From: Leeuwenhoekiella palythoae
Lineage (GTDB): Bacteria; Bacteroidota; Bacteroidia; Flavobacteriales; Flavobacteriaceae
NCBI RefSeq assembly: GCF_900130045.1
Contig: NZ_FQXT01000002.1
Location: 124,001 to 188,000 of the forward strand
DNA: 64,000 nucleotides
Direction: 5' to 3'
Below the pieces are notes generated by a model. It had not been told where the DNA came from and did not search any database. It saw only the letters and a list, made by a program, of their open reading frames with translations. Positions 1 to 64,000 of the stretch are shown piece by piece (position 1 is the first letter of the stretch; every line of letters starts with the position of its first letter). The position numbers were made by a program, and so were the translations under genes.

Positions 1-1
1 A

Positions 2-106
2 ATTTTTAGATTTCTGGACGGAGAAAGCAGCCTGAAAGATGATTTGAGCATCATTTTAAGTATGCCAAAAAAGGAATTTATCAAGTCATTTTTCGGGTTA
101 AAGTAA
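2..106 (+). CDS. C-terminal fragment of a protein, possibly lycopene cyclase (partial)
   Basis: An open frame runs in from the left edge and ends at TAA 104-106, leaving 34 residues. The tail contains FLDGESSLKDDLSIILSMP followed by a basic, aromatic end (KKEFIKSFFGLK). The pattern FLD-E-(x)-L-x-D-L-x-I-M/L-x-x-P-K-x-x-F-I-K is what I remember of the C-terminus of Bacteroidota lycopene beta-cyclases (CrtY), which would fit a pigmented flavobacterium. This is a recall-based guess from a short fragment; the rest of the gene lies outside the window. Confidence 0.35.
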   Translation: MFRFLDGESSLKDDLSIILSMPKKEFIKSFFGLK

Positions 107-139
107 TCTTTAGCTCAAACTTACCTAGATCTTCTTACC

Positions 140-168
140 TTTGAATTTTACAATTAGGTAAATTCAAA
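140..168. promoter_or_regulatory. Inverted repeat between promoter -7 box and AraC-regulator start
   Basis: TTTGAATTTTAC (141-151 region) and GTAAATTCAAA (158-168) form an inverted repeat with one bulged base, ending two bases before the ATG at 171. The left arm overlaps TACCTTTG (136-143), which matches the Bacteroidota -7 consensus TAnnTTTG. The location suits an operator for autoregulation by the AraC protein encoded downstream. The dyad is seen; its role is inferred. Confidence 0.4.
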
Positions 169-170
169 TC

Positions 171-1100
171 ATGCAGCACACCAGTCTGGAAGCATTTTAT
201 AAGGAAGCCGCCATTTTTACCGGCAAAGAAATAGAAACGCTGTTGCCTCCGGGCATCAACAAAGAGATCGGGCATTTTAATGTCTTTGATATTTCTGAAA
301 CGATCAGGGCGGTAAAAGAAAAAAATGAAATGCCGTATAACCGCAGAGCCTATTACAAAATCAGCTTGATACGCGGTGAAAACAGAGCAGAATATGCTGA
401 TAAAGTGATCGAGATAAAATCAAATGCATTGCTCTTTGCAACGCCTAACGTGCCCTATCATTGGGTTCCCTTAGATGAAGATCAAAACGGCTCTTTTTGT
501 GTTTTTACCGATGCGTTTTTAATGCAAAGTAAAAGCGGTATCGATCTTGAAAAACTTCCTATTTTTCAGCCCGGAAGTCTTCCCGTATTTGAGATTTCAG
601 ATGAACAAGCTGAGGCTATTGCGCCTATTTTCAGCAAAATGAAAACAGAAATCGCTTCTGATTATGAGTTTAAGTACGACTTGCTGCGCACCTATTTACT
701 TGAATTGATTCATTACGGGCAAAAGCTGCGTCCGGCGCATCAGGTGAGTAACAATCAGAATGCCGCTAAGCGGATTATTTCTTTATTCATTGAGCTTCTT
801 GAACGTCAATTTCCCATTGAATCACCTCAGCAACGCTTGCAATTACGGTCGGCTAAAGACTACGCAGATCGGCTTGCGATTCACGTGAATCACCTCAACA
901 AAGTATTAAAAGAAAGCTTAGGCAGCACTACAACAGATATTATCAAAAAACGCATTATTCAAGAGTCTAAAATTCTGCTAAAACAAACCGACTGGACAGT
1001 ATCTGAGATCGCATTTAGCCTTGGTTTTGAAGAGGTAGCTCATTTTTCTAACTTCTTTAAAAAGCAAACTCAACTGTCTCCGCTCAACTTCAGAACCTAG
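171..1100 (+). CDS. AraC family transcriptional regulator
   Basis: A 309-residue DNA-binding regulator. The N-terminal two thirds are of the AraC sensor (cupin-like) kind; the C-terminal ~100 residues carry the double helix-turn-helix: the first helix pair around SAKDYADRLAIHVNHLNKVL and the second around WTVSEIAFSLGFEEVAHFSN, followed by the usual F-F-K-K-Q-T-x-x-S-P-L-x-F-R end. It lies 93 bp upstream of an SDR oxidoreductase in the same direction, a common pairing in which the regulator activates the oxidoreductase gene. The start ATG is preceded by a TAnnTTTG -7 box and a dyad. The effector is unknown. Confidence 0.9.
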   Translation: MQHTSLEAFYKEAAIFTGKEIETLLPPGINKEIGHFNVFDISETIRAVKEKNEMPYNRRAYYKISLIRGENRAEYADKVIEIKSNALLFATPNVPYHWVPLDEDQNGSFCVFTDAFLMQSKSGIDLEKLPIFQPGSLPVFEISDEQAEAIAPIFSKMKTEIASDYEFKYDLLRTYLLELIHYGQKLRPAHQVSNNQNAAKRIISLFIELLERQFPIESPQQRLQLRSAKDYADRLAIHVNHLNKVLKESLGSTTTDIIKKRIIQESKILLKQTDWTVSEIAFSLGFEEVAHFSNFFKKQTQLSPLNFRT

Positions 1101-1101
1101 A

Positions 1102-1119
1102 TAACTTTGAATTTTACAA
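1102..1119 (+). promoter_or_regulatory. Shared promoter/operator motif upstream of the SDR gene
   Basis: TAACTTTG (1102-1109) fits the -7 consensus. The 15-mer CTTTGAATTTTACAA (1105-1119) is identical to bases 139-153 in front of the AraC gene, and both copies are preceded by CCTAGAT (124-130 and 1096-1102). It begins inside the stop codon of the regulator gene. Either both genes share one promoter type or the regulator binds here. Confidence 0.4.
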
Positions 1120-1193
1120 ACTATGCTTTGATGCTTGCAAAGCAATAGCCTTTAGTTTCCCGCAACTTTGCAGTATAATTAAATACTACAACT

Positions 1194-1958
1194 ATGGAAA
1201 CTAAAAACAAAATCGCTTTGATAACCGGCGGAAGCCGTGGATTAGGCAAAGATATGGCGCTTAGCCTTGCAAAAACCGGTGTTGATGTTCTGATCACTTA
1301 CCACAGTAACGCAGATAAAGCACAAGAGGTGGTGACTGCAATCGAAGCCTTAGGTCAAAAAGCTGCGGCATTTCAGCTAGATACTGCCAACGTTAAGTCT
1401 TTTGATGATTTTATCGCACAAATTACCAATCATTTAAAAGAGCAGGAAAGCCATCCCAATATTGACTTTTTGATCAATAATGCCGGAACTGCACTGTATG
1501 CCCCAATAATGCAAACCACCGAAGAACAATTTGATGAGATGGTGAACATACATCACAAAGGTGTTTTCTTTCTAACGCAAAAAGCATTACCGTATATGAA
1601 TGACGGCGGAAGAATCATTAATATTTCTTCAGGATTGGCGCGTTTCAGTTTACCGGGATCTTCAACCTATGCTTCTATGAAAGGTGCAATTGAAGTACTC
1701 ACGCGCTATCTCGCTAAAGAATTGGGTGATCGAAAAATTACAGCAAATGTGGTCGCACCGGGCGCTATTGAAACCGACTTTGGAAACGGACACGTACGTG
1801 ATGATGCCAAAACCAACGAAATGGTCGCTCAAATGACGGCCTTAGGTCGCGCAGGATTACCGGAAGATATTGGCGGTGTTGTTGCCTTTTTATGTTCGCC
1901 GGAAGCACGCTGGGTCAACGGCCAACGCATAGAAGTTTCAGGCGGAATGAATTTGTAA
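1194..1958 (+). CDS. SDR family NAD(P)-dependent oxidoreductase
   Basis: A 254-residue classical short-chain dehydrogenase/reductase. The Rossmann motif TGGSRGLG is near residue 12, NNAG near 95, the catalytic serine in INISSG, and YASMK supplies the catalytic Tyr and Lys. The C-terminus (NGQRIEVSGGM) is the standard SDR ending. The dinucleotide-binding region has TYHSNADK after the second strand, which is more usual for NADP(H) users. It probably reduces a small carbonyl compound; the substrate cannot be read. It follows an AraC regulator and ends at a strong terminator. Confidence 0.92.
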   Translation: METKNKIALITGGSRGLGKDMALSLAKTGVDVLITYHSNADKAQEVVTAIEALGQKAAAFQLDTANVKSFDDFIAQITNHLKEQESHPNIDFLINNAGTALYAPIMQTTEEQFDEMVNIHHKGVFFLTQKALPYMNDGGRIINISSGLARFSLPGSSTYASMKGAIEVLTRYLAKELGDRKITANVVAPGAIETDFGNGHVRDDAKTNEMVAQMTALGRAGLPEDIGGVVAFLCSPEARWVNGQRIEVSGGMNL

Positions 1959-1973
1959 GTTCAGCACATATTA

Positions 1974-2012
1974 AAACAGCACAAAGATTGTTTAACGGTC
2001 TTTGTGCTGTTT
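1974..2012. terminator. Bidirectional hairpin terminator
   Basis: AAACAGCACAAAGA (1974-1987) and TCTTTGTGCTGTTT (1999-2012) are perfect 14-bp arms around an 11-base loop, sitting between two convergent genes. A-rich and T-rich ends allow use in both directions. Confidence 0.75.
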
Positions 2013-2015
2013 AAT

Positions 2016-2597
2016 TTAATCTTCAATTAGTTGAGCTGGAAGTAGCTTTTCTAAAATTGCCTTTTGCTTTTCTTCTAGCACTAGAAATTTCCAATCTGTA
2101 ACCCCATTTTCAGAAATGCTATAAACATCTGTTTCTGAATGAATCAAGTATTGATCAAGGCTATCATTATAAACCACATTATCCTTACCAAAAGATTGCT
2201 CAAAAGCAGCTTGCGTTAAGCTCACCCGCATACCCTTCTCCTCGCTTGTTTCATCTGCTGCTGCTTGTAATTGTATTTCCATATCGTTAGCATAGGTCAA
2301 CAAAGCGTAGTACTTCCCATCGATCTTTTGTGCATCTTCAACTTTTAAAATTTCAGGATTTTTTATTTTAAAATGAATATCAGGATTATTGAAGGTCTGC
2401 TCCATTAAACCCACTAACTGTTCTCTAGGAACAATTTCAAAAAACTCAGGCAACATATAATCCATTGATCTCTCGAATTCTAGATTTACAATAGCGTCTA
2501 GATAGTCTGAAAAAGATGCTTTAATATTTGATTTATAATCTTGTGCCTGAGAAATAGTTTGAACTAAAAGAAAAAGGATCACTACTACTCGTCTCAT
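2016..2597 (-). CDS. Secreted hypothetical protein
   Basis: A 193-residue protein beginning MRRVVVILFLLVQTISQAQ, a signal peptide ending at an SQA-Q cleavage site; I chose this ATG (2595-2597) because the upstream extension is not signal-like. The mature part has mixed alpha/beta character, with conserved-looking stretches such as SFSDYLDAIVNLEFERSMDY and DVYSISENGVTDWKFLVLE. It is reminiscent of small NTF2-like or DUF-type exported Bacteroidota proteins, but I do not recognise a family. It is convergent with the SDR gene and lies 60 bp downstream of a glycosidase-like gene on the same strand, so the two may be co-transcribed. Confidence 0.75.
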   Translation of the reverse strand: MRRVVVILFLLVQTISQAQDYKSNIKASFSDYLDAIVNLEFERSMDYMLPEFFEIVPREQLVGLMEQTFNNPDIHFKIKNPEILKVEDAQKIDGKYYALLTYANDMEIQLQAAADETSEEKGMRVSLTQAAFEQSFGKDNVVYNDSLDQYLIHSETDVYSISENGVTDWKFLVLEEKQKAILEKLLPAQLIED

Positions 2598-2657
2598 AAT
2601 TTTAAAGTTGAATTGCGGTTTAAATGTACAACTAAACATTCATTAAAAATCCTACTA

Positions 2658-4013
2658 TCAAGGTGTATACGGCGCAACAACCTTGAGTTTATCTCCTGAA
2701 AGATCTACCTCAAACAAATGCGGAACTCTGTGATAGTTACCATTTACCACCGCGTGACTGTGCGCTGCCATAAGTATTTTACCATCAAAAGTTTTAAATA
2801 ACATACCGTGACCATAATTGCGTGGCGTGATTGGTTTTTCTTCCTGAATCCAGGGTCCGTTTAACGTGCCACTTTCAGAATAGGCAACGCCTTGCACATA
2901 CTCGTCATAGATCCAGCTGGTCCATAACATTCCGAGTTTTCCGGTTTCGGTTTTAAATAGGAATGGACCATCAGTAACTTTGTTGGGTTTGTCATTTCCA
3001 TCTTTATCTTTTTCGCGAGACCAGGGAGAATCACTCGCTTTAAATAACAATTCGGCTTCACCCACCGAACCGCTTAGATCGGGTTTCAGTTCAATTTTTT
3101 CTATGGTTCCGTTGCCATTTTGCAACCATTCGTAACAATACACCATATACGGTTTACCGTCTTCATCTACCCAAAAAGTTCCATCTAAGGTTGGCATATC
3201 TGCCGGTAGATAAATGTCGTCCTCCATAGGTTTGTACGGTCCATCTGGAGTGTCGCTAACCAAAATATGACTTGCACGTCGCTCGATGATATTTCCGTCA
3301 ACGGTATCGATCTTCACCGCCCTGTTAGTGAAGGTCGCAAAATCATAATACCTGTCTTTGTATTGATGTAATTCTGCCGCCCAGATTATAGGTTTAGGCC
3401 CCATCCACGAATTGGGATCGGTTTCTACAACATCAAACGGACCTTCCCAATATGCCAGATCTTTGCTTTTCCACATTTTACCGCCGGTGCCGGTCAAATA
3501 ATAGGTTTGGGTCGCTTCATCTGCTAAAATATAGGGATCACTCAGCCTGATAGCATCAATAGCGGTCAAATTAGTTCTATCCTTTTTTACGTGAATAGAC
3601 TGCCCGGTAAGCTTCCAACTGCCATTGATTTTTTCGAGCATTCGTATTTCAATGGTTTTACTCACACTACCATCTGCTGATGTTGATTGCTCGTCGTGAC
3701 TCACCCAAGCCTCATTCCCATTGATATGAAATTTATAATTTGAATTCACCGAAGTTCCTCCGTTGCCCATCATACCTTTGGGTGGGTTGATCATCAGTTG
3801 AGGATCAAGATCAATCACCTCCCCATCTCCCGTAGAGATCAAAATTCGACTATAGGGTTTGACCGCCCAGCAGCTTGCGTGACCTTCCACATCGCCTGCG
3901 CGCCAAGTAGCCGACTCTTTCTCTAAAACCTTAATGATCTTGCGTTCTTCCGCGTTTTGGGCAAAAGCATTGACAACTACTAATAAAAGCAGCGCTAAAA
4001 TTGTATTTTTCAT
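2658..4013 (-). CDS. Secreted glycoside hydrolase family 43-like protein with N-terminal NTF2-like domain
   Basis: 451 residues from the ATG at 4011-4013, which opens a signal peptide (MKNTILALLLLVVVNAFAQ). Residues ~20-140 look like a SnoaL/DUF4440 (NTF2-like) fold: EERKIIKVLEKESATW at the start, EIRMLEKINGSWKLTGQSIH at the end. Residues ~150-450 fit a five-bladed beta-propeller of GH43 type: LSDPYIL (candidate general base Asp), LDGTFW, and TDGPFLF (position of the general acid). Such enzymes attack arabinan, xylan or related chains. In the acid motif Asp stands where many GH43 enzymes have Glu; I believe this form occurs in a GH43 subfamily but cannot verify it. No SusC/SusD pair is nearby. 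Confidence 0.8.
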   Translation of the reverse strand: MKNTILALLLLVVVNAFAQNAEERKIIKVLEKESATWRAGDVEGHASCWAVKPYSRILISTGDGEVIDLDPQLMINPPKGMMGNGGTSVNSNYKFHINGNEAWVSHDEQSTSADGSVSKTIEIRMLEKINGSWKLTGQSIHVKKDRTNLTAIDAIRLSDPYILADEATQTYYLTGTGGKMWKSKDLAYWEGPFDVVETDPNSWMGPKPIIWAAELHQYKDRYYDFATFTNRAVKIDTVDGNIIERRASHILVSDTPDGPYKPMEDDIYLPADMPTLDGTFWVDEDGKPYMVYCYEWLQNGNGTIEKIELKPDLSGSVGEAELLFKASDSPWSREKDKDGNDKPNKVTDGPFLFKTETGKLGMLWTSWIYDEYVQGVAYSESGTLNGPWIQEEKPITPRNYGHGMLFKTFDGKILMAAHSHAVVNGNYHRVPHLFEVDLSGDKLKVVAPYTP

Positions 4014-4128
4014 AAGAAAGGTATTCTGAATTTGGTTAATCTTCAACCCTTCTAACTTACTGATAAAATTCGGTTTACGATAGGTCTATGAAAATGCATA
4101 GGGTCGAAAGCTCTCAAATCAAGTCTTT

Positions 4129-7100
4129 CTATCTCTTAAGTGTAAAATGTGATTTGAATACTGCCGGAGTATCTTCAAATGTATATTCTACCCTGAACCA
4201 GTAATCGTCAGACGGCATATTCTGATTGCGATACGTTCCGTCCCAGCCGGGACCTTGAGGCGATAAGCTTTTTAATAACTTTCCGAAGCGATCAAAAATA
4301 AAGATCTGCGCTTCAGGGAAATCTTCAAGTGAAGTAATGTTCCAGGTGTCGTGATAACCATCATTATTGGGTGTAAAATACTTTGGAAAATCAATCACTT
4401 GAACCTCTACCGAAGCAGCACCACAAGTACCGTTAACTCCGCGTACGGTGATGAGATGCGTGCCCGGAGAAACATTTATAAAGCGTGGCGTGTTTTGAAA
4501 TGCTTGATCGTCCAAACGATATTCATATTCTCCAAAGCCGGCCGTTACCGTAACAGCAATTTCAGAGACATTTTCAAAAGGTTGAGAAACTTCAACATCA
4601 AAAACAGGTTCAGCCGACTCAAAAACCTCAACTGTAGTGGGATTATAATTACAGGCTGCTCCTACTTCAGGATTCAATTTTTGGGTAGAAACGCTGTAAA
4701 CACCAGCTTCGACAGCTGTATACGTGCTGCCCTGCCCTGCTAACTGCCCATCTAAAAACCAACTCACCAAAAACTCTGAAGCATCAAGACCAGAATCGAG
4801 AAGTACAGGATTTTCTACTGCTCCGGTAGTAGCATTGCGGCATAGTGTTCCTCCTTCCACAGAAAAATTTAAAAGCGGATAAACGGTGACTTCAAATACA
4901 TCTTCGGCAAAGCAGTTAGTATTATCAGTGGCTTCGGCATACTTGTAAATCGTATAGGTACCCGGCATCAGTTCGTAATCAGCAGGATCAATAGGAGCTT
5001 GTTTATTTGGCCCCAAATAATAGCCTTGTGTAAAAGTAGCTTGAGATAAGGCTGGAAGCATGTAGCTACCACATTGCTCCACATCGGGCTCCGGAACCAA
5101 AACCGGAGTTTGCGAAATAGTGACTGTAAAACTGCTTTCATCTTCACAGAAAAAGCGGGTTCCATTACGCGCGTAAACAAAAACTTCCTGAGTTGTGGTC
5201 AATACATCTCCGGGGTTCAGTTGGGTTCCCTGCCCGCCAGATTCAGTAAAATAATCACCTACAGCCAGTGCCGGTAACGTGTAGCTGTCGCATTGCGCCG
5301 TGTCGTTAAATTCCTCGACCTCCACCCCAAGAATATTTATCGTAAACGTATTTTCACTATAACAAGAAGTAAAATCATCATACGCGTTGTACACATAAAT
5401 CGTACGCGTAGCGGTAATGACCTCTCCCGCAAAAAGCTGATCTCCCACTCCCATAGGCTGCGTAAAATATTGTCCATTCTCTAATTCAGGAAGCACATAC
5501 GGTTCACAACTGTACACGAAGGTCAAATTATCTACAGGAAGTAACGGTCGTATTTCAACTTCAAATTGAGTTTGATTCTGGCAACCACTTACCTCATTAT
5601 TGATATAAATAATTTGCGATTCATCGATCACATCTCCGGCGAAAAGCTGCGTGCCGCCGCGTTCGGTTTCAGTAAAATATTCACCATCGGTTAAAGTGGG
5701 TAGGGTGTATGTTTCGCCCTCGCACAACAATTGATCTGGCAACGTATCTACCGGCGGAATCGCGATCACGTTGACATCAAAAAATGCATTTGTGGTACAG
5801 TTAGATCCTGTAGTTGTATTCACATAATAATAGATACGTTGAGAGGTGGTAAACACCGTCCCTTCTGGGATGACACTTCCTCCGCCCGCAGCCGCGGTAT
5901 AAAACGCACCCTCCTCTACTTCGGGAACGGTATAAGAACCACAGGCATCCAGATTGTCAAATTCAGGAACGATAAAAACCCGCCATTCGTGAGAATTGGT
6001 GCACCTGGTATCGTCGTTAAAGATATAGATGGTTTGCGTAGTAGTGATGACCTCGCCCACGTTGAGAGTAGTACCGGTGCCATCGGGCTCGGTGTTGTAA
6101 CTTCCATTAGTTAATGCGGGTAAGGTATAGTCATTACAAGCCACTACATCTGCCGGCTCGTCAACAGGAGGAAGCGGATAAACAGTAATATTAAAAGCCT
6201 CATCACGACATACCGCACCATTTTCTTCAAAATAAAAATAAATGGTTTGTGAAGTGGTAAGCGCATCTCCTGGGTTTAAGCGTGTTCCGCCCCCGTCGGG
6301 TCCACCTGCTGCCGTATAAAAACCACCGGCTAAGGTTGAAGGAATGATAAAAGCACCACAAGACTCCCGGTCTGACAAGTCGTATTCAGATACAAAAGTA
6401 ATACTGAAAGAGGTCTCATTACTACAACCGTTAGCATCCGGACCGGTATAAATGAATAAGACCATATCTTCTGTAATAATATCTCCTGCGTTATACGGAG
6501 TGCCTCTTCCGTTGGAGCCTGAGAAGTAATTTCCGTTTGTCAAAGGCTCCAATTCATATGCATTACACGTGATCACATCTGCCAATTGATCTACCGGCGG
6601 TAGATCATTAACTTCAACCGTAACCTCTACCGTCTCGTAGCAGGCATCCTCGTCTGCAAATGAAATCCTTGCCACAAAGTTTTGCGTTGTAGTGCCTTCG
6701 GAAATCACATAAGGTGAAAAGACTTCGTTGCTCATCGCATCTGCATCGGCTTGATTTTCATAATAGGTAATATTGAAAAGTGCCGGATTTTGACCATTTA
6801 AGATTTCGTTATTAAGCTGCGTCAAATCGACTGCCACGTCATTTCCGGGCCGTGCACAGGCTTGTAAAGGATTGGGAGTAGTAACTCGAATTTCAGGGCG
6901 TTGCTCGAGCATAAAAGAATAGCTGCCTCCACAAAAGTTACCCGTATTTAAATTACGCAAACGAATAAATATGCGCTGACCGGCACTCTGAAACGCGTTC
7001 AATTCAGAATCTGGAATAGGTTGATTTGTGCTTAAAGCTGTTGTGCTGGCATAATACACCACCTCAAATTGGGCATTACTCAGCCCCAAAGCACTCGCAT

Positions 7101-8190
7101 CGTTTTGGGTCAAATTGAAACTTGAAGGATTTCCATTATTGTAACAAGCGATTAGATCTTCGGGAGCAGTAATTGAAAGCGGACTTACCACAACTTCGTC
7201 TGCGATCACGCAGCCATTATTAGAAACTTCTACGCGGTACATACCATTATTGGAAACGGTTAACGTACTTCCGGTTTCGCCGGGAATTGCACTTCCGCTT
7301 AAAAACCATTGATGCGTATAGACCGTAGCGTCTAAACCTGTAGAAAGTGTTGTTGAATCTCCACTGCATAAAACCAGATCAGGGCCTAGATCAACACTGG
7401 TATTGAAACTTCCGCCGGCCAAAAAAATTGCCGAATCAAAGTTGGTATCATTAGAGTCTCCTATCACAATGCGAATATTATAGGAAGTACCCGGCGTTAA
7501 TGTACTAGAAGCCGTAAGCACTTGGGTATAGCCACGCATATTGATGGTAGATTGTGCATTGGTCACCTCATACGAATCAAAAAGCCCCGGATTGACTGAA
7601 TTACAGCTCGCATTATTCTGGTCATCCCGAATATTGCGCACGGAAACCTCTTCTCCCGAAGGTGTGAGTGCCAAGTTTTGTGAAGTTCCGGTGCTCAGAT
7701 CAGTAAGGATAAATGCCACTACATCCTGTGAGGAACACTGCCATTCTCCATATTCATTAGAAGCAAAAATAAAATCAAAGCTAAAATCGCTAGAAAGCGG
7801 TACGAAATCAAATTCTAAAAAAGCCGTTTCTTCAATAGGTGCACTTGTACCGGTAGCATCGTTGATGCTCTGTAAATAGGCATCTCCGTTGGTGTTGAGT
7901 TCGCTGCTCAATTGAGCTTCATTTCCTGTGTAAGCCCCGCCGCTTAATTGTGCATTACCCGTACGTAAAACCACACCGTTAGCCAATGGAAACGGACCGC
8001 CATTATTAGAGAATAATCCTGCGGCTTGAGTTGAAGAAATAGCAATATTGCTGATCTCAGCGCAAGCATCACCTACAAGAGTGTTCACCAAATCCTGCGC
8101 AGGTCGCGGACTATCAACACTTACCTGCTGCGTATAACCGTCTAGGTAGGTAAATAAAAAAACTAAGACAAGTAGGTAGTACTTGTTCAT
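4129..8190 (-). CDS. T9SS type B surface adhesin with choice-of-anchor-L domain and eight tandem repeats
   Basis: 1353 residues from the ATG at 8188-8190 (MNKYYLLVLVFLF signal peptide). The front (~40-270) matches the choice-of-anchor-L domain: NGVVLRTGNA, FEFDF-like segments and FIFASNEYGEW. Next come Ig-like/PKD-like segments, then eight ~70-residue tandem repeats (DNA 4880-6615) with the core Y-x-L-P-x-L-x-x-G-x-Y-F-T, G-T-x-L-x-x-G-D-v-I-t-x-x-q-x-I-Y, and one Cys at each end. The C-terminus (FTPNNDGYHDTWNI...IFDRFGKLL...GWDGTYRN) is the gliding-motility-associated CHU_C/type B sorting domain. It is therefore exported by type IX secretion and held at the cell surface, probably in adhesion. 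Confidence 0.9.
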   Translation of the reverse strand: MNKYYLLVLVFLFTYLDGYTQQVSVDSPRPAQDLVNTLVGDACAEISNIAISSTQAAGLFSNNGGPFPLANGVVLRTGNAQLSGGAYTGNEAQLSSELNTNGDAYLQSINDATGTSAPIEETAFLEFDFVPLSSDFSFDFIFASNEYGEWQCSSQDVVAFILTDLSTGTSQNLALTPSGEEVSVRNIRDDQNNASCNSVNPGLFDSYEVTNAQSTINMRGYTQVLTASSTLTPGTSYNIRIVIGDSNDTNFDSAIFLAGGSFNTSVDLGPDLVLCSGDSTTLSTGLDATVYTHQWFLSGSAIPGETGSTLTVSNNGMYRVEVSNNGCVIADEVVVSPLSITAPEDLIACYNNGNPSSFNLTQNDASALGLSNAQFEVVYYASTTALSTNQPIPDSELNAFQSAGQRIFIRLRNLNTGNFCGGSYSFMLEQRPEIRVTTPNPLQACARPGNDVAVDLTQLNNEILNGQNPALFNITYYENQADADAMSNEVFSPYVISEGTTTQNFVARISFADEDACYETVEVTVEVNDLPPVDQLADVITCNAYELEPLTNGNYFSGSNGRGTPYNAGDIITEDMVLFIYTGPDANGCSNETSFSITFVSEYDLSDRESCGAFIIPSTLAGGFYTAAGGPDGGGTRLNPGDALTTSQTIYFYFEENGAVCRDEAFNITVYPLPPVDEPADVVACNDYTLPALTNGSYNTEPDGTGTTLNVGEVITTTQTIYIFNDDTRCTNSHEWRVFIVPEFDNLDACGSYTVPEVEEGAFYTAAAGGGSVIPEGTVFTTSQRIYYYVNTTTGSNCTTNAFFDVNVIAIPPVDTLPDQLLCEGETYTLPTLTDGEYFTETERGGTQLFAGDVIDESQIIYINNEVSGCQNQTQFEVEIRPLLPVDNLTFVYSCEPYVLPELENGQYFTQPMGVGDQLFAGEVITATRTIYVYNAYDDFTSCYSENTFTINILGVEVEEFNDTAQCDSYTLPALAVGDYFTESGGQGTQLNPGDVLTTTQEVFVYARNGTRFFCEDESSFTVTISQTPVLVPEPDVEQCGSYMLPALSQATFTQGYYLGPNKQAPIDPADYELMPGTYTIYKYAEATDNTNCFAEDVFEVTVYPLLNFSVEGGTLCRNATTGAVENPVLLDSGLDASEFLVSWFLDGQLAGQGSTYTAVEAGVYSVSTQKLNPEVGAACNYNPTTVEVFESAEPVFDVEVSQPFENVSEIAVTVTAGFGEYEYRLDDQAFQNTPRFINVSPGTHLITVRGVNGTCGAASVEVQVIDFPKYFTPNNDGYHDTWNITSLEDFPEAQIFIFDRFGKLLKSLSPQGPGWDGTYRNQNMPSDDYWFRVEYTFEDTPAVFKSHFTLKR
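4880..6615 (-). repeat. Eight tandem ~72-residue repeats inside the adhesin gene
   Basis: The encoded protein repeats a unit of about 72 residues eight times: Cys near the start, Y-x-L-P-x-L/V, G-x-Y/F-F-T, a Gly-rich turn, G-T-x-L, x-G-D/E-v-I-T-t-t-Q-x-I-Y, and a second Cys before an F-x-V strand. The copies have diverged at DNA level, so this is an old expansion. Paired cysteines suggest one disulfide per unit. Confidence 0.75.
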
Positions 8191-8332
8191 CAGAGGGGGC
8201 ATTAAAGCGTTAATTAACAACAGTGTAACGTATAGAAACTTTAAAAAGTATGGCCTTCAAAAAAGTTACACCATAAAAATCTTCACATTAAAAATAACAC
8301 TTAAAAATCTGAAAATCAAAACACTATACGCA

Positions 8333-8379
8333 CAACTAAAAAGCCCTTTAATTTCAATAATTAAAGGGCTTTTTAGTTG
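8333..8379. terminator. Perfect 21-bp hairpin terminator
   Basis: The arms 8333-8353 and 8359-8379 are perfectly complementary over 21 bases around the loop TCAAT, with the centre AAGCCCTTTAATT. It lies after the minus-strand TerB-DnaJ gene and in front of the adhesin gene. Its A-rich and T-rich flanks make it a rho-independent terminator, usable in either direction. Confidence 0.8.
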
Positions 8380-8402
8380 TACGGATTAACTTCTAGCAAA
8401 TA

Positions 8403-9152
8403 CTACATCCCGCGCTCTTTTTGAATGGTTTCATACGCGTCCTGCACATTTCTAAACTTTTCTTCTGCTCCGGCGCGATAGGCTTCATCCATATGCTGTA
8501 GTTTATCTGGATGGTATTTTTTTGCCATATCGCGATAAGCTTTCTTTACTTCTGCATCTGTTGCAGATTTATCAATCTCTAATATTTTATACGCACTATC
8601 AGAATTTTTAAAGAACATCGCTTTAAGTCCTTCAAACTCATTGCGGCTTAATCCTAAATACCCCGCAATACTTGAGATTTTATTCACCTCTGCGGTAGAA
8701 ACGTTTCCGTCTGCCTGAGCGATCCCAAATAAAAAGTGAACAATTTGTAATCGAACTTCTCTACGTGTACGCTGTACCAAATACGCACAAATACGCTGCG
8801 CATTTACCTCACGCTTTTTCACCACCTCATTAAAGGTTCTGAAAGTCGCATTGGCGCGCTCTTTACCATAAGCTTGCACAAAATACTGGCGCACATAATC
8901 CATCTCCCGCTGACTCACTTGCCCATCTGCTTTGATCACTATAGAGCAAAGCGAAAGTAAATTCAGCTCAAAATCTCCCGGAGTTACAGTCTGCTGCCCA
9001 CCACTAAACGGCGAGCGACTTCTGCCCGAAGCTTGACTGTCACTTTTATTGAAAAACAAATTATCTATGAGCATCCCAATCACATAGCCTGCAACCGCAC
9101 CTAGAAATCCTCGGTAAGCAAAGCCTATGATGGCTCCTATCCATCGTATCAT
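8403..9152 (-). CDS. TerB/DnaJ domain co-chaperone (DjlA-like)
   Basis: 249 residues. A glycine-rich hydrophobic N-terminal segment (IGAIIGFAYRGFLGAVAGYVIGMLI) could insert in the inner membrane. Residues ~55-165 form a TerB-like helical domain (LSLCSIVIKADGQVSQREMDYV and FGIAQADGNVSTAEVNKI, both with the D-G acidic turn). Residues ~183-249 form a J domain (YKILEIDKSATDAEVKKAYR) with the HPD motif in KKYHPDKLQ, which stimulates DnaK ATPase. The order membrane anchor-TerB-J domain is that of DjlA. The gene stands alone between long intergenic stretches. Confidence 0.88.
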   Translation of the reverse strand: MIRWIGAIIGFAYRGFLGAVAGYVIGMLIDNLFFNKSDSQASGRSRSPFSGGQQTVTPGDFELNLLSLCSIVIKADGQVSQREMDYVRQYFVQAYGKERANATFRTFNEVVKKREVNAQRICAYLVQRTRREVRLQIVHFLFGIAQADGNVSTAEVNKISSIAGYLGLSRNEFEGLKAMFFKNSDSAYKILEIDKSATDAEVKKAYRDMAKKYHPDKLQHMDEAYRAGAEEKFRNVQDAYETIQKERGM

Positions 9153-9225
9153 TTAATCTTTTTTATTCGGTTTTGGTTTATCTGCTTGTTGCAAACAACC
9201 CTCCTACTTTTTAATTACTAGCCAA

Positions 9226-9241
9226 CCCGATGATCATCGGG
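9226..9241. repeat. 16-bp perfect palindrome
   Basis: CCCGATGATCATCGGG is its own reverse complement. It stands in the 433-bp gap between two genes, away from any obvious promoter, and resembles short interspersed palindromes seen in Bacteroidota intergenic DNA. Copy number cannot be judged from one window. Confidence 0.45.
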
Positions 9242-9423
9242 ACAGAGTTTTATACCTTTTGGCAGTGTTTATAAACCCGTGCAAAAATAAAGCCTTTGCT
9301 ACAGGTAGGTCGCAAATATGACAAATTGTTACTCGCAGTGATAGGATTGTATGTCACGTATTTGGTCAAGATGCGCTATAGACTTTAAACGTATGCGCAA
9401 AGGATTGAGGCCTTGTGGAGCTC

Positions 9424-9485
9424 GTTTGCAATGAGCAACATTGCAAACAGCGACGGCCGAAAGCCTGAATTTGCCCCTAGGCAAA
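9424..9485 (+). other. Structured intergenic region with two hairpins
   Basis: The gap 9153-9585 holds no convincing gene. Inside it GTTTGCAATG/CATTGCAAAC (9424-9433 and 9439-9448) form a perfect 10-bp hairpin with a 5-base loop, and TTTGCC/GGCAAA (9470-9475 and 9480-9485) form a second 6-bp hairpin. Between them GGCC-GAAA-GCC could form a third. This could be a small RNA, a leader of the bacilliredoxin gene or remnant repeat DNA; the function is unknown. Confidence 0.35.
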
Positions 9486-9552
9486 GATGCGCCCAAATAA
9501 AAAAGCAGATGCTCAACGTAGGGTTTACAACTTATGCCCGACTATTATTTTA

Positions 9553-9560
9553 TATCTTTG
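9553..9560 (+). promoter_or_regulatory. -7 promoter box of the bacilliredoxin gene
   Basis: TATCTTTG fits the Bacteroidota -7 consensus TAnnTTTG and lies 25 bases before the ATG at 9586. No clear TTG -33 element is visible at the right distance; TTTACAA at 9523-9529 is the nearest candidate. Confidence 0.45.
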
Positions 9561-9585
9561 TAAACCAAAAATTAAAAAAGAACTT

Positions 9586-9999
9586 ATGTATCCAGCAGAA
9601 TTAGTAAAACCTATGCGTGAAGACCTTACTTCTGTAGGTTTCACAGAATTACATACAACAGACGATGTACAGGCAGCTATGAAAAAAGAAGGAACCACGC
9701 TTGTTGTGGTAAATTCAGTATGTGGTTGTGCAGCGGCAAATGCCAGACCGGGAGCGCGTATGGCTTTACAAAATGCAAAAACTCCAGATAATTTATACAC
9801 TGTTTTTGCCGGTGTTGATCGCGAAGCAACAGAGCTTGCACGTAATTTTATGGTGCCGTTTCCTCCTTCTTCACCTTCAATGGCATTATTTAAAGATGGT
9901 GAATTAGTACATATGTTAGAGCGTCATCATATTGAAGGGCGTCCTGCAGAACTTATTGCAGATAATCTTGTAGATGCTTTTAACGAGTATTGCCAGTAA
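9586..9999 (+). CDS. BrxA/BrxB family bacilliredoxin
   Basis: 137 residues, the usual family length. The start at ATG 9586 gives the family beginning MYPAELVKPMREDL; a longer frame exists upstream but covers the promoter. The redox motif C46-G-C48 in SVCGCAAANARPG replaces the thioredoxin CXXC. Related proteins remove bacillithiol or other low-molecular thiols from protein cysteines, acting in the cytoplasm. The later part contains the expected PFPPSSPS and LVHMLERHHIEGR segments. It is monocistronic, with its own promoter box and a terminator after the stop. Confidence 0.92.
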   Translation: MYPAELVKPMREDLTSVGFTELHTTDDVQAAMKKEGTTLVVVNSVCGCAAANARPGARMALQNAKTPDNLYTVFAGVDREATELARNFMVPFPPSSPSMALFKDGELVHMLERHHIEGRPAELIADNLVDAFNEYCQ

Positions 10000-10020
10000 C
10001 GCAAGCTTGCTAAAATATTG

Positions 10021-10047
10021 AAACCCTGCCTCTTTGGCGGGGTTTTC
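10021..10047 (+). terminator. Rho-independent terminator after bacilliredoxin gene
   Basis: AAACCCTGCC and GGCGGGGTTTT form a GC-rich stem (one T-G pair) with the loop TCTTT, followed by a T-rich tail. It is 21 bases after the stop codon. Confidence 0.75.
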
Positions 10048-10125
10048 TGTTTTATATAATTAATTTCTAATTATACTATATTTTGATTTATACACCTTAC
10101 TTTTGCGGCAATAAATCGAGTGATA

Positions 10126-11916
10126 ATGCCTGGTAAAAAACCTCTTTTACATCGCTTTCACGCCTGGCGCTACAAGCATATTTCTAAGACCACATTTATC
10201 TATTTTTTAAGTGTGATCACAGGGCTTCTTGCCGGTCTGGGAGCTGTTTTGATCAAGAACTTTACTCACGTAATTCAAAATCTTCTTGAAGGAAAGCTCG
10301 TTGAGAATTACAGGTATGGGTTTTACTTTTTGTTCCCGATTATAGGTCTTGCTCTTACGGTACTTATCGTAAAATTTATCATTAGAAATCCGCTGAGTCA
10401 CGGGGTTCCTATGACACTGCGCGCTATCGCAAAGCGAAAAGGTTTATTACGCAATTATCAGGTTTACGCTTCTTTAATTACCGCACCGATCACCGTAGGT
10501 TTTGGAGGATCTGTAGGGTTAGAGAGCCCCACAGTGGTTACCGGTGCAGGAATTAGTTCGTACCTCTCCCGCATCTTTCATATGGATCAAGCGCACCGCA
10601 ATTTACTGTTAGGCTGTGCGGCAGCGGGTGCTATGTCTTGTATTTTTAAGGCACCCATTGCAGCGATCATATTTGCGGTAGAAGTCTTTAGTCTAGACCT
10701 TACTTTGTTATCGCTGATGCCGTTACTTTTGGCATCACTTTCGGCGATCTTAACCTCTTATTTCTTTTTTGGTTCAGATACTATTTTACCTTTTGAGCTT
10801 AAGGACGCCTTTACTATAGCAGATTTTCCATACTATATGGTTCTGGGCGTAGTTGCAGGATTGACTTCGGTGTATTTTAGTAAAGCCTATTTTGCGACTC
10901 AAAAGTTCTACAGCAGGTGGACCTCAGCTACCACCAGACTCATCATTGCAGGCGCTTCGCTAGGTGTGCTTCTGTTTTTTATTCCTCCGTTGTATGGTGA
11001 AGGTTTTGACATTATCAACCAGCTGCTTGAGGGCAACACGATAAGTGCTCTGGGTGAAACTTTTTTTAGTGATTATCTTGAAAACATTTGGGTGGTAATC
11101 GCACTGCTTGCAGGCCTAGTGCTTTTTAAAGTGATCGCTTCTGCCATAACCTTTGCCGGTGGTGGAATAGGGGGTATTTTTGCTCCAGTTCTTTTTATGG
11201 GCAGCGTGATGGGCAATTGCATTGCCAAAGTCATCAACAACTTGGGCATTAACGGTGTTCATATTTCAGAAAGTAACTTTACACTTGTGGGAATGACCGG
11301 TTTACTTGCGGGAGTACTTCACGCACCACTTACTGCAATTTTCCTTATTGCAGAGATTACAGGCGGTTACGGGCTTTTTATTCCGCTGATGATCACTGCG
11401 GCCATCGCCTATGGAATTAATAAATACTTTTTGCCGCATTCGGTTTACGGGATGGAACTTGCCGTAAAAGGCGAACTCATCACACACGATAAAGATCAGG
11501 CGGTGCTTACCTTACTCAATGTTGATCAAATCATTGAGTCTAATTTTATTCGGGTTAAACCGAATATGACTTTAGGCGAAATGGTAAAATGTGCAGTTGC
11601 TAAATCTACCCGAAATTTATTTCCAGTGGTGAACGAAGAAGACGAACTCGTAGGCGTAATCACCCTTGATGATATCAGAGAAATTATGTTTGATGCGTCG
11701 CTGTATGACACGACAAAAGTGGGCAGCTTAATGCACGCCGCTCCTGAATATATTTACCTAGAATCTGATCCTGCAAAAGAAGTGATGCGCAAGTTTCAGG
11801 ACAGTGGCGCGTGGAATTTACCCGTGATCAAAGACGGAAAATACCACGGCTTCATTTCAAAATCAAAACTCCTTACCGCTTATAGACGTATGCTGGTGAG
11901 CTTTTCAAGAAAGTAA
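10126..11916 (+). CDS. CLC family chloride channel with C-terminal CBS pair
   Basis: 596 residues from ATG 10126; a GTG six bases earlier is an alternative. The membrane part spans residues ~25-430 with the CLC signatures SHGVP (selectivity filter), GGSVGLESP holding the gating Glu133, and GGIGGIFAPVLFMG. Residues ~450-590 are two CBS domains (VVNEEDELVGVITLDDI; VIKDGKYHGFISKSKL) that usually bind adenine nucleotides. At the position of the internal proton glutamate of the E. coli exchanger the sequence is E186-V187, as in channel-type CLCs with Val, so passive chloride flow is more likely than H+ exchange. It is followed at 3 bp by a beta-barrel gene. Confidence 0.9.
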   Translation: MPGKKPLLHRFHAWRYKHISKTTFIYFLSVITGLLAGLGAVLIKNFTHVIQNLLEGKLVENYRYGFYFLFPIIGLALTVLIVKFIIRNPLSHGVPMTLRAIAKRKGLLRNYQVYASLITAPITVGFGGSVGLESPTVVTGAGISSYLSRIFHMDQAHRNLLLGCAAAGAMSCIFKAPIAAIIFAVEVFSLDLTLLSLMPLLLASLSAILTSYFFFGSDTILPFELKDAFTIADFPYYMVLGVVAGLTSVYFSKAYFATQKFYSRWTSATTRLIIAGASLGVLLFFIPPLYGEGFDIINQLLEGNTISALGETFFSDYLENIWVVIALLAGLVLFKVIASAITFAGGGIGGIFAPVLFMGSVMGNCIAKVINNLGINGVHISESNFTLVGMTGLLAGVLHAPLTAIFLIAEITGGYGLFIPLMITAAIAYGINKYFLPHSVYGMELAVKGELITHDKDQAVLTLLNVDQIIESNFIRVKPNMTLGEMVKCAVAKSTRNLFPVVNEEDELVGVITLDDIREIMFDASLYDTTKVGSLMHAAPEYIYLESDPAKEVMRKFQDSGAWNLPVIKDGKYHGFISKSKLLTAYRRMLVSFSRK

Positions 11917-11919
11917 GCC

Positions 11920-12579
11920 ATGTTCAAACAAAAGTACGTTATCATTATATGCTGCGTTTTTTGTTTTTCGGCATACGCTCAAGATATCAGTCCGTCAGTT
12001 TTTGCCAAACTCAACGGCTTTAGAAACAAGAGTTTTAAAGAAAATGGATTTTATGATATTCAGCTAGGCTTTGTTTTATTCTCAGACTTTTGGATCGCTC
12101 CTAAACTGGCTTTTAAGCATAACATTGGGGCGCTAAACGATGCTTCGGTTTTTACGGAAACTACAGAAGAACAGCTACGCACCAATTACACAGGTAATCT
12201 TGTAAGCGTAGGAACTAAAATCAGGCTCTCAAAGCCTGAAGACGTTTGGCTCTTCTTTTGGCCCGAATATAGCTTTGGAAACTTTAAGTATACCAGTTCG
12301 TATTTTAAAACTGAAAATAACCCCGCACGATTGCAGCTGCAAGAATCAGTTAATTATAAGAACCAACAGGATTACTTTGATTTTGCGTTAGGTCTTGAAG
12401 GTTATCTTGACTTTGATCAGCGTTTTTTAATTTCGGCATACTTGGTTTATACGACTTTAGACTTACGTCAAGATTTTGATCAACTTTCATTTACGCAAAC
12501 CGGGCGACGCCCCATTCCTGAAAAGAACAGCAGCTTAGGAATAGGTGTAAGTCTTGAATATCATTTCAGTAAAAAATAA
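11920..12579 (+). CDS. Predicted outer-membrane beta-barrel protein
   Basis: 219 residues with the signal peptide MFKQKYVIIICCVFCFSAYAQ. The mature chain alternates polar and aromatic residues, with many Y/F/W strands (FYDIQLGFVLFSDFWIAPKLAF, VWLFFWPEYSFGNFKY) and ends in SLEYHF plus a short basic tail, near the aromatic C-terminus expected of a barrel. I do not recognise a named family. It starts 3 bp after the CLC gene, so they are surely co-transcribed, but a functional link is only inferred. Confidence 0.7.
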   Translation: MFKQKYVIIICCVFCFSAYAQDISPSVFAKLNGFRNKSFKENGFYDIQLGFVLFSDFWIAPKLAFKHNIGALNDASVFTETTEEQLRTNYTGNLVSVGTKIRLSKPEDVWLFFWPEYSFGNFKYTSSYFKTENNPARLQLQESVNYKNQQDYFDFALGLEGYLDFDQRFLISAYLVYTTLDLRQDFDQLSFTQTGRRPIPEKNSSLGIGVSLEYHFSKK

Positions 12580-12595
12580 ATTATCCCTAAGTACT

Positions 12596-12868
12596 ATGCG
12601 CAACGCGATTATCATACTTTTTTGCATTCTTTGTTTAACCTTAGGTTACGGCTTTTATCTCAGATATTTTACTGAAGACACCTTAACGGGTGATCGGTTT
12701 TTAGGCCTAACTATTTTGGCCGTTGCCTTTATTTTGATGCCGATGTTTTTATATCACCGTTGGAAAGACCGCAACGTGAAAGATTATATGCTTGATGAAG
12801 ATAACATAAGGAAGATGAGAGACTTCAATGAAAGTAAAGAATCGCGCAAAAATTCTGAAAATCAATAA
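12596..12868 (+). CDS. Small two-helix membrane protein
   Basis: 90 residues from ATG 12596, which avoids overlap with the upstream gene. Two hydrophobic helices (IIILFCILCLTLGYGFYL and FLGLTILAVAFILMPMFLY) are followed by a charged tail of about 35 residues (HRWKDRNVKDYMLDEDNI). The family is unknown to me, though small proteins of this build are common in Flavobacteriaceae. It is the third gene of the CLC operon. Confidence 0.65.
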   Translation: MRNAIIILFCILCLTLGYGFYLRYFTEDTLTGDRFLGLTILAVAFILMPMFLYHRWKDRNVKDYMLDEDNIRKMRDFNESKESRKNSENQ

Positions 12869-12920
12869 CTTTTGTAAAAATAAATTTACCTTAAGTTAAC
12901 TTTTGTGTTGTTTAAACACG

Positions 12921-12928
12921 TAGCTTTG
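12921..12928 (+). promoter_or_regulatory. -7 promoter box of the cold-shock gene
   Basis: TAGCTTTG matches TAnnTTTG and lies 30 bases before the start codon. A TTTG at 12902-12905 is upstream but 15 bases away, shorter than the usual spacer. The AT-rich leader that follows would be a typical cold-shock 5' untranslated region. Confidence 0.4.
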
Positions 12929-12958
12929 TATCAATATTAATTTTTTTACAACTTTATA

Positions 12959-13150
12959 ATGAAAGGTACAGTTAAATTTTTCAATGAATCAAAAGGTTAC
13001 GGATTCATTACTAACGATGACACAGGCAAGGACATCTTTGTACACGCAACCGGTCTTAACGGTGAAGTGTTAGAAGAAGGTGACCAAGTTGAGTACATCG
13101 AAGAAGAAGGAAGAAAAGGTATGGTAGCTGCGCAAGTACGCGTACTATAA
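12959..13150 (+). CDS. cspA: Cold-shock domain protein
   Basis: 63 residues, the size of a single cold-shock OB fold. The RNP1 motif KGYGFITND and RNP2 motif DIFVHAT are intact, and the N-terminus MKGTVKFFNESKG is the family hallmark. The protein binds single-stranded RNA and DNA and keeps transcripts unfolded in the cold or during growth changes. The gene has its own promoter box and a strong terminator. The symbol is by family; several paralogues usually exist in one genome. Confidence 0.95.
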   Translation: MKGTVKFFNESKGYGFITNDDTGKDIFVHATGLNGEVLEEGDQVEYIEEEGRKGMVAAQVRVL

Positions 13151-13182
13151 GCCAAGATATATATAAGTATATTTAAGATTCC

Positions 13183-13215
13183 AATACCCGCTGCATTGCA
13201 GCGGGTATTTTTTTG
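13183..13215 (+). terminator. Terminator after the cold-shock gene
   Basis: AATACCCGCTGCA and TGCAGCGGGTATT form a 13-base dyad with nearly no spacer (effective stem about 11 bp), followed by seven T. It lies 33 bases after the stop. Confidence 0.85.
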
Positions 13216-13238
13216 CCCTAACCTCATCAGCTTTTTTG

Positions 13239-13246
13239 TACTTTTA
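13239..13246 (+). promoter_or_regulatory. -7-like box immediately before the amidase start
   Basis: TACTTTTA differs from TAnnTTTG at the last base and ends only four bases before ATG 13251. With the usual spacing the transcript would begin at or next to the start codon, so the mRNA would be leaderless. TTTTTG at 13210-13215 is a possible -33 element. Confidence 0.35.
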
Positions 13247-13250
13247 AGTT

Positions 13251-14018
13251 ATGCAAGACACCTTAAAAATAGCAGCAATTCAAGCGGATCTCGCTTGGGA
13301 GGACCCGGAAACTAATCGTGCGTATTTTGATCAAAAAATAAGCGAGATAGATGGTGTAGACCTCATTGTTCTACCCGAAATGTTTGCAACAGGTTTTAGT
13401 ATGAATCCTGAAGGCATTGCTGATACCGGCGCTATGGTTGCGTGGATGAAAGCTACTGCAAAAGCTAAACAAGCCGCTCTTGCCGGAAGCTTGATGATTC
13501 AAGAACACGACAACTATTACAACCGCTTCTATTTTATTACTCCTGACGGCACCAGCACTACATATGATAAACGCCACACCTTTACCCTTGCGGGTGAACA
13601 CAAGGTTTACAAACGCGGCGAAAAACCAGTAATCGCTACCTATAAAGGCTTTAAATTTTTATTGCAGGTGTGTTATGACTTACGTTTTCCTGTTTTTGCG
13701 CGCAATACATCTAATTATGATGTGATGCTCTATGTAGCCAATTGGCCTAAAAAACGAGTTTTTGCGTGGGATACTTTGCTTAAAGCACGGGCAATAGAAA
13801 ATATGAGTTACTGTATAGGCGTAAATCGTGTAGGCGTTGATGGCGGCAATTATGAATACAACGGCTATAGCGGAATATACGACAGTCTGGGCGCTACTTT
13901 AGCTTTCGCGGAAGCGGAAGAAAAAACTATTTATGCAACCTTAAGCAAAGCCCATTTAGAAGAAACCCGCAATCAACTGAATTTTCTCGCCGATCAGGAT
14001 GCATTCATATTGAAATAG
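13251..14018 (+). CDS. Nitrilase superfamily amidohydrolase (omega-amidase/YafV-like)
   Basis: 255 residues. The catalytic triad is visible: Glu in VLPEMFATGFS, Lys in YDKRHTF, and Cys in LQVCYDLRFPVF. This pattern, including LRFPVFARN and VANWP, is the YafV/Nit2-like branch, whose members hydrolyse alpha-ketoglutaramate or alpha-keto-succinamate produced by transamination or methionine salvage. The enzyme is cytoplasmic. The gene is single, between the cspA terminator and a convergent lipoprotein gene. Confidence 0.88.
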   Translation: MQDTLKIAAIQADLAWEDPETNRAYFDQKISEIDGVDLIVLPEMFATGFSMNPEGIADTGAMVAWMKATAKAKQAALAGSLMIQEHDNYYNRFYFITPDGTSTTYDKRHTFTLAGEHKVYKRGEKPVIATYKGFKFLLQVCYDLRFPVFARNTSNYDVMLYVANWPKKRVFAWDTLLKARAIENMSYCIGVNRVGVDGGNYEYNGYSGIYDSLGATLAFAEAEEKTIYATLSKAHLEETRNQLNFLADQDAFILK

Positions 14019-14042
14019 CAAAATTTTAATGTGACGTGCAGC

Positions 14043-15662
14043 TTATTCCTGAGTTAGAATAAAAGTATTTTTAGGATACCAGCCCGAGCGTAAATCCAGC
14101 AAATCTGGATAGTATAAGACTTCTTCCGGTTGCTTTTGCTCCAAATAATTTCCGGTATCGTATTTACCATTCTCGTTAAGATCTACGATCACACGTGCAT
14201 AGTATTTTCCGGGTTCAATGCGGTTAAACTGAAATACTGTGGTGCCCGGTACTCCAATTATTTCACGTTTTACATCACCTTTTTCAGTAACTAATTGCAC
14301 AATGTGTTGTACGTCTGCGGCGCCTTGCAACGTTAAATCATACTCACCATAATCGCCGTAGGCTTTTGTTGAAGCACTAAAATTGAGCGTATCGTTCTTA
14401 GATTCGTAGAAATCTGTAAGCGCTTCCGGAAGCATTTGAATGCTGTACGATTCATTTTCTTCCGTTTCAAATTTGAGCGACATCTGCAATTTCTCGGGGA
14501 ATAATTTCACCTGAAACGCTTCAACCAGTGTTGAGTCCTTTCGGCTGATTCTGATTTTTGAAGTGTCAACCGCCACTACAGGGATGGTTGTGTTGAACAG
14601 ATAAGGCTCTTCTAAGATCAAGCTGCTGGACACCGATTGAATCTGAAGCGAATCTGGCTTTAAACCGCGCTTTCTGATGTACATCGTATCTAGCAACTGC
14701 TTGTTTCCGTAGGTTTCAAAAATCAACGAATCTGTTTCCACCTGAGGCTTGTACCAGTATTGTAACGAATCTTGACCTTTTTTAAGCGTTACCAGACGTT
14801 CAAAACCTTCGGGTTTAGCACTGATTAATTTTATGTCTATACTATCTGGATTTCCGGTAAACGGAAACGCAATGCGCTGTGCTGATGCTTGTTTTGGTCT
14901 TCCGGTTTCACTTTTTAATTGCTCGTTAAACAAGCGCAAAACATATACGCTATCTGTAGGCACCTCAATAAAACCATCATAAAAAGCGATTTTATCTTTA
15001 TCTGGCTGAAAGGTATAGTTGTTTGCATCGTCCTTCATCGCTACCAACTTATAACGCCCCTCTTTCACATTGGTAAGTTCAAAAACCACAGTGCTGTCTA
15101 AAGTGTTAGTAATGTAGCGCGGCACATCTTTATAAACGATAGAATCAGAATACGTCGAGTCGGCCTCATAAAGCATCACGGTCACATACTCATCTGGTTT
15201 TTGCAAGAGCGCATCTCTGATAACCCCGGTTACATTAAGAGAATCTATATAATCCCCGGTAGAAAAAACATATTTAAAAAACGGAAACGCATTACCTTCA
15301 TTATTGTCTGTAACACTTTCTCCAAAATTAAATTGATAGGTAGTATTTGGCGTAAGCGTATCTGTGATCTGAATATCAATATACCGCGATGCGCTCCCCT
15401 GCGGACTCACCTGCGCTTTAGGATCCATCGGAGGAGAAACGATAAGGTTTTTACTTATATCCTTAAGTTTGATATACTCGTCAAAATAGATTCTGATCTC
15501 TTTTCGGTCAAAATTTGTGGTGTAATTGGGAGGATCGGCACGCACCAAAACCGGTGGTGTTTCATCTTTGGGCCCTCCTGTAGGAGTACCACGCTTAGCA
15601 CATTGTACTACAAAAAGCAGTAAAATAGAAACAGAAACGAGCTGTAAAACCTTTTTTGACAT
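14043..15662 (-). CDS. Lipoprotein with N-terminal bacterial Ig-like (Big_5) domain
   Basis: 539 residues. The N-terminus MSKKVLQLVSVSILLLFVVQC ends in a lipobox cysteine (Cys21). Immediately after comes GTPTGGPKDETPPVLVRADP and an SbsA-like Ig domain (IRIYFDEYIKLKDI... NTTYQFNFGESVTDNNEGN), then beta-rich segments and a C-terminal region with DLNENGKYDTGNYL. This protein is widespread and conserved in Bacteroidota, though its role is not known to me. It should be anchored in the outer membrane. It lies downstream of comF on the same strand, 91 bp apart. Confidence 0.82.
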   Translation of the reverse strand: MSKKVLQLVSVSILLLFVVQCAKRGTPTGGPKDETPPVLVRADPPNYTTNFDRKEIRIYFDEYIKLKDISKNLIVSPPMDPKAQVSPQGSASRYIDIQITDTLTPNTTYQFNFGESVTDNNEGNAFPFFKYVFSTGDYIDSLNVTGVIRDALLQKPDEYVTVMLYEADSTYSDSIVYKDVPRYITNTLDSTVVFELTNVKEGRYKLVAMKDDANNYTFQPDKDKIAFYDGFIEVPTDSVYVLRLFNEQLKSETGRPKQASAQRIAFPFTGNPDSIDIKLISAKPEGFERLVTLKKGQDSLQYWYKPQVETDSLIFETYGNKQLLDTMYIRKRGLKPDSLQIQSVSSSLILEEPYLFNTTIPVVAVDTSKIRISRKDSTLVEAFQVKLFPEKLQMSLKFETEENESYSIQMLPEALTDFYESKNDTLNFSASTKAYGDYGEYDLTLQGAADVQHIVQLVTEKGDVKREIIGVPGTTVFQFNRIEPGKYYARVIVDLNENGKYDTGNYLEQKQPEEVLYYPDLLDLRSGWYPKNTFILTQE

Positions 15663-15753
15663 AACAGCGCAAAGTAACGATTATTTTTAAAGATGAGACA
15701 GCAGTGCTTTTTGATAATCATCAGAAAAGAAGCTGCGTTCTAAAACGAAGAAA

Positions 15754-16431
15754 TCACTGCGCTATTGCCATAACGGCAACGCTCAATTTAATGTCTGGTA
15801 TTTGCTGCAATGCGAGCGCACAACCTTCGATGGTTCCTCCTGTCGTGATCAGATCATCTACCAGCAAAATATGCTTCCCTTGAAGGCTTGCGGTTTCGGT
15901 AACTGCAAAAGAGTCTAAAACTTCGGTTCCTCTAAAAACACGGTTTAAGAATACCTGTGTACGCGTTGCTTTTGTTCGGTATAAAATAGCATCAAGATAC
16001 GGCTTATTTAAGCAGTGCGCAATCGCTTTGCCAAATCCCGCCACCTGATTATAGCCGCGTTCTCGTAATCGAGATTTATGTAAAGGTACCGGGATGATGC
16101 AGTCTATCGCAGTAAATGCAGGAGCTTCAGCAAGCTGACTCCCCAACCAGTTTCCCATAAATGGGCTAAGTTGTTCTTGCCTGCGATATTTTAAATTGTG
16201 TATAAGTTGCTGAACCCGTGTTTTCTTATCAAAATAGAACAAAGCCGCCTCAAGGTGAATAGTTGTTCTACCGTATAATAATTTTTGTATAGGGTTGAGC
16301 GTTGTAGTATGCAAATGAGTCACAGGCAGGGTGTGCCTGCACGAAGTACAAACAAACGCTTCTCCCTCGCTCAACAGTTCGTCACAGGCGCTGCATTGAT
16401 CAGGAAAGAAGAGTTTCAGCAAAGACTTCAT
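15754..16431 (-). CDS. comF: ComF family amidophosphoribosyltransferase-like protein
   Basis: 225 residues, typical of the family. The N-terminus has a four-cysteine zinc-ribbon (CSACDELLSEGEAFVCTSC); the C-terminal half is a phosphoribosyltransferase fold with the PRPP loop HILLVDDLITTGGT. DCIIPVPLHKSRLRERGYNQ is the ComF signature. In naturally competent bacteria the protein helps DNA uptake at the inner membrane; in others its role is unclear. No other competence genes are in the window. It is divergent from the coiled-coil gene at 16485. Confidence 0.92.
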   Translation of the reverse strand: MKSLLKLFFPDQCSACDELLSEGEAFVCTSCRHTLPVTHLHTTTLNPIQKLLYGRTTIHLEAALFYFDKKTRVQQLIHNLKYRRQEQLSPFMGNWLGSQLAEAPAFTAIDCIIPVPLHKSRLRERGYNQVAGFGKAIAHCLNKPYLDAILYRTKATRTQVFLNRVFRGTEVLDSFAVTETASLQGKHILLVDDLITTGGTIEGCALALQQIPDIKLSVAVMAIAQ

Positions 16432-16484
16432 CTCATTTTGATTAATTATTATAACTTTCGCACTAAGATATCAAAATAGGCTGC

Positions 16485-17366
16485 ATGAGTGCTACTCGCA
16501 ATAACAATGCTTTAAAGATTCTTATCGGTATACTTTTTCTATTGCTCCTGGGGATGGGTGGCTACACCTACAAATTTTACCACGAGCTAAGCGCCAGTAA
16601 AGTGGCACTGTCTGAAGAAAAAGAACTTCTCAAAGAAGAGTTGAGTGACCTGTTAACCAATTACAATTCTGAAATTGAGACGAATAAATTGCTCACTTCA
16701 GAATTGAAAGAAGCCCGCTCTCGTATTCAAAACTTACTGTATCGTTTAGAGCAATCAAACAGTACACAAAGTACGCTTCAAAATTACAGACGCGAGCTGG
16801 CCATCTTGCGTGACGAGCGTGATGCGTTGCGCAAAAAAGCCGACAGCCTGCTGCTCGAAAACGCCCTATTAGTAACTCAAAAAACCAATGCCGAAGCTGC
16901 TTTTGATGAAAGCATTGTAGAACGGGATTCTCTAAAACAGCAAAATGAAGCGCTACAAGAAAACCTCACAAAAGGCGCTCAACTTACGGTTAGCAAATTT
17001 AGAACCAGCGGGGTGATCTTGCGCCGCAGTGGAAAAACAGTGCCTAACGACCGCGCAGGACGCATTGATAAAATTGAAATTTGTTACACCATCAACGAGA
17101 ATGTGCTAGCCGCACCCGGAATTCACGATTTCTACATTCAGGTGATCAACCCCAAAAATAATGTGATGGGCGAGCACGTTTCGCTTGCTTTTGGTGAGAA
17201 TATTTTGATCTACAGCGCATACCAGCAGATCAATTATCAAAACGAAGAACTACAAAGTTGCGTTTGGATCAACCCGATGGCAGAAGAATTTGACCCCGGA
17301 ATATACCGTATTAATTTGTTTGAAAATGACCGCTTACTTAGCAATAGTGTAGTTGAGTTAGAATAA
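16485..17366 (+). CDS. Membrane-anchored coiled-coil protein
   Basis: 293 residues. A single membrane helix (ALKILIGILFLLLLGMGGYTYKF, residues 9-31) is followed by ~125 residues of heptad-rich coiled coil (SEEKELLKEELSDLLTNYNS ... DSLKQQNEALQENLTK) and a C-terminal beta domain of ~120 residues (VSKFRTSGVILRRSGK ... YRINLFENDRLLSNSVVEL). The topology suggests an N-in anchor with the coiled coil in the periplasm. I recognise the type from Bacteroidota genomes, but no function is known. It is followed by a terminator. Confidence 0.75.
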   Translation: MSATRNNNALKILIGILFLLLLGMGGYTYKFYHELSASKVALSEEKELLKEELSDLLTNYNSEIETNKLLTSELKEARSRIQNLLYRLEQSNSTQSTLQNYRRELAILRDERDALRKKADSLLLENALLVTQKTNAEAAFDESIVERDSLKQQNEALQENLTKGAQLTVSKFRTSGVILRRSGKTVPNDRAGRIDKIEICYTINENVLAAPGIHDFYIQVINPKNNVMGEHVSLAFGENILIYSAYQQINYQNEELQSCVWINPMAEEFDPGIYRINLFENDRLLSNSVVELE

Positions 17367-17390
17367 TTCAGCTTCAAAAATCATCGTATA

Positions 17391-17421
17391 AAAAACCGCT
17401 GCATTGCTGCGGTTTTTTTAT
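17391..17421 (+). terminator. Terminator before glyS
   Basis: AAAAACCGC and GCGGTTTTTTT pair around TGCATTGCT, followed by a T-rich run. It ends the coiled-coil gene transcript. Confidence 0.7.
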
Positions 17422-17483
17422 TTTTACCTCCTTGTTTCGCAACGGCCAAACAACCAAAATCAAATACAAAAGCAACATACCAA

Positions 17484-19019
17484 ATGGCACAACAGGAAGA
17501 TCATTTTAAAAAGGTAATATCACACGCAAAAGAATACGGCTACATCTTTGGGAGTAGCGAGATTTATGACGGCTTGAGCGCTGTTTACGACTACGGTCAA
17601 AACGGAGCCGAACTCAAAAAAAATATACGTGATTACTGGTGGAAAAGTATGGTGCAAATGCACGATAATATCGTGGGTATCGATGCTTCGATCTTTATGC
17701 ATCCCACTACGTGGAAGGCTTCCGGGCACGTTGATGCATTTAATGACCCACTTATTGACAATAAGGATTCTAAAAAGCGCTATCGTGCCGATGTATTGAT
17801 CGAGGATTATGCTGAAAAGCTGAATCAAAAAGCGCTTAAAGAAATAGCAAAAGCAAAAAAACGCTTCGGAGACAAATTTGACGAGCAGGAGTTTGTAACC
17901 ACAAACCCACGTGTTTTACGCTATCGCAAAGAGCAGGAAACCGTTTTACAACGTATGGCGCGTTCTCTTGAAGCAGAAGATCTTGCTGATGTAAAAGCTT
18001 TGATCGAAGAGTTAGGCATCGCAGACCCGGATACCGGTTCAAAAAACTGGACAGACGTGCGTCAATTCAATTTGATGTTTGGGACTAAACTAGGAGCTTC
18101 TGCAGAAACTGCGACCGATCTCTACTTAAGACCAGAAACCGCTCAGGGAATTTTTGTAAACTTCCTGAACGTGCAAAAAACCGGAAGAATGAAGATTCCA
18201 TTTGGGATCGCACAAACTGGTAAAGCCTTTAGAAATGAGATCGTAGCGCGCCAGTTTATCTTTAGAATGCGTGAGTTTGAACAAATGGAAATGCAGTTTT
18301 TTGTACGTCCAGGTGACGAACTTAAATGGTACGAGCACTGGAAAGAAACCCGTCTAAAATGGCACTTATCGCTAGGGCTTGGTGAAGAAAATTATCGTTT
18401 TCACGATCACGAGAAGCTAGCACATTATGCAAATGCAGCAGCAGATATCGAGTTTGATTTTCCATTTGGCTTTAAAGAATTAGAAGGAATTCACAGCCGT
18501 ACCGACTTTGACCTTAAAGCACATGAAGAATTCTCAGGTAAAAAGCTTCAGTTCTTTGATCCTGAATTGAATGAAAATTACGTGCCTTATGTGGTGGAAA
18601 CTTCAATAGGTCTTGACCGTATGTTCTTAGCGGTATTCTCAAAATCTTTAGAAGAAGAAGAATTAGAAAACGGTTCTACCCGTACCGTTTTAAAACTTCC
18701 TGCGATTTTAGCGCCTGTAAAAGCTGCGATTCTTCCACTAGTTAAAAAAGATGGATTACCTGAAGTTGCTCAAAAAATCATCGACGATTTAAAATACGAC
18801 TTCAATGTAACCTATGACGAAAAAGATGCTGTAGGGCGCAGATATCGCCGTCAGGATGCTGCCGGAACGCCATTTTGTATCACTGTAGATCACGATACTT
18901 TAGAAGATGAAAGCGTAACCATTCGCGATCGCGACACCATGGAACAAAAGCGTGTAAAAATCAGTGAACTGGCTACAATCTTACACGAAAAGATAGATTT
19001 TAAACATTGGGCGCAATAA
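17484..19019 (+). CDS. glyS: Glycyl-tRNA synthetase (alpha2 type)
   Basis: 511 residues, the size of the single-chain bacterial/eukaryotic-type enzyme. Class II motifs are present: motif 2 (FRNEIVARQFIFRMREFEQMEMQ, within residues ~250-275), motif 3 (GLDRMFLAVFSKSLEE) and the characteristic LYLRPETAQGIFVNF. The anticodon-binding domain covers the last ~110 residues (APVKAAILPLVKKDGLPEVA ... TVDHDTLEDESVTIRDRD). It charges tRNA-Gly with glycine in the cytoplasm. It stands alone between two terminators, as is common for this gene in flavobacteria. Confidence 0.97.
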   Translation: MAQQEDHFKKVISHAKEYGYIFGSSEIYDGLSAVYDYGQNGAELKKNIRDYWWKSMVQMHDNIVGIDASIFMHPTTWKASGHVDAFNDPLIDNKDSKKRYRADVLIEDYAEKLNQKALKEIAKAKKRFGDKFDEQEFVTTNPRVLRYRKEQETVLQRMARSLEAEDLADVKALIEELGIADPDTGSKNWTDVRQFNLMFGTKLGASAETATDLYLRPETAQGIFVNFLNVQKTGRMKIPFGIAQTGKAFRNEIVARQFIFRMREFEQMEMQFFVRPGDELKWYEHWKETRLKWHLSLGLGEENYRFHDHEKLAHYANAAADIEFDFPFGFKELEGIHSRTDFDLKAHEEFSGKKLQFFDPELNENYVPYVVETSIGLDRMFLAVFSKSLEEEELENGSTRTVLKLPAILAPVKAAILPLVKKDGLPEVAQKIIDDLKYDFNVTYDEKDAVGRRYRRQDAAGTPFCITVDHDTLEDESVTIRDRDTMEQKRVKISELATILHEKIDFKHWAQ

Positions 19020-19041
19020 TCACGTCTCATTTTAATAGATA

Positions 19042-19070
19042 AAAAAGAAGCTCCGCAAGGGGCTTTTTTT
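19042..19070 (+). terminator. Terminator after glyS with GNRA loop
   Basis: AAGCTCC-GCAA-GGGGCTT forms a compact stem with a GCAA tetraloop, followed by seven T in total. It begins 23 bases after the glyS stop. Confidence 0.85.
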
Positions 19071-19120
19071 GAACCTTATAGGCTAAACTTTCGTACATTT
19101 AAAGACCTAATACACTGAAA

Positions 19121-22100
19121 ATGAAACAACGCTACACCTTGAAATTCCATCATACTACTCTTTTAGCTTTTTTTATTGTATTTATTATTAGCAGTTTAGA
19201 CACTACCGCTTTCGGTCAGGAAAAAGAAAAGCCTACACTTTACGGTAAAATGCGATTTGTGCGCGAAGTTCCAAGCCTTGCTTCACAGCTTAAAAATGGT
19301 ACGTTCAAGGCCGCTGATAGATCCCACAATCCAGAAGAAATTAACCCGAAGCGACGCCGCGCAAATCAAGTGGTTCCGGGAAAGGGTTTCCCAAAAGATG
19401 GTGACCCACTGATTAAGAAACGAGACCACAAAAACAAGTCTGACTCTAAATCCTACATGTTAGAACCCATCAACGTATTTGAAGCTAATGTTTCAAACTT
19501 TACGCCTTCTGACCCTACAGGCGCTGCTGGCCCCAACCATTATGTAGCTGCTTGGAATGTAGGTTTTGCAATTTTTGACAAAGACGGAAACGCATTAACC
19601 GAAGCCGCCAGTCTGGGAACTCTTTTTGAAGGAAATGAAGCCGGTGATCCAATTGTGTTGTACGACGCACCCGCAGATCGCTTTATCATTACCCAATTTG
19701 AAAATGAGGATGAAAGCGATGCAGACAACGACTTTGACAATGGTTTAAACATTGCTATTTGTCAAGGTTCTGACCCTGTAAATGACGGCTGGTATGTTTA
19801 TACCGCCGGTTTTGAAACCGGTGCTTTCCCTGATTATCCTAAATATTCTGTGTGGCACGATGGCTATTATATTACATCAAATATTGCTATTTCGGGTGGC
19901 GATGCGACGGGAGATGCCGTTTTTGTAATGGAGCGTGAAAAAATGCTGCAAGGGTTGAGCGACGCAGGCTTTTTAGGATTTCCGTTACCTACCCTGCAAC
20001 GAACCGGTTTTTATAGTCCGCAATTTTTCAATGTAAGCACTGCTAACGCTCCAACCACCGGCGGGGCTACTGTTTTGTATTTTCAGGATGACGGCTGGTC
20101 TGGAGTTGATGATGATCACTTAAAATTATGGACGGTGGACGTCGACTGGGACACACCGGAAAATTCAAGCATTTCTCAACCTGAAATTCTTACCGTAAGC
20201 GATTTTGACGGTGTTTTTGACGGCGGAAGTTTTTCTAACTTACCTCAGCCTGCAGGCGCAGAGATCGATGCGATGCAAGGGACCGTGATGAATCAGGCAC
20301 AGTTTAGAAAGTTTGACGATCACAATTCGGCTATTTTCAATTTTGTGGTCAATGTTGCCCCTCTTGGCGAAGAACAAGCCGGAATTCGCTGGTATGAACT
20401 ACGGCAAACAGGCGATGGCCAACCGTGGACGATTTATCAGGAAGGCACTTATGTTTCTCCTACCGGAAACAACGCCTTTGGTGCTAGTATGGCAATGGAT
20501 GGCGCCGGCAGCATTGCAATGGGTTATACCACCGTAAGTGCAGACCTGCCGGTTACCTTAAACTTTACCGGAAGATATACCAATGATCCATTAGGTGAAA
20601 TGTCTGTCCCTGAAGCATTTTTAGCGAGCAGTACAGGCGTAAGCACTTCAGAGCGTTATGCAGATTATACACATCTGACGATTGACCCGGCTGATGATGA
20701 AACCTTCTGGTTTATTTCAGAATATTTTAATCCGCAGCGCACCGATATTGTAAGTGTTTTTAAATTAGCGCCAGACAATGCTAATGACGTTCAGGTTATT
20801 GCTATTGATAGTCCACAAGATGGTGCGCTCTCTGCCACCGAAAGCATTAGCATAACCATTAGAAACGCCGGGAATACCACGCAAACCAGTATTCCGGTAA
20901 GTTACACTGTAGATGGCGTAACGGTTGAAGAAACCTACACAGGATCACTTGCTTTTAACGAAACGGCAAGCTACACCTTTACACAAACCGCAGATCTATC
21001 TACCATTGGTGCAGATTATACCATTGAAGCGTCTACCAACCTTGAAAATGATGAAGATACCAGCAACGACACCATGTCGATTACTGTAAAAAATCTTTGG
21101 CAAAATGATGTTGGTGTGGCTTCTATAGACACTCCTGAATCTGACTCAGGTTTAGGCGCTGCAATCGCAATCTCGGTTACGGTAACTAATTACGGGCAGG
21201 ATGCTCAGAGCAATTTCCCCGTATATTATCAATTGAATGATGGCGAGCAGGTTACAGAAACTTTTGATCGAAGCATCGCGGCACAGACTTCAGAAACATT
21301 TACCTTCAGCACCACAGAAGATTTTTCGGCAATTGGTACTTATGAGATTACCGCCGGTACCGCTTTAGAAACCGATAGCGATACTTCAAACGACATCGCT
21401 TCGGTAACGGTTACCAATGATTATTGTCAACCCGTCTCTAATTGTAGTGGTTTTGGCGATGGTGTGACATTATTTACACTTGAAGGTACTTTGGTAACAC
21501 CTCCTTGCTCAAGTACGGGATATAGTGCAAATCTTGAAACTACTTTTAACTTAAATGTTCAAAAAGACTCCCATATGGGAACTTTACAAATGGGCTATCA
21601 AAATTCTGGTTACGTAATCTTTATTGATTTTAATAACAATGGTGGCTTTGAAGCTTCTGAACTGGTTTCTAGCGGTACGGTTGAGACAGCAGATACTGAT
21701 GCAGTTTTTACTATAGACTTACCTGAAGGTGTTGAGCTGGGAACATATAGAATGCGCATTCGCGGAAAAGACAACAATGAAGAAGGTGATCTCAATGATC
21801 CCTGTGGCGAACTCGCGTATGGTCGTACCAATGATTATAGCGTGCGTATTTTTAATAGCCTTTCGGTTGAAGAGAATATTTTTCCAGAGAGCGAACTCGT
21901 AATTCTTGAGCCGGAACAAAATCATTTTCAGATCTCTTTAAGCACCGAAGAAACCACCGAAAAAATGGCAGTAAGCGTTTATTCTATTCTTGGTCAAAAA
22001 TTAGCCGAAAACTGGATCGAAAATGAATACGGCAGCTATGTTTATGATTTAGATATGTCTTACGCCTCAAGTGGAGTTTATATCGTTCGTATTGGTAACA

Positions 22101-22138
22101 GAACCGGCGGACAATCAAAAAAAATCATCGTTAAGTAA
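19121..22138 (+). CDS. T9SS type A secreted protein with two CARDB domains and a GEVED domain
   Basis: 1005 residues with an N-terminal signal segment (TTLLAFFIVFIISSLDTTAFGQ). Residues ~110-550 form a large beta-rich domain (GPNHYVAAWNVGFAIFDKDG; VPLPTLQRTGF-like segments), perhaps a propeller. Two CARDB-type adhesion domains follow (~555-655 and ~660-770; NDVQVIAIDSPQDGALSATE and NDVGVASIDTPESDSG). A GEVED domain (~775-905) contains VIFIDFNNNGGFEASELV and YRMRIRGKDNNEEGD. The last ~80 residues are a type A sorting domain (MAVSVYSILGQKLAE ... GVYIVRIGNRTGGQSKKIIVK). It is exported by type IX secretion and cleaved or anchored at the surface; the cargo function is unknown. Confidence 0.88.
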   Translation: MKQRYTLKFHHTTLLAFFIVFIISSLDTTAFGQEKEKPTLYGKMRFVREVPSLASQLKNGTFKAADRSHNPEEINPKRRRANQVVPGKGFPKDGDPLIKKRDHKNKSDSKSYMLEPINVFEANVSNFTPSDPTGAAGPNHYVAAWNVGFAIFDKDGNALTEAASLGTLFEGNEAGDPIVLYDAPADRFIITQFENEDESDADNDFDNGLNIAICQGSDPVNDGWYVYTAGFETGAFPDYPKYSVWHDGYYITSNIAISGGDATGDAVFVMEREKMLQGLSDAGFLGFPLPTLQRTGFYSPQFFNVSTANAPTTGGATVLYFQDDGWSGVDDDHLKLWTVDVDWDTPENSSISQPEILTVSDFDGVFDGGSFSNLPQPAGAEIDAMQGTVMNQAQFRKFDDHNSAIFNFVVNVAPLGEEQAGIRWYELRQTGDGQPWTIYQEGTYVSPTGNNAFGASMAMDGAGSIAMGYTTVSADLPVTLNFTGRYTNDPLGEMSVPEAFLASSTGVSTSERYADYTHLTIDPADDETFWFISEYFNPQRTDIVSVFKLAPDNANDVQVIAIDSPQDGALSATESISITIRNAGNTTQTSIPVSYTVDGVTVEETYTGSLAFNETASYTFTQTADLSTIGADYTIEASTNLENDEDTSNDTMSITVKNLWQNDVGVASIDTPESDSGLGAAIAISVTVTNYGQDAQSNFPVYYQLNDGEQVTETFDRSIAAQTSETFTFSTTEDFSAIGTYEITAGTALETDSDTSNDIASVTVTNDYCQPVSNCSGFGDGVTLFTLEGTLVTPPCSSTGYSANLETTFNLNVQKDSHMGTLQMGYQNSGYVIFIDFNNNGGFEASELVSSGTVETADTDAVFTIDLPEGVELGTYRMRIRGKDNNEEGDLNDPCGELAYGRTNDYSVRIFNSLSVEENIFPESELVILEPEQNHFQISLSTEETTEKMAVSVYSILGQKLAENWIENEYGSYVYDLDMSYASSGVYIVRIGNRTGGQSKKIIVK

Positions 22139-22161
22139 GGTTTTAAATTTTATACTGAAGT

Positions 22162-25100
22162 TTAAAAAATAGCACGCAGTTGCACGGTGCCCGTGTGAAT
22201 CGTTCTTGAATCCTCGCTGTTTCTACCGAAATAGGCCAGATTCAAATCTAAAAATTTGGTCAGCCGTTTCTGCGCTAAAACATTCCAAGTGAAATTAGAT
22301 CCGGGCTGTAAGCCTTCGAGCATCTGGTAAGCTACTGGCGAAAACGCGCTACCCCTAAATGAGTTTTTGATATAATTAGCTTCGATATTAAAGGAGACTT
22401 TTTCGGCGTTGCTATATGCAAAAGCCATCCCAAAATTTTGCTGGTTTAATTGCTCCAATTCACCTAACGTATTTTCTTTCCTATTAAGCGTGTAAAAAGC
22501 TTCTAAACGGGTATTGTCATTAAACAAATAAGAAAGTTTTGGATTTAGCGCCATGGTTTCTAAACTGTAATTTCGCTGTTCAAAATTCTCTGATGTGCTG
22601 CTGTTGGTTCCCAAATCTGCATTAAAATTAAACAGATAGCTGGATTTTATCTTGTGTAAAAAGGTGAACTGATGACTGCGCAATTCATTAGTTTGTAATC
22701 CTAACGAAATCAAATTTCGCGTTGAATTTGCTAAATAAGTATAACTTGAGGTATACTTTTGCTTCCCTCTGTTAAAGAAAAACGTATTTCTAAAATTGAG
22801 GTTTAATCCCAGCGTATTATCTATTTCTTTAAAAGGATTCAGGTTAAAAGTATCACCTTCTCGCAAGACCCTGCGGTCAATTAAATAACTGGTTTGATTG
22901 TAAAAATGAGAAGCAAATTTTTTGAATCCGTTTTTACCACTCCACTGTTGCAAATTGAAGGTGATGATCTGGCTCAATTTATTTTGATGGGTTTTCACAA
23001 AAACCTGATTGGGTAATAATACTCGCACAAAGTCTGCCTGATCTTGAAATTGCGCCACCTCAAACTCCTCAAGTTGCTGAACGCCGTCTGCGTTGTAATC
23101 TATCCACGTATAAGTTCCCAAACCCTCATCTACTTTTACATAGGTAAATTCTTGTTGGGGTAAGGTTCCGCTACTGGTTTCAAAAACCGTATTTAGACGT
23201 ATCAGGTTTTTAAACAGCTTTTGATCATATAAAATCCGAGAGTTTAACGATTGCTCATCTTCATAACTTTGGTCTGTATAACGTAGTTTTCGGTAATTGG
23301 CATATACCCCTAAAGACGTGTTTTCATTCTGTATCAGTTGGGATTTTAAATAATACGTGTTGCTATGGTTTACCTCTTGCAAGCTGTTGCCTCTTAAACT
23401 ATCATTCACGCGATAGCGATAGCCCAATTCCACAAAAACGGCTGTACTATCTCCATTACCCACAAAACCTTGATGCGCTTTAAAACCTTGACTTAATGGG
23501 TCATAAATCCCAGAAACCGGATTCCGGCTCACATTGTCTTCTGCTTGAACTTTGGCTCCCACCCAGGCTTTTTTGAATCCATAAATTGTTGCGGCATTCA
23601 ATCTAAAAAATCGGGTGTTTGCGGTGTCTGCTTCAGACTTTAAATAGCTGGCATTAAATTGCGTGCGTAATTTTTTAAACCGAAGCGCTCCGCTCAGCAT
23701 ATTTCGATTTCCTGAATAGTTCTGACGATACTGTAAGTGTTCAAAGCTATAATTCACAACCCCTACTGCGGTATCTTGATATTGTATTCCTGAAGTGATC
23801 AAGGTTTGATCGCCTTGAGGAAGCAGTGGCAAATTCCAATCTCTACTGAACTCAATTGCGTAGGTACGCTCTACATTTTGAAAGGTATTTTGAATATAAT
23901 CAAGCGTCCCAAAGGCCGTAAGCTGCTTGCTTTGGTTTTGTTCATAAAGCGTCTGCGCCAGGTTTAATCGACCTGCAAACCCCTTGTTATCGCCATCATC
24001 CAAATCTGAAAACAAATTGAGATCCTCTTTGCTTGCCGCGCCTTCAAAGGAGACACTCGTTTTATCTGAAGGATTATACGCTCCTTGCACTACCGCCATT
24101 TGCAATTGCGTAGGCGCAAATAAACGCGATACAGGAGCATAATTGCCTTGTGCAACACCGTTGATCGGAGCGACATATTCATAAATCCTGTTGATCGCCG
24201 AAGCATTGGTCAACACATAATTTCCCTGATTAGCACCAACCTCAGTAAACCGCACATTGTATAACTCCTCTTCAGGATTATTTGAAAACTCATAAACCGC
24301 TCTTCCATCTTGAAAAAACTTTCGGTATAAAATCTTGTTTTCATTATACGAGTCAAGATTGGCACTTGGGGCGATCATCAGCTCCTTGTTATCGCCGGCT
24401 TCTTGCAAAACAGCAACTTGCTCTTGATTTAAGTTTTGCAACAAAGGTTGGTTTTTAGCATCATTCTCAGAATACACGTGTGCGTTCAACTCCAGTTTGC
24501 CATCATCACTGCGATGCCCGCCACCAGCATACGCGATAATTCGGGTGAAATTTTGCTCGCTATACTGATATTCAACCGAAATACGCATCTCGCTGGTTAT
24601 GGGAAATGTGGGATTAAAACGTAGTTCTCCCGCATTATAATCTATCACATAATCTGCAGTTTCTCCGCGTTCTAATAAAACCCCATTCACAAAAACGCGT
24701 TCGCTTCCGCTAACGATGAGTACATACAGTTCGCCGTTGGGACCCGTAAGCTTGTAAGGACCTTGATTGCCTTCCTGCCCGGTAAATCTACTTTGTGTAA
24801 AAACGCCGCGTACGAGCGCTCCTGTGGCAAAAGCTTCGGTTTGTGAAGACTCGTGATTGATGCGCCCGTAAAGCGATAACCCCTGAACTTTTTTTGTAAA
24901 TCTTCCAAAATAAGAGGTGTTGTTTTCGAGATTGATATCACCGGCTCTGATGTTCCAATCGTCGCTGAACAATTCAATAAAAATCTGGTCAAATTCATCA
25001 AGCCGTTGAGAGTAACCTCCATTTTGCTGCGGAAGATTAGCATCTTGCAATGACGCGCGCAGCGATACCTTTTCACTCAATTTCCCCGTGATCTGTAGAT

Positions 25101-25581
25101 CTAATTCACTAGTTAAAGTACTGTTTTGATTGTTTCCGGCAGTCACACCGCGCACCAAACTCCCGGAAGTGGTCAAACCGTCAAAAGGAGTAAAAACCGC
25201 TGTATTTTTTTCTTCCTTTAGCGCGTAGACTTTATTCAGATTACCCGAACTGTTAACTACGCGATCAGGATCATATTCAAAATAGGTTTTGGTCAAAAAA
25301 TCAGGAAACACCCGGTACTTAAACTTTAAAGAATCTACTTTAGGCGCTTGCGCGTTTAAGCTGAAAAGAGCCCGCCCATAATCAATAGCATAGGCGGTAC
25401 TATCGAGTTGCATTCCTGAAAGTGTATAAACGGCAAATTCCACCGGATTGATACTTACCGAATCTATCAGCATCGTGTCCCGCACCGCCAGGTGTTTGAC
25501 CCTGCTGTCACTAAATTGAAAATCCTGCGCAAAACCGGTTGCAGCAATCCCAAAGCACAATATCAAAACAAGGTGACGCAT
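22162..25581 (-). CDS. Very large predicted outer-membrane beta-barrel protein
   Basis: 1139 residues with signal peptide MRHLVLILCFGIAATGFAQ. Segments such as LTSELDLQITGKLSEKVSLR, LDEFDQIFIELFSDDWNIRA and TWIDYNADGVQQLEEFEVAQ recall pieces of the type IX translocon SprA, but the protein is about half the size of SprA and lacks its extended plug repeats. Many alternating strands continue to the final aromatic residue (TVQLRAIF), the expected barrel end. It is a conserved Bacteroidota protein of unknown role to me; a SprA-like pore is an inference. The gene is convergent with the T9SS gene at 19121. Confidence 0.7.
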   Translation of the reverse strand: MRHLVLILCFGIAATGFAQDFQFSDSRVKHLAVRDTMLIDSVSINPVEFAVYTLSGMQLDSTAYAIDYGRALFSLNAQAPKVDSLKFKYRVFPDFLTKTYFEYDPDRVVNSSGNLNKVYALKEEKNTAVFTPFDGLTTSGSLVRGVTAGNNQNSTLTSELDLQITGKLSEKVSLRASLQDANLPQQNGGYSQRLDEFDQIFIELFSDDWNIRAGDINLENNTSYFGRFTKKVQGLSLYGRINHESSQTEAFATGALVRGVFTQSRFTGQEGNQGPYKLTGPNGELYVLIVSGSERVFVNGVLLERGETADYVIDYNAGELRFNPTFPITSEMRISVEYQYSEQNFTRIIAYAGGGHRSDDGKLELNAHVYSENDAKNQPLLQNLNQEQVAVLQEAGDNKELMIAPSANLDSYNENKILYRKFFQDGRAVYEFSNNPEEELYNVRFTEVGANQGNYVLTNASAINRIYEYVAPINGVAQGNYAPVSRLFAPTQLQMAVVQGAYNPSDKTSVSFEGAASKEDLNLFSDLDDGDNKGFAGRLNLAQTLYEQNQSKQLTAFGTLDYIQNTFQNVERTYAIEFSRDWNLPLLPQGDQTLITSGIQYQDTAVGVVNYSFEHLQYRQNYSGNRNMLSGALRFKKLRTQFNASYLKSEADTANTRFFRLNAATIYGFKKAWVGAKVQAEDNVSRNPVSGIYDPLSQGFKAHQGFVGNGDSTAVFVELGYRYRVNDSLRGNSLQEVNHSNTYYLKSQLIQNENTSLGVYANYRKLRYTDQSYEDEQSLNSRILYDQKLFKNLIRLNTVFETSSGTLPQQEFTYVKVDEGLGTYTWIDYNADGVQQLEEFEVAQFQDQADFVRVLLPNQVFVKTHQNKLSQIITFNLQQWSGKNGFKKFASHFYNQTSYLIDRRVLREGDTFNLNPFKEIDNTLGLNLNFRNTFFFNRGKQKYTSSYTYLANSTRNLISLGLQTNELRSHQFTFLHKIKSSYLFNFNADLGTNSSTSENFEQRNYSLETMALNPKLSYLFNDNTRLEAFYTLNRKENTLGELEQLNQQNFGMAFAYSNAEKVSFNIEANYIKNSFRGSAFSPVAYQMLEGLQPGSNFTWNVLAQKRLTKFLDLNLAYFGRNSEDSRTIHTGTVQLRAIF

Positions 25582-25700
25582 CGGCTATAAAACTACGGGA
25601 AAAAGCCTAAAACCTACTATGCTCAATAGAATTGTATTGCAACCGCCAACACCCATTTTATACCGAAATACCTAACTTCGCCAAAATCCAAAATTTTAGC

Positions 25701-26468
25701 ATGAAAATAATCACCTATAACGTAAACGGAATTCGGGCTGCAATACGCAAAGGGCTCCTTGATTGGTTAAAAGCAGCCAACCCAGATGTGCTTTTACTAC
25801 AAGAAACCAAAGCCCATAAAGAACAATTAGATATTGATCTTTTTAAAGAAACCGGTTACCACGATTATTGGTTTAGTGCTCAAAAAAAAGGCTATAGCGG
25901 CGTTGCTATTTTAAGCAAGAAAGAACCAGACAATATCGTGCACGGTACCGGAATTGATTATATGGATCACGAAGGCCGAAATATAAGAGCAGATTTTGGT
26001 GATCTGAGCATTATGAGTATGTATTTACCCAGCGGAACCAACATTGACCGCCTAGAGCACAAACTAAGATATATGGCAGATTTTCAGGAATATGCTGAAG
26101 AATTACGCAAAACCAGACCTAACCTTATTGTGAGCGGCGATTACAACATCTGTCACGAACCTATAGATATTCACGACCCTGTTAGGCTCAAAAATGTAAG
26201 CGGTTTTCTGCCGGTAGAACGTGAATGGTTGAGCGGGTTTATCAACAGCGGGTTTACAGACAGCTTCAGACACCTTAATCCCGATGTTGAGCAATACAGC
26301 TGGTGGAGTTATCGCGCAAATGCTCGCGCAAATAATAAGGGCTGGCGCCTTGATTATAATATGGTCAGTGAGCCTTTAAAAGATAAAATAAAACGCGCAG
26401 TGATCTTGCCTGAAGCCAAGCACAGTGACCACTGCCCTGCCCTTTTAGAACTTGATCATCAATCTTAA
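25701..26468 (+). CDS. xth: Exodeoxyribonuclease III
   Basis: 255 residues from ATG 25701; the longer upstream frame is not conserved-looking. The start MKIITYNVNGIRAAIRKGLL and the motifs LLQETKAH (catalytic Glu), SGDYNICHEPIDIHDP (Asp, Asn), RLDYNMVS and SDHCPALLEL (catalytic Asp-His) are all of the ExoIII/APE1 family. It cuts DNA at abasic sites and degrades 3' ends in base-excision repair. It is transcribed alone or with the OmpA lipoprotein that follows 78 bp later. Confidence 0.95.
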   Translation: MKIITYNVNGIRAAIRKGLLDWLKAANPDVLLLQETKAHKEQLDIDLFKETGYHDYWFSAQKKGYSGVAILSKKEPDNIVHGTGIDYMDHEGRNIRADFGDLSIMSMYLPSGTNIDRLEHKLRYMADFQEYAEELRKTRPNLIVSGDYNICHEPIDIHDPVRLKNVSGFLPVEREWLSGFINSGFTDSFRHLNPDVEQYSWWSYRANARANNKGWRLDYNMVSEPLKDKIKRAVILPEAKHSDHCPALLELDHQS

Positions 26469-26546
26469 AATTGCTGCTTTTTTAGTCAAAGCCGTGCCAA
26501 TATTTTTACATAGCCGGCGTTGATTATTAAAAAACAACTCAACCTT

Positions 26547-27506
26547 ATGTTTAGAAAATTTTGCATCATTGCAGGCGCCGCAGCTACCTTATCTTCGTGT
26601 GTTTCGGCTAAAGTCTATAAAGACTTAGAATCTCGTTTTGCCGGTCTCAAAGCCGAAAATCAAGAATTACAACAAGAGCTTTCTCAAGAAGAACGCTTGA
26701 GAAAACAATTTGAAGATCAGGCGGCACAGCTTGAAAGAGACCTGGCTCAGGCCACTAGCGAGCGTGATGATTTGCAGCGCAAATACACCGCTGCACAAAC
26801 CAACCTTAAAAACCTTCAGGAGTCTTACGACGCACTTGAAGCCAATAGTTCTAAGGCACTAGCCGAAAATTCTAAACAAAACCGGGAGCTTCTCGCGCAG
26901 TTAGATGAGAAACAAGCTGATCTTGCTGCTGAACAAACCCGTCTTGAAAAAATGCAGCGTGACCTCACCGAACGTTCTCGCCGTGTTGAAGAATTAGAGG
27001 CGATGATCGCTGCAAAAGATGCAAAAATGCGCGCGTTAAAAGATGCGATTTCTAAAGCTCTAGTAGATTTTGAAGGTAACGGTCTCACCGTTGAGCAGCG
27101 TGATGGCAAAGTGTATGTTTCTCTAGAAAATAAACTCCTTTTTGAAAGCGGAAGCTGGAATGTAGGTGCTAAAGGAAAACAAGCCGTGAATCAGTTGGGA
27201 AGCGTACTGGCTCAAAATCCAGAAATCGCGGTCTTGATTGAAGGTCATACTGATGATGTGCCTTACGGCGGAAACGGACCATTAAAAGACAACTGGGATC
27301 TGTCTACTAAACGGGCTACAGCAATTGTTGAGATCTTACGCCAAAATGCGCAGATTGACCCTAAAAACCTTACTGCAGCGGGGAGAGGCGAGTTTGCTCC
27401 CGTAGCGACCAACAGTACCGCAGAAGGAAAAGCTAAAAACCGAAGAATCGAGGTAATTCTCACACCAAAACTAGATGAAGTGACCAAGTTGCTCAACGAT
27501 ATTTAA
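26547..27506 (+). CDS. OmpA family lipoprotein with long coiled coil
   Basis: 319 residues from ATG 26547. The signal peptide ends in the lipobox LSSC, so the mature protein is lipid-anchored. Residues ~25-170 are a continuous coiled coil rich in Q, E and R (LKAENQELQQELSQEERLR). Residues ~195-319 are an OmpA/MotB peptidoglycan-binding domain: VLIEGHTDDVPYG, NWDLSTKRATAIVEIL, GRGEFAPVATNSTAEGKAKN-RR. It likely tethers the outer membrane to peptidoglycan at a distance set by the coiled coil. A terminator follows. Confidence 0.9.
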   Translation: MFRKFCIIAGAAATLSSCVSAKVYKDLESRFAGLKAENQELQQELSQEERLRKQFEDQAAQLERDLAQATSERDDLQRKYTAAQTNLKNLQESYDALEANSSKALAENSKQNRELLAQLDEKQADLAAEQTRLEKMQRDLTERSRRVEELEAMIAAKDAKMRALKDAISKALVDFEGNGLTVEQRDGKVYVSLENKLLFESGSWNVGAKGKQAVNQLGSVLAQNPEIAVLIEGHTDDVPYGGNGPLKDNWDLSTKRATAIVEILRQNAQIDPKNLTAAGRGEFAPVATNSTAEGKAKNRRIEVILTPKLDEVTKLLNDI

Positions 27507-27528
27507 GCACTTCCTGTTATAAAAATCT

Positions 27529-27556
27529 TAAGCCTCACCAATTGGGTGGGGCTTTT
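27529..27556 (+). terminator. Terminator after the OmpA lipoprotein gene
   Basis: AAGCCTCACC and GGTGGGGCTT form a 10-bp stem with the loop AATTG and a following T run. Confidence 0.8.
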
Positions 27557-27594
27557 GCATTTTTACAATACTTTCGCAACATCAATTTTTAATT

Positions 27595-28629
27595 ATGCGA
27601 TACACAAAACTCCCCGGAACTTCCATTGAAGTAAGTAAAATTTGCCTGGGCACTATGACCTGGGGCGAGCAAAACACCGAAGCAGAAGGACACGCACAAC
27701 TTGATTATGCAATAGATCAAGGCATCAATTTTATAGATACTGCAGAATTATACAGCGTTCCGTCACGCGCGGAAACCCATGGCAGCACCGAGCGTATAAT
27801 TGGCTCTTGGCTTAAAAACAGAGGCAAACGTGATGATCTTATCATCGCTTCAAAGATTGTGGGACCGGCAGCTATGTCAAAACACATTCGCACCGGTGGC
27901 TATACTAAAGAAGAATTTAAAGACGCTATTCATAAAAGCTTAAAGCGCTTGCAAACAGATTATCTTGATTTGTATCAATTGCACTGGCCGGAGCGCAATA
28001 CTAACTATTTTGGTAAACTAGGCTATACGCACAATCCTGATGAAAAATGGAAAGATAACTTTGCTGAAGTTTTAGGGTATTTGCAAGACTTTGTAAGTGA
28101 AGGACTCATTCGTCACGTAGGAGTGAGCAACGAGACCGCTTATGGATTATCACGTTATATGGAAGAAAGCCGAAAAGGACTTCCTAAAATGATCACGGTT
28201 CAAAATCCTTATAATTTATTAAACCGAAAAGATGAAATTGGCCTTACCGAAGTAATGCAACGCGAAGATGTGGGCTATCTGGCCTATTCACCTTTAGGTT
28301 TCGGAACGCTATCAGGAAAGTATATTGAGCAAAAAGATACCGAAGCTTCACGTATCAATAAGTTTCCGCAGTACAGCAGGTATTCTAACGAGCAAGCTGT
28401 TGAAGCAACCAAACGCTATCTTGACCTAGCCAAAAAACACGATTTGTCGCTTACCCAAATGGCCTTAGCCTTTGTAACCGATAGACCTTTTATGACCGCA
28501 AATATCATAGGTGCAACGAACCTAGAACAATTGAAAGAGAATATTGACAGTGTGAATATTCAGCTTTCCCCAGAGCTTCTAGAAGAGATTGAAACCATTC
28601 ATAACGCTGTACCCAATCCTGCTCCTTAA
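27595..28629 (+). CDS. NADP(H)-dependent aldo-keto reductase (Tas-like)
   Basis: 344 residues, the Tas/AKR11-12 size. The start MRYTKLPGTSIEVSKICLGTMTWGEQNTE and the LHWPERNTNYFGKLGY segment are the Tas hallmarks. The catalytic tetrad is seen as Asp and Tyr in FIDTAELYSVP, Lys in IIASKIVGP and His in LYQLHWP. The C-terminal NADP-binding motif is IIGATNLEQLKENI. It should reduce aldehydes in the cytoplasm; the substrate is unknown. The gene is monocistronic between terminators. Confidence 0.92.
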   Translation: MRYTKLPGTSIEVSKICLGTMTWGEQNTEAEGHAQLDYAIDQGINFIDTAELYSVPSRAETHGSTERIIGSWLKNRGKRDDLIIASKIVGPAAMSKHIRTGGYTKEEFKDAIHKSLKRLQTDYLDLYQLHWPERNTNYFGKLGYTHNPDEKWKDNFAEVLGYLQDFVSEGLIRHVGVSNETAYGLSRYMEESRKGLPKMITVQNPYNLLNRKDEIGLTEVMQREDVGYLAYSPLGFGTLSGKYIEQKDTEASRINKFPQYSRYSNEQAVEATKRYLDLAKKHDLSLTQMALAFVTDRPFMTANIIGATNLEQLKENIDSVNIQLSPELLEEIETIHNAVPNPAP

Positions 28630-28707
28630 GCAAAGCTGTAAGCTAACTATGGGCAAACCTTTGGGATATTCGTTTGAAACCGAAATATAACTTTTGGTAC
28701 TACCACT

Positions 28708-28735
28708 AAAAAAGCCGCTAAACGCGGCTTTTTTA
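28708..28735. terminator. Bidirectional terminator between convergent genes
   Basis: AAAAAAGCCGC-TAAA-CGCGGCTTTTTT forms an 11-bp stem with A-tract and T-tract ends, between the aldo-keto reductase and the minus-strand FKBP gene. Confidence 0.85.
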
Positions 28736-28744
28736 ATTTTCTGG

Positions 28745-29446
28745 TTATTTCACTTTGATCAATTCGATATCAAAAATCAAAGTCGATCCCGGTGGAATTT
28801 CACCAATATCCCGATCTCCATACGCCAGATCTGCCGGAATGTATGCACGATATTTTGCGCCTTCTTTCATCAATTGTAAGACTTCCGTCCAGCCTGCGAT
28901 GACTTGACCAACACCAAAAGTGATCGATTCACCTCGCTCGTACGAACTATCAAAAACGGTTCCGTCTGTTAAGGTGCCTTCATAATGCACTTCTACACGA
29001 TCTGAAGCTTCTGGTGAAGCGCCTGAGCCTGCGGTGATAATCTCATACTGCAAACCACTTTCGGTAGTAATTATACCTTCTTTTGCAGCATTTTCTTCTA
29101 AAAAAGCCTTTTGCGCGGCAATGCGCTCTTCTTTCAGCTTTTCTTGAAGTTCCAGCAACTCGCGAGAATATCTGCCCATTACCTGACGCCCTTCCTTTTC
29201 AGAAATTTGCGCGCTGTCTTTTAAGGCTTCTTGAAAACCGGTTAAAAACACTTTTTTGTCGAAGTAATTCTCATATGTGGCTTTGTCTTTCTTGATGTTT
29301 TCAGCAATAGAAACACCCATATAATATGCCACCGAATCTTGAAACGATTGTAATAAAGGCGGCTCTGGAGTTTCTGGTAATTTTTTAGTTCCGCCACAGC
29401 TTGCTAATACAATTGCTGCAGCTCCTGCAAGCACTAATTTTTTCAT
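28745..29446 (-). CDS. FKBP-type peptidyl-prolyl isomerase lipoprotein
   Basis: 233 residues. The signal peptide MKKLVLAGAAAIVLASC ends in a lipobox. Residues ~30-125 are the helical dimerisation domain of FkpA/Mip-type enzymes (VAYYMGVSIAENIKKD). The last ~95 residues are the FKBP domain (VEVHYEGTLTDGTVFDSSYE, VIAGWTEVLQLMKEGAKYRAYIP, LAYGDRDIGEIPPGSTLIFDIEL). It should assist folding of exported proteins in the periplasm or at the outer membrane. A paralogue lies two genes away on the same strand (30226-30951), the ZIP gene between them. Confidence 0.92.
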   Translation of the reverse strand: MKKLVLAGAAAIVLASCGGTKKLPETPEPPLLQSFQDSVAYYMGVSIAENIKKDKATYENYFDKKVFLTGFQEALKDSAQISEKEGRQVMGRYSRELLELQEKLKEERIAAQKAFLEENAAKEGIITTESGLQYEIITAGSGASPEASDRVEVHYEGTLTDGTVFDSSYERGESITFGVGQVIAGWTEVLQLMKEGAKYRAYIPADLAYGDRDIGEIPPGSTLIFDIELIKVK

Positions 29447-29525
29447 TGAACTTAAATTCGTTAGTTATGCTACTAAACTACTCAATAATGCGCAGTTTAC
29501 TAGGTGTTTTATTCAACTGATTCAT

Positions 29526-30218
29526 TTATCCCAAACTATTGAGATAAAATGCCAACACCAACCCAATCGCGTTAGCGATACCGGCCCAGTATGAATCTTG
29601 TTTATACGCTTTAGGAAACACTTCAATCGCAAGCGAAGCTACTACGGCCCCACCGGCAAAACAGCGAATGTAAGCAAGGAGTTCTTCAGAAACATCTGCA
29701 AGTGCCCAATTTCCTATTAAAGCCGCTAAAGAGAGTATTAAAGCGGTGGCTGCCCAAAGCAGAAGAATCTTCTTTTTTGATACCCCGTTTTCGGTCATTT
29801 CTTTTGCGCCACCGGCGGCTTCAGGAAGATTAGATAGAAAAATAGACCCGGAAAGTGCGGCCACTGTCAAAGCATCAGCACCTATGAGCGCCACGCCTAA
29901 AGCTAAATTTTCGGGAATACCGTCAAGCGTGATCGCGGCAAGCAAACCGCCACCGCTGTCTGATCCCCATTTTTGCTTTACCAAATAATCAAGGCCCGTA
30001 AATACACCTGCTCCCAGTAAAACAATACCGAGCGCAATCAATACATTAGCCTTTTCTACAGCCGGATTGATCAACTCTAATACGGTAGAAACAATAAGGG
30101 CTCCTCCTGCTAAAGCAACGAGAAAGCCCTCTGTTTTCTTTTGTAAATTTCCGTAAATGCCCCAGATCGCTCCTAAAATAAGGGCTCCCGAGACTACGGC
30201 AATTACAAGATATGTCAA
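29526..30218 (-). CDS. ZIP family metal transporter-like protein
   Basis: 230 residues with about seven or eight hydrophobic helices and the ZIP-like pair of motifs LDGIPENLALGVAL and FLSNLPEAAGGAKEM. In standard ZIP carriers these helices carry HN-x-P-E-G and HE-x-P-E-G; here Asp and Ser/Asn take the place of the metal-binding histidines, while both P-E pairs remain. So the metal or even transport activity is uncertain, though the fold is clear. It is placed between two FKBP lipoprotein genes, 7 bp after the larger one, so all three are likely one operon. Confidence 0.8.
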   Translation of the reverse strand: MTYLVIAVVSGALILGAIWGIYGNLQKKTEGFLVALAGGALIVSTVLELINPAVEKANVLIALGIVLLGAGVFTGLDYLVKQKWGSDSGGGLLAAITLDGIPENLALGVALIGADALTVAALSGSIFLSNLPEAAGGAKEMTENGVSKKKILLLWAATALILSLAALIGNWALADVSEELLAYIRCFAGGAVVASLAIEVFPKAYKQDSYWAGIANAIGLVLAFYLNSLG

Positions 30219-30225
30219 AATCTAC

Positions 30226-30951
30226 TTATTGTTTGATTACGTCAAGAAGCTCAACAGTGAAGATCAAAGTCTCACCAGGACCAATTTTAGGTCCAGAACC
30301 ACGCTGACCGTAAGCAAGATCTGCAGGGATGTAGAATTCATATTTTGCACCCTCTTTCATTAGCTGAAGTCCTTCAGTCCAACCTGAGATTACTTGGTTT
30401 ACACCAAAAGTAGCCGGCTGCTGACGCTCATACGAACTGTCAAAAACGGTTCCGTCAAGTAATTTACCTTCGTAATTTACCTGAACCTGATCTGTTTCTG
30501 CAGGAGATTCCCCGCTTCCTTCTTCGATCACTTTGTATTGAAGACCGCTTTCTGTAGTCTGCACGCCTTCTTTCTTAGCATTTTCAGCTAAATATGCTTG
30601 CTCTGCTTCTTTCTTTTCGGCAGCAACTGCAGCTTGCTCTTCTTGTTGTCTCTCGCGTAATTGCGTTTGAAACTGATTCATAATGCGACGCATATCTGCC
30701 TGCGGAATTTCAACACTATCAGTAAGTGCTTTTTGTACTCCGCTATAATATACATCTGCATCAAAAAACTCTTCAGCATTATCTCCTAAAGCTTGCTTGA
30801 ATTGCGCTCCGGTATTAGCACCGATGATATATGAAACAGAATCTTTAAAGGTTTTAAGCTCAACATCGCTTCCTGAACCCATTTTTGAATCGTTACAATT
30901 CACCAAAGTAAGCGCAACAGGTAACGCCAGAAATAATCTATTGAATTTCAT
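30226..30951 (-). CDS. FKBP-type peptidyl-prolyl isomerase lipoprotein (second copy)
   Basis: 241 residues from the ATG at 30949-30951. Its signal peptide ends at the lipobox LVNC. The build matches the 28745 gene: helical dimerisation region (VSYIIGANTGAQFKQALGD), an acidic/Gln-rich linker helix, and the FKBP domain (VQVNYEGKLLDGTVFDSSYE, VISGWTEGLQLMKEGAKYEFYI, RGSGPKIGPGETLIFTVELL). The two proteins share long identical stretches in the isomerase domain, so they are tandem paralogues separated by the ZIP gene. Likely role: chaperone and proline isomerase outside the cytoplasm. Confidence 0.92.
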   Translation of the reverse strand: MKFNRLFLALPVALTLVNCNDSKMGSGSDVELKTFKDSVSYIIGANTGAQFKQALGDNAEEFFDADVYYSGVQKALTDSVEIPQADMRRIMNQFQTQLRERQQEEQAAVAAEKKEAEQAYLAENAKKEGVQTTESGLQYKVIEEGSGESPAETDQVQVNYEGKLLDGTVFDSSYERQQPATFGVNQVISGWTEGLQLMKEGAKYEFYIPADLAYGQRGSGPKIGPGETLIFTVELLDVIKQ

Positions 30952-31032
30952 TTTATAGTTTTTAAAAATTTCAGATGCAAATAACGGCATATTAAAACAC
31001 CTATAAAAATCTTTTAGAGTTGATTGTGTTTT

Positions 31033-32397
31033 CTAGCTCACAAATGCGCTGTAGCCTGTAATTGCTCGACCTACGATGAGCGAATTGATCTCTTTTGTGC
31101 CTTCATAACTATAGATCGCTTCGGCATCAGCCACAAAACGCGCTACATCATATTCTAATAAAATACCGTTACCACCCATAACTTCACGTGCTCTACTCAC
31201 CACATCTCTCGTGCGCATAGAACAGAATACCTTAGCAAGAGATGCGTGCTCGTCGGTCAACTGACCACCGTCTTGCATTTCGCTAAGGCGAAAACATAAA
31301 GTTTGCATAGCCGTAAGATTGGAAACCATCTCTACCAAATGATTCTGAATCAGCTGAAAGCTTGCAATAGGTCTACCAAATTGCTCTCGTTTTTTTGTAT
31401 ACTTCAATGCGGCTTCATACGCTCCGCGCGCACAACCCACCGCCTGCCAAGCCACACTTGCACGCGTCATTTGCAGTACTTTGGCCGTATCTTTAAAGGA
31501 GTTTGCGTTTTGTAAGCGATCGCTTTCCGGTACGCGGCAATTAGTTAAGGTGATCAAAGCGTTTTGTACGGTACGCAACGCCATTTTATCTTTCATTTTC
31601 TCCGCGTGAAAACCGGGGTTTTCTTTACGTACAATAAAGCCTTTAACCCTACCGCTATCTTCATCGCGTGCCCAAATGATCGTAATATCAGAAAAGGTTG
31701 CATTCCCAATCCATTTTTTCTCACCATTTAAAACCCATTCATCTCCTACTTTTTTACAGCTGGTTCCCAGACCGCCGGCAGCTCCTGAGCCTACTTCAGG
31801 TTCGGTAAGACCAAAAGCTCCAATTTTTTCAAACTTTTGCATTTTAGGCAGCCACTCTTGCTTTTGCTCCTCGCTTCCGCAGAGGTAAATTGATCCCATG
31901 GCGAGACCGCTATGCACACCAAAAAAGGTAGAGATAGACACATCTACACGCGCCAACTCCATTGCTAAAATTCCTTCAAGCAAAAAGGATTGTCCGGGAC
32001 AACCGTAGCCTTTATAAGCAATTCCTGCTAAATTTAATTCGGCAAACTTTGGGATGATCTCGTGTGGAAATTCGGCTCTATTCCAATATTGGTTAGCAAT
32101 TGGCTTAACCTCATCTTCCATAAAATTGCGCATCTTCATTTGAATTTCACGCTCTTCAGGGGTGAGTTTTTGGGCCAGATTGTAAAAATCGCCATCAATT
32201 GGCGGCAGTTTGTGCTGCCCTTTTTTCGCTTGCGAATTCAGCATCTTCATCAAGCCTTTCAATTGACGGTCATCTAAGTTGCCCACCGCGGCCATAACTT
32301 GCGACAAATCTACTTTTTGAGATAATTTATTAAGCGCTTCTAAGTCAACCGACTTTAAAAGGCCTATGGTATTCTTTACTTTTCCAAATAACGACAT
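31033..32397 (-). CDS. Acyl-CoA dehydrogenase family protein
   Basis: 454 residues. An N-terminal extension of ~65 residues (KLSQKVDLSQVMAAVGNLDD) precedes the dehydrogenase core, a form common in Bacteroidota. Core motifs: FAELNLAGIAYKGYGCPG, the FAD site FGLTEPEVGSGAAG, WIGNATFSDITIIWARDE, and the C-terminal IYSYEGTKEINSLIVGRAITG with the catalytic Glu in YEGT. The sequence is nearest to glutaryl-CoA/isobutyryl-type enzymes as I recall, but the substrate cannot be assigned. It oxidises an acyl-CoA with FAD in the cytoplasm. Confidence 0.9.
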   Translation of the reverse strand: MSLFGKVKNTIGLLKSVDLEALNKLSQKVDLSQVMAAVGNLDDRQLKGLMKMLNSQAKKGQHKLPPIDGDFYNLAQKLTPEEREIQMKMRNFMEDEVKPIANQYWNRAEFPHEIIPKFAELNLAGIAYKGYGCPGQSFLLEGILAMELARVDVSISTFFGVHSGLAMGSIYLCGSEEQKQEWLPKMQKFEKIGAFGLTEPEVGSGAAGGLGTSCKKVGDEWVLNGEKKWIGNATFSDITIIWARDEDSGRVKGFIVRKENPGFHAEKMKDKMALRTVQNALITLTNCRVPESDRLQNANSFKDTAKVLQMTRASVAWQAVGCARGAYEAALKYTKKREQFGRPIASFQLIQNHLVEMVSNLTAMQTLCFRLSEMQDGGQLTDEHASLAKVFCSMRTRDVVSRAREVMGGNGILLEYDVARFVADAEAIYSYEGTKEINSLIVGRAITGYSAFVS

Positions 32398-32531
32398 CGT
32401 TTGCGGTTTAAAATTTCAACCTAAAAATACCAAGCTTTACTCGTGTGTGCAGCCAAAAAACTGTTAATAACAAGATGATCACAGCGCTGCGTAAAAAAAA
32501 TGAGAGCATTTCTTGGTCGTGAATTTCATTC

Positions 32532-32547
32532 ATCGTAATATTGCAAT
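32532..32547 (+). promoter_or_regulatory. Putative ArsR operator, copy 1 (imperfect)
   Basis: ATCGTAATATTGCAAT lies 15 bases before the arsR start. Its left half is identical to the perfect palindrome in front of the second gene, and the following TGTAACAAT is also almost repeated (TATAACAAT). Position and similarity suggest an autoregulatory ArsR site overlapping the promoter. Confidence 0.6.
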
Positions 32548-32561
32548 GTAACAATTAAACA

Positions 32562-32894
32562 ATGGGCTTAGCCAAAACCGAAATATTCTCAGATAACCAA
32601 AATGCGATCGCCAAGTTTGCAAAAGCATTTGCGCACCCTGCGCGGGTATCTATTTTACAACACCTGTTTAAAATAGATTCTTGTGTTTGTGGTGATCTGG
32701 TTAATGAGATTGGTCTTGCGCAACCTACCATTTCACAACACCTCAAAGAGCTTAAGCATCTTGGTTTGATCAAAGGAAGCGTTGAGGGCACTAGTGTTTG
32801 CTATTGTATTGACAAAGAAAACTGGACAGAGATGAAAAAGTTAATGACTCATTTTCTCGACCAAGATCTATCTAACAGCGCAGATTGCTGCTAA
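32562..32894 (+). CDS. arsR: ArsR family arsenite-responsive repressor
   Basis: 110 residues with a winged helix-turn-helix (PARVSILQHLF ... LAQPTISQHLKELKHLGLIKG). The metal site C41-V-C43 in DSCVCGDLV corresponds to the ELCVCDL motif of arsenite-sensing ArsR proteins, and the chain ends in DCC, adding two cysteines. Arsenite binding should release it from the operator dyads at 32532 and 32914, turning on the four-gene resistance operon. It is the first gene of that operon and is divergent from the acyl-CoA dehydrogenase gene. Confidence 0.93.
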   Translation: MGLAKTEIFSDNQNAIAKFAKAFAHPARVSILQHLFKIDSCVCGDLVNEIGLAQPTISQHLKELKHLGLIKGSVEGTSVCYCIDKENWTEMKKLMTHFLDQDLSNSADCC

Positions 32895-32913
32895 AAAAAA
32901 TTTAAAATCAATC

Positions 32914-32929
32914 ATCGTAATATTACGAT
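32914..32929 (+). promoter_or_regulatory. Putative ArsR operator, copy 2 (perfect palindrome)
   Basis: ATCGTAATATTACGAT is a perfect 16-bp palindrome, 15 bases before the ATG of the second ars gene, in a 50-bp gap. It repeats the arrangement seen before arsR, including CATC in front and TAACAAT behind. It may mark a second promoter inside the operon. Confidence 0.65.
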
Positions 32930-32944
32930 ATAACAATAAATAAT

Positions 32945-33412
32945 ATGAAACTATCACAGGTCAAAACCGTTTTAAAAAACTTAGAACAAATAGGGTTTCA
33001 ATTACCAGACGGAAGTCTGGTTCCTAATCATTTTCACGTAACCGAAGTAGGCAAAGTATCTAAACATTTTATTGATTGTGGCGGCACATTGCGCCAAGAA
33101 GAGGTTGTGAATTTTCAATTATGGAATGCTGATGACTACGATCACCGACTGCATCCTGAAAAATTGCTCAGCATCATTGAGCTTTCTGAAAAAGTATTGA
33201 AGATTGAAGACCACGAGGTTGAAGTGGAGTATCAAGGCGAAACCATTAGAAAATTTGGGATCGATTTTGACGGAACAAATTTCCTTCTGACTACCAAACA
33301 AACCGATTGTCTTGCTAAAGACGCCTGCGGAATTCCTGCTGAAAAACCTAAAGTAAAACTATCAGATTTAAACCAAGAGCCTTGTTGCGGGCCTGATGGC
33401 AACTGTTGTTAA
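32945..33412 (+). CDS. DUF6428 family protein of the arsenic operon
   Basis: 155 residues. The sequence MKLSQVKTVLKNLEQIGFQL, NHFHVTEVGKVSKHFIDCGG and FQLWNADDYDHRLHPEKL matches what I know as DUF6428, found beside arsR/arsC/acr3 in Bacteroidota. It is soluble, with no signal peptide. The C-terminal third holds eight or so cysteines: TDCLAKDACGIP and the tail EPCCGPDGNCC. That suggests binding of arsenite or another soft metal, perhaps delivery to the pump or buffering; this is inference. The gene follows arsR by 50 bp and has its own operator-like dyad. Confidence 0.85.
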   Translation: MKLSQVKTVLKNLEQIGFQLPDGSLVPNHFHVTEVGKVSKHFIDCGGTLRQEEVVNFQLWNADDYDHRLHPEKLLSIIELSEKVLKIEDHEVEVEYQGETIRKFGIDFDGTNFLLTTKQTDCLAKDACGIPAEKPKVKLSDLNQEPCCGPDGNCC

Positions 33413-33428
33413 CCCATTTAATCACGTT

Positions 33429-34052
33429 ATGATGAACACTGTTTTATTTCCGGAAATCGACCAATTTATAACCACGCTAAAGCCGGAAACTATTTCCGAA
33501 GAACGCAAAGAGACGCTTGAGCCTTTAATCGCTTTTATTCAAGAAAAAGTGAGTGCCAATGCAGCCGTACGCATCAATTTTATTTGTACGCACAATTCGC
33601 GCAGAAGTCACCTTTCTCAAGTTTGGGCACAAACCCTGGCTGCACACTTTAATATTGATAATGTAGTTTGTTTTTCCGGAGGAACCGAAGCAACGGCTCT
33701 GTTCCCGATGGTCGCAGAAACCTTATCAAATACAGGTTTTCAGATTGCAAAACTTTCTCAAGAAAACAATCCGGTTTACAGTATTAAATATGCCGAAAAT
33801 GCGCATCCGGTAATTGGATTCTCAAAGCGGCTAGATGATGCGTTTAATCCTACTTCAGCCTTTGCAGCAATCATGACGTGTTCGCAAGCCGATGCCGGTT
33901 GCCCATTTGTGCCGGGAGCAGAAAAACGTATTCCCATCACATTTGACGATCCTAAAGCCTTTGATAATACGCCGCAGCAAGCTGAAAAATACCAAGAGCG
34001 TAGTGAACAGATCGCTACAGAATTATTCTATGTATTCTCAAAAATAAGCTAG
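33429..34052 (+). CDS. Arsenate reductase-like low-molecular-weight protein tyrosine phosphatase family protein
   Basis: 207 residues from ATG 33429 (a second ATG follows directly); an earlier in-frame ATG at 33396 would overlap the upstream gene. The phosphatase loop C53-THNSR-R59-S is the CX5R(S/T) signature of LMW-PTPase/ArsC enzymes, followed by HLSQVWAQ. Later [18 protein letters not shown] contains two more cysteines that could act in the redox relay by which arsenate is reduced to arsenite. It is longer than the classical 130-residue ArsC, as in many Bacteroidota. The acr3 gene starts 4 bp after it. Confidence 0.88.
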
Positions 34053-34056
34053 TAAT

Positions 34057-35103
34057 ATGAGTACTAAAAAACTAAGCTTTTTAGACCGAAACTTAACTTT
34101 ATGGATCTTTGTCGCGATGGCACTTGGCGTTGCGATTGGCTACTTTGTTCCATCCTTCCCCGAAGTGGTCAATACGATGAGTAGCGGCGCCACTAATATT
34201 CCGCTGGCGATAGGGTTAATCTTGATGATGTATCCGCCGCTGGCAAAAGTAAATTACGCCCTATTACCCAAAGTATTTAAAAATGTAAAAATTCTTTCCA
34301 TTTCTTTAATCCTGAATTGGATCATTGGCCCAGTACTGATGTTTATCCTTGCCATTACCTTTCTTCAAGACTATCCTGAATATATGGTAGGATTGATTTT
34401 AATAGGTCTTGCGCGTTGTATCGCAATGGTTCTGGTATGGAATGACCTCGCAGATGGAAGCAGTGAATACGGCGCAGGACTCGTAGCGTTAAACAGCATT
34501 TTTCAAGTGTTTGCTTACAGTTTTTATGCTTGGATCTTTATCACCGTGCTTCCGCCCTATTTTGGTTTTGAAGGTGCTATCGTAGATATTTCCATCGCTA
34601 CCATTGCAGAAAGTGTAGCCATCTATTTAGGAATTCCGTTTGTTTTGGGGATTTTGAGTCGGTCAATTTTGGTACGCCTAAAAAGCGAAACTTGGTATAA
34701 CGAAAAGTTCATCCCAACGATTTCACCAATTACCTTGATCGCTCTGCTTTTTACCATCGTAGTGATGTTCTCGCTTAAAGGCGAACTCATTGTCGAAATT
34801 CCACAGGATGTTTTGATCGTGGCCATCCCACTCTTGATCTATTTTGCCTTGATGTTTATCATAGGTTTCTTTTTTACTAAAGCAATGGGCGCAACGTATG
34901 ACAAGACGGCTTCTGTAGCATTTACCGCAGCCGGTAACAATTTTGAACTGGCAATCGCAGTAGCCATCGCTGTGTTCGGACTCAATTCCGGGCAGGCGTT
35001 TGCAGGTGTTATTGGTCCGTTAGTTGAAGTTCCCGCGTTGATCTTTTTGGTGCGTGTTTCGTTTTGGTTTAGAAAGAAATACTTCCCAAAAGCTACCGCA
35101 TAA
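34057..35103 (+). CDS. acr3: Arsenite efflux pump, ACR3 family
   Basis: 348 residues with ten predicted helices, the usual ACR3 topology. Signatures include [38 protein letters not shown] and the conserved cysteine of [19 protein letters not shown], which is essential for arsenite transport in studied members. The end [18 protein letters not shown] is also diagnostic. It exports arsenite made by the phosphatase-type reductase encoded just upstream. It is the last gene of the ars operon and convergent with the M23 peptidase gene. Confidence 0.94.
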
Positions 35104-35125
35104 ATTATCCCGCAGTATCAAGAAG

Positions 35126-36256
35126 CTACAAAGCTTTTACTAAACTCTGATGCACAAAAGCTCGCTGGGCAGTAGACGTTTCAATATGCAGCCAATCGGC
35201 ACTTTTGCCTAATAAATGCACAGTATCTTTTCGCGAAAGCGTACCAACTTTTTGTGATTTCGCCGAAGCGCTACTTCGCAAATTGGCTTGTGCAGTTTTG
35301 ATCGCATAGGTTTTATAAAATTCAGTTGAAGCATTAAGGGCCGGTAACTCCGGCTCTTCTTTTACAAACGGCAACGGATTGATTGCTCCACGGCTGTACA
35401 CGCCAAAATGTAAATGTGGCGGAGTGGTACGTGCGTTCCCTGTATTGCCCACGAGCCCCAAAGTGTCCCCCACTTTTACACGTTGGCCGCTGGTTGCGAT
35501 AATGCTATCCAAATGCGCATAATACAGACTGTTGCCAAATAAGCCCTCACGCAACCAAACCTGTTTTCCGCCCAAACCGCGATTTCCGGTTCTGCTTATA
35601 TAGCCGTCAACACTTGCGACTACCGGCGTACCCCGCTTGGCAAAAATATCTATCCCCTCGTGGCTGCGCTTACCACCATCACGCGCTGCTCCCCAAAAGC
35701 TCTGAATGGATTTTGCTGAAGCGCCACTTACCGGAAAATAATACGAAGGTTTGCTCTGAATGCGTATTGCAAAACTTGAACTCGTATTCAATTCTGGCTG
35801 ATAAAGCACTTTATAAGTTCCTGAATTTTTAGGTGAAAAATCTAAAGTGGTAGCCTTATCATCGGCTTGCTGTACCAATTTATACGGCCGGATACTGTCT
35901 GAAGTCTTTTCATAGAGATCGATAAAAACCTTCGGTTGAAGCGTATCTGTCTGAATACTGAAGGTATACCTACGCCCGCGCTCCAGGTCAAGATCATAGC
36001 CATACACCGGTTCAATTTCCGGATTGAATATTCCGGTTTCTTGATAGGGAGAAGCAACTTGCAAACTATCATTCAGTGCGTTTTGAAAAGCGTTCATCCA
36101 CAGGCGATACGGTACTGAATCTGCATCAAAATTACGCGCGTAGACTTCGCGTGCAGTAGGCTGTGTGATCACATCGGTCACTTTGGTAAGCTTTCCGCAG
36201 GAAAAACAAAGGAATACTAAAGCAATCCCAATAAATTTTAAAAAATGATTTTTCAT
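35126..36256 (-). CDS. M23 family zinc metallopeptidase lipoprotein with SH3 domain
   Basis: 376 residues. The signal peptide ends at the lipobox FSC (MKNHFLKFIGIALVFLCFSC). Residues ~180-295 are the LytM/M23 domain, with the zinc ligands in SHEGIDIF (HxxxD) and PPHLHFG (HxH). Residues ~310-376 are an SH3_3-like domain (AQANLRSSASAKSQKVGTLS). The enzyme should cut peptidoglycan cross-links in the periplasm. It follows the radical SAM gene by 36 bp on the same strand. Confidence 0.9.
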   Translation of the reverse strand: MKNHFLKFIGIALVFLCFSCGKLTKVTDVITQPTAREVYARNFDADSVPYRLWMNAFQNALNDSLQVASPYQETGIFNPEIEPVYGYDLDLERGRRYTFSIQTDTLQPKVFIDLYEKTSDSIRPYKLVQQADDKATTLDFSPKNSGTYKVLYQPELNTSSSFAIRIQSKPSYYFPVSGASAKSIQSFWGAARDGGKRSHEGIDIFAKRGTPVVASVDGYISRTGNRGLGGKQVWLREGLFGNSLYYAHLDSIIATSGQRVKVGDTLGLVGNTGNARTTPPHLHFGVYSRGAINPLPFVKEEPELPALNASTEFYKTYAIKTAQANLRSSASAKSQKVGTLSRKDTVHLLGKSADWLHIETSTAQRAFVHQSLVKAL

Positions 36257-36292
36257 AGCTTCTGATAATAATCAGAAACTGTGCCAATTGCG

Positions 36293-37369
36293 CTAAAATA
36301 GCGAGAGTTGTCCCGGGCGGTATTGCTCAAAAAGTTCGCAATTGAGCGGAGCAATACTCCGGCCTTTAAGATATTTCTTTCTGCCGAGCTCCATCTGTGC
36401 TGCAATTTGCTTTGCAAATTCACCGCTACCGCGCATACGGCGACCAAATTGCGAATCGTTCAAGTTGCCCTCGTGACACGCAGCGATCTGATTAAGCACT
36501 TTATCAGCGCGGTCTGGCATCGCGGTTTTAAGCCACTGCTCAAAGATCTTTCCTATCGCACCATTCAAACGCACCACGGTATATCCTACCGATTTTGCAC
36601 TGTGATCTGCCGCAGCTTTGATCAAAGGCAATACCTCGTGACTGTTGATCCCCGGAATGATGGGCGCGGTCATCACATTTACCGGAACTCCAACCTCAGC
36701 AAGTTTCTTTACCGTTTCTAGGCGTTTTTTAATGCTGGCAGTACGCGGCTCCAGCAAGCGACGCGTTTTTTCTTCTAAAGTGGTGATCGACATATTGACC
36801 TGAATCAGGTTATAAGAAGCCAATTCCTTAATGATATCTAAATCCCGCTGAATCAATGCATTTTTTGTAATGATAGCCACCGGGTGCCGATAATTGAGAA
36901 AGGTCTCAAGCAATTTACGGGTGATCTTAAATTGCTTTTCTGCAGGCTGGTAACAATCGGTATTTCCCGAAAGGACAATGGGTGACGCTCGCCAGGATTT
37001 TTTAGCCAGGTGCTTTTCGAGCAGGCGCACCGCATTGCGTTTTACGAGAATGCGACTTTCAAAATCCAAGCCTGCATCGTAGCCCCAATATTCGTGCGAG
37101 TTACGCGCATAACAATATACACAACCGTGCTCACAGCCCTGATACGGATTTAAAGAATAACCCATTCCTACATCGGGGCTTTCTACTTTATTGACGATGG
37201 TCTTAGGAAAGGTGTCTATAAAAAGGGTTTTCAGATTTTGAGGCTCGTCCCCTTCCTGCGCGCAGTAATTGAGAAAATCATCTCGCAGCTCGTGGCTATT
37301 TACATCAAATCTATTAGCGATATGACGCTGTGCACCACGCCCTTTTAAGTGTTCTCCTTCGGCTTGCAT
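36293..37369 (-). CDS. PA0069 family radical SAM protein
   Basis: 358 residues. The cluster motif is C-E-H-G-C-V-Y-C, a CX3CX2C radical SAM site, within GYSLNPYQGCEHGCVYCYAR. The surrounding pattern (SHEYWGYDAGLDFESRILVK, LSGNTDCYQPAEK, PRTASIKKRLETVKKLAEVGVP) is that of the PA0069/SplB-like group. SplB repairs UV spore photoproduct, but this group lacks proven function. The C-terminus has a basic segment ending in QYRPGQLSLF. It probably precedes the M23 gene in one transcript. Confidence 0.9.
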   Translation of the reverse strand: MQAEGEHLKGRGAQRHIANRFDVNSHELRDDFLNYCAQEGDEPQNLKTLFIDTFPKTIVNKVESPDVGMGYSLNPYQGCEHGCVYCYARNSHEYWGYDAGLDFESRILVKRNAVRLLEKHLAKKSWRASPIVLSGNTDCYQPAEKQFKITRKLLETFLNYRHPVAIITKNALIQRDLDIIKELASYNLIQVNMSITTLEEKTRRLLEPRTASIKKRLETVKKLAEVGVPVNVMTAPIIPGINSHEVLPLIKAAADHSAKSVGYTVVRLNGAIGKIFEQWLKTAMPDRADKVLNQIAACHEGNLNDSQFGRRMRGSGEFAKQIAAQMELGRKKYLKGRSIAPLNCELFEQYRPGQLSLF

Positions 37370-37462
37370 AAAATAGGATTTATTACAAATATATGGAATA
37401 TTTCCTATTTATTTACCATTGAAATTTGTTCGGTTAAATCATGAGTTTTACGTTTTATAAAT

Positions 37463-38050
37463 TTAGAAGATAATTCCAAGATTAAAGCTGAGCCTGTTGT
37501 TTCTAACAGCAGAGCCAGGATTGTCAATGAGAATATCTGATAAACCAGTTTGATTATCAATTTCTGCAAATACATCTAGGTTTTCTCCAATAGGAAGTTT
37601 GTAGCCAATACCTCCAGCAATTCCGAAATCAGTAGAATTAAATAATCTCGTTACGTCAACGTTGAAAGAAGTTGCTTTGGCAGCAATCATAAAGCCTATG
37701 TATGGTCCTAAATTAATATACCAATTGTTATTATTTCCAAAATAGAAATTAGCGGTGACAGGGACCGATATCATATTAAAAGCAACATCGGTTTCTCTAT
37801 TTTCATATAATCCCTCTGCATAACCCTTTCTCTCATAGATAGCTTTTAATTTTAAGCTCCATTGGTCGCTCAAATAATAGTTTCCAAAAGCTCCACCACT
37901 AAATTCGACCAATGACTTAGTCCTTTGATTATAACTATCAGAAACATTACTGATAGACAATGCGGTGATAATCCCAAACTCTAGATTATCCTTGCTTTGA
38001 GCAGTGCATAAATTGACAAATAAAAGTATGAATAACGTAATTTTCTTCAA
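37463..38050 (-). CDS. Outer-membrane beta-barrel protein (porin-like)
   Basis: 195 residues with the signal peptide MKKITLFILLFVNLCTAQS. The mature part is an eight-strand-like barrel: LEFGIITALSISNVSDSY, GAFGNYYLSDQWSLKLKAIYE, WYINLGPYIGFMIAA, and the C-terminal LSFNLGIIF ending in Phe. It fits the OprF/outer-membrane beta-barrel (PF13568-like) group of Bacteroidota. Its base composition is visibly more AT-rich than that of the neighbouring genes, as part of the 37.4-38.9 kb island. Confidence 0.8.
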   Translation of the reverse strand: MKKITLFILLFVNLCTAQSKDNLEFGIITALSISNVSDSYNQRTKSLVEFSGGAFGNYYLSDQWSLKLKAIYERKGYAEGLYENRETDVAFNMISVPVTANFYFGNNNNWYINLGPYIGFMIAAKATSFNVDVTRLFNSTDFGIAGGIGYKLPIGENLDVFAEIDNQTGLSDILIDNPGSAVRNNRLSFNLGIIF

Positions 38051-38096
38051 AGTGGTTTATTTTTAAATTAAAGAATTAAAATATTATTTAATCTTC

Positions 38097-38204
38097 TCAA
38101 TTTTGCAATTTAGGATTGCACTTTTCAATTCCTTCATCTTCCCAAACAATTGCATCAGCTAAAACGTGATACTCAAATTTTGGGTTTTCAGAATCGGATT
38201 TTCT
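38097..38204 (-). pseudogene. Remnant of a reading frame downstream of the 38208 gene
   Basis: Directly after the double stop TAATAA (38205-38210) of the next gene, the same frame stays open for 35 codons with a protein-like sequence: FEYHVLADAIVWEDEGIEKC, then a TGA at 38097-38099. There is no start codon. It looks like the C-terminal piece of a decayed coding sequence or of a former longer protein. Confidence 0.4.
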
Positions 38205-38207
38205 TTA

Positions 38208-38762
38208 TTACTTATTAGTATTAAGTCTATAAACCTCACAATTATAAAAAAGAAATAAGTTCAACTCATTTTTATAATTCTCTTTGAAATTTGGCCCATA
38301 TAGCTTGATTAACTTTTGCCCTTTTTCTTTTGTAAGCTTTTCAATAATTGTATTTGCTTCTTCTTCTGAGAAATCTTGACTTAATTCTGAACAAACTTTT
38401 AGGCCGATTTCTTTGACAGTTGGATTAATTGAGGTTGCTCCTAATATTTCTGCCATCAAATCTTTATATTCAGAGCAATTATTAGTCATTGTATAGTCAA
38501 AAACTTCCTGTAGATAATTGAAAACATCATATCCATTTACAGAATTTTTACCTGTGAATTCCTTCACAACTTTTTCAGTATATAATCTATTTTCCTTAAA
38601 AGCATTCAAACTACAGTCCATTATTAGCTTTCTCTTTTGTTCTAATGAAATGTTTTTTTCAATTGTTTTCACACAATTGCAGTTATCCTCTATAAGCTGG
38701 TCTTCATTTTGTGAATAAGAGATTAAGGAAAAAAGAAATAAGATGCAGGTAATACTTTTCAT
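38208..38762 (-). CDS. Secreted hypothetical protein
   Basis: 184 residues with the signal peptide MKSITCILFLFSLISYSQ. The mature chain is helical, lysine- and glutamate-rich, with four spaced cysteines (NCNCVKTIEKNISLEQK, MDCSLNAF, NNCSEYKDLM, KVCSELSQ). I do not recognise a family. The codons are strongly A/T-ended. It lies in the AT-rich island between the barrel gene and a 160-bp gap. It is transcribed on the same strand as both neighbours. Confidence 0.65.
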   Translation of the reverse strand: MKSITCILFLFSLISYSQNEDQLIEDNCNCVKTIEKNISLEQKRKLIMDCSLNAFKENRLYTEKVVKEFTGKNSVNGYDVFNYLQEVFDYTMTNNCSEYKDLMAEILGATSINPTVKEIGLKVCSELSQDFSEEEANTIIEKLTKEKGQKLIKLYGPNFKENYKNELNLFLFYNCEVYRLNTNK

Positions 38763-38876
38763 TCTAATCTAAATTTTTGCTAAACTAATACGCCAAACAA
38801 ATATAATCGAACACCAAGTTAATAATCAGATCATAAGGTTAATTTAAATATGTTATGAACAAAACAATTAAGTAAA

Positions 38877-38905
38877 CAAAAACCCGCTGAAAAGCGGGTT
38901 TTTAA
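38877..38905 (-). terminator. Terminator after the enoyl-CoA hydratase gene
   Basis: AAAAACCCGCT-GAAA-AGCGGGTTTTT forms an 11-bp stem with a GAAA tetraloop. It lies 20 bases after the stop of the minus-strand gene and marks the edge of the AT-rich island. Confidence 0.85.
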
Positions 38906-38925
38906 ATTCTCTAAGGCAGCGCCTT

Positions 38926-39708
38926 TTACTTCCCCGGAAACTCCGGTTTGCGTTTTTCTAAGAATGCGGTGGTTCCTTCTTTAAAATCTTCAGTGGCGAA
39001 AGAGGCACCAAAACCTTCAATCTCGGCGTCGTAACCGTTTACTCCGGGTTTAAAACCGGCATTTACCGCTTGTATCGCGGTGGCAATGGCAACACCGCTA
39101 TTGTTTAAGATCTTACCCGCAATTTTTTCGGCAAGTGCCATCAACTCTTCTTGCGAAGTCACGTGATTCACTAAGCCCGATTGAAAAGCTTGATCGGCAT
39201 CGATCATTCCGGCAGTCATAATCATTTCAAAAGCGCGGCCTTTGCCTACCAACTGCGGCAATCGCTGCGTGCCGCCATACCCGGGAATCAAGCCCAGCGA
39301 AGTTTCCGGCAAGCCCATGCGCGCGTTGTGACTCGCAATACGTATGTGTGCTGCCATCGCGAGTTCGAGGCCGCCACCCAAAGCAAAACCGTTAATCGCC
39401 GCAATGACCGGTGTGCTTAGATTTTCAATAAAATCGAAAAGTATTTTTTGGCCCTTTCGCGCCAGCAAAGCGCCTTCTTCCTCTTCAAAATCAGCAAATT
39501 CGCTGATGTCTGCACCGGCCACAAAAGCTTTCTCGCCGCTTCCGGTTAAGATGATCACCCCAATGTCTTCATCGGCATCAGCTTCAGCAAATGCGTCGTG
39601 CAGTTCTTGAATGGTTTCTTTATTGAGTGCGTTTAATTTTTTAGGTCGGTTTATGGTGATGATCGCCAAGTGATCATCAACCTCATAGATGAGATTCTCA
39701 AAATTCAT
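38926..39708 (-). CDS. Enoyl-CoA hydratase/isomerase family protein
   Basis: 260 residues from the ATG at 39706-39708; a TTG two codons earlier is less likely. Crotonase motifs: AFVAGADISEF (first oxyanion-hole segment), NGFALGGGLELAMAAHIRIAS (second), and PETSLGLIPGYGGTQRLPQLVG with a catalytic Glu. The end FLEKRKPEFPGK is usual for hydratases. It hydrates trans-2-enoyl-CoA in fatty-acid or amino-acid breakdown, or is a methylglutaconyl-type enzyme; the precise substrate is open. It is downstream of a histidine kinase gene by 30 bp. Confidence 0.9.
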   Translation of the reverse strand: MNFENLIYEVDDHLAIITINRPKKLNALNKETIQELHDAFAEADADEDIGVIILTGSGEKAFVAGADISEFADFEEEEGALLARKGQKILFDFIENLSTPVIAAINGFALGGGLELAMAAHIRIASHNARMGLPETSLGLIPGYGGTQRLPQLVGKGRAFEMIMTAGMIDADQAFQSGLVNHVTSQEELMALAEKIAGKILNNSGVAIATAIQAVNAGFKPGVNGYDAEIEGFGASFATEDFKEGTTAFLEKRKPEFPGK

Positions 39709-39738
39709 AGTCAATATTTTTGCTCCGCAGCGCGGAAA

Positions 39739-41202
39739 TTAAGCTTCAGCTTTAGGGAAGGTCACTTTAAAAACAGTGCCTCGATCTTCCTTAGAAGTAA
39801 AGGTAATGGTTCCGTTATAGGTTTCCACAATATTTTTAACCATTGCTAGCCCAAGCCCCATTCCGCTTGACTTGGTGGTGAATTTTGGCTCAAAGACCTT
39901 TTCGATATTTTCTTCCGGAATTCCGTGACCATTGTCACAAACCAAAATACAAACCTGGTCTTCATCACTTTTGATCTCCACACGAATCTTAGGATCCTCA
40001 ACCCCTTCTGTCGCCTGAATTGCATTTTTAACCAGATTGGTGATTACCCGTATGAGTTGGGTGCGGTCTAATTTTACCGTGATCTCGTCAGCATCGGTGC
40101 CAAAAGTAAGGTAATGTTCTGTAAAAATATCCAGTGCCAATTTGGTCACGAAAACCACATTTAGCGTCTCGTTTTGCTGCGCCGGCATTTTAGCAAAATT
40201 GGAAAACGCTTCAGCAATCGAACTCATCGTATCTATCTGCTGAATCAAGGTTTTACTGTATTCATCTAACTTTTTATGAATGTCCGGATCGTTGGGATCA
40301 AAACGCATTTGAAAACTCTGTACGGTAAGACGCATTGGTGTCAACGGATTTTTGATCTCGTGCGCCACCTGTTTTGCCATCTCACGCCAGGCCGCTTCTC
40401 GCTCACTTTGTGCCAATTTTGCCGCACTGTTTTCAAGTTCGTCGATCATTCCATTATACGAGCGCACCAGGTTGCTAATCTCTTCGCTGGCATCATCGAT
40501 CTCAATACGCTGGTTACGTTTATCAAGCCGCGTCTGGATCATCTTATCGCTTATGGTTTTTAAGCTGGAAGTTATATAGCGAGATAAAAAATAAGAGAGT
40601 ACCGTCGCAATGAGCAACATAAATAAATACCCTTCTGCCAGTCTACGTAAGAATTCGTCAAGTTCGCGCGTGATAAAATCATCATCCTGAATGTAGGGCA
40701 AATTCATTATTGCCAGCGGCTTGAATTTGTTATCGTTGATATAGGTATAGGAAGATTGGTATTTTACGCCATCGATCTCAGATTGTACGATCCATCGTTT
40801 TGTGGGCGTGTTGGCGAGTCCTTCTAAAACCGAAGGATTCAAGCTGGTTTCCAGAGTGTCTTCGGTAAAAGTTTCTTTAGATTTGACAAGCAGTTTTCCG
40901 TTAAGATCATAGATATTTATAGGCAGTTCGTGAACATCTGCAATGCGGTAAATATCATTGTTATACTTTAAAATAAACGGAATGTTCTTAGAGATAACCT
41001 CATAAGTGGTCTGGTCCAGTACATAATCGATCTCTGCGCGTATCTGATCTTCCTTACGCAATAAACGGTCGCGATGATACTCTTTTGCTTCCTCTTTATA
41101 CTGAACCACGCTGATGATCCCGATGAGAATAGAAGCTCCTAAAATGAGCAACACCATCCCAAAAAAGATACGCAGGCGTAAAGAAAGCTTATTAAATTTC
41201 AT
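39739..41202 (-). CDS. Membrane sensor histidine kinase (NtrY-like)
   Basis: 487 residues. Two membrane helices (residues ~11-33 and ~191-209) flank a periplasmic sensor region of ~155 residues. A HAMP-like segment follows (TSSLKTISDKMIQTRLDKRN). The H box is AHEIKNPLTP with His281 as phosphorylation site; then the N box (VITNLVKNAIQAT), G1 (VCDNGHGIPEENIEKVF) and G2 (GMGLGLAMVKNIVE) complete the ATPase domain. No response-regulator gene is adjacent, so its partner lies elsewhere. The gene follows hemJ by 28 bp, so co-transcription is likely. Confidence 0.92.
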   Translation of the reverse strand: MKFNKLSLRLRIFFGMVLLILGASILIGIISVVQYKEEAKEYHRDRLLRKEDQIRAEIDYVLDQTTYEVISKNIPFILKYNNDIYRIADVHELPINIYDLNGKLLVKSKETFTEDTLETSLNPSVLEGLANTPTKRWIVQSEIDGVKYQSSYTYINDNKFKPLAIMNLPYIQDDDFITRELDEFLRRLAEGYLFMLLIATVLSYFLSRYITSSLKTISDKMIQTRLDKRNQRIEIDDASEEISNLVRSYNGMIDELENSAAKLAQSEREAAWREMAKQVAHEIKNPLTPMRLTVQSFQMRFDPNDPDIHKKLDEYSKTLIQQIDTMSSIAEAFSNFAKMPAQQNETLNVVFVTKLALDIFTEHYLTFGTDADEITVKLDRTQLIRVITNLVKNAIQATEGVEDPKIRVEIKSDEDQVCILVCDNGHGIPEENIEKVFEPKFTTKSSGMGLGLAMVKNIVETYNGTITFTSKEDRGTVFKVTFPKAEA

Positions 41203-41230
41203 CGAAAACTAGTTATCAAAAATCGAGCCG

Positions 41231-41779
41231 TTAGGCATTAGGATTTTTTTCGCGAATGCTTTTATAAAGTTTAATTCCCAACATTAAAAGCACTGCTAGA
41301 CAGATTAAACCGGCTAATCCCCAAATCCAGTTGGTAGCACTTTTAGTAATTACCAAAAAGATCACCGCAAATAGAATTAAGGTTGGGCCCTCATTCCAGA
41401 TGCGCATATATCTGGTCGTATAATTTATCTCACCGCGTTGCAGTTGCTTAAATATTTGATGACTTTTGAAGTGATAGGCATACAACAACACGACAAATGC
41501 TAATTTAATTTGCATCCAAGGTGCATACAAAAGCCCCGGATTAAAATGCAACATCACAAATGCAAAAAGGCTAGCTAAAATCATAGAAGGCCAGGTGATG
41601 ATCTTCCAAAGACGTTTAGTCATCAAAGCCAACTGATCGCCCAGAATGCTTCGGTCTGGTTCGGGTTTTTGGGAAGCTTCAATCTGATACATAAACAAGC
41701 GTGGCGCATAGAATAAGCCCGCAAACCACGTCACGATAAATATGAGGTGCAGCGATTTAAAGTAGTTGTAGTATTCCAT
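41231..41779 (-). CDS. hemJ: Protoporphyrinogen IX oxidase HemJ
   Basis: 182 residues with four membrane helices. The start MEYYNYFKSLHLIFIVTWFAGLFYAPRLF contains the conserved His of HemJ (His11) in SLHLIFIVTWFAG, and RLWKIITWPSMIL, PWMQIKLAFVVLLYAYH and RIWNEGPTLILFAVIFLV match the family. HemJ removes six electrons from protoporphyrinogen IX in the inner membrane and passes them to the respiratory chain. It supplies the penultimate step of haem synthesis next to the other hem genes in this window; no HemG or HemY is seen. Confidence 0.9.
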   Translation of the reverse strand: MEYYNYFKSLHLIFIVTWFAGLFYAPRLFMYQIEASQKPEPDRSILGDQLALMTKRLWKIITWPSMILASLFAFVMLHFNPGLLYAPWMQIKLAFVVLLYAYHFKSHQIFKQLQRGEINYTTRYMRIWNEGPTLILFAVIFLVITKSATNWIWGLAGLICLAVLLMLGIKLYKSIREKNPNA

Positions 41780-41803
41780 AAGTCAAAGGTAACCCGAAAT
41801 AAT

Positions 41804-41847
41804 AAAAAACGATTCGTCGCCTAAGCGAAAGGCGAGAATCGTTTTTT
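41804..41847 (-). terminator. Terminator between the BNR-repeat gene and hemJ
   Basis: AAAAAACGATTC (41804-41815) pairs with GAATCGTTTTTT (41836-41847); an inner stem TCGCC/GGCGA extends it past a one-base bulge. It lies downstream of the minus-strand 41875 gene. Confidence 0.8.
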
Positions 41848-41874
41848 AATTTCTATTATATTGAAGCGCTTTAT

Positions 41875-44800
41875 CTATTCTTCTGCTACAAACAGATAAT
41901 TGAGCTGCATCGCATTGAATTCTTTGTTAAACGCGGCAACCTCATCGTTTATCAGCGTATCAAACTTGTCTAATTCCGCATCTATTTTAGCCGTTAGTTC
42001 ATTTTTCACCGCGACATCCTGATCTGTAGGCGCAAAATCTCCCATGCTCACTAATGAATTCAAATGCGCCAATTTATTGGTCAACTTGATCGGAAAGTTA
42101 AGCGGATCCTGCCCACTTCGGTTTTTGGTTTGATACAGCGCTTTTTCAATTTCCTCAAGATCTTCCCGCAGGGTTTTGGACTTTTCCCGAAGTTCTTCAG
42201 TATCGGGATTGTCTTTGTACTGCTTTTCAAAAGCACTCAACTGCGTGTTAATATTTCTGATCTTTTTGATGCTCTGGTGCGCGTGATCTACAGTCTCATT
42301 TACATCTGAAATAAAATCAAATTGCGCCTGCATGTCTGCAACAGTCGCTTCAGAACGTGGATCTGCCAGAACGGTGTAGGGTTGCGCATAATTGGTTCCG
42401 TTTACGTTCAATTTTACAGTGTATTCACCAGGGATTTGCTGTGGCCCCTGCGTACTCGCCCACCATAAGATCATTCCCGGTAGCCGCTCTGCACCGTCAT
42501 AGGTCATATCCCAGTTAAACTGATTCGCACCTTCTTTGACTTTTAATTTATCGTCACTTCCTTTACTGCTGTACGATTTGATCGTATCGTTTTTAGCGTC
42601 AAAATACGTCAACGCAATGCTGTCTTTTTCAGCATCATATTCCGGAAGGTAGAAATAGGTCATCACGCCGCTTGGGTGATTGGTCCCCGCCGAATTTGAT
42701 TTACGGCTACCACCGTCCATTCTATAAGTGTCTTTTGGCTTGTACAAATGCACCGCATCGGTATCTTCTGCTTCGATCGCCTGATGCAACATACTTAAAT
42801 CATCAATAATATAAAGGCTGCGCCCTTGTGTCGCTACGATCAAATTGTTCTCCTTAAGCACCAAATCAGTGATGGGAACAATAGGCAAGTTCAGCTGAAA
42901 TGGTTTCCAGTTTTCACCGGCGTCAAACGAAATGTACATTCCGGTTTCGGTACCTGCATACAATAAACCTTCTTTTTCAGGGTCTTCCCGTACGACACGC
43001 GTAAAGTGTTCTGCTTCGATTCCGTCAGTGATCTTTTCCCAGCTTTTACCGTAATCTGTGGTCTTGTATAAATATGGTGCAAAATCACCGGTTTTATATT
43101 TGGTTCCGGCGATGTAGCAGGTACCTTCATCAAAATAGCTCGGCTCAATGCTGTTGATCATCATCCACTGGGGCATTCCTTTTGGCGTCACATTCTCCCA
43201 GTTTTCACCGCCGTCGCGCGACACATAAACCAAACCGTCGTCGCTACCCGTCCAGAGCAAGCCTTCTTTCAACGGACTTTCATTAGCAGCAAAAATGGTA
43301 CAGTAATATTCTACGGAAGTATTGTCTTGCGTAATCGGCCCTCCGGAAGAACCCTGTTTTGATTTGTCATCGGTCGTAAGGTCCGGGCTAATCACTTCCC
43401 AACTTTGTCCTTCGTTTGTGGTTTTATGCACGTGATTACTGAAAGTGTACAGCACATCTGGATTGTGACGGGAGAACATAATGGGGAAATTCCATTGAAA
43501 ACGGTACTTCATATCTTCAACACCGTGGCCCATTGGGTTATCCGGCCAAACCGAAACTGAACGCACTGTATTGTTCTCGTGATTCACTCGGGTTAAGAAA
43601 CCGTCGTAGCTTCCACCATAAACGATATTTGGATTTTCTGGGTCTACCGCAATATGCGCACTTTCGCCACCGGCTGTGCTTTCCCAATCCTCTTCACTAA
43701 TACTGTAGCCATCTGTTCTATGCGGAATGCGCACCGTAGAGTTATCTTGCTGCGCTGCATAAATACGATACGGAAACTGATTGTCTGTCGCTAATCTATA
43801 AAACTGCGCAGTAGGCTGATTGCCGTAAGTACTCCAGGTTTCTCCACCATCATAAGTGATCTGAGCGCCACCATCATCTCCCATTACCATACGCATAGGA
43901 TTTTCTGGAGCGATCCAAAGATCGTGGTGATCGCCGTGCGGCGCATTATTGCTTTCAAAAGTTTTACCACCATCGGTACTTTTATGGTAGCTTACATTAA
44001 GCACATACACAACATCTTCATCTTGAGTATCTGCATATACTTTAGTATAATACCACGCCCGCTGTCTTAAGTTGCGATCGTCGTTGATGAGTTTCCAGCT
44101 GGTACCGCCGTCTTCGCTTCGGTAGAGACCACCTTTATCTTTATTTTCAACCATCGCAAAAACACGTTCTGAATTTACAGGCGAAACCGCAACTCCAATA
44201 ATTCCTAATGTATCTGTTGGAAATCCGTCGTTTTTTGAAATCTCTTTCCATGTTTTACCGCTATCGGTAGATTTCCATAAGGCTGAACCTTCACCACCAC
44301 TGATAAAACTGTATGGCGTTCTGCGCGAATGCCAGGTCGAAGCATATAAAACACGTGGATTGTTAGGGTCGAATGTCAAGTCGACTGCACCGGCATCTTC
44401 GGTAGCAAAAAGTACGCGCTCCCAATTGGCGCCACCATCTGTAGATTTGTAAACTCCACGCTCTTGCGTAGGTTTATAAATATCTCCCAAAACCGCAGCA
44501 TAAACAATATCTGGATTGGTAGGATGTACACGTATTTTTGAAACGTGTCGGCTTTTAGGTAAGCCTGCTTTTTCCCAGGTTTTACCGGCATCTGTAGATT
44601 TCCACATTCCGTAACCGGAAGAAACATTTCCGCGCAGCGTGTTTTCACCACCACCCACGTAAATGATATTGTGATCGCTAGGAGCAATTTCCACCGCGCC
44701 TATGCTTCCGCCGAAATAACCATCAGAAATATTGTCCCAAGAACGACCACCATCTTTGGTACGCCATACGCCACCACCGGTAGCTCCAAAATAGAATAAG

Positions 44801-45057
44801 TTGGGTTTGCCCGGAACGCCGGTCACCGCCGCACTACGACCGCCTCTAAACGGACCTATAAGACGATATTCTAAAGCTTCATAAAGAGCTTCATCAACCT
44901 CCTGTGCTTGAATATTGGTTGATGAAAGAAAGAACAAGGAGCAAAATAACCCAAGCAAACAAGATACACTGCGAAATGCATTGTGCGCGCTTCGCGTTGT
45001 TGGAGTGTAACCACTTGCGGCATTTGACCCTCGATTAACGAGTAAAAGTTTGTGCAT
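41875..45057 (-). CDS. Large exported WD40/YVTN/BNR-repeat (sortilin-like) glycosidase-type protein
   Basis: 1060 residues with an N-terminal signal segment (SVSCLLGLFCSLFFLSSTNIQAQ). From ~residue 60 it has repeated BNR/Asp-box and VPS10-like units: VWRTKDGGRSWDNISDG, MWKSTDAGKTWEKAGLP, VYKSTDGGANWERV, LWKSTDSGKTWKEIS, LYRSEDGGTSWKLI. Together they make one or two seven- to ten-bladed propellers. The last ~200 residues are helical (VNETVDHAHQSIKKIRNINTQL). The family is often called glycosyl hydrolase, but activity is unproven. A dyad operator candidate stands directly before its start. Confidence 0.88.
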   Translation of the reverse strand: MHKLLLVNRGSNAASGYTPTTRSAHNAFRSVSCLLGLFCSLFFLSSTNIQAQEVDEALYEALEYRLIGPFRGGRSAAVTGVPGKPNLFYFGATGGGVWRTKDGGRSWDNISDGYFGGSIGAVEIAPSDHNIIYVGGGENTLRGNVSSGYGMWKSTDAGKTWEKAGLPKSRHVSKIRVHPTNPDIVYAAVLGDIYKPTQERGVYKSTDGGANWERVLFATEDAGAVDLTFDPNNPRVLYASTWHSRRTPYSFISGGEGSALWKSTDSGKTWKEISKNDGFPTDTLGIIGVAVSPVNSERVFAMVENKDKGGLYRSEDGGTSWKLINDDRNLRQRAWYYTKVYADTQDEDVVYVLNVSYHKSTDGGKTFESNNAPHGDHHDLWIAPENPMRMVMGDDGGAQITYDGGETWSTYGNQPTAQFYRLATDNQFPYRIYAAQQDNSTVRIPHRTDGYSISEEDWESTAGGESAHIAVDPENPNIVYGGSYDGFLTRVNHENNTVRSVSVWPDNPMGHGVEDMKYRFQWNFPIMFSRHNPDVLYTFSNHVHKTTNEGQSWEVISPDLTTDDKSKQGSSGGPITQDNTSVEYYCTIFAANESPLKEGLLWTGSDDGLVYVSRDGGENWENVTPKGMPQWMMINSIEPSYFDEGTCYIAGTKYKTGDFAPYLYKTTDYGKSWEKITDGIEAEHFTRVVREDPEKEGLLYAGTETGMYISFDAGENWKPFQLNLPIVPITDLVLKENNLIVATQGRSLYIIDDLSMLHQAIEAEDTDAVHLYKPKDTYRMDGGSRKSNSAGTNHPSGVMTYFYLPEYDAEKDSIALTYFDAKNDTIKSYSSKGSDDKLKVKEGANQFNWDMTYDGAERLPGMILWWASTQGPQQIPGEYTVKLNVNGTNYAQPYTVLADPRSEATVADMQAQFDFISDVNETVDHAHQSIKKIRNINTQLSAFEKQYKDNPDTEELREKSKTLREDLEEIEKALYQTKNRSGQDPLNFPIKLTNKLAHLNSLVSMGDFAPTDQDVAVKNELTAKIDAELDKFDTLINDEVAAFNKEFNAMQLNYLFVAEE

Positions 45058-45066
45058 AATTAAAAG

Positions 45067-45089
45067 ACTTAGTTAGTAGCTAACTAAGT
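45067..45089. promoter_or_regulatory. Perfect 10-bp dyad upstream of the BNR-repeat gene
   Basis: ACTTAGTTAG and CTAACTAAGT are perfect inverted arms around TAG, nine bases from the start codon of the minus-strand gene (start at 45057). The arms themselves contain TTAGTTAG repeats. The location suits an operator overlapping the transcription start or leader. Confidence 0.5.
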
Positions 45090-45117
45090 TAATCATTACA
45101 ATCTTTTTTGAATACCT

Positions 45118-46461
45118 CTAGTCTAATTTTAGGCGTGTTTCTCGCCATAAAAAGTAAGCCGTAACTACTGTTGATAAGGTATCAGCAATGGGAAAAGAAA
45201 TCCAAACGCCTAATTCGCCAAAGTAATTAGGAAGTATAAGCACCAGCGGAATAAAGAAAAATCCTTGTCTGGTGAGCGTTAAAAGCAATGCCGGAGTTGC
45301 TTTACCAATCGCTTGATAATACGCCGAACCAATTAACTGAATCCCTATAATAGGAATCGCCGCAAACACCCAGCGCATTGCCCATGGTGTATCGCGCAGC
45401 ACCGCTTCGTCTTGCGTAAAAACCGAAACAATGGCTTCGGGAAACGCCATAATTGCTATAAAGATCAGTACGGCAACCCCGCAAGCATAATAAATCGCTA
45501 GCTTAATACTTTGGCGCACCCGATCATAATTTTGCGCTCCGTAATTGTAACCGGCGATCGGTAGAAAACCTTGGGTAACCCCAAGAACAGGAAACAAAGC
45601 GAACATAAGCATACGCCCTATGATCGCATACACTGTGACCGAAGCTTCGCCGCCCAGTTCAAACAGAATATTGTTCATCAACAAATAGGTCAAGCTTACC
45701 ACTGCTTGTCGCGCAAGGGTCACAAAACCTAAAGCAGACATTTCTTTTAAAATAGGCCAGTCAAGACCAAAATGGCTGACATCAATTTTCAGTTCAGAAT
45801 TGTCGCTTAGGAAGTACCATAACACGTAAAAGAAACAACAGATATATGATGCTGTGGTTGCCCAGGCGGCGCCTTCCATCCCCATATCTAGGATGTTGAT
45901 CAAGAGATAGTCAAGAATCAAGTTCCCCAGCGACGGAATGATCATCGCGATCATTGCAAATTTAGGTTTGCCTTCGGCCCTGATCACATTGTTGCCCATC
46001 ATACACAGCGCTAGCACCGGCACTCCGTAAAGTACAATTCGGTAATAGATCTTTGCGGGCTCAAAGATGTCGCCCTTTCCTCCGAAGGCAGGAATTAACT
46101 GATTGATAAAAACCAAGCCTAAAATCACCATACTGATGGTCAACAGCAAGGTTATGGTTATTTGATTACCAAAGGTTTTTAGCGCCTTGCTCTTATCATT
46201 AGCTCCTAACGCGCGAGAAATAATAGAAGAACCACCTATCCCGATTGCCATCCCCAAAGCTGCAATAAAAAAAGAAACCGGCAGCACCACATTGATCGCT
46301 GCGATAGCAATACTCCCAATCCAATTGCCCACAAAAATGGTGTCGACAAGAATATTGAGCGACATCACTAGAATCCCTATAGATGCCGGCACTGCTTGCT
46401 TGATAAGCAGCGTGCTGATAGGTTCGTTTCCTAAAGCTTCAGAACGTTCGGTTTTTAGCAA
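45118..46461 (-). CDS. MATE family efflux transporter
   Basis: 447 residues with twelve hydrophobic helices. Characteristic segments: SIGILVMSLNILVDTIFVGNWIG, GIGGSSIISRALGANDKSKALK, VYGVPVLALCMMGNNVIRAEGKP, and the second-half counterparts PVLGVTQGFLPIAGYNYGAQ and RWVFAAIPIIGIQLIGSAYYQ. The protein probably exports drugs or metabolites in exchange for Na+ or H+ at the inner membrane. It sits between hemH and the BNR gene with a repeat-type hairpin upstream; no link to haem is evident. Confidence 0.92.
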   Translation of the reverse strand: MLKTERSEALGNEPISTLLIKQAVPASIGILVMSLNILVDTIFVGNWIGSIAIAAINVVLPVSFFIAALGMAIGIGGSSIISRALGANDKSKALKTFGNQITITLLLTISMVILGLVFINQLIPAFGGKGDIFEPAKIYYRIVLYGVPVLALCMMGNNVIRAEGKPKFAMIAMIIPSLGNLILDYLLINILDMGMEGAAWATTASYICCFFYVLWYFLSDNSELKIDVSHFGLDWPILKEMSALGFVTLARQAVVSLTYLLMNNILFELGGEASVTVYAIIGRMLMFALFPVLGVTQGFLPIAGYNYGAQNYDRVRQSIKLAIYYACGVAVLIFIAIMAFPEAIVSVFTQDEAVLRDTPWAMRWVFAAIPIIGIQLIGSAYYQAIGKATPALLLTLTRQGFFFIPLVLILPNYFGELGVWISFPIADTLSTVVTAYFLWRETRLKLD

Positions 46462-46530
46462 TTTGTATCAGGTTAAAAAGATTCATGCTTGTAAGTATTC
46501 TCGAAAATAAAAATTCCAGATGCTTACAAA

Positions 46531-46556
46531 AAAAGATTCCCGCCTACGCGGGAATG
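46531..46556 (-). terminator. Interspersed-repeat-type hairpin serving as hemH terminator
   Basis: ATTCCCGC-CTAC-GCGGGAAT (46536-46555) is the short palindrome often found scattered in bacterial genomes. Read on the minus strand it begins four bases after the hemH stop and is followed by seven T, so it also has all features of a rho-independent terminator. Confidence 0.7.
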
Positions 46557-46559
46557 ATG

Positions 46560-47600
46560 TTATGCTATAGTTTTTGAGGCTTCTACTAGCGCCCAATCGT
46601 TGATCCAGGTAGCAACAACGTGCGCCCAATCGTCGCGATCATTTAAGCAAGGGATAGTGGTAAATTCCTTACCGCCCATCTCGTGGAAGATCTCTTCACC
46701 TTCCATCGCGATTTCTTCCAGCGTCTCAAGACAATCACTCACAAAAGCCGGAGTAACAATTGCCATTTTTTTGATGCCTTCTTTACCAAAACGTTCTATG
46801 GTACGATCGGTATAGGGTTGCAACCACGGGTCAAAACCTAAACGAGATTGGAAAGAAGTGAAATAGGTTCCTTCTTTTAAATTGAGTTTTTCAGCAACCT
46901 GGCGTGTGGTTTCATAACACTGGTGGCGGTAGCAAAACTGATGTGCCTGAGAAGGCGTTTGACAACAGCTGCCGTCTATATTACAATGACTTTTTGTAAC
47001 GTCGCTTTTGCGAATGTGTCGCTCAGGAACTCCGTGATAACTGAAAACCAACATCTCATAGTCAAGGTTTTCAATTTTCTCGTGAATGCTTTTTGAAAGT
47101 ACTTCAATATACTCCGGCTTGTTGTAAAACGCAGGAATATCTGAAAAACGCATATGCGGAAAATGTGCTTTACGCAACTCTTCAGCTAAAACAAGAATGG
47201 TTTCTGTTGTCGCCATAGCAAACTGAGGATACAAGGGAAGAATCAAAACCTCATCTACACCTTTTGCATTCAACTCTTCAAGACCTTCTTTTAGGGAAGG
47301 TGTGCCGTAGCGCATCGCCAATGCCACAGGAACATCAACTTTCTCTGAAACTTTTACCTGCAGGCGTTCACTCAACACGATCAAAGGCGAACCTTCGTCC
47401 CACCAAATTTTTGAATAGGCTTCAGCAGATTTTTTTGGTCGGGTATTTAAGATGATTCCTTTTACAAGCAGCGTGCGCGCCCAAAGCGGGACGTCGATCA
47501 CGCGCTCATCCATCAAAAACTCTCCTAAATATTCTTTTACATCCTTAGGATCGGTGCTTTTAGGCGATCCCAAATTCACTAGAAGTACTCCTTTTTTCAT
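46560..47600 (-). CDS. hemH: Ferrochelatase
   Basis: 346 residues. The ferrochelatase signature is FSYHGVPERHIRKSD with the catalytic His of HGVP; the start KGVLLVNLGSPKSTDPKDVKEYLGEFLMD and the acidic metal-side segment FVSDCLETLEEIAMEGEEIF are family-specific. It inserts Fe2+ into protoporphyrin IX at the inner face of the membrane. The middle CNIDGSCCQTPSQAHQFCYRHQC carries several cysteines. The gene lies upstream of MATE and downstream (on the minus strand) of the ThuA/AraC pair, close to the other hem genes. Confidence 0.95.
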   Translation of the reverse strand: MKKGVLLVNLGSPKSTDPKDVKEYLGEFLMDERVIDVPLWARTLLVKGIILNTRPKKSAEAYSKIWWDEGSPLIVLSERLQVKVSEKVDVPVALAMRYGTPSLKEGLEELNAKGVDEVLILPLYPQFAMATTETILVLAEELRKAHFPHMRFSDIPAFYNKPEYIEVLSKSIHEKIENLDYEMLVFSYHGVPERHIRKSDVTKSHCNIDGSCCQTPSQAHQFCYRHQCYETTRQVAEKLNLKEGTYFTSFQSRLGFDPWLQPYTDRTIERFGKEGIKKMAIVTPAFVSDCLETLEEIAMEGEEIFHEMGGKEFTTIPCLNDRDDWAHVVATWINDWALVEASKTIA

Positions 47601-47700
47601 GCCTTTTTTTTAGTGCGTCAAAATTACGACTTATCAATTTTTTAGAAATACGATAACTATAAAGCTTATGTGAAACTTTATCAGAAAAATTTATTGTGAT

Positions 47701-48435
47701 TCATTCCATCAACCAGCGCATCACACTTTCCAGATGTGCCTTAAATGCCACCTCATCATACGCTTCGTCGGTGTGGCCGCCGCCGGTATAATACATTCCA
47801 CCACCATCAAAATCCTGATACCAAGCAATGGGATGATAATCGCCGTTAGTTCCGCCTTCATAGCTGCTTTCATCCAAATACAATGTAGGAGTCACCGCGT
47901 CACTTAAATTGTAGTAGTTATACCACTCGTCTGTGCGCTCAAAAGTTTTAGAATACATACTGGTGGTTACATGTGGAGCCGCTTTCTTTAAAGAAGCCTT
48001 GCGCACATTGGGATCGTTAGGGTGATCTTTAAAATAACCACCCACTAATTTACCGTACCATGGCCAGTCAAATTCGGTATCTGTGGCCGCGTGGATTCCC
48101 ATAAATGCACCGCCGTTTTGAATGTACTTCTTGAAAGCTGCTTCCTGATCGGGACCTAAAATATCTCCTGTGGTGCTTAAAAAAATAACAAGATCGGTTT
48201 TAGCTAAATTTTCAGTATTGATAGCCAAAGAGTCTTCGCTTTGCGTAATTTGCCAACCTTCCTGAGCTCCTATCTCTTTGAGCGTTGCCACTCCTTTTTC
48301 AATAGAACCGTGACGCCAGCCCATCGTTTTGGTAAAAACTAAAACCTGTTTTGTTACAGGTTGGTTTGTAGTTCTGGTCGAATTGCAACTCGAAAGAATC
48401 AGCAATAGACCTAAAACCGGGATTAATTTTCTCAT
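47701..48435 (-). CDS. ThuA-like domain lipoprotein
   Basis: 244 residues. The signal peptide ends at the lipobox LSSC (MRKLIPVLGLLLILSSC). The body is a ThuA/class-I glutamine amidotransferase-like fold: VLVFTKTMGWRHGSIEKGV, LVIFLSTTGDILGPDQEAAF, GGAFMGIHAATDTEFDWPWY, IAWYQDFDGGGMYYTGGGHT. ThuA-type proteins are linked to sugar (trehalose) use, but the enzymatic role is unclear. It starts two bases after the AraC gene ends, so both are in one transcript. Confidence 0.88.
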   Translation of the reverse strand: MRKLIPVLGLLLILSSCNSTRTTNQPVTKQVLVFTKTMGWRHGSIEKGVATLKEIGAQEGWQITQSEDSLAINTENLAKTDLVIFLSTTGDILGPDQEAAFKKYIQNGGAFMGIHAATDTEFDWPWYGKLVGGYFKDHPNDPNVRKASLKKAAPHVTTSMYSKTFERTDEWYNYYNLSDAVTPTLYLDESSYEGGTNGDYHPIAWYQDFDGGGMYYTGGGHTDEAYDEVAFKAHLESVMRWLME

Positions 48436-48437
48436 AA

Positions 48438-49325
48438 TTAGCTTAAAGATTGAATGTATTTTTTGGGCGTAGTCCCGTATTGTTTTTTGAAAGCCGCGAT
48501 AAAATGGCTTGCAGTACTGTACCCAATTCGCAGCCCTACTTCATTTACATTGTGCGAACCGCTTGCCAATAATTGGCGGGCAACTTCCATCTTATAATCG
48601 AATAAAAAACTATAAACCGAATCCCCATAGATCTGTTTGAAACCTTCTTTGAGTTTATTGAGGCTAAGATTGATCTCATCGGCGAGTTCCTGTAGCGATG
48701 GCGGTTCGGCCATTCGTGCGATCACGATGTCTTTAGCGCGTTTGATCTTTGCTACATTATCCTCATCTACCAAAAACGGACACTGCTCCACATCAGCTTC
48801 AGACGGACGGTTAAAATACAAGCTGATCAATTCATAAACCTTCCCTTTAAAGTACAGCGCTTTGACCGAAGGATGCAGGTTATAATTCATCAATTGGTTG
48901 AGCACAATCGCCATGGAAGGTGAGATCAAACCGTCCTTGTAATATTTTCGGTCTCGATTTTCGTCACTTAAAAAGGTAATGAAATCTGCTTCTCTTGAAA
49001 AGAGGGAATGAAATTTCTTGATCGAAATAAACACCGAAATCACCCAACTCTCGGGAGCGATCTCCAGATTAATGGGTAAATCCCGTTGCGGATTATACAG
49101 CAACAAAGAATGCTCCTCCGCAAGCGGAAGTTTGTAATTCCCTTCATTAAATTGAAAGACCGAATTACCCTTTGCACAAAAATGAAATTGAATAAAACTA
49201 CTATCAACTTCACGGGCTATCTGTTGGGCTTCAGTGGTTTCATTATTAAATTTTAGAATAAAAAATCCCTCTTCAATAGTGGTTTCACTATATAAACCTG
49301 TAGCGATATTTTTGACTCCTTCCAT
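48438..49325 (-). CDS. AraC family regulator divergent from hemA
   Basis: 295 residues. Residues ~1-150 are a sensor region with cupin features; residues ~195-295 carry the double helix-turn-helix (PPSLQELADEINLSLNKLKE; NVNEVGLRIGYSTASHFIAA) ending in FKKQYGTTPKKYIQSLS. The sensor part recalls PchR-type regulators that respond to iron-siderophore complexes. It is transcribed away from hemA with a 190-bp gap holding an inverted repeat, so it is a candidate regulator of haem synthesis; this is inferred from position only. Confidence 0.88.
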   Translation of the reverse strand: MEGVKNIATGLYSETTIEEGFFILKFNNETTEAQQIAREVDSSFIQFHFCAKGNSVFQFNEGNYKLPLAEEHSLLLYNPQRDLPINLEIAPESWVISVFISIKKFHSLFSREADFITFLSDENRDRKYYKDGLISPSMAIVLNQLMNYNLHPSVKALYFKGKVYELISLYFNRPSEADVEQCPFLVDEDNVAKIKRAKDIVIARMAEPPSLQELADEINLSLNKLKEGFKQIYGDSVYSFLFDYKMEVARQLLASGSHNVNEVGLRIGYSTASHFIAAFKKQYGTTPKKYIQSLS

Positions 49326-49345
49326 AACATTAAAAATAAACTTTA

Positions 49346-49362
49346 TTTAGATTTATTCTAAA
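49346..49362. promoter_or_regulatory. Inverted repeat in the AraC-hemA divergent region
   Basis: TTTAGA-TTTAT-TCTAAA is a perfect 6-5-6 dyad, 20 bases upstream of the AraC start and ~155 bases upstream of hemA. Its look resembles metalloregulator (DtxR/Fur-like) sites. It could control the AraC gene in response to iron. Confidence 0.4.
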
Positions 49363-49515
49363 CAGTGTCGTTTCTTCATCTTACAACACCTCACTAAATT
49401 AGCCCATTTGTCGCATTTTCATCAAAAAAAGAGCAATTTATTCGGTCATCGTTAAAAATCATACCTCTAGCGTTATTTTTTGAAGCTTGACCGAAATACA
49501 TTTGCACCCGAACTT

Positions 49516-50781
49516 ATGAATACAAACGGCAAACGACATTTTTACCCGGCTTATCCCGGTGATTTTTTCGCCATCGGCTTAAGCTATTTAAAAGCTGATG
49601 CTGAAACGCGCGGGCATTTTAGTGTTGATAGTACCATTCAAGAAGCGATTTTAAGTCGCGCTCACGAAGAAGGTATTGAAGGCTTGAGTATTATTTCCAC
49701 CTGTAACCGTACCGAATTGTATGGTTTTGCTCAAGAACCTTTAGACCTCATTAAATTGTTATGCGAGCACACGCGCGGCACCATTGAAGAGTTTAAAGCG
49801 GTCTCTTACGAATATAAAAACGAGCAAGCCGTTGAGCATCTTTTTAAAGTGGGCACCGGTCTTGACAGTCAGATTCTAGGAGATTTTGAAATTATAAGTC
49901 AGTTAAAAAGCGGCTTTAAACGCGCTAAAAAACTCAATCTGGTCAATCCGTTTATGGAGCGATTGATCAATGCCGTGATTCAGGCGAGTAAGCGCATAAA
50001 AAATGAAACCAATATTTCGAGCGGGGCAACTTCAGTGAGTTTTGCTTCGGTTCAATATATGTTATCCCGTGTACCTTTTATTTCAGAAAAAAACATTTTG
50101 CTATTCGGCACCGGGAAAATTGGGCGTAACACCTGTGAAAATTTGGTAAAACACACCAAAAACGATCACATCACACTCATCAACCGCACTAAAGATAAAG
50201 CCGAACGCATCGCGGGGAAATTCAATCTTATTGTAAAGGATTACGCTGATATTCAGTCGGAAATCGCTCAAGCAGACGTGCTCATTGTAGCAACAGGCGC
50301 TCAAAAACCAACCATTTCAAAAGAGCTTTTATACCTCAAGAAACCCTTACTTATTCTTGATCTGAGCATTCCGAAAAACGTGAATGAAAACGTTGAAGAA
50401 GTAAACGGCGTAAGCCTGGTGCATCTTGACCAACTTTCAAAAATCACCAACGATACACTCAATCGCCGCAAAAAGCAATTGCCGCAGGCTGAAGCCATCA
50501 TCGAGGAAATTCAAGAGGAATTTTACGAGTGGTTAACCGCGCGTCAATTTGCTCCTACCATTCGCGCTTTAAAGATGAAATTGGCTGATTTTAAAGATGG
50601 AGAGATCGACAATCAGCGCAAAAAAATTGATGGTTTTAATGAAGAACAAGCCGAAATCATAAGCGAGCGCATCATTCAAAAAATTACTACTCAGTTTGCA
50701 AAACACTTAAAAACCGAGGATTTTTCAAATACCGAAAGTCTGGAGTTGATTCAAAAAGTGTTTAAACTTCAAAATAACTAA
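49516..50781 (+). CDS. hemA: Glutamyl-tRNA reductase
   Basis: 421 residues from ATG 49516; a TTG 36 bases earlier would add twelve residues but is less likely given family length. The catalytic Cys lies in IISTCNRTELYGF; then LFKVGTGLDSQILGDFEII, QASKRIKNETNISSGATSVSF and the NADPH fold LLFGTGKIGRNTCENL. It reduces glutamyl-tRNA to glutamate-1-semialdehyde, the committed haem step. The start leads the plus-strand hem operon; hemC begins three bases after its stop. Confidence 0.95.
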   Translation: MNTNGKRHFYPAYPGDFFAIGLSYLKADAETRGHFSVDSTIQEAILSRAHEEGIEGLSIISTCNRTELYGFAQEPLDLIKLLCEHTRGTIEEFKAVSYEYKNEQAVEHLFKVGTGLDSQILGDFEIISQLKSGFKRAKKLNLVNPFMERLINAVIQASKRIKNETNISSGATSVSFASVQYMLSRVPFISEKNILLFGTGKIGRNTCENLVKHTKNDHITLINRTKDKAERIAGKFNLIVKDYADIQSEIAQADVLIVATGAQKPTISKELLYLKKPLLILDLSIPKNVNENVEEVNGVSLVHLDQLSKITNDTLNRRKKQLPQAEAIIEEIQEEFYEWLTARQFAPTIRALKMKLADFKDGEIDNQRKKIDGFNEEQAEIISERIIQKITTQFAKHLKTEDFSNTESLELIQKVFKLQNN

Positions 50782-50784
50782 GCT

Positions 50785-51702
50785 TTGGCAAAAACCATAC
50801 GCATAGGTACCCGCGATAGCGAACTAGCGCTTTGGCAGGCACACACCGTACAGAATCAATTGGAATCTTTAGGTTATAAAACCGAGTTGATCTCGGTAAA
50901 ATCAACCGGAGATCTTATCCTTGACAAACCGCTTTACGAACTAGGAATAACCGGTATTTTTACCAAAACTCTTGATGTTGCGATGATCAACGGCGACGTA
51001 GATATCGCGGTGCATTCTATGAAAGATGTTCCCACGCAACTCCCAAAAGGTATTGTGCAAGGAGCGGTTTTACCTCGCGCTGCTACCGAAGATATTTTTG
51101 TTTTTAAAGGTGATAAAAACACTACATATTTTTCAGATTCTGTTACTATTGCAACGGGAAGTTTACGCCGCAAAGCGCAATGGCTTAATAAGTACCCAAA
51201 GCATCAGGTGGTTGATCTCCGCGGAAACGTGAACACCCGCCTGCAAAAGGTAGCCGATAATGATTGGGCGGGAGCGGTGTTTGCAAAAGCTGGTTTAGAA
51301 CGCATTAACTTGAAGCCCGAAAATCACGAAGTTTTAGACTGGATGATTCCTGCTCCGGCACAAGGCGCAATGGTGATCGCTGTGATGGACAATGATGCTT
51401 TTTGCAAAGAAGCTTGTGCAAAACTCAATGATGCTGATGCAGCGCTAACCACAAAAGTAGAGCGCGAATTTCTTCGGAAATTAGAAGGAGGATGTACCGC
51501 TCCTATCGGTGCGATCGCAAAAATTGAAGACGACCATATTCATTTTCACGGCGCACTTTTCAGTCTGGATGGAAGTCAAAAATTGGAGATTAAAGAACGT
51601 ATTCCCGTTTCAGAATGTCAGGATTTTGGTGCGCTATGTGCTTTAAAAATTCTGGAAGAAGGCGGCCGCGAATTGATGGAAGCTATTAAGAAAGAAATTT
51701 AA
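50785..51702 (+). CDS. hemC: Porphobilinogen deaminase (hydroxymethylbilane synthase), TTG start
   Basis: 305 residues starting at TTG 50785, the only start that gives the family beginning AKTIRIGTRDSELALWQAH; the next ATG would remove the active-site front. Motifs: ISVKSTGDLILDKPL, DIAVHSMKDVPTQLP, GNVNTRLQKV and the cofactor cysteine in LEGGCTAPIGA that holds dipyrromethane. It joins four porphobilinogen units into hydroxymethylbilane, the HemD substrate. The gap to hemA is three bases, so translational coupling with hemA would help the weak TTG start. Confidence 0.95.
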   Translation: MAKTIRIGTRDSELALWQAHTVQNQLESLGYKTELISVKSTGDLILDKPLYELGITGIFTKTLDVAMINGDVDIAVHSMKDVPTQLPKGIVQGAVLPRAATEDIFVFKGDKNTTYFSDSVTIATGSLRRKAQWLNKYPKHQVVDLRGNVNTRLQKVADNDWAGAVFAKAGLERINLKPENHEVLDWMIPAPAQGAMVIAVMDNDAFCKEACAKLNDADAALTTKVEREFLRKLEGGCTAPIGAIAKIEDDHIHFHGALFSLDGSQKLEIKERIPVSECQDFGALCALKILEEGGRELMEAIKKEI

Positions 51703-51704
51703 AA

Positions 51705-51738
51705 CCCTCATCCTCAATCCTTCTCCCAAAGGAGAAGG
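51705..51738 (+). repeat. Left inverted repeat of the DUF559 element
   Basis: Begins CCCTCATCCTCAATCC and continues as the hairpin CCTTCTCC-CAAA-GGAGAAGG (8-bp perfect stem, 51719-51738). It starts two bases after the hemC stop codon and ends nine bases before the DUF559 start codon. Confidence 0.75.
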
Positions 51739-51746
51739 AAGCCCTT

Positions 51747-52799
51747 ATGAAAAGAAGCAATCACATAAAACTTGCTCGCTTGCTTAGACAAGACTCAACC
51801 GAAGTAGAAAAGGTGCTTTGGGAATTGCTTCGTGATCGTAAAATAAACGGACTAAAATTTAGAAGACAACATCCTCTTAAAGGTTATATCGTTGATTTTT
51901 TCTGTTATGAATTAAAACTAGTCATCGAGTTGGATGGTGGTTATCATAACCATCCAGAGCAAAAGGAAAAGGATGAACTGAGAGATTTACATCTGAAAGC
52001 TCTTGGCTACAAGGTACTGCGTTTTTCAAATACAACAGTTTTAAAAGAATCTAAGGTTATTACAGATACAATTGCAGAGTATAAAAATTCTAAAGTGAAT
52101 CGTTCCCCTCCCCTCTCCGTCGGGAGAGGGGCCGGGGGTGAGGGAAAAAGCATTCTTTCCACAAAAAAACTCACCTCTGCCCAGAAGAATTTGATCTTGG
52201 GCGCTGGTTTTTCGGTGGTTGAATATGATGCGATTCAAATTGAATTTCTGGATGTTGATTTTCCAAAAAACTTAGAAAATCTGATTTTCACGAGTAAAAA
52301 TGGGGTTCAGGCTTTTTTAAAGATGCAACCCGATCTGAATACCGAATCTTTTAGCTGTTTTTGCGTAGGTTCTAAAACCGAAAGTTCCTTGATCAAAAAA
52401 GGTTTGAATGTGGTAAAAACTGCACAAAATGCAGCAGATTTAGCTGATTTTATCGTGAAAAATTATAAAAATGCGCATTTTTCATTCTTTTGCAGTGTAA
52501 TAAGAAGAGACGAACTTCCAGATTATTTAACTAAAAATCAAGTGTCTTTTGAGGAAATCGTTTGCTATAAAACAAAAAGTAATCCGCAAGAATTTAAACA
52601 GGAATTTGACGCCGTTCTTTTTTTCAGTCCGTCTGGAGTACAAAGTTTTTCGGCTGTAAATCATTTTAAGAATATGCTTTCGGTTTGCATTGGTAACACC
52701 ACTGCTGCCGAAGTTCAAAAACATACCCAAAACGTTACCGTTGCCAATACCACTACCATTGAGAGTGTTATTGCGCGGGCGGTAAAGGCTTTAAACTAA
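51747..52799 (+). CDS. hemD: DUF559 nuclease domain fused in frame to uroporphyrinogen-III synthase
   Basis: 350 residues in one frame. Residues 1-~112 are DUF559, a Vsr-like PD-(D/E)XK fold: KFRRQHPLKGYIVDFFCYE (Asp50), LVIELDGGYHNH (Glu61, Asp63, His67), LGYKVLRFSNTTVL. Residues ~121-133 (PPLSVGRGAGGEG) are the translated right inverted repeat. Residues 134-350 are complete HemD (KSILSTKKLTSAQKNLILGAGF; LIFTSKNGVQAFL; AVLFFSPSGVQSF; CIGNTTAAEVQ), which closes uroporphyrinogen III from hydroxymethylbilane. No ATG occurs between the repeat and HemD; a GTG (52095, Val117) could start a shorter form. Normal HemD is ~215-250 residues and starts at the MKSILSTKK-like segment. The hemC-hemE order shows that this is the operon's own hemD. 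Confidence 0.93.
   Translation: MKRSNHIKLARLLRQDSTEVEKVLWELLRDRKINGLKFRRQHPLKGYIVDFFCYELKLVIELDGGYHNHPEQKEKDELRDLHLKALGYKVLRFSNTTVLKESKVITDTIAEYKNSKVNRSPPLSVGRGAGGEGKSILSTKKLTSAQKNLILGAGFSVVEYDAIQIEFLDVDFPKNLENLIFTSKNGVQAFLKMQPDLNTESFSCFCVGSKTESSLIKKGLNVVKTAQNAADLADFIVKNYKNAHFSFFCSVIRRDELPDYLTKNQVSFEEIVCYKTKSNPQEFKQEFDAVLFFSPSGVQSFSAVNHFKNMLSVCIGNTTAAEVQKHTQNVTVANTTTIESVIARAVKALN
52110..52144 (-). repeat. Right inverted repeat of the DUF559 element
   Basis: The hairpin CCCCTCTCC-GTCG-GGAGAGGGG (9-bp perfect stem) is followed by CCGGGGGTGAGGG, the reverse complement of a CCCTCA-type terminus. It is read through in frame, coding for part of the linker between the nuclease domain and HemD. Confidence 0.75.
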
Positions 52800-52800
52800 C

Positions 52801-52822
52801 CTCGGGTGCGCTCGAGACGACA
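52801..52822 (+). repeat. Short interspersed palindromic repeat before hemE
   Basis: CTCGGGTGCGCTCGAGACGACA directly follows the hemD stop and contains the stem CTCGGG/CTCGAG (one G-T pair) with the loop TGCG. It resembles the widely scattered CTCGACTGCGCTCGAG-type repeat of many bacterial genomes; here it is squeezed into the 33-bp gap between hemD and hemE. Confidence 0.5.
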
Positions 52823-52832
52823 AGAAACTATT

Positions 52833-53864
52833 ATGATCAAGAACGATTTATTTTTAAGAGCATTAAAGGGAGAAACGGTAGAGCGCCCTCCGGTGTGGAT
52901 GATGCGTCAAGCGGGACGTTATTTACCCGAATTTCAAGAGATCAAAGCAAAATATGATTTCTTTACCCGTTGCCAAACTCCGGAGCTTGCCAGTGAGATC
53001 ACCGTGCAACCCATACGCCGTTATGGGATGGACGCCGCGATTTTATTCAGTGATATTTTGGTGATTCCGCAGGCGATGAATATTCACGTAGAGATGAAAC
53101 CTGGCATTGGGCCGTGGTTGCCAGATCCTATTCGTTCTCACAAAGACCTAGATCGTGTGATCGTACCGGACATTAACGACACACTGGGTTATGTAATGGA
53201 CGCCATTAAAATGACTAAGGAAAAACTCAACGACGAGATTCCGTTGATTGGTTTTGCCGGTAGTCCGTGGACGATTTTATGCTATTGCGTGCAAGGTCAA
53301 GGTTCAAAAAACTTTGATATCGCAAAGGAGTTTTGCTTTACCCAGCCCGAAGCTGCACACGCGCTGCTTCAGAAAATCACAGACACCACAATTTTATATT
53401 TAAAAGAAAAAGTAAAAGCCGGTGTTAATGCCGTTCAGGTTTTTGACAGCTGGGGCGGAATGCTTTCTCCCGTGGATTATCAAGAATTCAGCTGGCAATA
53501 TATTCAGCAGATCATTGATGCTTTAAAAGAAGAAATTCCGGTGATTGCCTTCGGAAAAGGCTGCTGGTTTGCGCTAGGCGAAATGGCAAAAAGTGGTGCT
53601 TCGGCATTAGGTGTAGATTGGACGTGCAGCCCTCGTAATGCACGCTACCTAACCGGTGGCAACATTACGCTTCAAGGAAACTTTGATCCTACGCGCTTGT
53701 TTTCGCCTCCGGCGGAAATCAAACGTATGGTTACCGAAATGATCGACGCTTTTGGAAAAGACAAATACATTGTGAATCTAGGCCACGGTATTCTACCAAA
53801 TATTCCGCTAGAAAATGCCGGTGCGTTTATTGAAGCCGTAAAAGAATACAAAGCTGAACGATGA
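52833..53864 (+). CDS. hemE: Uroporphyrinogen decarboxylase
   Basis: 343 residues from ATG 52833, the normal length; an in-frame upstream ATG at 52806 lies in repeat DNA. Motifs: [16 protein letters not shown] (substrate loop), [15 protein letters not shown] with the key Asp, [27 protein letters not shown] and [11 protein letters not shown]. It removes four carboxyl groups from uroporphyrinogen III to make coproporphyrinogen III. The next gene overlaps its stop by four bases. Confidence 0.97.
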
Positions 53865-54352
53865 GCATACTTGCCCGTTTAAAAGGATTGAGTTTTTCTC
53901 AGCTTTTTAAGCTGGCAGGTCTTTTTGTTCAAAACCCGGGATACGTTTTTCTGACGGCGAAGGCCTCAAAAAAAGCCTTGAGCATCGCCACTAAATACTA
54001 CGGAAACACCCACCATAAAAGCAATAAAGCAAATGCGTTTAGACACGCCGTTTGGAATGTTCTTCTAGGCCAGGCGGTGTACAAAAAAACACAAAGCCTG
54101 CGCCAAGCGCAAGATTGGGCTCAGCGTTTTACAGATTTACATGAAGAACTTTTTGTAAACCGAAAAATGGATCGTGTGATGGATTTGCACAACAATGCGT
54201 TTGGTATTCAAGCCCTTCGCATGTTTGCAAACAGACCCGAAGCTGAAGCAATTCATTTTTTACGGGAAGCTGCAGAAAATGCGATCGCAATAGCCAGCCC
54301 TGCCGAAGCAGAAAATCACCAAAATAAATTGGTTTATATTCCTAAGTCATGA
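53861..54352 (+). CDS. DUF6973-like small protein within the hem operon
   Basis: 163 residues, overlapping hemE by ATGA. It is helical and cytoplasmic. The block [21 protein letters not shown] and [24 protein letters not shown] looks like a conserved metal or phospholipid-type His/Asn pattern; I recall this as DUF6973, found in Bacteroidota. No function is known. Its tight coupling with hemE and EI24 suggests only that it is co-expressed with haem enzymes. Confidence 0.75.
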
Positions 54353-55089
54353 TTAAAGCTTTGCTCAACGGACTCTTAGCTTACAAAGATGCGCTGCCGC
54401 TCATAAGTAAGCTAAACCTGTGGAAATATTTTGCAGTCCCCATGCTCATTAGCTTAATTACGGCTTTAAGTATTGGCTTTAGTGCTTATGGCTTTTCTGA
54501 CGATCTTGGAGGCCTGATCTCTTCCTTATGGATCTGGGAATGGGGAGCCAGCACTGTACGCACTATAAGCGATATCGCCGGCGCGCTCCTCATCATTGCT
54601 CTCGGCCTCATCGCTTACAAACACATTGTAATGGCCTTGTCCGCTCCGTTTATGAGTCCGGTTTCAGAGAAAATAGAAGCTCATTTATATGCTAATGTGC
54701 ATCAACATCGCAACACTTCAAATGCGAGTCAGCTTTTACGCGGTCTTAAGATCAACCTCCGCAATTTAGCCTGGGAACTACTTTTGAGCATTCCTTTTTT
54801 GCTTTTGAGTCTAATTCCTGTTGTTGGTGTTTTGGCAACTGCAAGTCTCTTTCTGATTCAGGCCTATTATGCCGGTTTTGGGAATATGGATTATACGCTG
54901 GAGCGCCATTTTAGCTATCGCGAAAGCATCAATTTTGTTAAAGCACATCGCGGTTTTGCCACCGGAAACGGTATCGTTTTTATGCTGTTTCTGCTCATTC
55001 CGTTTGTGGGAATTATTTTGGTGTTGCCTATTTCGGTAACTGCCGCAAGTACGACTACCCTTCAGCTTCTTAAAAAGCAAAGTCTATGA
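54349..55089 (+). CDS. EI24 domain (CysZ-like) membrane protein
   Basis: 246 residues with four or five membrane helices (YFAVPMLISLITALSIGFSAYGF; ISDIAGALLIIALGLIAY; LLLSIPFLLLSLIPVVGVL; GFATGNGIVFMLFLLIPFVG). The end FVGIILVLPISVTAASTTTLQLL and the FMSPVSEKIEAHLYAN block are the EI24 family marks. CysZ members carry sulfate; whether this one does is unknown. It overlaps both neighbours by four bases. Confidence 0.85.
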   Translation: MIKALLNGLLAYKDALPLISKLNLWKYFAVPMLISLITALSIGFSAYGFSDDLGGLISSLWIWEWGASTVRTISDIAGALLIIALGLIAYKHIVMALSAPFMSPVSEKIEAHLYANVHQHRNTSNASQLLRGLKINLRNLAWELLLSIPFLLLSLIPVVGVLATASLFLIQAYYAGFGNMDYTLERHFSYRESINFVKAHRGFATGNGIVFMLFLLIPFVGIILVLPISVTAASTTTLQLLKKQSL

Positions 55090-55712
55090 TGCGCATTTTA
55101 GAAAAATATGACACTTCATTAGTCTACACCGGCGTGGCCATGAATCTTTTGCTGGCCTTTCAATATTTTAAATTCTGGTGCTGGCCGCAGTATGGGGATA
55201 TCGATACCATCACCACGCTTACGCTTTTTATAACTTTTGAATTTATTCTGGTACATAGTGGTGTTTTTATGGCGCTGGCACCCCGTAAAATGTCCTTGTT
55301 TCTGTTTTTCCCCTTTTACGGTGTTTTCGCTTACGGATTTTTTAAAGCAGGAAACAATCCTTTTATCATTGTCAGCTATTTGCTCATTATGCTAAACAGA
55401 ATGCGTTTTGCGTTTTCTGATGTTTCCGAAGCTATACGCTCCCGGGCTATTTTAACCTCTATTCTGGCGGCAGGCATCTATTTTGTTTTGATATTTGTAG
55501 TCCTGTTTAGCCAATCTATTTTACCCGATTTAGGTTTAAATGAACCCTTTTTAAAACAATCGGGGTATTTTGAACAAAACAGTAGTGGCGGACTTTTCAA
55601 CGAAGATCCCAAAACAGCTTTATGTCTTGGTTGTGTTTATTATTTAATTCTAGCATTAATTGAGGTCAAACTCATTAATCGTGCACAAAAATCTTCTATT
55701 GCCACGCGTTAA
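55086..55712 (+). CDS. Membrane protein of unknown function within the hem operon
   Basis: 208 residues starting at ATG 55086 (overlapping the previous stop; a second ATG follows at once). Five to six hydrophobic helices are visible (LVYTGVAMNLLLAFQYFKFWCW; FITFEFILVHSGVFMALAP; LFLFFPFYGVFAYGFFK; SILAAGIYFVLIFVVLFSQ; CLGCVYYLILALIEVKLI). I recognise no family. HemF starts 18 bp later, so it is inside the hem operon. Confidence 0.8.
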   Translation: MMRILEKYDTSLVYTGVAMNLLLAFQYFKFWCWPQYGDIDTITTLTLFITFEFILVHSGVFMALAPRKMSLFLFFPFYGVFAYGFFKAGNNPFIIVSYLLIMLNRMRFAFSDVSEAIRSRAILTSILAAGIYFVLIFVVLFSQSILPDLGLNEPFLKQSGYFEQNSSGGLFNEDPKTALCLGCVYYLILALIEVKLINRAQKSSIATR

Positions 55713-55730
55713 GACCACAAATAAAATTTT

Positions 55731-56633
55731 ATGAGAGAACAGTTTGTTAGCTATATAAAAAACCTGCAAGACCAGATTACCGCAAAGCTTGAAGCGATTG
55801 ACGGCAAGGCTACCTTTAAAGAAGATCTTTGGCAACGTGAAGAAGGTGGCGGTGGCCGCACCCGAGTGATCGAGAACGGAAATGTGATTGAGAAAGGCGG
55901 CGTTAATATTTCTGAAGTGCACGGCCCACTAGCCCCGGCGATGCAACAATATTTTAAGGTAGGTGACGTTGATTTTTTTGCGTGCGGACTCAGTCTCGTC
56001 ATTCATCCTAAAAATCCGTATGCACCAACAGTGCACGCCAATTGGCGGTATTTTGAAATGCTCGACAAAGCCGGAAACCTTGTAGATTCTTGGTTTGGTG
56101 GCGGGCAAGATTTAACGCCTTATTATCTTTTTGAAGAAGATGCACAGCATTTTCACCAGACGTGTAAAACAGCTTGTGATGCGCACGATGCTGCTTTTTA
56201 TCCGCAGTATAAAAAGCGCTGTGACGAGTATTTTTATAACAGTCATCGCGGGGAAGCCCGCGGTCTTGGCGGCTTATTTTTTGACTATCTCAAAGCTACC
56301 GATGAACGCTCAATGCAAGACTGGTACAACTTCGTGACCGAGGTTGGCGATAGTTTTCTCACGGCCTACGCTCCTATTTTAGAAAAGCGTAAAGATCTAG
56401 CCTACGGCGAAAAAGAGCGTGATTGGCAAGAAGTGCGCCGCGGTCGTTATGTAGAATTCAATCTAGTGCACGACAAAGGCACACTTTTCGGGTTAAAAAC
56501 TAACGGAAGAATTGAAAGTATTTTGATGAGTCTTCCGCCGGCGGTACAGTGGCGCTACGATCACCATCCAGAGCCGGGAAGCCCCGAAGCGCAACTGGTA
56601 GACGTTTTAGAAAATCCTAAGGATTGGGTGTAA
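55731..56633 (+). CDS. hemF: Oxygen-dependent coproporphyrinogen-III oxidase
   Basis: 300 residues. Signature: WQREEGGGGRTRVIENGNVIEKGGVNIS, NPYAPTVHANWRYFEM, DSWFGGGQDLTPYY, RGEARGLGGLFFDYL and WQEVRRGRYVEFNLVHDKGT. It converts coproporphyrinogen III to protoporphyrinogen IX with two molecules of O2 and no metal in most studied members. The choice of HemF indicates aerobic haem synthesis; no HemN is in the window. Confidence 0.97.
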   Translation: MREQFVSYIKNLQDQITAKLEAIDGKATFKEDLWQREEGGGGRTRVIENGNVIEKGGVNISEVHGPLAPAMQQYFKVGDVDFFACGLSLVIHPKNPYAPTVHANWRYFEMLDKAGNLVDSWFGGGQDLTPYYLFEEDAQHFHQTCKTACDAHDAAFYPQYKKRCDEYFYNSHRGEARGLGGLFFDYLKATDERSMQDWYNFVTEVGDSFLTAYAPILEKRKDLAYGEKERDWQEVRRGRYVEFNLVHDKGTLFGLKTNGRIESILMSLPPAVQWRYDHHPEPGSPEAQLVDVLENPKDWV

Positions 56634-56667
56634 AAAATTGAAATAAGAATTAAGAAAAAAGAATATT

Positions 56668-57657
56668 ATGTTCCCATTAAGAAGAAATAGAAGATTACGT
56701 ACTTCAGAAGCTTTACGCGCAATGGTGCGTGAGACCATAGTAACCCCGAGTGATTTTATCGTCCCGCTTTTTGTGGTTGAAGGAAGAGGTGTAAAAGACG
56801 AAATCGCATCAATGCCGGGCTATTACCGCTTAAGTTTAGATAATCTTCAGAAAGAGATTAAAGAACTCTGGAAGTTAGGCCTCAAAAGCGTTTTGCTTTT
56901 TGTGAAAGTTGACGATAAATTAAAAGACAACGCCGGTACCGAAGCGCTAAATCCAGACGGATTGATGCAACGCGCCATCAAAACGGTTAAGGAAACCGAG
57001 CCGCAAATGGTAGTCATGACTGATGTAGCCCTTGACCCCTTCTCTTCTTTTGGTCACGACGGAATAGTAGGCGGCGGAAAGATCATCAACGACGACTCGA
57101 GTGCCGTTCTTGCCGAGATGGGATTATCACACGCCAATGCCGGTGCTGACTTTATTGCGCCCAGCGATATGATGGACGGTCGCATTTTTGAAATGCGCAC
57201 CCTTCTTGAAGATGAAGGACATCACGATGTTGGGATTATGAGTTATTCTGCGAAATATGCTTCGGCTTTTTACGGTCCGTTTAGAGATGCGCTTGACAGT
57301 GCTCCGGTAGATCTTAAAGATGTTCCTAAAGATAAAAAGACCTATCAGATGGATTACGCCAACCGTGAAGAAGCGATTAAAGAAACCTTGATGGATGTTG
57401 ACGAGGGTGCAGACATTGTGATGGTAAAACCGGGTCTTTGCTATCTGGATATCGTACGCGATATTAAAAATGCGGTGAATATTCCGGTTTCTGTGTATCA
57501 GGTAAGTGGTGAATATGCAATGATCAAAGCCGCATCCGAAAAAGGTTGGCTTGATCACGACGCTGTAGTTCTTGAACAAACCTACGCGATCAAACGTGCC
57601 GGCGCAGACCTTATCGCGAGTTATTTTGCAAAAGATGTCGTTAAATTGATTTCTTAG
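56668..57657 (+). CDS. hemB: Delta-aminolevulinic acid dehydratase (porphobilinogen synthase)
   Basis: 329 residues. The metal-region motif DVALDPFSSFGHDGIV has Asp in place of the Cys triad of zinc enzymes, so a magnesium-type enzyme is expected. Other marks are HANAGADFIAPSDMMDGR, SYSAKYASAFYGPFRDA (Lys forming a Schiff base in SAKYAS), and IVMVKPGLCYLDI (second Lys). It condenses two 5-aminolevulinate molecules into porphobilinogen. It ends the plus-strand hem operon and is followed by a strong terminator. Confidence 0.96.
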   Translation: MFPLRRNRRLRTSEALRAMVRETIVTPSDFIVPLFVVEGRGVKDEIASMPGYYRLSLDNLQKEIKELWKLGLKSVLLFVKVDDKLKDNAGTEALNPDGLMQRAIKTVKETEPQMVVMTDVALDPFSSFGHDGIVGGGKIINDDSSAVLAEMGLSHANAGADFIAPSDMMDGRIFEMRTLLEDEGHHDVGIMSYSAKYASAFYGPFRDALDSAPVDLKDVPKDKKTYQMDYANREEAIKETLMDVDEGADIVMVKPGLCYLDIVRDIKNAVNIPVSVYQVSGEYAMIKAASEKGWLDHDAVVLEQTYAIKRAGADLIASYFAKDVVKLIS

Positions 57658-57665
57658 ACTGAAAA

Positions 57666-57696
57666 TAAAAAGAGGCTTTAGGAGCCTCTTTTTTTA
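57666..57696 (+). terminator. Terminator of the hem operon
   Basis: AAAAAGAGGCT-TTAGG-AGCCTCTTTTTTT: an 11-bp stem and a T run, nine bases after the hemB stop. Confidence 0.85.
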
Positions 57697-57773
57697 TGTT
57701 TTCCCCTAAGCTTTTCATAAGATTTTGGCGCACGTTTTTCAATATGGTATATTAGCCTATATCTTAAGACACT

Positions 57774-58952
57774 ATGCTGCTACTCATCGCTTTTGCATTT
57801 ATATCGATTTTTTTCTCGTTTCTCTGCTCTATTCTTGAGGCTGTTTTACTCAGTATAACGCCTAGTTTTATCCGAATAAAAACCAAAGAAGGAAAAAAAT
57901 ATGCCGAAACCTTAGCCAATTTTAAAAAGGATATTGACAAGCCGCTTATCGCTATTCTCACTTTAAACACGATCGCGCATACCGTAGGTGCAATTTTAGT
58001 GGGCGATCAAGCCGGTAAAATGGCTGCAGAATCTGGCTACGATGTCAACATCTTAGGAATCAATTTTGTTGGTTTGGTTTCAACAGTAATGACCTTGGCG
58101 ATCTTAGTTCTTTCAGAAATTATCCCGAAAACCATTGGCGCAACCTACTGGAAATCCTTAGGGAATTTCACCGCAAAATCCCTTAAGATCATTTTGCTTC
58201 TTTTAAAATACACCGGCGTTTTATGGCTTTTAATGCAAGTGACCAAACTCGTAGGGAAATCTGCACACGTAGGCACGATGAGTCGTGAAGAGTTTATGGC
58301 GCTCACTGATGCTGCCGAAAAAGAAGGGGTTTTTGAAGACAATGAGACTACTGTAATTAAGAACTTGCTGGTTTTTAAATCGGTGATGGCCAAAGACGTG
58401 ATGACGCCTTTTCCGGTGGTTATTTCAGAAGATGAAACCATTACCCTCAAAGAATTTCAGAAGCAACATCCCCATTTAAAATTCTCACGAATTCCGGTTT
58501 TTAAAGACAAATCGCACAACATCACCGGTTTTATTCTTAAGGACGATGTTCTTGAAGAAATTGTTGAAGAACGCGGTGAAAAAACGCTAGCAGACATCAG
58601 ACGCGATATTTTGATTGTAGATGCAGACCAACCTATTCCGCAGCTTTTTGACACCTTTGTTTCGAGCCGTGGTCACTTGGCTTTAGTGACCGATGAATTT
58701 GGAAACACCATTGGTATCGTCACTATGGAAGATATCATCGAGACCCTTCTTGGACTCGAGATTATGGATGAGAGCGACGACATCGAAGATATGCAGGTAC
58801 AAGCCCGTAAAAACTGGGAACGACGCGCAAAACGTATGGGGATCGTTTTAGACCGAGCTCCAGAACCGGTTAAAGAGGTAAAACTTTCTCCGCAGCACGA
58901 CACCGATGTCAAACACGAAGACAGACCGGATACTGATAAACCTTCAGAATGA
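57774..58952 (+). CDS. CNNM domain/CorC-HlyC family transporter-like protein
   Basis: 392 residues. The front ~190 residues are a DUF21/CNNM membrane domain with three to four helices (LLLIAFAFISIFFSFLCSILEAVLLSITPS; LVSTVMTLAILVLSEIIPKTIGATYW). Then come two CBS domains (~200-330; VMAKDVMTPFPVVIS, HLALVTDEFGNTIGIVTMEDI) and a charged acidic tail. It lacks the HlyC transporter-associated C-terminal domain of longer family members. The type is linked to Mg2+ efflux or ion homeostasis. The next gene overlaps its stop by four bases. Confidence 0.9.
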   Translation: MLLLIAFAFISIFFSFLCSILEAVLLSITPSFIRIKTKEGKKYAETLANFKKDIDKPLIAILTLNTIAHTVGAILVGDQAGKMAAESGYDVNILGINFVGLVSTVMTLAILVLSEIIPKTIGATYWKSLGNFTAKSLKIILLLLKYTGVLWLLMQVTKLVGKSAHVGTMSREEFMALTDAAEKEGVFEDNETTVIKNLLVFKSVMAKDVMTPFPVVISEDETITLKEFQKQHPHLKFSRIPVFKDKSHNITGFILKDDVLEEIVEERGEKTLADIRRDILIVDADQPIPQLFDTFVSSRGHLALVTDEFGNTIGIVTMEDIIETLLGLEIMDESDDIEDMQVQARKNWERRAKRMGIVLDRAPEPVKEVKLSPQHDTDVKHEDRPDTDKPSE

Positions 58953-59422
58953 ATCAAGTCTTAGTAGCTTCTCCACTGGGAACGCTTGAAATCAGCGGTG
59001 ATCTAAACGGAATCTCAGCGGTAACTTTTTTGGAGGAGGAATTTCCGCAGAGCGAAAAAATTCCGGATGTTTTAAAAACAGCTGTGATTCAACTACAAGA
59101 ATATTTCGATGGAAATCGCACTGATTTTGAACTCAAACTGAATCCTCAAGGCACTGATTTTCAAAAACGCGTTTGGCAAGAACTCAGCCAGATTCCTTTT
59201 GGAAAAACCACTTCGTATTTACAAATGGCTAAAAATCTGGGCGACCCTAAAGTGATTCGCGCAGCTGCTTCGGCAAATGGTAAAAATCCTATTGCAATCA
59301 TCATTCCTTGTCATCGCGTCATTGGCAGCGATCAATCTATGACCGGCTACGCTGGCGGCATCTGGCGTAAAAAATGGCTATTAGCGCACGAAAGTCCGGT
59401 GACGCAGCAATCGCTTTTCTAA
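58949..59422 (+). CDS. ogt: Methylated-DNA--protein-cysteine S-methyltransferase
   Basis: 157 residues. The acceptor motif IPCHRVIG holds Cys121; FQKRVWQELSQIPFGKTTSY (DNA-binding helix) and GYAGGIWRKKWLLAHE (C-terminal clasp) are the family hallmarks. It removes alkyl groups from O6-alkylguanine in one suicidal step. The N-terminal domain (residues 1-70) is present, as in Ogt-type proteins. It overlaps the CNNM gene by four bases, so the two are translationally coupled. Confidence 0.93.
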   Translation: MNQVLVASPLGTLEISGDLNGISAVTFLEEEFPQSEKIPDVLKTAVIQLQEYFDGNRTDFELKLNPQGTDFQKRVWQELSQIPFGKTTSYLQMAKNLGDPKVIRAAASANGKNPIAIIIPCHRVIGSDQSMTGYAGGIWRKKWLLAHESPVTQQSLF

Positions 59423-59446
59423 ACGTTCCGCATTTAATTTTTTGGG

Positions 59447-59454
59447 TATCTTTA
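59447..59454 (+). promoter_or_regulatory. -7-like box directly before the serine hydrolase start
   Basis: TATCTTTA followed by AGTT and the ATG at 59459. The sequence TTTAAGTTATG is repeated almost exactly at the amidase gene (13243-13253). A leaderless transcript is predicted. Confidence 0.35.
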
Positions 59455-59458
59455 AGTT

Positions 59459-60598
59459 ATGAAAATACTCAAACGCATCTTTTTAAGCTTAATCAGCCTG
59501 ATCCTCATACTCATCATCGCATTGTATGTATTTGATTATGACTATTTGATCAAAGCCGTGCACACCATATATTTCACGGGTCACACCACTGCCTATCTTG
59601 AGGATTATAAAAAGTTTGACAACACCACCATTAAAGCCGGAACTGCGCAACCTTGGCCGCATGCTAAAAACTACAACAACTACACCCTGAGCGATGAACT
59701 GATGCAGATTCATAAAGAGTTTGGTTCAATCGCCTATATGGTGATCAAAAACGACAGTATTGTTTTTGAAGATTATTATGATGGGTTTGGTCAGGATTCT
59801 AATAGCAATTCTTTTTCGATGGCCAAAAGTTATGTTTCGGCATTGTTGGGAAAAGCTATAAAAGATGGTTACATAAAAAGTTTAGATCAGACTGTAGGTG
59901 ATTTTATTTCAGAATATTCAGAAGGAACTGCAGCGCAAATGACCGTGGGCGATTTAGCATCGATGGCTAGCGGACTCAATTGGGACGAGTCGTATTACAG
60001 TCCGTTTTCTGTGACGACGCGTGCGTATTTTGATGACCATCTAGAACCCGTGATGCTCGGGTTGGGAATGAAAGAAAAACCGGGAACCGGATATCAATAC
60101 CTCAGCGGAAACACGCAATTACTCGCTATGGTTTTAGAGCGCGCCACTGGTAAAAAACTAGCCGATTATCTTTCTGAAAGTTTATGGAAACCTCTGGGCG
60201 CCAATCAAAATGCGCTTTGGCAATTAGACAGTGAAGAAGGCGGCCTCGTCAAAGCCTATTGCTGTATCGCTTCTAACGCTCGCGATTTTGCGCGTTTAGG
60301 AAAACTGTATAAAGATTATGGTGAATGGAATGGCCAACAAATTTTAGACTCAGCGTTTGTAGCTAAATCGATCACACCAAGATTTGAAGGCGAACCTTAC
60401 GGCTACGGGTTTTGGCTGAAAGATTTTAAGGATAAAAAGGTATTTATGATGCGTGGGCACTTGGGTCAGTATGTGGTGGTGATTCCTGAAGATGATCTTA
60501 TAGTAGTGCGCCTGGGCCACAGCCGGGGTGAAACCAATGCGACCGGTTATCCTGACGAAATGGACGCCTATCTTGAAGAAGCTTATAAAATGAATTAA
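59459..60598 (+). CDS. Serine hydrolase, beta-lactamase class C/PBP-like
   Basis: 379 residues with an N-terminal membrane helix (IFLSLISLILILIIALYVF), so it is anchored facing the periplasm. The nucleophile motif is SMAKSYVS (SxxK), the second motif YLSGN (in place of YxN), and the third MRGHLGQYVVV (HxG). Residues ~100-379 fit the beta-lactamase/esterase fold. The group includes esterases, D-aminopeptidases and peptidoglycan-modifying enzymes; its substrate is unknown. The exonuclease gene follows two bases after its stop. Confidence 0.88.
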   Translation: MKILKRIFLSLISLILILIIALYVFDYDYLIKAVHTIYFTGHTTAYLEDYKKFDNTTIKAGTAQPWPHAKNYNNYTLSDELMQIHKEFGSIAYMVIKNDSIVFEDYYDGFGQDSNSNSFSMAKSYVSALLGKAIKDGYIKSLDQTVGDFISEYSEGTAAQMTVGDLASMASGLNWDESYYSPFSVTTRAYFDDHLEPVMLGLGMKEKPGTGYQYLSGNTQLLAMVLERATGKKLADYLSESLWKPLGANQNALWQLDSEEGGLVKAYCCIASNARDFARLGKLYKDYGEWNGQQILDSAFVAKSITPRFEGEPYGYGFWLKDFKDKKVFMMRGHLGQYVVVIPEDDLIVVRLGHSRGETNATGYPDEMDAYLEEAYKMN

Positions 60599-60600
60599 CT

Positions 60601-61314
60601 ATGATCTCCCGACTTCAGCTTGAAAACATTCTTTTTTTAGATATTGAAACGGTTCCGCAGCAAGAGCATTTCAGCGATTTGGATCCCGAATTACAACAAC
60701 TCTACGCCGATAAAACAGAGTATCAACGAAAAGACGAATTTACCGCTGAAGCTTTTTACGACCGTGCCGGAATCTGGGCAGAATTTGGTAAGATCGTTTG
60801 TATTTCTGTAGGATATTTTCACAACACAGAACAAGGCCGAAGCTTTAGAACGACTTCATTTCACGGGGATGAAAAGCAGCAGCTGCTGGCTTTTAAAAAA
60901 TTACTGACCGAGCATTACAATAAACCCCAACATGTACTTTGTGCCCATAATGGGAAAGAATTTGATTTTCCATTTATTGCAAGAAGAATGATCATTAACG
61001 GAATAAAGCTTCCATTTAAGCTGGATTTATTTGGCAAGAAACCCTGGGAAGTTCCGCATTTGGATACGTTAGAACAATGGAAATTTGGCGACTACAAACA
61101 TTACACCTCTTTAAAATTACTCACCAAGATTTTAAATATTCCATCTCCCAAAACCGATATAGACGGCAGCCAGGTCTGTGAAGTCTTCTACAAAGATAAA
61201 GATATCCAACGCATTGTAGAATATTGTGAGCGCGATGTGGTTGCTGTCGCACAGATCGTACTGCGTCTGCGTAACGAGCAATTGCTACAAGAAAACGAGG
61301 TAACTTCCGTCTAG
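60601..61314 (+). CDS. 3'-5' exonuclease (DnaQ/PolB-like)
   Basis: 237 residues. ExoI motif LFLDIETVPQ (Asp-x-Glu), ExoII region HNGKEFDFPFIARRMIING, and ExoIII motif VEYCERDVVAVAQIVLRL with a catalytic Asp. This is the predicted PolB-associated exonuclease-like group of the RNase H fold. It should remove nucleotides from 3' ends of DNA or RNA in repair or turnover. It is almost fused (2-bp gap) to the serine hydrolase gene, which suggests co-expression without obvious shared role. Confidence 0.88.
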   Translation: MISRLQLENILFLDIETVPQQEHFSDLDPELQQLYADKTEYQRKDEFTAEAFYDRAGIWAEFGKIVCISVGYFHNTEQGRSFRTTSFHGDEKQQLLAFKKLLTEHYNKPQHVLCAHNGKEFDFPFIARRMIINGIKLPFKLDLFGKKPWEVPHLDTLEQWKFGDYKHYTSLKLLTKILNIPSPKTDIDGSQVCEVFYKDKDIQRIVEYCERDVVAVAQIVLRLRNEQLLQENEVTSV

Positions 61315-61332
61315 ATTGCTTCAGATAAATTG

Positions 61333-61340
61333 TACTTTTA
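61333..61340 (+). promoter_or_regulatory. -7-like box directly before the ABC transporter start
   Basis: TACTTTTA ends four bases before the GTG at 61345. An out-of-frame ATG (61343-61345) overlaps that start, giving ATGTGA, so a leaderless or start-stop arrangement is possible. Confidence 0.3.
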
Positions 61341-61344
61341 AAAT

Positions 61345-63036
61345 GTGAATAAAACACCACTTCTTTCGGTAAAAAATCTAAGTCTGGGATTTAAATCCCG
61401 CAACACGACTAATGCAGTTTTACACGACATTAGCTTTGATGTTCTTGCCAATGAAATTGTAGGAATCGTTGGGGAATCAGGCTCCGGAAAATCGGTAACC
61501 AATCTTGCTGTTTTAGGCTTGTTACCTCAAAAAAGTGTCAATATTTCTTCCGGAGAAATTCTTTTTGAAGGCGCAGATTTACTCAACTATTCTACCAAAA
61601 AACTTCAGGAAATACGCGGCAACGCGATCTCGATGATCTTCCAAGAGCCTATGAGTTCGCTCAACCCTTCAATGCGCTGCGGAAAACAAGTCACCGAAAT
61701 ATTGCAACGTCATAAAAAACTATCTGCCCAAGAAGCCAAAACCGAAACACTCAAACTTTTTGAACAGGTTAAATTACCAAGACCGGCGAGCGTTTTTAAA
61801 GCCTATCCGCACGAGATAAGCGGCGGTCAAAAACAACGTGTGATGATCGCAATGGCAATTGCCTGTAAACCTAAATTGCTCATCGCAGACGAGCCTACGA
61901 CCGCACTTGATGTAACGGTGCAAAAAGAAATTATTTTGCTCTTAAAGGAGCTGCAAAAGGAAACAGGAATGAGTATCCTGTTTATTTCGCACGACCTTTC
62001 GCTTGTGAGCGAGATCGCCGACCGTGTTATCGTGATGTATAAAGGGAAGATCGTTGAGCGTGGGAGTTCGGCGTCTATTTTTAAAAATCCTCAAGAAGAA
62101 TACACTAAAGCCCTTATTTATGCCCGGCCCTCTACAAAAGAGCGTTTGGAGCGACTCCCTACGGTTGCTGATTTTTTAAATCAAAAGCCAATGGCGCCAG
62201 CGGTAAGCGAGGCGGTAAGAACAGCGAAACACCAAAAACTGTATTCAAAAACTCCGTTGCTTGAGATTAAAAATGCTCAAAAGGAGTATTATAGTAACGT
62301 TTCATTCTTTGGTAAAAAAGAAACCATAAAAGCTGTAAATGATGTGAGTTTTAAGATTTACGAAGGCGAAACCTTAGGGCTCGTGGGTGAAAGCGGCTGC
62401 GGAAAGTCTACGTTAGGTAATTTAATTCTTCAATTAGATCAAGTGACTTCCGGTCATATCTTTTATCAGGGTACCGACTTGACTCGTTTAAAAACCCGTG
62501 AATTGCGGAAACTGCGCAGAGATATTCAAATCATTTTTCAAGACCCTTATTCCTCTTTAAATCCGCGATTAACAGTGGGTCAAGCGATCACCGAAGCGAT
62601 GGAAGTTCATAAACTTTATGCATCAAAAAAAGAGCGCAGAGCAGAAGCCTTAAAATTGCTGGAGCAGGTAGGCTTACTTCCCGAACATTATGACCGCTAT
62701 CCGCATGAGTTTAGCGGAGGTCAGCGCCAGCGTATAGGTATCGCACGTACCATCGCTGTAAAGCCTAAATTTATTGTTTGTGACGAGTCGGTCTCCGCTT
62801 TAGATATTTCGGTGCAAGCTCAAGTGCTCAATCTTCTGAACACCTTAAAAGAAGAGTATAATTTTACGTATTTATTTATCTCTCATGATCTGGCTGTGGT
62901 AAAATACATTTCAGATCGTTTACTAGTAATGCGCAATGGACAATTTGAAGAAATGGGAGAGGCCGATGCGGTGTACGCTGCTCCTCAAAGCGATTATACG
63001 CAAGCACTTATTAATGCAATCCCAAAAGGGATTTAA
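61345..63036 (+). CDS. Peptide/nickel-type ABC transporter ATP-binding protein (two fused ATPases), GTG start
   Basis: 563 residues. Two complete nucleotide-binding domains in one chain: first with Walker [13 protein letters not shown], signature [15 protein letters not shown] and Walker [13 protein letters not shown]; second with [27 protein letters not shown] and [12 protein letters not shown]. The DppD-DppF-like fusion resembles YejF/GsiA. It should drive import of peptides or similar substrates; the matching permeases and binding protein are not in the window. The start is GTG 61345, since the nearby ATG is out of frame. Confidence 0.94.
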
Positions 63037-63155
63037 AACATAAAGAAAAACACTTTACGTACCAAGTACCACAGCATTGCAATAACCGCTACGGTTGCTT
63101 TAAAGCTATATGTTATTTTTTGGAAGAAAGACACGGGTTGGGTAAGTGTACGCAT
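63033..63155 (-). CDS. Possible 40-residue membrane peptide
   Basis: A minus-strand frame from ATG 63153-63155 to the TAA at 63033-63035 encodes MRTLTQPVSFFQKITYSFKA, then [20 protein letters not shown], that is, a basic front and one membrane helix. It overlaps the end of the ABC gene by four bases on the opposite strand. The composition (positive front, hydrophobic core, aromatic end) is that of small membrane proteins, but no homologue is known to me. The surrounding 570 bp has no other gene. Confidence 0.35.
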   Translation of the reverse strand: MRTLTQPVSFFQKITYSFKATVAVIAMLWYLVRKVFFFMF

Positions 63156-63195
63156 TGGGCGATGCTTTTAATGAAACATAGATTATTAAGACTAA

Positions 63196-63228
63196 AAAAC
63201 ACCTTTGATAGTAAAGGTGTTTGTTTTT
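63196..63228. terminator. Hairpin terminator downstream of the ABC gene
   Basis: AAACACCTTT-GATAGT-AAAGGTGTTT with a T-rich end; 160 bases after the ABC stop. Also usable on the minus strand as a leader or terminator of the small frame. Confidence 0.6.
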
Positions 63229-63265
63229 ATAATTGGAATCTTACGATTCAGGGTTTCTATAAAAT

Positions 63266-63297
63266 AAAAACCGCAAGGCTCCCCTCGCGGTTTTTTT
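63266..63297. terminator. Second hairpin terminator in the same gap
   Basis: AAAAACCGC-AAGG pairs with CCTC-GCGGTTTTTTT (one A-C mismatch) and ends in seven T. From here to 63550 I see only AT-rich sequence with no gene or clear structure. Confidence 0.65.
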
Positions 63298-63556
63298 AAC
63301 AAATCATAACATCAAAATACTCCTATTTTGAAGCTAAACAACAACCTCTGTTTGCAATTCCTAGGGTTGTTATAAAATCTTACCGAGTTGGAATGCTGCT
63401 AATGTAGGATTTTTTTTCATTGCTCCAAACAAAATCAGTTGATTTTATCAAAACAATGTTAAAAATTATTGCTTTTCAACCGAATTTAAGTGTTTTTCAG
63501 CGTTGAAAATTCTGAAACAAGTATTTCAACGAATAACATACATCGTTCAAAGACAA

Positions 63557-63583
63557 AAAAAGAGCCTCTTTAAAGGCTCTTTT
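63557..63583 (-). terminator. Terminator after the CoA-transferase gene
   Basis: AAAAGAGCCT-CTTTA-AAGGCTCTTTT-type stem; on the minus strand it lies 20 bases after the stop and ends in T. Confidence 0.75.
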
Positions 63584-63605
63584 ATATCGATAAACTACAA
63601 ATTAT

Positions 63606-64000
63606 TCATGCTAGAATCATTTCGGGAACCTCATCCGGTATTTCGAGTGTTCCTTCGGTCGCTTTCTTGATTTCTTCTACAGAAACTCCAGGGGCGCGTT
63701 CTAAAAGCTTAAACCCTTTAGCAGTAACTTCTAACACCGCCAGGTTGGTGACTATTTTAGTAACACAACCCACACCGGTAAGCGGCAGTGTACAACGCTT
63801 TAAGAGTTTAGACTGCCCGGCACGATTGGTATGCATCATTGCGACAATGATATTTTCGGCACTCGCGACAAGATCCATCGCGCCGCCCATACCTTTCACC
63901 ATTTTACCCGGAATTTTCCAGTTAGCAATATCCCCGTTTTCAGCAACTTCCATCGCACCTAAAATAGTAAGGTCAACGTGTTGCCCTCTGATCATGGAGA
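63606..64000 (-). CDS. scoB: 3-oxoacid CoA-transferase subunit B (partial, 5' end beyond window)
   Basis: 131 residues of the C-terminal part; the frame continues past base 64000, and the ATG at 63993-63995 is internal. The sequence ILGAMEVAENGDIANWKIPG, MVKGMGGAMDLVASAENIIV, LTGVGCVTKIVTNLAVLEV is the beta subunit of succinyl-CoA:3-ketoacid CoA-transferase. The enzyme exchanges CoA between succinyl-CoA and acetoacetate in ketone-body/branched-acid breakdown. The catalytic Glu would lie upstream of the visible part. Subunit A is expected just outside the window. Confidence 0.93.
   Translation of the reverse strand, partial: SMIRGQHVDLTILGAMEVAENGDIANWKIPGKMVKGMGGAMDLVASAENIIVAMMHTNRAGQSKLLKRCTLPLTGVGCVTKIVTNLAVLEVTAKGFKLLERAPGVSVEEIKKATEGTLEIPDEVPEMILA

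Follow-up and report, generated by a model that had tools for sequence, protein, structure and literature searches.

DUF559 nuclease units with inverted tag-hairpin ends lie in frame in conserved genes and may form a family of homing-like elements

Introduction

In Leeuwenhoekiella palythoae (genome G000), a short unit separates hemC from hemD within the stretch of 64,000 nucleotides analysed here (contig NZ_FQXT01000002.1; hereafter the window). It carries a gene of the DUF559 family between two inverted repeats, which raises the question of whether such a unit is mobile and, if so, what moves it. To our knowledge, selfish DNA in essential genes is usually thought either to need splicing, as with introns and inteins, or to be very short, as with Rickettsia palindromic elements (RPEs).

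Results

Anatomy of the unit between hemC and hemD

The gene order in the window was hemA-hemC-unit-hemD-hemE, with the following features:

50785-51702, + strand: hemC, the left neighbour, with its stop codon two bases from the unit
51705-51738, + strand: left terminal inverted repeat; tag at 51705-51717, hairpin at 51718-51739 with a 9-bp stem and a CAAA loop
51747-52799, + strand: DUF559-HemD fusion ORF, 350 amino acids
51765-52079, + strand: DUF559 nuclease domain, Vsr / I-Bth0305I-like fold (Pfam, alignment, AF2, Foldseek)
52111-52144, - strand: right terminal inverted repeat; hairpin at 52110-52131 with a 9-bp stem, tag at 52132-52144
52146-52799, + strand: hemD, its own start codon missing, read through from DUF559

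The repeats described in the initial annotation were recovered: 51705-51738 and the reverse complement of 52111-52144 agreed at 25 of 34 positions, and transitions accounted for eight of the nine differences. This was the best 34-bp inverted match between the flanks, and none of 300 dinucleotide-keeping shuffles equalled it (highest, 23). Each arm also held the inner hairpin that had been proposed, its 9-bp stem being formed by 51718-51726 and 51731-51739 on the left and by 52110-52118 and 52123-52131 on the right. The outer 13 bases of each arm constituted a C-rich tag (CCCTCAYCCYCRR). Against the end model R1 (see below), the left repeat scored 18.6 bits (E 0.0047) and the right repeat, on the minus strand, 14.3 bits (E 0.063).

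DUF559 was indeed the gene inside the unit (Pfam E 3.6e-36), but its frame was not confined to it: the ORF continued through the right repeat into hemD, so that Pfam placed DUF559 at residues 7-111 and HEM4 at residues 149-342 of one protein. The ATG of hemD, present at the empty sites of relatives, was lost in the window. No transposase gene was detected in the unit by a Pfam scan. The AAAA runs on both sides were ruled out as a target-site duplication, because the right-hand run is hemD coding sequence and occurs at the empty site of genome G006 as well. A pattern search for the hairpin in the L. palythoae genome stayed near chance (52 matches versus 33 in reversed controls). Solo repeats were few there, R1 giving one at E 0.025 and none at E 0.001 under stricter filters. 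Directly after hemD, positions 52797-52826 of the window read TAACCTCGGGTGCGCTCGAGACGACAAGAA, similar to a CTTCGAGCGCAGTCGAGAAG-type repeat.

The DUF559 nuclease

The predicted fold of the DUF559 domain (AF2 pLDDT 86.7) was matched by Foldseek to 3hrl, a putative endonuclease of Neisseria gonorrhoeae, and to the catalytic domain of I-Bth0305I (E 1e-4, TM 0.67/0.76), and less closely to Vsr (1vsr, TM 0.61). A sequence profile matched 3r3p, which is I-Bth0305I according to Foldseek, at E 8.5e-6, and 3hrl was matched by profile as well. Among the positions invariant in 41 diverse sequences were T18, E21, W25, D50, E61, D63, H67, D76 and R79. A DUF559 protein of Caulobacter has been reported as Vsr-like (PMC12907096), and a DUF559 gene of Thermosynechococcus has been placed in the EDxHD family (PMC9403480).

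Between the window copy and that of genome G011, dN/dS was 0.09 for DUF559 (5.5 and 13.5 changes), 0.07 for hemC and 0.21 for hemD; judged by these substitution rates, the nuclease is under purifying selection. One copy, in leuS of genome G014 (locus L054), had lost several otherwise invariant residues together with recognisable ends, with the frame kept.

Tag-hairpin ends around DUF559

Strong hairpins, defined by a score threshold of our own, flanked DUF559 on either side, at a distance of no more than 130 bp, in 44 of 91 distinct stretches, compared with 0 of 539 displaced control pairs. In an independent cross-phylum set, the counts were 38 of 77 and 2 of 376 controls, with three of the 80 loci left uncounted for their short flanks. 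About half of the DUF559 copies thus passed the two-sided criterion, and the repeats were not placed at random relative to DUF559. The common end anatomy was a C-rich tag followed by a hairpin, as in CCTATCCCCAGCCCTTTCCGAAGGAAAGGGA.

To build model R1, we picked 22 of 71 usable ends for their equal length. The tag consensus in these aligned ends was TCCTCNCCCCAA, which differs from the GTAG or CGTC tag of REP / RAYT systems. Their stems varied by double changes between C-G and U-A (28 cells), with G-U in none of 176 cells; as the ends had been selected for having hairpins, the pairing percentage itself is no evidence. Double changes of this kind without G-U explain the transitions and point to DNA rather than RNA, and the earlier suggestion of RNA-level selection with G-U pairs was rejected on these counts. 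When R1 was applied to 63 DUF559 loci (286 kb), from which the donors of model ends had deliberately been left out, 38 contained at least one match anywhere in the locus, compared with no R1 end in 30 Y1_Tnp loci (94 kb). A stop-free design of the ends was also considered and not adopted, the excess of open frames being mild (110 of 132 versus 74% in shuffles).

Seven free-standing DUF559 copies (L045, L047, L050, L078, L079, L081 and L094) belonged to another clade and had a different terminal repeat type, for example CTCCCCTCCTT..AAGGAGGGGA plus a second hairpin; most of these proteins start with ...IHN.K.L. This suggests that end type and nuclease clade co-vary.

Host genes and phylogenetic spread

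DUF559 was matched 100 times among 135 loci. After removal of identical cores and cores shorter than 85 amino acids, 88 distinct cores were retained, a set enriched for long frames, which were fetched on purpose. They were located in leuS (31, in or beside the editing domain), metH (11 and 2, at two sites), recG (10), ileS (2), the C-terminus of hisD (2) and the N-terminus of hemD (14, one relabelled from free-standing by hand), and 16 were free-standing. In the independent set of 80 loci from many phyla, DUF559 lay in ORFs of at least 300 amino acids in 39. Hosts in this set included hsdM, in records labelled Elusimicrobiota, Thermodesulfobacteriota, Kiritimatiellota, Verrucomicrobiota and Pseudomonadota, and hsdR, in Cyanobacteriota, a Methanophagales archaeon, Kryptoniota and Bacteroidota. 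Because all nine hsdM and hsdR records come from metagenome-assembled genomes, the phylum given to each, like the archaeal label, depends on binning. Their inserts, from nine phyla, formed one loose clade (support 84), joined by a hemD copy and a free one; type I restriction genes are themselves subject to frequent transfer. Further hosts were valS, ileS (at two sites), leuS (also at two sites), recG, metH, ispF, chorismate synthase, adenine deaminase, methylmalonyl-CoA mutase, an Lhr-type helicase and a His_biosynth gene read as hisF. All host names are our reading of Pfam domains and motifs, in several cases (e.g. L334) of motifs alone.

The frames were open through the unit. Host domains besides DUF559 were found in 35 of 36 fused proteins, the exception being L294. 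No intein family was detected in the 36 proteins (Pfam, E 1e-3 or 1e-5), and an intein reading was rejected for want of a self-splicing Hint / intein domain. An Rfam scan of five loci, of which L042 and L284 carry in-frame units, gave no group I or II intron. With the host genes keeping their frame and no splicing domain found, the nuclease appears to stay in the host protein. An AF2 model of an HsdM-DUF559 fusion built on five sequences was too weak to be used (mean pLDDT 59.6); the repeat-coded stretches were disordered in it.

Three further observations were made on these proteins. An Akkermansiaceae hsdM (L293) contained, besides the DUF559 unit, two short in-frame repeat-like stretches (NPGPSPTGRGG and PSPHPSPTGRG), apparently end-only insertions. 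The metH of genome G027 (L046) carried, as read by eye, another in-frame insertion, SISSASLSTRHAKLDSASQENT, resembling an RPE without nuclease. In a Gracilibacteria copy (L287), one stop codon interrupted the DUF559 frame under table 11, possibly a TGA that this group reads as an amino acid.

Filled and empty sites within the genus

The hemC-hemD junction was surveyed by a hemD search over 60 relatives, in which spacers and ORFs were read. Within the genus, the unit was present in six of 13 genomes (G000, G002, G005, G007, G010 and G011) and not in the other seven. At leuS, eight genomes were filled and five empty, and metH was filled, by sequence, in G004 alone (1 of 13). Empty alleles thus occurred within the genus at all three sites, whereas the initial annotation would have been refuted by repeats placed at random relative to DUF559 together with a junction that all relatives share and no empty site; neither was the case. 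Each of the 13 genomes gave a single leuS match, so the interrupted LeuRS was the only one found in eight of them.

The empty hemC-hemD sites of G004 and G006 retained a left-tag-like stretch (CCCTCATCCTCGATG and CTCATCCTCAAAATG, respectively), scar-like left ends as expected of loss. In metH of G004, the unit replaced about 30 bp of the native loop, and the insertion was therefore not clean. No target-site duplication was evident at hemD, leuS or metH. The hemC-hemD spacer of G008 (L013) held a different ORF, by its look a NUMOD4/HNH nuclease. The empty leuS loops of G000 (L155), G004 (L156), G008 (L151) and G003 (L152) contained other repeat-like sequences in frame, AATTCAGAATTCAAAATT in three of them and TCACTTCGAGCGCAGTCGAGAAG in G003, and this permissive loop seems to collect several repeat families.

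Signs of lateral movement

The tree of the 88 DUF559 copies followed the insertion site, with nine label changes for eight labels (mean of shuffled labels 51.1; 0 of 200 shuffles as low). At phylum depth, site labels mixed more, 22 changes being required for 12 labels in a tree of 79 of the 80 loci (L287 left out). The leuS site of one genus carried three insert lineages: a single clade was rejected by an AU test (p 0.012), for which the group was named after the tree had been seen and six long-branch rows were left out beforehand.

Synonymous divergence was compared between inserts and their surroundings. The leuS inserts of G001 and G009 differed at 6 of 453 bases (dS 0.031), and the lowest of 73 flanking windows gave 0.345, indicating that the insert moved, or was converted, recently. 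Elsewhere, the dS of this pair was 0.553 in upstream leuS, 0.92 in hemE and 1.52 in hemC; since the leuS flanks are less diverged than hemC and hemE, ordinary recombination at this locus could account for some of the signal, and co-conversion could likewise lower the divergence of the flanks. The insert of G001 and G005 had a dS of 0.385 versus at least 1.054 in 68 windows, and that of G002 and G010 had 0.185 versus at least 0.356 in 71 windows. In all six same-type pairs, insert dS lay below both leuS flanks, with a small gap in some (G005-G006, 0.979 versus 1.133 and 1.405). By trees and divergence, insert lineages in the family-level set mostly keep one site, at which species have shared the insert more recently than the gene around it. 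Occupied and unoccupied alleles occur at one site, and from the divergence we infer that the units probably spread laterally between species.

Solo and paired repeats without DUF559

R1 matches were found in 15 of 25 genomes, that of L. palythoae included, and, across the family, in 100 of 397. By presence lists compiled by hand, repeats occurred in 80 of 142 genomes with strong DUF559 and in 20 of 255 without (units' own ends counted, kinship uncorrected), and in 33 of 70 genomes with strong Y1_Tnp versus 67 of 327 without. Their occurrence in 20 genomes without strong DUF559 argues against a strict or simple cis-acting pair. Repeats without strong DUF559 were present in G297, which had 15 R1 matches and no DUF559 match, and in G031 and G205. 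Genome G035 had at least ten equal-scoring repeat copies and one DUF559, in leuS, and the five solo copies read differed from the ends of that unit. The link between DUF559 and the repeat is therefore not one-to-one.

Several solo or paired ends were themselves in frame. In L176 and L201 they lay in a class I tRNA synthetase, by our reading ileS, in L189 and L202 at two places of a single urocanase gene, in L196 in an epimerase and in L174 at the start of a PRA isomerase.

Explanations for the unit

The initial view of DUF559 with inverted tag-hairpins as a transposase-free unit was borne out in many phyla and accompanied by signs of mobility. In the alleles compared, the units occupy conserved and for the most part essential genes, in frame, either internally or at an end, and come and go between relatives. 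We think it probable that the unit in the window belongs to a large family of homing-like elements that are translated, do without splicing and have DUF559 between inverted tag-hairpin ends. We infer that DUF559 drives the movement, and the ends may take part as follows. The nuclease would be translated as part of the host protein and would cut an allele lacking the unit, whether that allele enters by DNA transfer or is its recipient; the occupied allele would then be the template for a repair that copies the unit in. The hairpin ends would identify the nuclease's own sequence or else assist repair; in the protein, they would act as flexible Pro/Gly/Ser linkers with which the host enzyme tolerates the extra domain. 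Rare jumps would reach new sites, and internal deletion would leave end-only copies, hence solo repeats. Such end-only derivatives possibly include the repeat beside ycjD of Escherichia coli. A bolder reading, which we offer tentatively and consider somewhat doubtful, would make the units a new class of mobile DNA in bacteria and archaea. Their Vsr-fold nuclease would recognise the tag-hairpin ends of its own unit and would both home and transpose, and the ends, serving at the same time as protein linkers, would allow it to reside in essential enzymes without being spliced; end-only derivatives would explain long-known orphan palindromic repeats, including the multi-copy GC-rich repeat beside ycjD.

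The signs of mobility weigh differently on the rival explanations. DUF559 could be a domesticated domain, inserted in a few genes in ancient times, inherited vertically with patchy loss and retained for a host benefit, for example in mismatch repair or defence. Purifying selection, site-specific lineages, the in-place decay of the G014 leuS copy with its frame kept and the Vsr-like character reported for the Caulobacter protein (PMC12907096) would be in line with this, but vertical descent alone leaves unexplained why inserts are so much lower in dS than their flanks when species are compared. The presence of three insert lineages at one site in one genus, and the same anatomy across many unrelated genes and phyla, further speak against domestication, which we regard as improbable. 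Similarly low is the likelihood we give to DUF559 being a passenger, caught between two repeats that are spread by another enzyme such as a REP-associated HUH transposase. Repeats without DUF559, solo or paired and some of them in frame in the class I tRNA synthetase and urocanase, the genomes with repeats but no strong DUF559, and some association with Y1_Tnp all favour this reading; however, the association with strong DUF559 was the stronger one, similar ends surround DUF559 in distant phyla, and R1 ends were absent from the Y1_Tnp loci. On the last count, a RAYT was rejected as the mover of the units; for the solo repeats, it may still be one.

True transposition would have DUF559 act on the hairpin ends of its unit in the way TnpA-REP handles REPs, with insertion at new sites and no homing. 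An inverted tag plus hairpin is indeed the arrangement of REPtrons, and paired ends without DUF559 look like non-autonomous copies. Likewise, metH of G249 had units at two sites with closely related DUF559, and at pstB-pstA of E. coli, filled and empty alleles of an end-only copy differed by 92 bp flanked by AACCGTGT, an 8-bp direct repeat. That repeat could equally be the scar of a deletion, though, and lineages that mostly stay at one site, without evident target duplication at leuS, metH or hemD, make transposition without homing rather unlikely, if somewhat less so than domestication or a passenger role.

Relation to known systems

The homing-like element that we favour shares features with several described systems. 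EDxHD (Vsr-fold) homing endonucleases such as I-Bth0305I resemble it in catalytic fold, sequence profile and patchy, site-specific spread, but are described as mobile-intron endonucleases (PMC3943268), whereas no splicing element was detected with DUF559 units. The ShiLan domain of phage methylases is likewise an insertion that can be read in the host frame, apparently unspliced and with a homing distribution; it differs in that its nuclease is of the HNH type and out of frame and that its host is a phage methylase, and the main text of its report does not use the term inverted repeat (PMC11855218). WHO elements of yeasts also home without protein splicing, but with an intein-like nuclease, by replacing the 3' end of FBA1 and in eukaryotes, as their report has it (PMC7282813). 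REP / RAYT systems (REPtrons) have tagged inverted hairpins around a nuclease gene, and dispersed repeats thought to be non-autonomous; their enzyme is an HUH (Y1) tyrosine transposase and their tags are GTAG/CGTC (PMC3733652), in contrast to the Vsr-like nuclease and CCTCACCC-type tag of the DUF559 unit. RPEs, which the end-only copies resemble, are palindromic DNA in frame in conserved genes, but measure 105-146 bp and are presented with no mention of a nuclease in the text available (PMC2229807), whereas the unit encodes DUF559. No published description of in-frame DUF559 units or their ends was found in the open-access literature.

A whole nuclease domain is housed in aminoacyl-tRNA synthetases, methionine synthase, RecG and restriction enzymes, and the working protein apparently keeps it. 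Should this be confirmed, it would point to a general way in which proteins gain inserted domains during evolution, would give a function to a family whose name is still DUF559, and would supply a candidate source of orphan palindromic repeats in E. coli and Bacteroidota, with ycjD of E. coli K-12 as a test bed open to any laboratory.

The repeat beside ycjD in E. coli

In E. coli, sapF and fabI are separated by ycjD, a DUF559 gene, and a sapF-ycjD-fabI query was matched over at least 80% in 3359 of 5426 genomes. A 56-bp repeat beside ycjD, which we take to be probably 'box C', was present in 5375 of the 5426 genomes, at a median of 16 places. It resembles the unit ends in having a weak match to R1 and an adjacent DUF559 gene: E ranged from 0.0006 to 0.015 in seven of eight E. 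coli loci holding the repeat and was 0.096 in L442, and R1 gave no match in four loci without the repeat (L443, L444, L446 and L450). It differs in being intergenic, as seen in the five E. coli repeat loci fetched, and beside ycjD it was seen only downstream. The sapF-fabI interval was rejected as a clean empty site, efflux genes being located there in two fetched genomes without ycjD. The number of repeat places had a median of 19 in 30 rows with a near-full-length best match, taken as the ycjD-side copy, and of 6 in 17 rows with a partial match, a hand-compiled comparison (3 of 50 rows left out) that is confounded by strain lineage and was not relied on.

Between wcaK and wzxC (L446-L449), a stretch of about 450, 558, 654, 750 bp or longer was observed, growing in steps near 96 bp; it is a repeat array of another type, at a spacer where other genomes have the end-type repeat.
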